The notes under the pieces: generated by a model
Told to the model about the DNA's origin: nothing
Databases searched by the model: none
Seen by the model: only the letters and a program-made list of their open reading frames with translations
Virus record (IMG/VR): IMGVR_UViG_3300030106_002060
Coordinates: 1 to 26,131 of that record
Direction: 5' to 3' (one strand)
DNA: 26,131 nt
From: a virus
Shown here: in pieces, positions 1 through 26,131 of the stretch
How positions within the stretch are numbered: position 1 is the stretch's first letter
Layout: each line of letters starts with the position of its first letter
Program-made: the position numbers and the translations under genes

Positions 1-157
1 ATCTGGTAACTTAAAAGCTATTTACAGATTCGAAACAGAAGGATTAGAGGTTTACATACCTGGTTCTGGTATTTTGTTTGAAAACGGAGTTTGTGCAACT
101 TTAACACAATCATCTGGTACAGACGGAAGTGTTACCATGACAATCACAGGAGCATAG
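1..157 (+). CDS. C-terminal end of a phage virion protein (partial)
   Basis: The frame starting at base 2 is open to a TAG at 155-157 and gives 51 residues, beginning SGNLKAIYRF and ending VTMTITGA. The true start lies upstream of the window. The fragment is rich in beta-formers and glycine (YIPGSGILFENG, then TLTQSSGTDGSVTM), which suits a small structural or decoration-type protein, but no family can be named from this piece. It ends three bases before the next ATG, and its last codons contain the AGGAG that serves as ribosome binding site for that gene, so the two are very likely co-transcribed and translationally coupled. Confidence 0.7.
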   Translation, partial: SGNLKAIYRFETEGLEVYIPGSGILFENGVCATLTQSSGTDGSVTMTITGA

Positions 158-160
158 TAA

Positions 161-910
161 ATGGCTAATACCACTTCGGGAACAGCAACGTTTGACAAAA
201 CTTTTGCTATTGATGAAATAGTAGAAGAAGCTTTCGAACGTATTGGATTACAAAATGTTGCTGGATATCAACTTAAATCTGCACGAAGATCTCTTAATAT
301 TTTATTTCAAGAATGGGGTAATAGAGGTATTCACTATTGGGAAATAGATGAGCTTGATTTAGATTTAATTGAAGGTCAAGCAGAGTATGATTTTTTTAGA
401 TCTAGTGATGATGGCACGAGTGCTACTTCAACACCAAATGGTGTATATGGAATATCTGATATCCTCGAAGCACAATTAAGATCAAACAGAACTCAAACAA
501 CACAATCAGATAGTCCTATGACAAAAGTTGATAGATCTACTTATGCAGGTTTTTCTAACAAGCTATCTAAAGGTACACCTAATCAGTATTGGGTGGAGAG
601 ATTTATAGACAAAGTTAGAGTTCATGTTTATCCAACTCCTGATTCAACGAATGCATCTAAAGATATGCACTTCTATTACATAAAAAGAATACAAGATATA
701 GGTGATTATACTAACGCAACTGATGTTCCGTTTAGATTTGTACCATGTATGATATCAGGATTATCGTATTATTTAGCACAAAAATATCAACCACAATTAA
801 TTCAAGCTATGAAATTAGCTTACGAAGATGAATTAGCAAGAGCTTTAGCAGAGGATGGATCAGCTTCTAGCACATACATTACTCCTAAAGCATATTACCC
901 AGGAGCATAA
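161..910 (+). CDS. Putative head-tail adaptor (P22 gp4-like) protein
   Basis: This 249-residue protein resembles the head-completion/adaptor proteins that sit below the portal ring and connect it to the tail. Visible signs are the N-terminal helical segment (about residues 15-55: DEIVEEAFERIG, then LKSARRSLNILFQEWGNRG), a central beta region with the FSNKLSKGTPNQYWVER stretch near 130-150, and a C-terminal helical part (PFRFVPCMISGLSYYLAQKYQP, then LAYEDELARALAEDGS). This order of segments is typical of a family seen in many marine phages. The start is supported by AGGAG at 149-153, eight bases upstream of the ATG. The stop overlaps the next start in TAATG. Assignment is from pattern recognition; a more general connector protein is the alternative. 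Confidence 0.72.
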   Translation: MANTTSGTATFDKTFAIDEIVEEAFERIGLQNVAGYQLKSARRSLNILFQEWGNRGIHYWEIDELDLDLIEGQAEYDFFRSSDDGTSATSTPNGVYGISDILEAQLRSNRTQTTQSDSPMTKVDRSTYAGFSNKLSKGTPNQYWVERFIDKVRVHVYPTPDSTNASKDMHFYYIKRIQDIGDYTNATDVPFRFVPCMISGLSYYLAQKYQPQLIQAMKLAYEDELARALAEDGSASSTYITPKAYYPGA

Positions 911-1407
911 TGGCAAAATACGCAACAGGTAAATACGCAAAAGCGATATCAGACAGATCTGGTATGGAGTTTCCATACAAAGAAATGGTTAGAGAATGGA
1001 ATGGTGCGTTTGTTCATGTGTCCGAGTTTGAACCAAAACAACCACAATTAGAACCAAAACCAATGAATGGTGATGCTATATCTTTAAGAAATGTTAGACC
1101 AGGAAGAACAGAACCAAATGTTGCTGCTATGTTAGGAAACAATCCTTTTTCTATAACTGCGTCTTCGCAAACAATTACTGTTACAGAACCTAATCACGGT
1201 AGAACAACTGGTGATACAGTTAGATTTAGAAATGTTAGAGGTAACCCAGGAGGTGTATCTCTTTCAACATACGAAAACTCTTCAGGATTTAGTATAACAG
1301 TAACTACAACAGATAAATATACATTTACACTAGGGGCAACTCCTAGTATAACAGAAGATTCAGGAGGACCAACTGTGTCTGCAGGACCAGTTACGATAAC
1401 ACCATGA
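910..1407 (+). CDS. Small virion-associated protein with a beta-sandwich-like module
   Basis: The 165-residue product has two parts. Residues 1-70 are basic and low in hydrophobics (YATGKYAKAISDRSGMEF, then EWNGAFVHVSEFEPKQP, PRPGRTEP-like). Residues 79-141 form a beta module with the pattern ITVTEPNHG, TGDTVRFRNV, and TDKYTFTL. A related module appears inside the gp10-like gene at 13339-15504. The N-terminal half resembles a conserved small protein that follows the adaptor gene in many marine phages, whose role is not known to me. The start overlaps the preceding stop (TAATG) and is preceded by CCAGGAGC. The stop overlaps the start of the 49-residue gene (ATGA). It is probably a connector or tail component, judged mainly from position. 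Confidence 0.65.
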   Translation: MAKYATGKYAKAISDRSGMEFPYKEMVREWNGAFVHVSEFEPKQPQLEPKPMNGDAISLRNVRPGRTEPNVAAMLGNNPFSITASSQTITVTEPNHGRTTGDTVRFRNVRGNPGGVSLSTYENSSGFSITVTTTDKYTFTLGATPSITEDSGGPTVSAGPVTITP

Positions 1408-1553
1408 TAAAAAAATTAAAAGATTTTTTTTGTAAATTATTTGGCATTAAACAGTGTGCATGTGTGCCTGTTTATGAAGATGAAGAAACTGCAAAACAAA
1501 AAAAGATACGTTTAAAACATAAAGCTGATATTGAAAGAATAGGAGAAGAGTAA
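1404..1553 (+). CDS. 49-residue basic protein with Cys-Ala-Cys motif
   Basis: This small gene fills the gap between two larger genes. Its ATG overlaps the previous stop (ATGA) and its stop overlaps the next ATG (TAATG), an arrangement that strongly supports translation. The protein begins MIKKLKDFFCKLFGIKQC and continues with ACVPVYEDEETAKQKK. The first 17 residues alternate Lys with Phe, Leu and Ile, so they could form an amphipathic helix that lies on a membrane. They are followed by three cysteines (residues 10, 18 and 20) and then a charged tail. No signal peptide or full membrane span is present. Function is unknown; a peripheral membrane or small virion protein is possible. It interrupts the run of connector genes, so it may be a small morphogenesis factor. 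Confidence 0.68.
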   Translation: MIKKLKDFFCKLFGIKQCACVPVYEDEETAKQKKIRLKHKADIERIGEE

Positions 1554-2263
1554 TGGCTGGATTAAGTGCATCAGGATTAAAAACACAAATTAGAAGCTAT
1601 ACTGAAACAGATTCTAATGTTTTATCAGACAGTGTATTAGAAAATATTATTTTAAATGCTCAATATAGAATATTTAGAGATGTACCAATCGATGCAGATA
1701 GAAAACAACAATTAGGTAATTTAGTTGCGGGACAAGAGTCAATTAACGCTCCTGCTGGTTGTTTATTTGTTAGAGGTATACAAGTATATGATACCGCAGG
1801 TTCAGAAACTACAGGGGCTAATAGATGGTTAGAAAAAAAAGACTATACGTATCTACAAGAATATCAAGACGTAACCGGAACCTCCGCTGCTCAAGGTCAA
1901 CCTAAATATTATGCTATGTTTGGTGGAGGCACAGGAGAGTCTGATACAACATCAGGCCGTATAGCTTTTGCTCCAGTTCCTAATACAACTTACAGATTTA
2001 GAGTTCATTTTAATAAAATGCCAGATCTTTTAGAGGGTGATAATGTTAACTACCTTAGTATGAATTTTTCAAATGGTCTATTATATTGCTGTTTATCAGA
2101 GGCATATGGCTTTTTAAAAGGTCCGATAGATATGTTGACTTTGTATGAAAATAAATATAAACAAGAAGCACAGAAGTTCGCATTAGAACAAACTGGAAGA
2201 AGAAGACGAGACGATTATACTGACGGAACTGTCAGAATGAAAATTGAGTCTCCTTCGCCGTAA
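1553..2263 (+). CDS. Putative phage adaptor protein (SU10/T7 gp11-like)
   Basis: The 236-residue protein looks like a second adaptor in the neck of the particle. The N-terminus (LKTQIRSYTETDSNVLSDSVLENIILNAQ) is the helical segment typical of this family. It is followed by YRIFRDVPIDADR, a beta-rich middle with PAGCLFVRGIQVY, and QGQPKYYAMFGGG near residues 110-125. A C-terminal helix pair (LLYCCLSEAYGFLKGP, then MLTLYENKYKQEAQKF) leads into an Arg/Asp-rich tail (RRRRDDYTDGT). AGGAG lies just upstream of the ATG and the start overlaps the previous stop. Having two adaptor-type genes close together is usual for phages with a P22- or T7-like connector. Confidence 0.72.
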   Translation: MAGLSASGLKTQIRSYTETDSNVLSDSVLENIILNAQYRIFRDVPIDADRKQQLGNLVAGQESINAPAGCLFVRGIQVYDTAGSETTGANRWLEKKDYTYLQEYQDVTGTSAAQGQPKYYAMFGGGTGESDTTSGRIAFAPVPNTTYRFRVHFNKMPDLLEGDNVNYLSMNFSNGLLYCCLSEAYGFLKGPIDMLTLYENKYKQEAQKFALEQTGRRRRDDYTDGTVRMKIESPSP

Positions 2264-2276
2264 TAGGAGATAAGAT

Positions 2277-2729
2277 ATGGCAATAACATCAGCAATATGT
2301 TCAAGCTTTAAACAGGAGCTTTTACAAGGTAAACATAGTTTTGAATCTTCAGGTGGACACACTTTTAAGATTGCATTATTTACTAGTTCCGCGTCTTTAG
2401 ATGCATCTACAACAGACTATTCAACATCAAATGAAATTACAAATACATCTGGAACCGCTTATACAGCAGGTGGAGCAACTCTTACAAACTCAGGTGTTTC
2501 ATTATCTTCAACAACTGCATTCACAGATTTTGCAGATGTAACTTATTCATCTGCATCTTTCACTGCAAACGGTGCAATAATTTATAATACAACAACAGAT
2601 GGTGGCTCAGGCACAACTGACGCTGTTTGTGTAATTGCATTTGGCGGTGACAAAACAGCAAGTAATGGAACTTTTAAAATAGAGTTTCCAACAGCATCAG
2701 CTACAGCAGCAATCATCAGACTAGCATAG
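2277..2729 (+). CDS. Small beta-rich virion protein (decoration-like)
   Basis: The 150-residue protein starts MAITSAICSSFKQELLQGKH and then consists of beta-forming, Ser/Thr/Gly-rich segments: FKIALFTSSASLD, GTAYTAGGATLTNSGVSLS, FTANGAIIYNTTTDGG, and a final GTFKIEFPTASA. This N-terminal motif and order recur in a family of virion structural proteins of tailed phages; the exact place in the particle (head decoration or tail) cannot be told from sequence. It has a good ribosome binding site (TAGGAGATAAG before the ATG) and a 13-base spacer from the previous gene. It marks the step from connector genes to fibre genes. Confidence 0.65.
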   Translation: MAITSAICSSFKQELLQGKHSFESSGGHTFKIALFTSSASLDASTTDYSTSNEITNTSGTAYTAGGATLTNSGVSLSSTTAFTDFADVTYSSASFTANGAIIYNTTTDGGSGTTDAVCVIAFGGDKTASNGTFKIEFPTASATAAIIRLA

Positions 2730-2739
2730 GAGGCCGACC

Positions 2740-3741
2740 ATGTCGGTATCTTCAGGATGGGGCAGGTTCACCTGGGGTCAAGCTAATTGGAATGAAAACC
2801 AAAAGTTTGGAGCAGGTTGGGGAGCTAAAACTTGGAACGAACAATCTTGGGGAGATCTTAACGACGCAACTGTTTCCTTAACAGGTTTTGAAATATCTTC
2901 TAGCCTGGGTATAGAAGGCTGGGGTAATAATACCTACGGTCAAGGTGCTTGGGGTGAGTTTGCAATTACAATTGGTTTAAGTCCTAATTTTGATATTAGT
3001 GGTGTAGAATTTTCAGCTAGTGCAGGTTCTTTATCAGGAATTGGTTCTGCAGTTGTAGAGCCATCAGGTGTTTCTGCAACAGCTAGCGCAGGATCATTAG
3101 CAGTTGAATCAGATGCTAATGTTGCAATGTCAGGAGTATCAGCTTCCTTCTCAATAGGTTCAGTGACAGTTGCTGATATGGCTGTTGGTTTAACTGGTCA
3201 AGAAGCAACATTGAGTCAAGGAACAGCGGTTGCACCAAACGATACTGTTTTACCTTCTGGACTTTCTTTTACTGCAAGTCAAGGGACTGCAATAGCTTTT
3301 TCTAGTAACCAAGTTGATGTTACAGGATTCTCGATGTCTACATCTTTGGGAACAGCTGTTGCACCAAACAATACAGCTTTATTATCAGGTCAACAGTTTG
3401 AATCTCAGTTAGGATCAATAGTAGGATTAGGTGGTGCAGTAGCATTACCTACTGGATTATCTGCAACAGCTAGTGTCGGATCTTTAGATCCTAATGATAT
3501 GACTTTAGGACTAACTGGTGTATCATTTAGTGCTAGTATTGGCTCTGTTTCTGTAGTTGATATGCAGGTTGGATTAACAGGTCAATCTGCTACATTTAAC
3601 ATTGGATCAGTTAATATATTTGCTTACGGCGATGTTGACACTGGCTCAAATACGTCTTATAGTAATGTTTCAACGGGTTCGAACGATACTTATTCGGATG
3701 TTGCAACTGGATCAAATACAAGTTATAGTGACGCTGCATAG
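2740..3741 (+). CDS. Trp-rich and repeat-built beta structural protein
   Basis: This 333-residue protein has three zones. Residues 1-75 are rich in Trp and Gly with repeated WG motifs (GWGRFTWGQANW, GWGAKTWNEQSWG, YGQGAWGEF). From about residue 45 to 295 there are roughly ten repeats of about 21-22 residues built on the pattern (L/P/M)(T/S)G-x-x-x-(S/T)-x-S-x-G(S/T)-x, as in SGVSASFSIGSVTV and TGVSFSASIGSVSV. The last 37 residues are a perfectly spaced 11-residue triplication (positions 3631-3729). Such regular beta repeats suggest a fibrous or solenoid-like tail structure. No enzymatic motif is seen. The start follows a strong GGAGG, and the next gene starts nine bases after the stop. I recognise it only as a marine-phage structural type. 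Confidence 0.65.
   Translation: MSVSSGWGRFTWGQANWNENQKFGAGWGAKTWNEQSWGDLNDATVSLTGFEISSSLGIEGWGNNTYGQGAWGEFAITIGLSPNFDISGVEFSASAGSLSGIGSAVVEPSGVSATASAGSLAVESDANVAMSGVSASFSIGSVTVADMAVGLTGQEATLSQGTAVAPNDTVLPSGLSFTASQGTAIAFSSNQVDVTGFSMSTSLGTAVAPNNTALLSGQQFESQLGSIVGLGGAVALPTGLSATASVGSLDPNDMTLGLTGVSFSASIGSVSVVDMQVGLTGQSATFNIGSVNIFAYGDVDTGSNTSYSNVSTGSNDTYSDVATGSNTSYSDAA
3631..3729 (+). repeat. Three tandem 33-base units encoding an 11-residue repeat
   Basis: Units lie at 3631-3663, 3664-3696 and 3697-3729. They encode DVDTGSNTSYS, NVSTGSNDTYS and DVATGSNTSYS, followed by DAA and the stop. Protein identity is high, while the DNA differs at synonymous sites (ACTGGCTCA, ACGGGTTCG, ACTGGATCA). This indicates an older duplication kept by selection on the protein rather than a fresh slip. 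Confidence 0.85.
3635..3663 (+). promoter_or_regulatory. Candidate sigma70-type promoter inside the repeat gene
   Basis: TTGACA at 3635-3640 is followed after 17 bases by TATAGT at 3658-3663, a consensus -35 with a five-of-six -10. Transcription would start near 3670, about 80 bases before the fibre-like gene at 3751. The match falls in a coding repeat and could be chance in AT-rich DNA, so it is only a candidate. Confidence 0.3.
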
Positions 3742-3750
3742 GAGAAAATT

Positions 3751-4950
3751 ATGGCATCAACATACACACCATTAGGTGTAGAACTTCAAGCAACTGGTGA
3801 AAACGCAGGAACTTGGGGAACAAAGACAAATACAAATTTACAAATCATCGAACAAATATCTGGTGGTTATACAACCCAAGCTGTCTCAGATTCAGGAGAT
3901 ACTACTCTTTCAGTATCTGATGGATCAACTGGTGCAACTCTTTCACATAGAGTTATAGAATTTACAGGATCTCTTACAGCATCACGAAATGTTACAATAC
4001 CTACCGATGTTCAAAATTTTTATTTTTTAAAGAACGCAACTTCTGGATCACAGAACGTTGTATTTAAATACGTAACTGGTACAGGAACTTCAGCTACAGT
4101 TGCAAACGGTAAAACTGTAATTGCATATGCAAAAGCAGACGATGGAACTAATCCAAGTATTGATACAATATCATTAGCGAGTGACCTTGTTGATGACACT
4201 ACACCACAGTTAGGTGGTAATTTAGATACTAATTCTTTCATGATAGACTTTGATGATGCTCACGGTATCAGAGATGAAAATGGAAATGAACAATTAATTT
4301 TTGAAACAACATCATCAGCAGTAAACCACATAGATATTACAAACGCTGCAACTGGTTCTGGTGCACAAATAGGTGCAGTTGGAGGTGATTCAAATCTTAA
4401 TTTACGTTTAAGACCAAAAGGAACTGGTCTTGTTGAAGCAATGGGTGCTGATAACCCAGGTTCAATTCAGCTTAACTGTGAACAAAATTCTCATGGTATT
4501 AAGCTTACTGGACCTGCACACAGCGCTGCACAGAGTTATGAGTTAAAATTTCCCACTGGAAACGTAACAGCAGACAGATTTTTAAAAGTAGCTTCGGTAA
4601 CAGGTTCAGGCACATCGGGTGTTGGACAATTATCATTTGCTGAAGTATCAGGTGGAACTTCTTGGCAAGCAGTAAAAACTTCTACATTTACAGCTGTTGC
4701 TGGTGAAGGTTATTTTATCAACACTACAAGTGGTGCAATAGAAATGGACTTACCTGCAGGAAATATTGGTGATGAAGTATCATTTATAGATTATGCAGGA
4801 ACTTTTGATAGTAATGCATTAACAATAGATCAAAACGGTTCAGAAAAAATTGCAGGATCAACTGATCCTTTAGTAGTATCAACAGAAAGAGCAGCGAATA
4901 CTTTAGTTTATGTAGATAGCACACAGGGCTGGCTTTTGAAGAATAATTAA
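3751..4950 (+). CDS. Putative tail fibre or tail-surface structural protein
   Basis: The 399-residue protein opens with STYTPLGVELQATGENAGTW and then GTKTNTNLQIIEQISGGY. This N-terminal signature is frequent in marine-phage fibre-type proteins and probably forms the attachment part. The middle (about 45-150) is beta-rich with RVIEFTGSLTASRNVTIP. A segment near 150-260 (DDTTPQLGGNLDTNSFMI, then GGDSNLNLRLRPKGTGLVE) is also common in tail proteins of this group. The C-terminal 100 residues (YFINTTSGAIEMDLPAGNIGD, then NTLVYVDSTQGWLL) look like a beta-sandwich or knob domain. No chaperone cleavage motif or enzyme site is evident. AGGAG precedes the ATG. It starts the receptor-binding region that continues with the propeller proteins. 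Confidence 0.62.
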   Translation: MASTYTPLGVELQATGENAGTWGTKTNTNLQIIEQISGGYTTQAVSDSGDTTLSVSDGSTGATLSHRVIEFTGSLTASRNVTIPTDVQNFYFLKNATSGSQNVVFKYVTGTGTSATVANGKTVIAYAKADDGTNPSIDTISLASDLVDDTTPQLGGNLDTNSFMIDFDDAHGIRDENGNEQLIFETTSSAVNHIDITNAATGSGAQIGAVGGDSNLNLRLRPKGTGLVEAMGADNPGSIQLNCEQNSHGIKLTGPAHSAAQSYELKFPTGNVTADRFLKVASVTGSGTSGVGQLSFAEVSGGTSWQAVKTSTFTAVAGEGYFINTTSGAIEMDLPAGNIGDEVSFIDYAGTFDSNALTIDQNGSEKIAGSTDPLVVSTERAANTLVYVDSTQGWLLKNN

Positions 4951-4964
4951 GGAGACTATATAGA

Positions 4965-5996
4965 ATGTCTACTTACAGAGCACTACACGGTCTTAAAATT
5001 AAAAAGAGATCATCCGATCCATCAAATCCTATACGTGGAGAAATGTGGTATAATTCAACCACAGGAAGTATTAAAGTTTATGGTTTTGCTCCAGCAAGTT
5101 GGACAGCAGGAGCAACAGCTCCAGGTCCACACATGACCTTTGCAGGTTGTGGAACTCAAACAGCTTATATTAAAACAATGGGTAATGACGGATCACCAGC
5201 ACCAAACCCATTAAGTGATTCATCACAAGAATATGATGGAAGTTCGTGGAGTGGTGCTCCAAATTCTCCTTATGCATCAAGAGATCCTGGACAAGCTGGA
5301 GTTCAAACAGCAGCAGTATTTTTTGGAGGACAAGGTCCTGGAGGTGCAGTAAAGTATGCCATAAGTTATAATGGTTCTACTTTTTCTGGTATACCTAATA
5401 TGAACCACGATAGAAGAAGTGTTAATGGAACAGGATCCTCTACAGCAGCAATAACTGTCGGTGGAGCAGGTCCACCTTCTGGATCACCAGAAGGTGTAAT
5501 GACAAATGTAGAATCTTGGAATGGTTCATCTTGGAGTAACGAAACTGCAACTCCATATGCAGTTGCAAGTGGAGGAAGTGGAGGCGTTGAATCTGCAGCT
5601 TTAATGGTTGGAGGAGTATCTCCAGGTCCCGAAGGACCAGAAGCTGGGGTTTTTACTACATTAGAATATGATGGTTCATCTTGGACAGCAGGTGGTAATG
5701 CTAATACTGCAAGAAACAGATCTTCTGCTGGACTGGCAGGAACTCAAACAGCTATGTTAGTTTATGGAGGAGGACCAAATAAACAACAAGTAGAGTCTTA
5801 TGATGGATCTTCTTTTACTAGTGATTCAACTTTAGCTTCAGGACACAACGGAAGAGGAAATCATAACACAACTGGATATAGCACCTCAGCAATTTACGTG
5901 GGAGATCCAAACCCACCTGGTAGTGCTCCAGGAGCTAGTACAGTTGAAGAGTACACAGCTGCAGCTGACGCAGTACAAACGGTGGCGGTAACTTAA
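4965..5996 (+). CDS. Kelch/galactose-oxidase-like propeller protein, six repeats
   Basis: The 343-residue protein is the shortest of three paralogues. Residues 1-60 form a shared N-terminal module (TYRALHG, then SSDPSNPIRGEMWYNST) that probably anchors it to the virion. The rest is six repeats of about 45-50 residues with the pattern (T)QTA-a-x-x-GG, a variable Pro/Gly loop, E-x-(Y/W)-(D/N)-G-(S/T)-(S/T)-(W/F), then a loop ending in an AR- or G-rich turn. This is the look of kelch-type blades, so one six-bladed propeller is the simplest model. The C-terminus (STVEEYTAAADAVQTVAVT) matches the end of the two larger paralogues. No catalytic residues are recognisable, so a binding role such as a host glycan or surface protein is inferred. 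AAGGAG precedes the start. Confidence 0.7.
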   Translation: MSTYRALHGLKIKKRSSDPSNPIRGEMWYNSTTGSIKVYGFAPASWTAGATAPGPHMTFAGCGTQTAYIKTMGNDGSPAPNPLSDSSQEYDGSSWSGAPNSPYASRDPGQAGVQTAAVFFGGQGPGGAVKYAISYNGSTFSGIPNMNHDRRSVNGTGSSTAAITVGGAGPPSGSPEGVMTNVESWNGSSWSNETATPYAVASGGSGGVESAALMVGGVSPGPEGPEAGVFTTLEYDGSSWTAGGNANTARNRSSAGLAGTQTAMLVYGGGPNKQQVESYDGSSFTSDSTLASGHNGRGNHNTTGYSTSAIYVGDPNPPGSAPGASTVEEYTAAADAVQTVAVT

Positions 5997-5998
5997 TT

Positions 5999-7870
5999 AT
6001 GACAACATATAAAAAATTACACGGAGAAAATATTACAACACTAAGTTCAAACCCATCATCTGAGGATGATGCAGGTAGAATTTTTTATAATTCAACAGAT
6101 AATAAATTTAGAAGCATTGTATTTACAGAAGCGTGGTCCTCTGTTTCTCCCATGAATTTTGGTAGAGGAGGTATGGGAAATGCATCAGCCACTCAAACAG
6201 CAGGTTTAGTTTTTGGTGGTTATGTTGATCCTGCTAACTATTACACAAATACTGAAGAATATAATGGAACAGGTTGGGCAGTTGCTAGTGCTAAGTCAAA
6301 TCCCACAGGGTGGTCAATGGGTGCTGGAACACAAACAGCAGCTTTAGATATAGGTGGTTCTTATCCTGGACCAGCACGAAGCACTGTTGAAAATTACAAT
6401 GGAACATCTTGGTCAACTAATCCTCATACAATACCTACAGGGACGTATGAAGCAGGAAGTGCAGGGACATCAACTTCAGCAATAATTTTTGGAGGAAGAC
6501 CTCCAGCGACCCCTGGTAAAGCAAATAGTTTTGAATATGATGGATCTAGTTGGACAGCAGGCGGAAGTTTAAATACAGGTCGTAGAGTAATGGGAGGTGG
6601 AGGAACTCAAACTTCTTGTAGAGCCTCATCAGGTGTTACAAATCCAAGCACAGTTTACGTAACTACTTCAGAAGAATATAATGGAACATCGTGGTCTGCG
6701 AATGCAGACGTAAATACTGCAAGAAGAGATGCTATGGGCACTGGTTCTAATGCAGATAATCAACACTTTACAGGTGGTTGGAAATCTCCTGGCTCAACTT
6801 ATTCTACAAATTCTGAAAAATGGGATGGAACTTCTTGGACAGAAGGACCAGATATTGCATCAGCAAGAGTAAGTAACAGTAGCTCAAATAATTCACCTGC
6901 TAATACGCAAGTTTACATGGGTGGATATTCTCCAGGTTTTAACCCTACAACATTAACAGAAGAATTTAATTCTACAGCAAACGTTATTACAGCTGCAGCA
7001 TGGGCTAGTGGAGGAGCTTTAAATACAGCTAGAGATGAAGGAGCTTCATCGCAAAATGGATTACAAACAGCAGCTTTATATTTTGGTGGTTACGCCTCAG
7101 ACCCTGCATCTAATGCAACCGAACAATACGATGGTTCATCTTGGACTTCAAAAAATCCTTTAAACACAGCTAGATATTCTGGAGCTGGAGCAGGAACTAC
7201 CGCTGCAGCACTATATTCTGGAGGTTTTTCTAATCCATCAAGTTTACGATCTTCAGTAGAGGAATGGGATGGTACTAACTGGTCGAATCAACCATATTCA
7301 TTATCAGTTGCTAGATATTCTGCAGGTGGTTGTGGGACACAAACAGCTGCATTGGTTTTTGGTGGGGCTACACCAACGTATCAAGATGCAACTGAATTAT
7401 ATAACGGCACTTCTTGGACTAATGGTGGAGCATTATCACAGGCAAGGTCAAGTGGTGCTGGTGTTGGAATATCAACAGCAGCAATATATGCTGGAGGTAG
7501 GAATCCACCTGTTGGAGATTATTTAACAATTACTGAAGAATATGGAGGATCTTCTTGGACCTCTGGAGGAGCCTTAATTACAGGTGCAAATAATATGGGT
7601 GGTGCTGGAACAGCGACAGATGCCATAATTTTTGGTGGTATTATATCTCCAGGATCAGGCGGCTACACTGGAATTACACAAGGTTACGATGGAAGCGTTT
7701 TTTCTACAAGACCATCAATGGCAACAGCTAGAAATTATATTAGTGGAACTGGAACTGCAACAGCAGGCGTTGGTTTTGGAGGAAACTCACATCCTACGTA
7801 CACAACAGCAACAGAAGAATTTACTGGAGAAACAACAGCTGTTAATGTAAAAAACATTTCATCTAGTTAA
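5999..7870 (+). CDS. Kelch/galactose-oxidase-like double propeller protein, twelve repeats
   Basis: The 623-residue protein has the N-terminal module (TYKKLHG, SSNPSSEDDAGRIFYNST) followed by twelve repeats of about 46-50 residues. Clear examples are TQTAALVFGG then ELYNGTSWTNGGALSQAR, and STAAIYAGG then EEYGGSSWTSGGAL. Near the middle, after repeat six, the pattern breaks to TEEFNSTANVITAAAWASGG, which reads as a linker between two six-bladed propellers. The C-terminus EEFTGETTAVNVKNISSS is almost the same in the third paralogue. It starts two bases after the previous stop with no Shine-Dalgarno sequence, so translation is probably coupled. A receptor-binding or virion-surface role is inferred from position and fold. 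Two short plus-strand reading frames inside it (7269-7526 and 7632-7850) are repeat-driven shadows. Confidence 0.7.
   Translation: MTTYKKLHGENITTLSSNPSSEDDAGRIFYNSTDNKFRSIVFTEAWSSVSPMNFGRGGMGNASATQTAGLVFGGYVDPANYYTNTEEYNGTGWAVASAKSNPTGWSMGAGTQTAALDIGGSYPGPARSTVENYNGTSWSTNPHTIPTGTYEAGSAGTSTSAIIFGGRPPATPGKANSFEYDGSSWTAGGSLNTGRRVMGGGGTQTSCRASSGVTNPSTVYVTTSEEYNGTSWSANADVNTARRDAMGTGSNADNQHFTGGWKSPGSTYSTNSEKWDGTSWTEGPDIASARVSNSSSNNSPANTQVYMGGYSPGFNPTTLTEEFNSTANVITAAAWASGGALNTARDEGASSQNGLQTAALYFGGYASDPASNATEQYDGSSWTSKNPLNTARYSGAGAGTTAAALYSGGFSNPSSLRSSVEEWDGTNWSNQPYSLSVARYSAGGCGTQTAALVFGGATPTYQDATELYNGTSWTNGGALSQARSSGAGVGISTAAIYAGGRNPPVGDYLTITEEYGGSSWTSGGALITGANNMGGAGTATDAIIFGGIISPGSGGYTGITQGYDGSVFSTRPSMATARNYISGTGTATAGVGFGGNSHPTYTTATEEFTGETTAVNVKNISSS
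7817..7840 (+). repeat. 24-base exact repeat shared with 10038-10061
   Basis: The stretch encoding EFTGETTA near the end of the first large propeller gene is identical at 10038-10061 near the end of the second. Shorter identities occur at the mid-protein linkers (GCAGCATGGGCTAGTGG in both). Exact identity at synonymous positions, while flanking repeats have diverged, points to recent exchange or gene conversion at the ends of the modules. Confidence 0.8.
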
Positions 7871-7907
7871 AAACTATGATATATAAAAATAAAAGGAGGA
7901 AGTAACT

Positions 7908-8201
7908 ATGGCACTATTTATGTATGGTACTGCTACAAACACTGGAAAAGGTTTTTTCACTCATCAAGATAGATTAAATTTTTTTCTTAGAGGTTATCCT
8001 GGAGAAGTTTGGGTCATTGGAAACAATGAAAAAGGCGCTCTTTGGTTAGCTGAAAAGAACGGTGTTGAGAAAACAAAAGCAGAGGCTCAAGCTATTGTTG
8101 ATGCAGAGGTAACTGCAGCTCAAGAAGCATGGGATGCTCAGCCGGATGAATTAAAAGCAGAACTAAATAATCCTAGACCTACAGCTATAACTCTTCCATA
8201 G
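7908..8201 (+). CDS. 97-residue protein between two propeller genes
   Basis: The protein starts MALFMYGTATNTGKGFFTHQ and continues DRLNFFLRGYPGEVWVIGNN. It then becomes helical and acidic with Ala, Glu and Gln (KTKAEAQAIVDAEVTAAQEA), and ends PRPTAITLP. It has the best ribosome binding site in the region, AGGAGG at 7894-7899, eight bases from the ATG, whereas the propeller genes on either side have none. It sits 37 bases after one propeller gene and nine bases before the next. I do not recognise a named family. Its size, helical C-terminal half and place between fibre-type genes would suit a fibre-assembly chaperone or a small virion protein, but this rests on context alone. Confidence 0.6.
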   Translation: MALFMYGTATNTGKGFFTHQDRLNFFLRGYPGEVWVIGNNEKGALWLAEKNGVEKTKAEAQAIVDAEVTAAQEAWDAQPDELKAELNNPRPTAITLP

Positions 8202-8210
8202 TAACTAATT

Positions 8211-10091
8211 ATGTCTACTTACGAAGAACTACATGGTAAAAGAGTAGAAGTATTTGATTCTGACCCTACGTTGGATTCAACGTATGAGGGACAGGTGTGG
8301 TTTAACTCTACTTTAGGAACTCTTAGAACTGTTGTGTACACACAAGCCTGGTCAAGCACTGGACCAATGATTACCGCTAGAGGTTTTGGAGCAGCAATAG
8401 GAAGTCAAACTGCTTCTATTTATATGACAGGTCTTGAGCCAGGTGGTACTTATTATGCAGATACCGAAGAATACAATGGTTCAGGTTGGAATGCAGGCGG
8501 GGCTTTACCAACACAAAATTATGCAGGGGGTGGAGCTGGAACGCAAACAGCAGCTTTATTTTTTGGAGGCACTAACAACCCAGGTGGTAGTAAAGTAGCA
8601 ACCACGTATACTTATAATGGCTCTTCTTGGACAGCAACACCTAACTCAATGAACACTGCAAGAGATAATTTGTGTGGCACAGGAACACAAACTTCAGCGT
8701 TAGCTTATGGAGGAAGAAATCCATCTAATGCTAATGTTACAAATTTTGAAGAATGGAATGGATCAACTTGGTCAAACTTAACTGCTATACCTACTGCTGT
8801 AGGATACGCACAAGGTAGCGGACCAGAAACAGCGGCTTTTTTTGCAAGTGGTGGAACAAACAACAGTGGTTCACCTTATTCAAGCGCAACTCAAGAATAC
8901 GATGGTTCTTCATTAAGTGCTGGGGGTAATGTTAATACGGCAAGAGCTGGAGGAGGAGCAGCGGGAGATTCAAGCGCAGGATTAATTTTTGGAGGAGATG
9001 TAGGTGGAAGTTTACAAACAAAAACAGAAACATATGATGGAACAAGTTTTTCTGAAATTGCTGACATGTCAACAGCTATGAGAGGAGTCGGAAATGGATC
9101 TGGAGCAACTAATGCAGCTGCAGTAGTATCAGGATCTTATGGTCCTCCTGCACTTGGCACAACAGAAGAATTTCATCAAACAGCAGGAGTAATCACGGCC
9201 GCAGCATGGGCTAGTGGTGCAAATATAGGAACAGCTAGAAACGCTTTATCAGGTTGTGGAACACAAACAGCTTCTTTAATAGCAGGGGGAGATGATACTG
9301 CTCCTAGTTATTTAGCTGTCGTAGAAGAATATAACGGAACTTCTTGGTCAGAACAAAGTGATTTACCTGGAAATAGAAGAAGTGGTGCAATGGCTGGAAC
9401 ACAAACGGCTGCTTTGTTTTTTGGTGGACAATCACATCCAAATGTTGAAAACGATGGTTCTTATAAATACGATGGTTCTTCTTGGACTAGTGGTGGGGCT
9501 TTGCCAGTATCAATTGCTCATGGAGGAGTAGCAGGAACGGGAACACAAACAGCTGCTTTAGGAGTTGGTGGTTATATAGATCCACCAGGAGCATATACTG
9601 ACATAGTTTTAGAGTATGATGGATCATCATGGTCAGCTAATCCAAATAATTATCCTACTGTTCAATCAGTTACAGGTCATTGTGGAACACAAACTGCTGC
9701 CTTGTTAAGTGGAGGTGCGACTGCACCAGGAGCTTTCCAATCAACATCTTTTACATATGATGGTTCTAGTTTTAGTGCAGCACCTAGTTTAATATTTGCT
9801 CACTCGGTAGGGGCAGCTGGTGGAACTCAAACAGACGCAATTTTATGCACTGGACAAACAACTCCACAACCAACCGCATCAAGTCAGGCACAAGGATATG
9901 ATGGAACTTCTTGGTCTTCAAGACCAGGTGTATCTTCTGTAAGAAGATATTCTGGATCAGGAAAAAACACTTCACCAGCGTCTGCTTCATGGGTAGCAGG
10001 AGGATACACGGGATCAGCGAATACTAACTCACACGAGGAATTTACTGGAGAAACAACAGCTTTTCCAGCTAAGACATTGACAACTAGCTAA
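8211..10091 (+). CDS. Kelch/galactose-oxidase-like double propeller protein, twelve repeats (paralogue)
   Basis: The 626-residue protein is colinear with the 623-residue paralogue. It has an N-terminal module (TYEELHG, then SDPTLDSTYEGQVWFNST and AWSS), six repeats, a linker (TEEFHQTAGVITAAAWASG), six more repeats, and the tail EEFTGETTAFPAKTLTTS. Typical blades read TQTAALFFGG then YKYDGSSWTSGGALP. The linker and tail are far better conserved between the two paralogues than the variable loops between GG and E-x-Y. That is what one expects if the loops bind the target. There is no Shine-Dalgarno sequence; the start shares TAATTATG with the other large paralogue. A receptor-binding role is inferred. 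A repeat protein of other virion function cannot be excluded. Confidence 0.7.
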   Translation: MSTYEELHGKRVEVFDSDPTLDSTYEGQVWFNSTLGTLRTVVYTQAWSSTGPMITARGFGAAIGSQTASIYMTGLEPGGTYYADTEEYNGSGWNAGGALPTQNYAGGGAGTQTAALFFGGTNNPGGSKVATTYTYNGSSWTATPNSMNTARDNLCGTGTQTSALAYGGRNPSNANVTNFEEWNGSTWSNLTAIPTAVGYAQGSGPETAAFFASGGTNNSGSPYSSATQEYDGSSLSAGGNVNTARAGGGAAGDSSAGLIFGGDVGGSLQTKTETYDGTSFSEIADMSTAMRGVGNGSGATNAAAVVSGSYGPPALGTTEEFHQTAGVITAAAWASGANIGTARNALSGCGTQTASLIAGGDDTAPSYLAVVEEYNGTSWSEQSDLPGNRRSGAMAGTQTAALFFGGQSHPNVENDGSYKYDGSSWTSGGALPVSIAHGGVAGTGTQTAALGVGGYIDPPGAYTDIVLEYDGSSWSANPNNYPTVQSVTGHCGTQTAALLSGGATAPGAFQSTSFTYDGSSFSAAPSLIFAHSVGAAGGTQTDAILCTGQTTPQPTASSQAQGYDGTSWSSRPGVSSVRRYSGSGKNTSPASASWVAGGYTGSANTNSHEEFTGETTAFPAKTLTTS

Positions 10092-10123
10092 TAAAGTATA
10101 TATTGTTACATGAAAGGATTATT

Positions 10124-10876
10124 ATGACAGAAAAAAGAAATATACATGCACTTATAGAAAAAGAGGCACCTAGCCTAAATAATTTATTAGATCCAGAAGA
10201 TGTAAAAGAGTTTAAGGCTATGACAGCCGAGCTCCGAGACACATGGACCAAGAAACAAGTTTTTAGAACAGAGACAGAGATGAGAATGTCTGTTCTTCAA
10301 GATATGAAGTATCCAACTAAAGCTGCAAAATACTGGCAGTGTGTTAGAGAACAAAACGTATTCTTAGAAAACTTAATGACTCTATCTTTTGAGTGTAGAA
10401 GACAAGAAACTAAAGTTGACTGGTTAAAAAGAAAAATTGCATCAATAGAAAGTGAACTAGAAAGAGCCGATGGTGCACCAATGGATGGACCAGATGAAGA
10501 AATGTTTGAATGGAGAATTAAAAAAGAGTACCAATTAGAAAAATACAAAATTGATCTTGATGAATCCAGATATGGTTTAGCTAACATGCAACTTGTTGCT
10601 AAAGATAGAATGAGAGAAATTAAACTCTGGTCTACATTAAAGAAAGAATTTGATGATGGATCATTTGATACTCAAGATGTTAACAGACACCAGTTAGATT
10701 CTTATCATAAAATTATGAAAAATAAGGCAGAGACATTAACATCTGGTTCAAGTCAACCAGAAGTATTTAATGTGTTAGGTCAATTAAACACTATAGAAAG
10801 AGTTAAAAAATCAGGAGAAATGATTTACAATAAGAAAGAACAATTAGAACATGGTCTTGGATCAAAATCAGAGTGA
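10124..10876 (+). CDS. Helical, coiled-coil-like protein of unknown function
   Basis: From the ATG at 10124 the protein is 250 residues. This start is chosen because AAAGGA at 10113-10118 lies five bases upstream; an earlier in-frame TTG at 10103 lacks such a site. The sequence is highly charged and helical: LLDPEDVKEFKAMTAELRD near the start, RRQETKVDWLKRKIASIESE at about residues 95-115, and MFEWRIKKEYQLEKYKIDLDE further on. This suits one or more coiled coils. No membrane segment, signal peptide or catalytic motif is seen. It overlaps the first oxygenase gene by 26 bases, so the two are probably translated together. It might be a scaffold, chaperone or partner of the oxygenases, which is inference. 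I do not recognise a characterised family. Confidence 0.65.
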   Translation: MTEKRNIHALIEKEAPSLNNLLDPEDVKEFKAMTAELRDTWTKKQVFRTETEMRMSVLQDMKYPTKAAKYWQCVREQNVFLENLMTLSFECRRQETKVDWLKRKIASIESELERADGAPMDGPDEEMFEWRIKKEYQLEKYKIDLDESRYGLANMQLVAKDRMREIKLWSTLKKEFDDGSFDTQDVNRHQLDSYHKIMKNKAETLTSGSSQPEVFNVLGQLNTIERVKKSGEMIYNKKEQLEHGLGSKSE

Positions 10877-11519
10877 TTTTCAATTTATAGTTTTAGGACA
10901 AGCTATAATAAAATATGAGGTTCCTTTAGATGTTTTTCAAGCGATAAATTATATTTACGAAAAAAACTACAGGCATCTTCCTAAAGCTAATAAACAATTA
11001 ATTGGTAAAATAGAAAAAGAACACAGTTTATTTTATGATGGTTTAGATGGTGATAAAATGACTAAACATAATATGTTACCTAAAAGTATACTACAGTGGT
11101 TTGAATCTAAGTTTAGACATTATTTAGCATGGAGTCATGTAAATGAATTTGAACTACACATGAATTCTGTTTGGGTAAACCAAATGTTTGAACATGAATA
11201 TAATCCAGTGCACGTGCACCAAGGATCATTACACACAGGACTTTCTAGTGTTATGATTTTAAAACTACCAGAATCTTTTGGTGTAGAATATTCTTCAACA
11301 GGGCAGCCACAAAACGGCAAATTATCAGTTTTAGGCTCAACGTCTGGTCAGTTTGCTAAAATTGATTATCAACCAAATATTAAAGAAAGAGATTTTTATG
11401 TTTTTCCTTATGATATGAGACACTGTGTGTATCCATTTAATGGACCTGGAATGAGACGAACTTTAGCTGCAAACATGGATGTTAATCACGATCCAATCAA
11501 ATGTAGAGGATTAAACTAA
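10851..11519 (+). CDS. 2OG-Fe(II) oxygenase-like protein, HxH type
   Basis: The 222-residue protein resembles the putative 2OG-Fe(II) oxygenases of the TIGR02466/PF13759 kind. Around residues 119-140 it reads PVHVHQGSLHTGLSSVMILK, matching the family's N-x-x-H-x-H plus beta-strand pattern. The distal part FYVFPYDMRHCVYPFNGPG and MRRTLAANMDV supplies a candidate metal-binding His191 and a candidate 2OG-binding Arg (202 or 203). The first metal site is H121-V-H123 instead of the classic H-x-D. Expected chemistry is hydroxylation coupled to 2-oxoglutarate decarboxylation; the substrate is unknown. The gene overlaps its helical neighbour upstream, and its stop overlaps the next start (TAATG). First of four such genes in a row. 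Activity is not certain, because one ligand position is non-classical. Confidence 0.65.
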   Translation: MVLDQNQSDFQFIVLGQAIIKYEVPLDVFQAINYIYEKNYRHLPKANKQLIGKIEKEHSLFYDGLDGDKMTKHNMLPKSILQWFESKFRHYLAWSHVNEFELHMNSVWVNQMFEHEYNPVHVHQGSLHTGLSSVMILKLPESFGVEYSSTGQPQNGKLSVLGSTSGQFAKIDYQPNIKERDFYVFPYDMRHCVYPFNGPGMRRTLAANMDVNHDPIKCRGLN

Positions 11520-12112
11520 TGTACGAAAATATACAAATTACAGAACCTAAATGGAAAAGTTGGATAATACAAACAACAACACCGTTGTTTACACCAGACC
11601 AATGTAGACAAATTATTGAATGTGGTAGAAGTCAAAAACCACAACAGGCAAAAGTTGGTATGAATAAACCTGGAGGAGGCACAGATACAAAGAAAAGAGT
11701 TACAACTATATCGTGGATACCATTTAATAAAATGGAACACATGTATACTGATCTAAATAAATTTATACAAAAAGCGAATGAAAATCATTTTGGTTTTGGA
11801 GACGTAAGGATTACAGAACAAGCTCAATTTACAGAATATCCAGTAGGAGGTTTTTATGATTGGCATATGGACTCAGATGTTAATTTTGCACACGAACCAC
11901 CTGTTAGAAAAATATCTATGACACTATTATTAAATGATCCTTCAGAGTTTGAAGGTGGGCATTTAGAAATAGGTCAACCAGGTAAATATGGAGAACTAAA
12001 ACAAGGTCATGCTATTTGTTTTGCATCTTTTATAAACCATAGAGTTCAACCAGTTAAACGTGGTCTTAGACAATCTTTAGTTGTTTGGTTTGGAGGAAAA
12101 CCTTTTAGATGA
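11519..12112 (+). CDS. 2OG-Fe(II) oxygenase, prolyl 4-hydroxylase/PKHD-like
   Basis: The 197-residue protein has the full classic set of motifs. H116-M-D118 is in FYDWHMDSD. A substrate/strand motif FEGGHLEI is at 144-151. The distal half has H174 in FINHRVQPVKRGLRQSLVVW, with Arg184 ten residues on as the expected 2OG carboxylate ligand. The family uses Fe(II), O2 and 2-oxoglutarate to hydroxylate its target, often proline or a related residue in a protein; the substrate here is unknown. Length is normal for a stand-alone domain, with about 90 N-terminal residues. The start overlaps the previous stop and the stop overlaps the next start (ATGA). Of the four oxygenase genes this is the clearest assignment and the one most likely to be active. 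Confidence 0.85.
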   Translation: MYENIQITEPKWKSWIIQTTTPLFTPDQCRQIIECGRSQKPQQAKVGMNKPGGGTDTKKRVTTISWIPFNKMEHMYTDLNKFIQKANENHFGFGDVRITEQAQFTEYPVGGFYDWHMDSDVNFAHEPPVRKISMTLLLNDPSEFEGGHLEIGQPGKYGELKQGHAICFASFINHRVQPVKRGLRQSLVVWFGGKPFR

Positions 12113-12690
12113 TTAAAGAACAGTTTTTTCCAACAACTGTATACGGCAAAGATGTTAAACTAGACAACGAATTATTTGCTAATGAAATAATTGAGTGGTC
12201 TAAAAAAGATCCTGGTGTTCAAAAAACAAATCGTAACGGTTGGCACTCTACAACTGAAATGCATAAAATGCCTGTGTATCAACCTTTAGTAAATGAATTG
12301 TTTATAATGATGAATGATATATGGAAAGAAGAATGGTTAGATAGAGAACCTCTACTAGGTAATATGTGGGCTAATATAAATCCACCAGGTGGATCTAATG
12401 CTCCACACATACACCCTAATAGTTTATTCAGTGGAGTATATTATGTAAAAGCTCCTAAAGAATCTGGTGCATTAATTTGCAACGATCCAAGACCAGGAGT
12501 TCAATTAAATATGCCCATAAGAAAAGAAGGCACACCTCCAAAAAATTTATGGAGAGAGTTTCATTTAGAACCAAAAGAAGGCAGAATTATAATGTTTCCG
12601 TTTTATCTTTGGCATAATGTTGCTCTTAATAAATCAAATGATATAAGAATATCAGTAAGTTTTAATTTTATACAACATGGCTTTCAATAA
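12109..12690 (+). CDS. Putative 2OG-Fe(II) oxygenase (TIGR02466/PF13759 type)
   Basis: The 193-residue protein opens with EQFFPTTVYGKDVKLDN, the typical N-terminus of the TIGR02466 family. It contains the family core NPPGGSNAPHIHPNSLFSGV then YYVKAPKESG at about 91-120. The C-terminal part, EPKEGRIIMFPFYLWHNVA, leads to NDIRISVSFNF. His100 (with His102), His169 and Arg180 are the probable metal and 2OG ligands. The proximal motif is H-I-H, as in the first oxygenase of the cluster. Members occur in many marine phages and bacteria, and their substrates have not been established to my knowledge. GGAGG lies inside the end of the previous gene, upstream of the ATG. It overlaps the fourth gene by 14 bases. 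Confidence 0.8.
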   Translation: MIKEQFFPTTVYGKDVKLDNELFANEIIEWSKKDPGVQKTNRNGWHSTTEMHKMPVYQPLVNELFIMMNDIWKEEWLDREPLLGNMWANINPPGGSNAPHIHPNSLFSGVYYVKAPKESGALICNDPRPGVQLNMPIRKEGTPPKNLWREFHLEPKEGRIIMFPFYLWHNVALNKSNDIRISVSFNFIQHGFQ

Positions 12691-13321
12691 ATATCAAGTA
12701 ATTAAAAAAGCAATTAGTTATGATTTAGCTAATTTTATATTCAATTATTTTCTCTTAAAAAGAGACGCTGTAAATTTTATGTATAAAAATAATATAACTT
12801 TTGATAACGGAATGTTGGGAACTTGGACAGACCAACAGATACCAAACACATACTCTCATTATGCAGACATGGTTATGGAAACTTTATTAATGAAAGTGTT
12901 ACCTAGAATGCAAGAAGAAACAGGTTTACAATTAATACCAACATATTCTTATGCAAGAGCTTATAAAAAAGGAGATGAATTAAAAAGACACAAAGATAGA
13001 CCTTCTTGTGAAATATCCACCACTATAAACTTAGGTGGAGATCCCTGGCCTATATTTATCGATGGTACGGGGTCTGACAGCGTCATAGACGAGCGTAACA
13101 ACATACATAAGCCCAATGCACCCAAAGGAACTAAAGTCTTGCTTGAAGTAGGAGATATGCTAGTATATAGTGGATGCGAACTCGAACATTGGCGAGAGCC
13201 TTTTGACGGGAACATTTGTGGCCAAGTATTCTTGCATTATAACCACGTGAATGGCCCATTTGCTGAAAAAAACAAGTTTGATGGAAGACCTATGCTGGGT
13301 CTACCTTCATTTGTAAAATAG
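12677..13321 (+). CDS. 2OG-Fe(II) oxygenase-like protein with GC-shifted 3' half
   Basis: The 214-residue protein carries H105-K-D107 in ELKRHKDRPSCEISTTINLGG, a strong proximal metal site. Its distal His is H171 in CELEHWREPFDGNICGQVFL. The Arg expected about ten residues after that His is absent; the position holds Cys or Gln. Co-substrate binding is therefore unusual or uses another residue. A loop (about 130-150, SDSVIDERNNIHKPNAPK) separates the two halves. It begins 14 bases inside the previous gene. The 5' half is 20-32% GC in the 60-base lines counted, while the lines from 13021 to 13260 are 42-47%, with more C/G-ending codons. This suggests that the C-terminal half was swapped in by recombination. 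The assignment is good; activity is uncertain. Confidence 0.75.
   Translation: MAFNKYQVIKKAISYDLANFIFNYFLLKRDAVNFMYKNNITFDNGMLGTWTDQQIPNTYSHYADMVMETLLMKVLPRMQEETGLQLIPTYSYARAYKKGDELKRHKDRPSCEISTTINLGGDPWPIFIDGTGSDSVIDERNNIHKPNAPKGTKVLLEVGDMLVYSGCELEHWREPFDGNICGQVFLHYNHVNGPFAEKNKFDGRPMLGLPSFVK
13021..13260. other. GC-rich mosaic patch in the fourth oxygenase gene
   Basis: Counting four consecutive 60-base lines gives 28, 26, 28 and 25 G+C (42-47%). Counted lines just upstream have 12 (from 12721), 19 (from 12781) and 17 (from 12961). The line after, at 13261, falls to 21. The edges are fairly sharp and the reading frame is kept throughout. Confidence 0.7.
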
Positions 13322-13338
13322 TATTATAATGGAGTCAT

Positions 13339-15504
13339 ATGTTACAAAAAATAGGTTTTCAGCCTGGAATAAATAAACAAATATCTGCAACTACAGCCGA
13401 AGGCCAGTGGATAGATTGTGATAATGTTAGATTTAGATATGGCACTCCAGAAAAAATAGGTGGTTGGCGGCAACTAGGAGACAGTAAACTAACTGGAGCT
13501 GGTAGAGGACTTCATCATTTTGTAAATAGTAAAGGTAGAAAGTACGCAATCATAGGGACAAACAGAATTTTATATGCATACTCAGGAGGTATATTCTACG
13601 ACATACACCCGATTAAATCTACAACAACGCTTACAAGTGCATTTACCACGACTAACGGATCAGCTGTTGTCACAATAACTTTTAGTGGTTCTCACAATAT
13701 TAATGAAAATGATATTATATTATTAGATAGTTTTTCATCAATAACTAATTCTAATTTTGCAGCAGCCGATTTTAATGATAAAAAATTTATGGTAACTAGC
13801 GTGCCATCAACTACAACACTTACAATTACAATGCCATCAAACGAGTCGGGTTCAGGTGCAACAACATCTGGTGGTATTAGAGTTCAACACTACTATCCTG
13901 TAGGTCCAGCTGTACAAGCAAAAGGTTTTGGTTGGTCTCTTGGATCATGGGGTGGAACAGCTACAGGAGTTGCAACAACAACTATTACATCAGGAATTAA
14001 TAGTTCTACAACGACAGGAATTATTTTAACAGATGCTAGTTTGTTTCCAAGCACAGGAACTAGTATTATTAAAATAAACGACGAAGAAATATCTTACACA
14101 GGCATTAGCGCGTCTAATGAATTAACAGGTGTAACAAGAGAAGTAAGAGGAACAACAGCTGCTGCTCACAATGGTGGAGACACTGTAACAAACACAACAG
14201 ATTTTGTAGCATGGGGTGAAGCGGCATCAGGTGACTTAGTATTAGAACCAGGTATGTGGTCACTAGATAACTTTGGTGATAAAGCTATTTGTTTAATTCA
14301 CGATAGCGCTGTGTTTGAATGGAACTCTGCTGCATCAAACGCAGAGTCTACAAGAGCAAATATTATATCTGGTGCACCAACAGCATCACGTCACATGTTA
14401 GTATCTACACCGGATCGTCACTTAGTATTTTTTGGAACAGAAACAACCATTGGAGATACGTCCACGCAAGATAATATGTTTATTAGATTCTCAGACCAAG
14501 AGGATATAAATACATATACACCAACAGCTACCAACACAGCAGGCACACAAAGACTAGCTGATGGGTCAGAAATTAGAGGAGCTATCAGAGGTAGAGATGC
14601 AATTTACGTTTGGACTGATACAGCTTTATTTACACAACGTTTTGTTGGTCAGCCGTTTACCTTTGCGTTTGCACAAGTTGGAACTAACTGTGGACTCGTT
14701 GGACAGAATGCATGTGTAGAAGTTGATGGTTCTGCATACTGGATGTCAGAAAATGGTTTTTTTAGATACGCTGGTAAACTAGAATCACTACCATGTTTAG
14801 TAGAAGATTTTGTATACGATGACATAAACTTATCATCTGGTAACCAAATGGTATCTGCTGGTTTAAATAATCTTTTTGGTGAAATCATATGGTTTTATCC
14901 AACTTCCTCATCATCTGTTGTAAACAGAATGGTTGCATACAACTATTTTGATTCTTCACCACAAAGACCTGTTTGGACAAACGGAACACTAGCCAGAACT
15001 ATGTGGAAAGATTCTGCAGTATTTGGAGTGCCACACGCATTAGAATATAGTGCATCAGTAGATACATCTTTTGATGTTGTAGGAAACACAGAAGGTTCTA
15101 CAATATACTATGAACATGAAACAGGGACAGACCAAGTAAAAGGATCTGCAACAACAGCTATCACAGCTAACATACAATCTGGAGATTTTGATATTACACA
15201 ACAGCAACAAGGTGTTGCAAGTATTAGAGGTGATGGAGAGTTTTTAATGAAAATTAGAAGATTTATACCTGATTTTATATCTCAAACAGGTAATACACAA
15301 GTTACATTACAATTAAGAGATTTTCCAAGTGATACAAAAACTAGTTCAGCACTTGGACCGTTCACGGTATCTTCATCTACAAAAAAAGTAGATACACGTG
15401 CAAGAGCTAGAGCTATCTCACTTAAAATAGCAAATACAACAACTAATCAAAGTTGGAAGTTAGGAACTTTTAGATTAGATATACAACCAGACGGACGTAG
15501 ATAA
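13339..15504 (+). CDS. Tail hub / DNA stabilisation protein, P22 gp10-like
   Basis: The 721-residue protein starts MLQKIGFQPGINKQ and continues EGQWIDCDNVRFRYGTPEKI with GGWRQLG, a well-known opening of gp10-like tail proteins, which close the portal channel and hold the packaged DNA. The body has the family's propeller-like strands (TPDRHLVFFG, RGRDAIYVWTDTALFTQRF, YWMSENGFFRYAGKL, RPVWTNGTLARTMW). Two extra modules are inserted near the N-terminus. One is at about 95-180 (VVTITFSGSHNINENDIILL), related to the beta module of the 910-1407 gene. The other is at about 225-285 (LTDASLFPSTGTSIIKINDE, then LTGVTREVRGTTAAAH), a module often seen in marine-phage tails. The C-terminus (SWKLGTFRLDIQPDGRR) is typical. 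GGAG precedes the ATG. It supports a podovirus-like tail. Confidence 0.8.
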   Translation: MLQKIGFQPGINKQISATTAEGQWIDCDNVRFRYGTPEKIGGWRQLGDSKLTGAGRGLHHFVNSKGRKYAIIGTNRILYAYSGGIFYDIHPIKSTTTLTSAFTTTNGSAVVTITFSGSHNINENDIILLDSFSSITNSNFAAADFNDKKFMVTSVPSTTTLTITMPSNESGSGATTSGGIRVQHYYPVGPAVQAKGFGWSLGSWGGTATGVATTTITSGINSSTTTGIILTDASLFPSTGTSIIKINDEEISYTGISASNELTGVTREVRGTTAAAHNGGDTVTNTTDFVAWGEAASGDLVLEPGMWSLDNFGDKAICLIHDSAVFEWNSAASNAESTRANIISGAPTASRHMLVSTPDRHLVFFGTETTIGDTSTQDNMFIRFSDQEDINTYTPTATNTAGTQRLADGSEIRGAIRGRDAIYVWTDTALFTQRFVGQPFTFAFAQVGTNCGLVGQNACVEVDGSAYWMSENGFFRYAGKLESLPCLVEDFVYDDINLSSGNQMVSAGLNNLFGEIIWFYPTSSSSVVNRMVAYNYFDSSPQRPVWTNGTLARTMWKDSAVFGVPHALEYSASVDTSFDVVGNTEGSTIYYEHETGTDQVKGSATTAITANIQSGDFDITQQQQGVASIRGDGEFLMKIRRFIPDFISQTGNTQVTLQLRDFPSDTKTSSALGPFTVSSSTKKVDTRARARAISLKIANTTTNQSWKLGTFRLDIQPDGRR

Positions 15505-15668
15505 TGGCAAAGATAGTACAAGTATTAACAAGACCTAGTGCACAATATGATCTACCTACAGCAGAAGCTCAGGTAAGAGATCTTGATGCTATCGTAGAAA
15601 AATTAAATACAACGTTTCAACAAGAATTAAAGGATGAAGTAGAGGCTGAAAACTTCTTTTTAAATTAA
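15504..15668 (+). CDS. 54-residue conserved tail-cluster protein
   Basis: The gene starts in the TAATG overlap at the end of the gp10-like gene and ends in another TAATG overlap. The product reads MAKIVQVLTRPSAQYDLPTA then EAQVRDLDAIVEKLNTTFQQ and an acidic tail (LKDEVEAENFFLN). It is short, mostly helical and soluble, with no cysteine or membrane span. Small proteins of this style commonly follow the gp10-like gene in marine phages. The function is unknown to me. The chained stop/start overlaps and coding-like composition make it a real gene rather than a spacer. Confidence 0.7.
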   Translation: MAKIVQVLTRPSAQYDLPTAEAQVRDLDAIVEKLNTTFQQELKDEVEAENFFLN

Positions 15669-15850
15669 TGGCAAATAGTTTTATAAATAAAAAAGCAGAC
15701 TTAACTACAACAGATCTAACTACATTGTATACAGTGCCTAGTTTCAAAACAGCTGTTGTTAAATCATTAATAGTACAAGCTGCTGACGCGAACGAGCTGC
15801 ACGTCATAGCTTCTATATTAGAAATACAGCCGAGAGAGGTAACAACATAA
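15668..15850 (+). CDS. 60-residue protein, apparently an internally shortened virion protein
   Basis: The product starts MANSFINKKADLTTTDLTTL, continues YTVPSFKTAVVKSLIV, then QAADANELHVIASILEI and QPREVTT. The opening matches the N-terminus of a family of roughly 100-residue beta proteins in marine phages. The AADANELHVIASILEI part matches that family's C-terminus. The central part, which I would expect to hold the variable strands, is missing, so the two ends are joined directly in frame. The extra C-terminal QPREVTT is also unusual. Both boundaries use TAATG overlaps, so it is probably translated. The normal member would be a small virion or tail surface protein; whether this short form still folds is open. 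Confidence 0.6.
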   Translation: MANSFINKKADLTTTDLTTLYTVPSFKTAVVKSLIVQAADANELHVIASILEIQPREVTT

Positions 15851-16029
15851 TGAAAGATCTACCAATAATAGAACCAAAAGAAGTAATAACAACGATAACC
15901 AATATGAAGACAGGCGAAAAATATAAGGATGATACTGAATGGAAAACAAAAGGTATACCTGAATCTGACATAAGAAAAGATGTTAGAGTGATAATGCCTA
16001 GTCTTGATTTATTTGGAGAAACAAAATAA
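15850..16029 (+). CDS. 59-residue charged protein
   Basis: The gene uses the last A of the previous stop as the first base of its ATG. The protein reads MKDLPIIEPKEVITTITNMK, then TGEKYKDDTEWKTKGIPESD, then IRKDVRVIMPSLDLFGETK. It looks like a small soluble beta/loop domain; the TNMKTGEKYKDDTEW stretch with a GIPESDIRKDVRVIMP tail is the recognisable part. No enzyme motif is present. It closes a run of three very small genes between the tail hub gene and the large internal-protein genes. The role is unknown. Confidence 0.65.
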   Translation: MKDLPIIEPKEVITTITNMKTGEKYKDDTEWKTKGIPESDIRKDVRVIMPSLDLFGETK

Positions 16030-16038
16030 GATAGATAG

Positions 16039-18042
16039 ATGGCCATAACAACAACACAACAAGCAAGACAGATGTACAATAAGGGTAGTAAAAAACCTGC
16101 AATGCAGGGAGGGGGACCTAATTATTTAGGTAAACAACGTGAAGTAAAAGTCCCTGTAAAATGGAAATCATCACCGGATCACCCTGATACAGAATTAGCA
16201 TATATTACAGAACCTGAAAAACAAGTTTTGATTGCACTTAATATGCATGGTGGTCTTGAAGATGGTAAACCAAACAAAGGGCCAAAGGGTGTAATATCTT
16301 TACAAGGAGATATGGGTAGCGTTGGCGGCGGAGGATCTGCAGCTGGATCTGGCGGAGGAAGCACTAGTAGAGAAAAAGGAATAATGTCTCGTGGTTTAGG
16401 TCCAAACGCAACTACTGGAAATATAGGTGATTTTGAAGATAAAGGTCCAGACAGAAGTGCAGTCAGTCAGTTTTCTCAATATGGCAGAAATGTAATGGCT
16501 AAAAATTTACAAGGACCGAATCCTCTTGAAAGAGCTCTTGATTTTTATAAAAAATATTCTCCGATAGGAATGATTACAAGCACTCTTGGTAAACTAGGAA
16601 CTAAATTTGGCACGACTACAACCACTGATGATGACGATGACGATGACACTAGAGGTGGAGGAGACGGCATGCCTCTTTACGCACAACTTGGTTATCCAAG
16701 TCAAGAAGCATATATGGCAGCAATGGGATTAACAAGGCCTTCTGCAGGATTACCAGCAGCAGTACAACCAATGCAAACTATGGACTTAAATAGAATAGCA
16801 TATAGGTTTATGGCAGATGGTGGATTTTTAGATGATGAAATAGATGAAAGACAAGCTTATGGTTTAGGAAGTATTGTTAGAAAAATTACGAGACCGATTA
16901 AAAAAGTTGTAAAGAAAGCAACTAGAGCTGTTAAAAAAGTTGCAAAAAGTCCTATTGGTAGATTAGCTATTGCAGTCGCAGCACCTTACGCTCTTGGACC
17001 AGCTATGGCTAACGCTCAGTTTTTAGCAGGTTTATCTGCAGCACAAAAAGCAGCTATTATTTCTGGTGCAACAACAGGTATTACGCAAATTGCATCAGGT
17101 GAAGATTTAAATTTTAAAGACATTGCACTATCTGCAGCAATAGGTGGAGTAAGTGCAAAAGCATTTCCTCCAGGAGGTAGACCAGGAGTTGATCCTTCTG
17201 GTGCAGCTGGTAGAGCAAGGGTTGCAAGTGACATAAGTGCAGGTGCAATACCTGATAGAGCCATGGGTCAAATAGCAAGTAGAGCTCCAGCGTTTAGAGG
17301 ACCAGCAGAATTAGGAATGACAACTAGACAAGTAGCAACAAGAACCCCTTTTACAGATTTTCCAACTATGAAACAGATTGGTGTAACAGATATGCCTAGT
17401 GTAAAACAAAGTGGTTTAGAAAAATTAATCGCATCTAGTAGAAGAGGTCTTGGTAAAATTAAAGACAGTAAAGTAACAGATATGTTATTAAGAAACAAAG
17501 AAACAGGTAAATTAAGTCCATTAAAAATAGCTAGCCTTGCAGGGTTAGCAGGACTAGCAACTGCAAAAGGAGTAGGTGAAGAAGAAGAGTTACAAGAAAT
17601 GGACAGAGGTGAAGGTATTGATATAGCTGCAATTAGAAGAAGACCTTTTGATTATATGGCGCCTAGATTTGCTGGTAGTCAGTTTGATTTTTATGCAGCA
17701 GAAGGTGGTCAAGCAAAGAAAGAGCCTGTAGCTAAAAAAGTAATGCCATTATTAGATATGGGTGGCATGGAAAAAGATTATAGAGCTGAAGGTGGATTTG
17801 TCCCAATTGGACGTATGGAAAAAGCAGACGATGTCCCTGCAAGATTATCCAAGAATGAGTTCGTATTTACGGCTGATGCAGTTAGAAATGCAGGTGACGG
17901 AGATGTGGACAAAGGGGCAGAAGTTATGTATAACATGATGAAGAACCTCGAAGCCGGAGGTGACGTATCTGAAGAATCGCAAGGCTTAGAAGGCGCAAGA
18001 CGTATGTTTCAAACATCACAAAGATTAGAGGAAGTATTATAA
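16039..18042 (+). CDS. Large internal virion / structural protein with acidic run
   Basis: The 667-residue protein is low in complexity in its first third: Gly/Ser-rich at about 95-110, then a run of seven Asp at about 197-203. Residues 281-305 are strongly basic (ITRPIKKVVKKATRAVKKVA). This is followed by Ala/Gly-rich hydrophobic stretches (LAIAVAAPYALGPAMANAQF, then LSAAQKAAIISGATTGITQI) that could insert in membranes. Near 600-612 is PARLSKNEFVFTADAVRNAG, a motif shared by many large marine-phage structural proteins, followed by DVDKGAEVMYNMMKNLEAGG. No peptidoglycan-cleaving motif was seen. Together with its three neighbours it probably belongs to the ejected set of internal proteins. There is no clear ribosome binding site. 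The stop overlaps the next start (TAATG). Confidence 0.65.
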   Translation: MAITTTQQARQMYNKGSKKPAMQGGGPNYLGKQREVKVPVKWKSSPDHPDTELAYITEPEKQVLIALNMHGGLEDGKPNKGPKGVISLQGDMGSVGGGGSAAGSGGGSTSREKGIMSRGLGPNATTGNIGDFEDKGPDRSAVSQFSQYGRNVMAKNLQGPNPLERALDFYKKYSPIGMITSTLGKLGTKFGTTTTTDDDDDDDTRGGGDGMPLYAQLGYPSQEAYMAAMGLTRPSAGLPAAVQPMQTMDLNRIAYRFMADGGFLDDEIDERQAYGLGSIVRKITRPIKKVVKKATRAVKKVAKSPIGRLAIAVAAPYALGPAMANAQFLAGLSAAQKAAIISGATTGITQIASGEDLNFKDIALSAAIGGVSAKAFPPGGRPGVDPSGAAGRARVASDISAGAIPDRAMGQIASRAPAFRGPAELGMTTRQVATRTPFTDFPTMKQIGVTDMPSVKQSGLEKLIASSRRGLGKIKDSKVTDMLLRNKETGKLSPLKIASLAGLAGLATAKGVGEEEELQEMDRGEGIDIAAIRRRPFDYMAPRFAGSQFDFYAAEGGQAKKEPVAKKVMPLLDMGGMEKDYRAEGGFVPIGRMEKADDVPARLSKNEFVFTADAVRNAGDGDVDKGAEVMYNMMKNLEAGGDVSEESQGLEGARRMFQTSQRLEEVL

Positions 18043-19043
18043 TGGCTGTAGCTGAACAAAGAACATTACCCGCACAATTTGTCGAAGATCTAGGTAAAGA
18101 TTTAGCAAAACAAATTACAGCGCAAACAGGTGTACCAATTGTAACAACTGGTATTGCAGGTATATCACAGCAACCAGGAGAAACTGCAGAAGGTTTTAAA
18201 GCAAGACAAGATGCAGCTAGAGCATTTACAACAAGACAACAAAGTTTAGCTGGACTTGCACCACAAATTGCAGGTCAAGACGCATTACAACAACAAGCAC
18301 AACAACTAGCACAAGCTGGCATTGGATCTTTTCAACCATTCGTAACTGCAGCACAACAACAAATAGGTGCAGCTGGAACCACATTAGGCGGTATATCTAC
18401 AGGAGCCCCAACAACACAACAAGTGACAGATTTTATGTCACCATTCCAATCACAAGTAATTGACGCATCATTAGCGGAATTTGATCGTAACACTGCACGA
18501 AGAGAACAGCAGATAAGAGATCAACAAGCAAGTTTGGGAGTGCTCGGCGCTGGTCGAGCGGGAGTGCAACTCGCCGAGTTTGGCACAGGGGCAGCGAGAG
18601 AAAGAGCTTTACTACAAGCAAATCTTTTGCAACAAGGATTCGGTCAAGCAATGCAAGCTAGACAGCAAGACATTGCAAATAGATTTGGACTATCGCAAGC
18701 ACAATCTGGATTGGGACAACAACAAGCAGGTTTAGCATCACTAGTGCCTGGATTACAAGCAGGAGATATTTCTACTTTAGGTCGACTGGGCGCAGCGAAC
18801 CAGGCACAAGCACAAGCTCAACTTGATGCACAAAGAGAAGCTACAAGAATGGCAACATTCCAACCACAAGAACAGTTAGATAGATTTACTGGACAAGTAA
18901 CTGGATTATTAGGTGGATATCCAGCACAGTTCCAACAATCAGTTACACCTAACCCTACACCATTACAAACAGCTCTTGGTGTTGGTACTACACTTGCTGG
19001 TATTTATGGTTTAACAAACCCAACAAGAAATTTATTTGGATAA
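18042..19043 (+). CDS. Gln/Ala-rich putative DNA-ejection protein
   Basis: The 333-residue protein is dominated by Gln, Ala and Gly and is almost wholly helical. Residues 55-110 are Gln-rich helix (LQQQAQQLAQAGIGSFQPF). The best conserved-looking part is at about 130-190: FMSPFQSQVIDASLAEFDRN, then EQQIRDQQASLGVLGAG and RAGVQLAEF. The C-terminus has a hydrophobic Gly-rich segment (LQTALGVGTTLAGIYGL). Such composition is typical of pilot or ejection proteins that leave the head with the DNA, as in P22 or T7, though direct homology to gp7, gp16 or gp20 cannot be claimed by eye. It is tightly packed with the genes on both sides. Within it, 18541-18600 is unusually GC-rich. Confidence 0.62.
   Translation: MAVAEQRTLPAQFVEDLGKDLAKQITAQTGVPIVTTGIAGISQQPGETAEGFKARQDAARAFTTRQQSLAGLAPQIAGQDALQQQAQQLAQAGIGSFQPFVTAAQQQIGAAGTTLGGISTGAPTTQQVTDFMSPFQSQVIDASLAEFDRNTARREQQIRDQQASLGVLGAGRAGVQLAEFGTGAARERALLQANLLQQGFGQAMQARQQDIANRFGLSQAQSGLGQQQAGLASLVPGLQAGDISTLGRLGAANQAQAQAQLDAQREATRMATFQPQEQLDRFTGQVTGLLGGYPAQFQQSVTPNPTPLQTALGVGTTLAGIYGLTNPTRNLFG
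18543..18578 (+). other. GC-rich stem-forming segment inside a coding region
   Basis: CTCGGCG at 18543-18549 and CGCCGAG at 18572-18578 are perfect inverted copies that leave a 22-base loop. The surrounding line 18541-18600 has 41 G+C in 60 bases, the richest counted in the window. It encodes the GVLGAGRAGVQLAEF region. The stem may be chance from Gly/Ala/Arg codons, or a structured mRNA element. Confidence 0.4.
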
Positions 19044-19044
19044 G

Positions 19045-19992
19045 ATGAACAGAATATTAAAAAGACCAATGTTTAAAATGGGTGGTTCTTCAGGAACCGG
19101 TATTACATCAGGACTTGATAGACAAAACTATCGAGTTGGTGGAGGAGCTGATGCAAGACGTTTTGGATTAAGACCAATGCCTATGCCAAGAGTGGGAGGA
19201 GGAGCTGATGCAAGAAGATTTCTGCCAAACAGAATGATGCAAATGGCATCACCTATGGATACTAATCAATCTATTGCAGCTAAGTCTCCTGCACTATCAA
19301 CTAGAGAAAGATTAACACAAGCACTAGGTGCAGGCGCGGGACGAAATAGAAATCTAGGTCAGTTCTTAACTCAGTTTGGTTTAAATTTATTATCGCAAAG
19401 TCCAACAGGGAACATATTTCAAACTGCAGCGACCGCGGCCCAAGAACCAACGAAAGGTTTATTTGATGATTTAAATAGAGAACAAGATTTAAAAAGACAA
19501 ATTGCATTAGAAGCTGAAAGATTAGATATTGGTCAAGAACAAGCTAGAGAACTACAACTATTAAAAAATTTAGATGACGATGACGCAAATGCTATCGAAC
19601 AAGAGATACAAGCTAGAATGGATGACTTGGGTGAAACTAGACAAGAAGCGTCTAGAATTGTTTTAAATAAAAGAGCATACGGTGTGTTAGATGAACCTGG
19701 TGAAGTAAGACAAAAAGCGATAGATGACAGATCAGCTATAATACAAGATCAAGAAAGATTAAGTAAACCTGCAGCAGATAAAAAAGCAGCTTATGAAGTT
19801 GATTTTTCTAAAATACAAAAAGACAACGAAGAATACGATTTTGATCTTATGAATCCTTTTTGGGATCCAAAAAGAAAAAGTTATCAAGAAGGATCAGTTT
19901 ATATTGATTACGTAACAGGAAAAGCTTTTAGAAGAGATTCAACACAACAAGAAATGGATCCAAAAGGTTTCGTTGAAGTACCACTTAAATAG
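19045..19992 (+). CDS. Putative internal virion protein with Arg/Gly-rich N-terminus
   Basis: The ATG at 19045 is preferred over an in-frame TTG at 19036, because the family opening is MNRILKRPMFKMGG and the ATG lies one base after the previous stop. The product is 315 residues. Residues 1-75 are Arg, Gly and Met rich and carry a direct 19-residue duplication. Residues 90-130 include a Gly/Leu/Asn segment (NLGQFLTQFGLNLLSQ). The next 100 residues are acidic helix (LNREQDLKRQIALEAERL, then DDDDANAIEQEIQARMDDLG). The C-terminal part (EGSVYIDYVTGKAFRRD) is beta-like. There is no enzyme motif. Context suggests an internal or ejection protein. AGGAG lies after its stop, for the next gene. Confidence 0.62.
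   Translation: MNRILKRPMFKMGGSSGTGITSGLDRQNYRVGGGADARRFGLRPMPMPRVGGGADARRFLPNRMMQMASPMDTNQSIAAKSPALSTRERLTQALGAGAGRNRNLGQFLTQFGLNLLSQSPTGNIFQTAATAAQEPTKGLFDDLNREQDLKRQIALEAERLDIGQEQARELQLLKNLDDDDANAIEQEIQARMDDLGETRQEASRIVLNKRAYGVLDEPGEVRQKAIDDRSAIIQDQERLSKPAADKKAAYEVDFSKIQKDNEEYDFDLMNPFWDPKRKSYQEGSVYIDYVTGKAFRRDSTQQEMDPKGFVEVPLK
19132..19221 (+). repeat. Direct in-frame duplication with 57-base period
   Basis: 19132-19164 and 19189-19221 are near-identical and encode RVGGGADARRF twice, separated by GLRPMPMP. The core GGAGGAGCTGATGCAAGA is exact in both copies. A clean 19-residue period suggests slippage or recombination in the Arg/Gly-rich head of the protein. Confidence 0.85.
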
Positions 19993-20000
19993 GAGCTACT

Positions 20001-23000
20001 ATGGTACAAAAGTACGATAGATACGCAATACAGGAGCCAGAAACAGAAACTAATTTAGCAGTATCTGTTGCAGCAGGAATAGGTTCTGGATTAATTAAAA
20101 TACCATTAGGTTTAGCATCAGTTGCAGCTGAAGTTTACGATGCTGTACAAGGAGAAGGTCAAAGTATTGATGATGGTGCTGTTGCAAGACTAGAACAATT
20201 TATAGATGATAGTGTTGTAGGTGATGTTATACAAGGACTAGAAGATAAAGCTAGAGATACAGCAGCAGGCAGAATCACAGAAGCATTGGTGCAAGTAGGT
20301 ATACCAGCTGCAAGAGGTGCAAAAATAGCTGGACAAATAGCATCAAAAACAATTACCGCTATAAAAGGTGGTAGTAGAGTTGGATTAAAAAATAAAAATT
20401 TATTAAAAGGTGCACAGAAAGCAAATGAATTAAATAAAGGAGCTAGGTTTGGTAAATTTGCTGCAACTAGTTTAGGTGGAGCTGCTGGTGCTTCCATAGT
20501 TTACGATATAGAAGATATTGGAACTTTCGGTGACATGGTTGGTGGGACAGATTTAGATAGACAAACTAGATCAGACGCAGGAGATGATGCTGTAAGAAGA
20601 CTAGAAAATAGAGCAAAGTTTTTTGCTGAAGGTGTTTTGATAGCACCTTTTGCTTATGGTGCAGGTAAAGCTGTAGGCATACTTGGAAAAAAAGGTAAAG
20701 AACTTGCATACAGTAATTCTAGATTTGAAAGATTATTAGATAAATTTGGAAGCACATTTAGACCTAGAAGTAAAAAATCTCAAGAATTGTTCGAAGGACA
20801 GATGAGAGTTACTGGAGAAGAGGGCGCTGCAGCTATTGTGGCTAAAGATTTAGTAAGAGACATAGATGATTCTTTTAAAAGTATATTTAATAAATCATCA
20901 AACGCTGCTGAGAAAATAAAAAACAAAGATGAATTATTAACACAAATGGACGGTTTAATAAGAAGTGCAGAAGATAGAATAGTAAATAACGAAATAGTTT
21001 TTAAAAATTTTAATAAAAAACAATTAAAAGAATTTCGTAATTCATTAAATAATATTAATGTACCAAAACAAAAACAAGAAGAATTGATAACTGCATTAAC
21101 AAGTTCTAAAAATGCATTTAATAGATTACAAACAGATTTACTACAAGGCGGTAATTTAACTACAAAAAATAAAGATGAAATATTAGATTTTTTTAGTCAA
21201 AGATTAAATTCTACACTGTCTAATGATTATAAAATTTTTGAAAATAGCAAAGTTCTTAAAACAACAAATTATGTTCCAACTGATGAAAAGAGACAAGCAG
21301 TTGGACAATTATTTATGAACTATGCAAAAAATAATAGAGTGAGAAATTATACAGAAAAAGATGCGTTGTTAGATGTAGATAAAGTTTTAGAAAATGTAAA
21401 GATGGACCCCGTAACAAAATCACCAACATTTAGATTTGAAAGTAAAAGTGCTTTGTACGATGGCGTAGTACAAGAAGTAAACATAGCTAAAATGATTAGT
21501 ACAAATAAATTTGATAAAAGAGATTTAATTACAGGTCAAAAAGATATTAAAGCATTTAGAGAATTGTTTGGTGAAATAAAAGATGCTAGAAGAACTATTG
21601 TAAACAATATGCAGGCTCTATCTAGTATTTCTGCAAGAGATAAATTTTACAATCAGATAGCACAATCAGGTAAAATAGTTTTTGATAACCCAACACAAGC
21701 ACAATTAAATTTACCAAACAGACCTGGATACACAATGAGTAGAAACGGTATGCAGATAAAATCACCGTTAAACGAAGAGTTTTATACTAATCCATTAAAC
21801 GGTAAATTTACATCTTCAGAGTTTGAAGAGGCAATTAAATTTGCAGAAAAATTACCTGGTGAAAGTTTAATGAAAAGCAACGTTTATAGATATTTAGTAG
21901 CTGTGCCAAAAGGAATTGCACAAGTTTCTAAAACAGTTTTAGGTCCATTTACACACATGCGTAACTTTACAAGTGCTGTAGCATTTAGTTTAGGTACAGG
22001 TAATTTATTTAAAAACCCTAAATTTGTTATAGATAGTTTTAAAAAATCATTTAACACGATACAACCACAACTACTATATAGGAACTTACCAGAAGACCAA
22101 GCTTTCTATCAATTTATGTTAGAAGAAGGTGTAGTTAATTCAAGTTCTACATTCCAAGATGTACAAGGTTTATTAAAAGATATTGCAAAAGGTGGTGATT
22201 TTGTTGAAAGAGCTTTTGGTAAATTAGGTAAAAGAATGAATAAAGTTTTTAGAGGAGCACAAGATTTGTATGTTGCAGAAGATGACTTTTATAAAATATA
22301 TAATTTTTTAGCAGAGTTTGATAATTTAAAAAATGCATACAGAGGATCAAGAAGATCAGAGTTAGAGTTGATGAAAGAGGCTGCTAGTATTGTAAGAAAT
22401 ACAGTTCCAAATTATGCGTATGTATCAGACTTTATTAAAGGTTTACGTAGATCACCACTTGGTAACTTCGTTTCTTTCCCTGCAGAAATAATGAGAACAT
22501 CATTTAATATTGTAGAACAAGGTATTAAAGAGTTAAGAAATGAAGCAACAAGATCAATCGGTGCAAGAAGATTATTAGGTTTTGGAACAACTGTAGCCAC
22601 AATACCGCCAGCTCTTGTAGAAATATACAGAGGTATGTATGGTATCACTAGAGAACAACTAGCTGCCATGAGAAGATTTTTACCTGAATGGTCTAGAGAA
22701 TCTACAATAATACCTAGCAAAGATAAAGATGGTAATTACTATTATACAGATTTTAGTCATGGTTTTGCATACGACACAGTTGTAAATCCTATTCAATCAG
22801 TTATTGCAAATGTGGGCACGGGAGAAAACGCTGAACCTTTAATTACAGAAATGACAAGAGGTTTTGGAAAAGCAATCTCTAGACTTGTAGACCCATTTAT
22901 TAGTGAGTCTATTTGGATACAAGCTTTAAATGATTTATATTCAAGACGTGGTAAGACAGATACAGGTTCTGAAGTTTGGAACCCAAGAGATCCTGAAGGT

Positions 23001-23768
23001 GATAAGTTTGCAAAAGGTTTAAAACATCTAGCTGAAGCATTAGCCCCTCTTTCAATACCTCAAATATCAAGATTAGGAAAAGCTGCTAGATTTGGCGAGG
23101 ATCCAGAAACAGGAAAAGATTTAAGTTTTACAGGTGAGGCCGCAGGTTTTTTTGGTTTTAGAAATCAAAAAATGGATTTTGAACAATCACTTGGTTTTAA
23201 AATATCAGAATACAATACAGCACTTAGACAAAGTAGAAAATTTTTACCACGACCAGCTGGTAATGTTAAAACAGAAGATATCATAGAAGGTTTAATAAAA
23301 GGTAATGACTCATGGTTTGATGCACAAAAAGTTATGCAAAAAGATATTGCAGCGATGAAAACTTTAGGGTTTGATGATAAACAAGTTGGTATAATATTTG
23401 ATAGAAGAGGTTTAGGTAGAGATTATAATAGTTTAATTGCAGATAGATTTAAACCTTTTGATTTACCAGAAGGTTTAATAGATGCGTATATTAGAAACGC
23501 ACGAGAAAACGGTTATGATAATCCATTAACACCTGAAGCATTTGCTGAAATAAATGAAATATTAAGAGAATTAACTAGACTATATTTAAGTGATAAATAC
23601 CCTGAGTTAATGAGAGAGACAAATATTGGTAATACATCTGCATTACCACCAACACCAATGCCAAATATACGGCCAACGGCGCAACAAATTAACCCAACAA
23701 CTAACTTGACACGTACGGAGCAAGCTTTATTATCTCCTGAAGAACAAGTAATAGCGAGTAGAACATAA
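20001..23768 (+). CDS. Very large putative internal virion / ejection protein
   Basis: This is the largest gene here, 1255 residues. The N-terminal quarter has several Ala/Gly-rich hydrophobic helices: about 20-45 (AVSVAAGIGSGLIKIPLGLA), about 90-115 (ALVQVGIPAARGAKIAGQIA), about 155-168, and about 210-225 (GVLIAPFAYGAGKAVGILG). A long, charged helical middle follows (about 230-600) with Asn/Lys-rich sequence. Later segments include FVSFPAEIMRTSFNIVEQGI and a hydrophobic stretch near 850 (LLGFGTTVATIPPALVEIY). The C-terminus is Pro/Thr/Asn-rich (PPTPMPNIRPTAQQ). Size, position before lysis genes and alternating helix types fit the large ejection proteins of short-tailed phages such as T7 gp16, but no transglycosylase signature is visible. 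TAGGAG precedes the ATG. It ends in a TAATG overlap. Confidence 0.65.
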   Translation: MVQKYDRYAIQEPETETNLAVSVAAGIGSGLIKIPLGLASVAAEVYDAVQGEGQSIDDGAVARLEQFIDDSVVGDVIQGLEDKARDTAAGRITEALVQVGIPAARGAKIAGQIASKTITAIKGGSRVGLKNKNLLKGAQKANELNKGARFGKFAATSLGGAAGASIVYDIEDIGTFGDMVGGTDLDRQTRSDAGDDAVRRLENRAKFFAEGVLIAPFAYGAGKAVGILGKKGKELAYSNSRFERLLDKFGSTFRPRSKKSQELFEGQMRVTGEEGAAAIVAKDLVRDIDDSFKSIFNKSSNAAEKIKNKDELLTQMDGLIRSAEDRIVNNEIVFKNFNKKQLKEFRNSLNNINVPKQKQEELITALTSSKNAFNRLQTDLLQGGNLTTKNKDEILDFFSQRLNSTLSNDYKIFENSKVLKTTNYVPTDEKRQAVGQLFMNYAKNNRVRNYTEKDALLDVDKVLENVKMDPVTKSPTFRFESKSALYDGVVQEVNIAKMISTNKFDKRDLITGQKDIKAFRELFGEIKDARRTIVNNMQALSSISARDKFYNQIAQSGKIVFDNPTQAQLNLPNRPGYTMSRNGMQIKSPLNEEFYTNPLNGKFTSSEFEEAIKFAEKLPGESLMKSNVYRYLVAVPKGIAQVSKTVLGPFTHMRNFTSAVAFSLGTGNLFKNPKFVIDSFKKSFNTIQPQLLYRNLPEDQAFYQFMLEEGVVNSSSTFQDVQGLLKDIAKGGDFVERAFGKLGKRMNKVFRGAQDLYVAEDDFYKIYNFLAEFDNLKNAYRGSRRSELELMKEAASIVRNTVPNYAYVSDFIKGLRRSPLGNFVSFPAEIMRTSFNIVEQGIKELRNEATRSIGARRLLGFGTTVATIPPALVEIYRGMYGITREQLAAMRRFLPEWSRESTIIPSKDKDGNYYYTDFSHGFAYDTVVNPIQSVIANVGTGENAEPLITEMTRGFGKAISRLVDPFISESIWIQALNDLYSRRGKTDTGSEVWNPRDPEGDKFAKGLKHLAEALAPLSIPQISRLGKAARFGEDPETGKDLSFTGEAAGFFGFRNQKMDFEQSLGFKISEYNTALRQSRKFLPRPAGNVKTEDIIEGLIKGNDSWFDAQKVMQKDIAAMKTLGFDDKQVGIIFDRRGLGRDYNSLIADRFKPFDLPEGLIDAYIRNARENGYDNPLTPEAFAEINEILRELTRLYLSDKYPELMRETNIGNTSALPPTPMPNIRPTAQQINPTTNLTRTEQALLSPEEQVIASRT
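23706..23733 (+). promoter_or_regulatory. Candidate sigma70-type promoter before the lysis pair
   Basis: TTGACA at 23706-23711 and TATTAT at 23728-23733 are separated by 16 bases. A start near 23740 would give a short leader before the holin-like gene at 23768. It lies in the last codons of the large internal-protein gene. It would let lysis genes be raised independently, but a chance match cannot be excluded. Confidence 0.35.
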
Positions 23769-23947
23769 TGGCGAGAAAATCGGCACTACAAAAAATTGAA
23801 TCACACGAGAAGCTTTGCAGAATAATGCAAAAGCAAACGTTCGAGCAAATAAAGGAAATGCAAGAACGTATTAAAAGATTAGAATATTGGATAGTAGGAG
23901 GTATGGGAGCTGTTCTCATAACTTTACTTACCGATGTTGCACGATAA
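23768..23947 (+). CDS. Putative holin, XhlA-like (coiled coil plus one membrane span)
   Basis: The 59-residue protein has a charged helical N-terminus (residues 1-38, with ESHEKLCRIMQKQTFEQIKE then MQERIKRLEYW) and a single C-terminal hydrophobic span at about 41-55 (IVGGMGAVLITLL). A short Asp/Arg tail ends it. This layout is that of XhlA-type membrane proteins that act with holins or endolysins in some phages. It starts and stops in TAATG overlaps, directly before the M15 peptidase, which supports a role in lysis. It would sit in the inner membrane with the coiled coil in the cytoplasm. A spanin-type or structural role is less likely. Sequence identity to XhlA is not claimed, only architecture. 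Confidence 0.6.
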   Translation: MARKSALQKIESHEKLCRIMQKQTFEQIKEMQERIKRLEYWIVGGMGAVLITLLTDVAR

Positions 23948-24423
23948 TGAAACTTTCACGTAACTTTAGCCTTTCAGAGCTTATCAAATCAGACACAGCT
24001 ATTAGGCTGGGTATTGATAACAATCCTAATGCAGATCAAATAGAAAAATTAAAACTACTTTGTGAAAATATTCTACAACCGGTACGTGACCACTTCGGCA
24101 GAGTAACGGTGACCAGCTGCTTTCGTAGCCCTGAGTTATGTGTAAAAATTGGCAGCAGTTTAAATTCGCAACATACCCGTGCTGAGGCGGCGGACTTCGA
24201 ATGTCTAGGCACAAGCAACGCTGAAGTCTTTGACTGGATCAAGGCAAACCTTCCGTATGATCAAATGATATTAGAATTTTACACTCCCGGTGAACCAAAC
24301 TCGGGGTGGATCCACTGCAGCTATGTATCTGATAAACCAAGAAAACAATTATTAAGAGCGTACAAAGAAGAAGGTAAAACTAAATACAAACCTGTTATCG
24401 GTAACGCTGTAGATTTAGATTAA
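23947..24423 (+). CDS. Endolysin, M15-family zinc peptidase
   Basis: The 158-residue protein is a zinc D-Ala-D-Ala carboxypeptidase-like enzyme (Peptidase M15A type) that cuts peptide links in peptidoglycan. The opening NFSLSELIKSDTAIRLGIDN is the usual N-terminal signature. The zinc set is H76 and D83 in SQHTRAEAADFE, and H123 in GWIHCSY. Arg60 in SCFRSPEL is also typical. The start at 23947 is chosen from the TAATG overlap with the holin-like gene; a longer version from an upstream TTG would run inside that gene and has no family match. There is no signal peptide, so it would need the holin for release. Its middle is GC-rich (lines from 24061 and 24181 are 50% and 55%). It overlaps the convergent helicase by four bases (TTAA). 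Confidence 0.85.
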   Translation: MKLSRNFSLSELIKSDTAIRLGIDNNPNADQIEKLKLLCENILQPVRDHFGRVTVTSCFRSPELCVKIGSSLNSQHTRAEAADFECLGTSNAEVFDWIKANLPYDQMILEFYTPGEPNSGWIHCSYVSDKPRKQLLRAYKEEGKTKYKPVIGNAVDLD

Positions 24424-25850
24424 ATCCAAGCTCTTAACTCTTCACCCATAACTTCAGATGCAATATTAATTTTTTTACGAAGTGATTCTTGTATCTTTTC
24501 ATCGACGGTTTTTTCTGCGATGATATCTATGTAAGTTACGTTTTTCTTCTGTCCGATACGGTGTGCACGGTCCTCTGACTGTAAACGCTTCTCTAGGTCA
24601 TATCCGTTAGAATAGTAAATTACGGTGTTTGCGGCCGTTAAAGTTATCCCATAGCCGCCCGTAGACGGCGTTCCTACCATGAATCGGCACTTAGGGTCGG
24701 ACTGAAATTTACGTATATTATCTTGTCTTTCATCTTGTGGCGTGAGTCCATAATAACTAACCACGGATCCCGGACCATGGACCTTCTCTATTTCATCCAC
24801 TATGTTTTGTATATCCCTCTGCCAGTGGCCCCATATAATTGCTTTGCCTTCTATTTCATCTAGCACATCCATTAGCTCCGTAATTCTGTTATTTTTTATT
24901 TCTTGTGTAGTGCCATCATCAGCAACAAAGTGACCGCAAGTTATTTGTTGTAGTCTCATTAACTGAGTGATGACAGTCATAGTAGAAGTTACTTTACCAT
25001 TTAAAGTAGCAAGAGCAGTCTTCTTCATTTCATCGTATACTTTTTGTTGTTCTTTACTTAATTGTATATGTCTTTTAGTCCAGTTTTTAGGAGGTAAATC
25101 TAAACAATCTTCTTTTAAAACTCTGTAAGAAAATCTTTTGACTATCTCTGATAGTTCACCCAAGTTTTGAAATTTATGAACGATTTGAATTGATCTACCT
25201 CTTACATTCATAGTTTTCATTACAGCATATCTATTTCTAAAAGCATAGTAAGATGCAAAATCTAATAAATATGGATCTAAAAAATAACACTGTGTATATA
25301 AATCTAAAGGGTTTTTGGTAACAGGCGATCCTGTCATGATACGCCTGTATTTAGCAGTAATACCTAAGTCTATAATATTTTTAGTTCGTTTAGCTGTTGG
25401 TGTTTTAATAGTGGTAGACTCATCTATAGCCATTAATGTTCTATGTGAATTTAAAAATTTATGTGCAAACTTAACACCTTTATCTGTAGACAAAGCTTCA
25501 ACATTCATAACTAAAATGTGTAGTGCTGTTTCTATTTCAAATAAAGTTTCTAACTTTTCTTGTTGTGTTTTACTGATATTTGATTGCCATAATACTGTCA
25601 CATTTTCTATGTGGTCTGGTAAGTGCGTAGGTATCTCTTGCTCATACCAAGTTTTTACTACACCCTTGGGAGCTATAATTAATGCACCATCTATTTTACC
25701 CTTATCATAAAGCATGGACATATTATCTATTAATACTTTTGTTTTACCTGTACCCATCTCCATAAAGTAGGCGTACGTTTCTTTATTCCACGACTTTTCT
25801 AAAGCAGTCAACTGATGCTTGTATGGCTTTGTCTTAAATTTATAATTCAT
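24420..25850 (-). CDS. SNF2-family DEAD-like helicase/ATPase
   Basis: The 476-residue protein is a superfamily 2 ATPase of SNF2 type, as found in many phages. Walker A is MGTGKTK at 32-38. Motif Ia is near 58-72 (LIIAPKGVVKTWYEQE). Walker B is AIDES at 141-145 instead of DEAH, motif III TGSPVT at 173-178, and motif VI QSEDRAHRIGQ at 424-434. The C-terminal lobe also holds IIWGHWQRDIQ and GGYGITLTAANTVIYYSNG. Such proteins move on double-stranded DNA and may serve replication, recombination or repair. It is the only minus-strand gene and looks like an early or middle gene. It converges on the lysis gene with no terminator space. The 3' half (C-terminal lobe) is GC-richer than the 5' half. Confidence 0.88.
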   Translation of the reverse strand: MNYKFKTKPYKHQLTALEKSWNKETYAYFMEMGTGKTKVLIDNMSMLYDKGKIDGALIIAPKGVVKTWYEQEIPTHLPDHIENVTVLWQSNISKTQQEKLETLFEIETALHILVMNVEALSTDKGVKFAHKFLNSHRTLMAIDESTTIKTPTAKRTKNIIDLGITAKYRRIMTGSPVTKNPLDLYTQCYFLDPYLLDFASYYAFRNRYAVMKTMNVRGRSIQIVHKFQNLGELSEIVKRFSYRVLKEDCLDLPPKNWTKRHIQLSKEQQKVYDEMKKTALATLNGKVTSTMTVITQLMRLQQITCGHFVADDGTTQEIKNNRITELMDVLDEIEGKAIIWGHWQRDIQNIVDEIEKVHGPGSVVSYYGLTPQDERQDNIRKFQSDPKCRFMVGTPSTGGYGITLTAANTVIYYSNGYDLEKRLQSEDRAHRIGQKKNVTYIDIIAEKTVDEKIQESLRKKINIASEVMGEELRAWI

Positions 25851-25857
25851 CTTTCTA

Positions 25858-25887
25858 TTGACATTTATATATAGGATGTTATATGAT
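25858..25887 (+). promoter_or_regulatory. Near-consensus promoter for the rightward gene at 25894
   Basis: TTGACA at 25858-25863 and TATGAT at 25882-25887 have an 18-base spacer. The -10 ends six bases before the ATG at 25894, so transcription would start on or next to the start codon, giving a leaderless message. There is no Shine-Dalgarno sequence close to the ATG, which agrees. Confidence 0.6.
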
Positions 25888-25894
25888 TTGTCAA
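25864..25894 (-). promoter_or_regulatory. Candidate leftward promoter for the helicase gene, interleaved with the rightward one
   Basis: On the minus strand TTGACA lies at 25894-25889. TATATA follows at 25871-25866 (17-base spacer), or TATAAA at 25869-25864 (19-base spacer). The message would have a leader of only a few bases before the ATG at 25850. Its -35 overlaps the start site of the rightward gene, and its -10 lies in the other promoter's spacer, just inside the rightward -35, so both cannot easily be used at once. Confidence 0.5.
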
Positions 25895-26131
25895 TGTCAG
25901 AAAGTACGAAATATGAAAAGCTAAAAAATAACTATACTTCTACAGTATATGTTATTCAGGAAATATCTGGTACCAGAGCAGGAGCTCCTAAGATAAATAT
26001 TATGGGTGCTTCTCATTATGGACAGTTTAAATTTGTATTACCAGAATTTTCGCAAATGATACATTCACCTGGACCTTTAGTTTATACATTAAGACAAAAA
26101 TTAAAAAATTATAAACCTAGAGATTATTTAT
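25894..26131 (+). CDS. N-terminal part of a conserved phage protein of unknown function (partial)
   Basis: From the ATG at 25894 the frame is open to the window end, giving 79 residues. It reads MSESTKYEKLKNNYTSTVYV, then IQEISGTRAGAPKINIMGAS, and later FKFVLPEFSQMIHSPGPLVY and LRQKLKNYKPRDYL. The IxEISGTRxGxPKINIMGA stretch looks like a conserved hypothetical protein from the early or replication part of marine phage genomes. An upstream ATG at 25883 is in another frame and stops after 13 codons. No Shine-Dalgarno sequence is present; the gene fits a leaderless message from the promoter at 25858-25887. The function is unknown. Confidence 0.65.
   Translation, partial: MSESTKYEKLKNNYTSTVYVIQEISGTRAGAPKINIMGASHYGQFKFVLPEFSQMIHSPGPLVYTLRQKLKNYKPRDYL

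Follow-up and report, generated by a model that had tools for sequence, protein, structure and literature searches.

Marine phages very commonly encode 2OG oxygenases, and none with a tested substrate was found for these phages in the open-access literature. In HTVC023P-type phages, co-located 2OG oxygenases and "ferrochelatases" have been reported, where the partner was treated as a ferrochelatase and the oxygenases were nearby though not adjacent; neither a sulfotransferase nor propellers are mentioned in that paper (PMC9599517). In HTVC008M, four annotated 2OG oxygenases and a "ferrochelatase" stand in a row. Both resemble the locus analyzed here, sharing its phage group or host and having homologous oxB, oxC-like and oxD genes together near virion genes. 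Cyanophages carry several members of the same protein families per genome, such as the 2OG-Fe(II) oxygenases T4-GC 104, 240, 412 and 611 and the "Hyp. with ferrochelatase domain" T4-GC 615 (PMC3037559), and S-SCSM1 has 24 oxygenases (PMC9602691). However, the inspected cyanophage oxygenases occur singly, in pairs or as fusions at dispersed genome positions, without a shown virion role. Clusters of 2OG oxygenases in such phages have thus already been reported, and the first-pass annotation went too far in presenting this block as a candidate for an undescribed system. What is new is the correction of the ferrochelatase label, the fixed gene order with a helical partner, the sulfotransferase module and the transfer across morphotypes.

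The window, i.e., the whole stretch of 26,131 nucleotides of viral DNA that was analyzed, contains a block at 10124-13321 composed of a helical gene and four mutually overlapping oxygenase-type genes, oxA to oxD (10851-13321). As listed in Table 1, the five genes were found where they had been annotated, with the motifs HVH, HMD, HIH and HKD. The successive overlaps from the helical gene to oxD are 26, 1, 4 and 14 bases, and a hub-like virion gene starts at 13339, 18 bases past oxD. Compared with the published HTVC023P-type arrangement, the four oxygenase-type genes are contiguous and follow the helical gene, and oxD has an oxygenase fold.

Table 1. Features of the oxygenase block and its neighbors in the window
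Feature	Position	Strand	Remarks
Kelch-like propeller / tail protein 1	4965..5996	+	phrog_27227; repeats GTQTA..FGG; Pro-rich loops after FGG
Kelch-like propeller / tail protein 2	5999..7870	+	phrog_27227
Small conserved gene amid the propellers	7908..8201	+	Same place in most relatives
Kelch-like propeller / tail protein 3, directly 5' of the block	8211..10091	+	phrog_27227, 4e-94
Helical partner (CC), all-alpha, long coiled-coil hairpin	10124..10876	+	AlphaFold2 model; accompanies the block
oxA, 2OG-Fe(II) oxygenase, three-His HxH...H type	10851..11519	+	PF13759
oxB, 2OG-Fe(II) oxygenase, HxD...H...R type	11519..12112	+	PF13640
oxC, 2OG-Fe(II) oxygenase, HxH...H...R type	12109..12690	+	PF13759; resembles PDB 3bvc, 2rg4
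oxD, 2OG-Fe(II) oxygenase fold (predicted), HxD...H	12677..13321	+	phrog_2954, labelled "ferrochelatase"
Virion structural (hub-like) gene, right boundary of the block	13339..15504	+	phrog_3287

All four genes had been read as oxygenases, and Pfam profiles bore this out for three of them. Against a curated cut-off of 27 bits, oxA and oxC matched PF13759 (33.1 bits, 7.5e-8, and 93.2 bits, 1.5e-26), and oxB matched PF13640 (50.2 bits, 5e-13). The putative metal residues H121/H123 and distal H191 of oxA, H116/D118 and H174 of oxB, and H100/H102 and H169 of oxC are each kept in at least 97% of relatives; the same holds for R184, the putative 2OG-binding Arg that follows the HxD...H residues of oxB. 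In oxA and oxC, the classic HxD/E...H triad is replaced by HxH...H, so their placement in the superfamily is based on the Pfam profile and not on the triad. The solved PF13759 relatives 3bvc and 2rg4 also carry HxH, indicating that HxH is a family trait; oxC aligns with these structures over ~135 residues (3e-20) with the same HxH...H, although they are bacterial and come from outside a virion context. We know of no established activity for HxH-type PF13759 enzymes. Median dN/dS values of 0.09-0.26 show that purifying selection acts on the block genes.

The fourth gene, oxD, had no Pfam match for the window protein, and its assignment comes from the predicted fold. The AF2 model (pLDDT 85, pTM 0.82) shows a double-stranded beta-helix oxygenase fold, whose best Foldseek match in the PDB was 2e-8 and whose VIA Z scores to 2OG oxygenases were 14-16. 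Among the best matches are protein hydroxylases, namely human PHD2 and Pseudomonas P4H (4j25, 4iw3), the latter in complex with EF-Tu, which align over 160-173 residues (VIA Z 14-15) and share the HxD...H triad, but the identity is only 12-13%. The model also matches the antibiotic-tailoring enzymes SnoN and SnoK, and a small-molecule substrate would therefore fit equally well. The triad residues H105, D107 (motif HKD) and H171 are each kept in at least 97% of relatives and are invariant among the aligned pelagiphage and cyanophage homologues. In contrast to the P4H/PHD2-type hydroxylases, oxD does not retain the canonical Arg/Lys 9-11 residues past the distal His, this position being variable or Cys in the alignments; the invariant R94, R108, R173 or H187 could substitute for it in 2OG binding. 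We accordingly describe oxD as having a predicted oxygenase fold and as a candidate 2OG enzyme.

The name "ferrochelatase" is the annotation of phrog_2954 and has been repeated across many cyanophage and pelagiphage records. However, PF00762 (HemH) gave no match at E<=1 in oxD, in 23 relatives or in five further phage "ferrochelatase" proteins; of these five, one hit oxygenase families. Since the confident oxD model resembles prolyl-hydroxylase-type oxygenases and the HxD...H residues are conserved, the label is a misnomer, and a ferrochelatase identity was rejected. The partnership proposed in PMC9599517, in which this protein as a ferrochelatase would supply haem or handle iron for the oxygenases, is therefore scarcely credible for oxD. 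With the label corrected, the haem/iron link that had been proposed for phages falls away, which concerns over 150 phage records containing homologues of the gene.

The proposal that these genes belong together agreed well with related genomes, in which they form one conserved unit with the helical gene. The order oxA-oxB-oxC-oxD, with the helical gene or a propeller upstream and the hub gene downstream, was kept in 166 of 170 distinct bounded loci, and the hub gene (phrog_3287) adjoined oxD in all 123 early loci. Recurrence of this order and adjacency in ~170 distinct loci is far beyond chance. The helical protein itself was modeled as all-alpha with a long coiled-coil hairpin (pLDDT 79, pTM 0.57), and its structural matches were generic coiled coils only. 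It had no match in Pfam, in PHROG or by tblastn across 50,697 phage records, while in relatives of the block it is 55-89% identical with an invariant core. From its linkage, one might guess that it serves as an adaptor or scaffold.

The linkage between the block and the propellers, which had also been predicted, is tight in this lineage. The block was present in 61 of 63 distinct Kelch-like propeller loci with enough downstream DNA, and of the 103 distinct helical genes with sufficient DNA on their upstream side, 102 had a propeller upstream. The linkage is nevertheless not exclusive: propellers occur without oxygenases at L281 and L348, oxygenase blocks of HTVC033P and HTVC023P lie beside Gly/Pro-rich tail proteins (Gly 25-34%) with no detectable propeller, and the L192 block lies beside a DNA polymerase and a Cas4-type exonuclease, away from tail genes, most of these five loci being fragments. 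In the window, Pro is approximately two- to three-fold enriched in the propeller loops; Pro-rich loops are common among surface loops in general. In cyanophages (e.g., Syn30), homologous single oxygenases are located in replication or metabolic regions, and an oxD-oxB pair was found in a bacterial MAG contig (L392), indicating that the enzyme families are not tail-specific.

Two other roles were considered. DNA base modification by TET/JBP-like or AlkB-like oxygenases would fit the neighbors of the L192 block, and a cyanophage fusion relative of oxD shows weak PF13532 (AlkB-type) and Tet_JBP matches. Against this, none of the four window proteins matched a Tet_JBP or AlkB Pfam profile, the block lies in the tail operon and not in a replication module in ~170 loci, and HTVC023P-type phages have separate DNA-hypermodification genes (PMC9599517); we regard this role as very improbable. 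About as improbable is a metabolic role, in which the oxygenases would consume 2OG or alter nitrogen/carbon signalling, as in the published proposal linking cyanophage 2OG oxygenases with NtcA signalling (PMC3037559). NtcA is a cyanobacterial regulator, and draining 2OG would need neither four divergent enzymes in a fixed order under purifying selection nor a structural operon and exchange with tail genes.

Additional genes were observed within the blocks of relatives. A sulfotransferase, which is absent from the window, is inserted in 98 of 174 scorable loci. It matched Sulfotransfer_1/3 (PF00685, 1.9e-13; PF13469, 5.7e-13), and the protein encoded at L016:3980-4768 has the 5'-phosphosulfate loop PRSGNT. 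By sequence, its solved relatives were only protein-tyrosine sulfotransferases, with a best value of 4e-6. Other inserts are extra oxygenases, Methyltransf_24 and a GT8 glycosyltransferase, so the block resembles a modular tailoring island. On the oxC tree, built from one short protein for which recombination is likely, sulfotransferase gain and loss took at least 34 changes versus a shuffled mean of 47.6, indicating a gene that appears to be often gained, lost or recombined, yet with phylogenetic signal. At L217-219, L253 and L292, a P-loop kinase and a nucleotidyltransferase lie next to the sulfotransferase; as the kinase is barely over the APS_kinase cut-off and matches AAA_33 better, a role in PAPS supply is suggestive at most.

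The block was also found with different tail types. Propellers, helical gene and oxygenases occur together in the T4-like L213 (head-tail adaptor Ad2, head closure Hc2) and, lacking oxA, in the lambda-like L212 (central tail fiber J, distal tail protein), whereas the helical gene is missing from L221, in which propellers and oxygenases accompany baseplate-type tail genes.

The conserved row of oxygenases beside tail genes, often with a sulfotransferase, suggests that the phage chemically alters either the proteins with which it attaches or a molecule on the host surface. We tentatively favor the former, a reading that we hold as plausible though short of probable: the block, situated in the tail module of SAR11-type phages, would be a transferable island for protein tailoring, whose oxygenases hydroxylate the phage's own host-recognition tail proteins, some of which are then sulfated or glycosylated. 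Four non-interchangeable 2OG-Fe(II) oxygenases would be produced together late in infection, with the helical partner as a scaffold or substrate adaptor, and would hydroxylate side chains in exposed Gly/Pro-rich loops. The substrates would be the Kelch-like propellers in the window and, in HTVC033P and HTVC023P, the glycine-rich tail proteins. In many relatives, the sulfotransferase, or occasionally GT8 or a methyltransferase, may next decorate the new hydroxyls or neighboring residues. Adhesins with a surface chemically altered in this way would bind receptors differently or withstand decay. It is possible, but in our view doubtful, that this amounts to a multi-enzyme pathway of post-translational modification in which hydroxylated loops are capped by these transferases and the enzymes and adhesins move as one unit among podo-, sipho- and myovirus-type genomes.

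Alternatively, the oxygenases, along with the sulfotransferase and glycosyltransferase where these occur, might target a host-surface glycan, lipid or small molecule in the late phase of infection, which could, for instance, block superinfection or the binding of progeny to debris. Their place beside the tail genes would then reflect a joint exchange of genes for receptor binding and genes for receptor modification. Linkage to receptor-binding genes and joint transfer fit such receptor-matched modification, as do the likeness of oxD to SnoN and SnoK and the position of the L192 block; moreover, glycans and small molecules are among the substrates of sulfotransferases, GT8 and Methyltransf_24. 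However, the inserts included no transporter, lipid-linked or membrane gene, and the nearest solved sulfotransferases are of the protein-tyrosine type, though weakly matched. We consider such a target rather unlikely, and less likely than tail-protein modification.

The open-access literature yielded no account of phage receptor-binding proteins that are hydroxylated or sulfated. If adhesins are modified in this way, host-range predictions made from sequence only would miss a chemical layer. The block narrows the search for substrates, since the set is fixed and conserved, is linked with tail genes for host recognition and includes a sulfotransferase in over half of the scorable loci. Close relatives of the phage, HTVC023P, HTVC033P and HTVC008M, are already cultured.

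Finally, oxB and oxD were co-absent in four of 170 loci, and neither was ever lost singly. This suggests a possible obligate pair, although the four absences may represent a single event; the two are also fused in one cyanophage protein (phrog_3531 and L228).

The five genes of the block lie within 10124-13321, with successive overlaps of 26, 1, 4 and 14 bases. Pfam identified oxA (PF13759, 7.5e-8), oxB (PF13640, 5e-13) and oxC (PF13759, 1.5e-26) as 2OG-Fe(II) oxygenase-type proteins, and PHROGs agreed. In oxA and oxC, HxH replaces HxD, an arrangement shared with the bacterial PF13759 structures 3bvc and 2rg4. oxD showed no Pfam match and was assigned by PHROGs to phrog_2954, labelled "ferrochelatase". 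Among the Foldseek matches listed for its AlphaFold2 model (31-sequence alignment; pLDDT 85, pTM 0.82), almost all were 2OG oxygenases (best 2e-8, a Pseudomonas prolyl-4-hydroxylase), and VIA-align gave Z of 14-16 over 157-197 residues against SnoN, PHD2, P4H and similar enzymes. H105, D107 and H171 were invariant from pelagiphages through cyanophages. The predicted fold and these residues mark oxD as having an oxygenase fold and ruled out a ferrochelatase identity. The Arg/Lys that normally binds 2OG downstream of the distal His was not conserved in the alignment of homologues, so use of 2OG by oxD is putative. The four metal motifs read in the first-pass annotation were all recovered, each kept in at least 97% of relatives, and its oxygenase placement held, by Pfam profile for oxA-C and by predicted fold for oxD.

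Homologues of oxD occurred in 156 phage records. Most of these belonged to cyanophages, and many of the matches listed bore the name ferrochelatase; phage "ferrochelatases" of phrog_2954 and phrog_3531 look like misannotated 2OG oxygenases. One annotated cyanophage "ferrochelatase" carried a second PF13640 domain, its oxD-like part matching AlkB types weakly. A partner hypothesis from a 2022 study of pelagiphages rests on the ferrochelatase name (PMC9599517), and such a partnership with the oxygenases is unlikely. phrog_274 ("DNA endonuclease V") and phrog_2297 ("DNA endonuclease") weakly matched these oxygenases and may be further misnomers.

Conservation across related phages, proposed earlier as a check, was seen: all four oxygenases occurred in 166 of 170 distinct bounded loci (left bound propeller or helical gene, right bound hub), oxB and oxD being jointly missing in the other four. 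The hub gene directly followed oxD in all 123 early loci. Block genes were under purifying selection (median dN/dS 0.09-0.26). The helical gene accompanied most loci; its protein model was all-helical, with no informative structure match.

A propeller lay upstream in 102 of 103 distinct loci having enough upstream DNA, and oxygenases accompanied propellers in 61 of 63 distinct loci with at least 4 kb downstream. The two exceptions (L281, L348) showed no PF13640 match in their records. Transfer of the block was also seen: propellers, helical gene and oxygenases occurred together on a T4-like contig and, without oxA, on a lambda-like one (L212), while a contig with baseplate-type tail genes had propellers and all four oxygenases without the helical gene. 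The proposed propeller linkage stood as a tight association, but not an obligatory one: no propeller was found on the 23-kb contig L192, where block and helical gene adjoin DNA polymerase, or detected in HTVC033P and HTVC023P. Because the blocks of these two phages lie near tail proteins of 25-34% glycine with Gly-Pro-rich stretches, the shared factor is closeness to adhesin-like tail genes rather than the propeller itself. Descriptively, loops following each FGG strand of the window's propellers were enriched about two- to three-fold in proline.

Coordinates of block genes and associated features
Feature	Locus	Coordinates	Remark
Helical gene	window	10124-10876	
oxA	window	10851-11519	
oxB	window	11519-12112	
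oxC	window	12109-12690	
oxD	window	12677-13321	
Small gene	window	7908-8201	conserved amid propeller genes in nearly all relatives
Tail proteins near oxygenases	L148 (HTVC033P)	6377-8173, 8707-10449	34% glycine, Gly-Pro-rich; resembling polyglycine-type adhesin tips
Fifth oxygenase	L196	2400-2981	HxE-like motif (WHCE) instead of HxD; 13 other loci
Small inserted genes	L018, L105, L113	5050-5421, 3503-3928, 6022-6351	two of three ParB_N-like by Pfam; fixed points in block
oxD-like gene beside gene with SEC-C-like motif and oxB-like domain	L392 (Gammaproteobacteria MAG contig)	4809-6430	possible cellular relative of oxB-oxD pair
Halogenase-like gene	L225 (HTVC008M)	1281-3240	
Halogenase-like gene	L387	9265-10611	

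The window is a virus record of 26,131 bases. HTVC023P, a Pelagibacter phage, has homologues of the window's tail genes at 161, 910, 1553, 2277 and 3751 and of its hub gene. Related blocks were found in contigs of a SAR11 single-cell genome (L379, 62 kb) and another SAR11 genome (L383, 59.5 kb), so SAR11 is the likely host.

It was already known that cyanophages can carry several 2OG oxygenases (PMC3037559, PMC9602691) and that such genes cluster in pelagiphages, both in published work (PMC9599517) and in HTVC008M; the open-access papers found reported no substrate that had been tested. Neither a sulfotransferase nor the words kelch or propeller appear in the text of PMC9599517. An OM43-phage paper lists a sulfotransferase and a 2OG oxygenase among auxiliary genes of unclear function.

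Accessory genes were modular. A sulfotransferase, whose only solved relatives by sequence were protein-tyrosine sulfotransferases (best 4e-6), lay between helical gene and oxA in 98 of 174 scorable loci; the window's block has none. In 14 loci a fifth oxygenase separated oxA from oxB; other extra oxygenases occurred singly. Some relatives carried ParB-like small genes or a kinase-nucleotidyltransferase pair, L208 a Methyltransf_24 methyltransferase and L292 a GT8 glycosyltransferase. Such a mix is closer to a tailoring cassette than to a metabolic gene set. The oxygenases would act together, with a tail adhesin as putative substrate. Modification of tail proteins is quite possible and that of the host surface or a small molecule somewhat less likely; both are serious candidates, which the data do not separate cleanly. 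DNA modification or a drain on 2OG by these oxygenases is unlikely. In T4-like marine phages, a flavin-dependent (tryptophan) halogenase-like gene lay near 2OG oxygenase genes, hinting at halogenation in the same repertoire.
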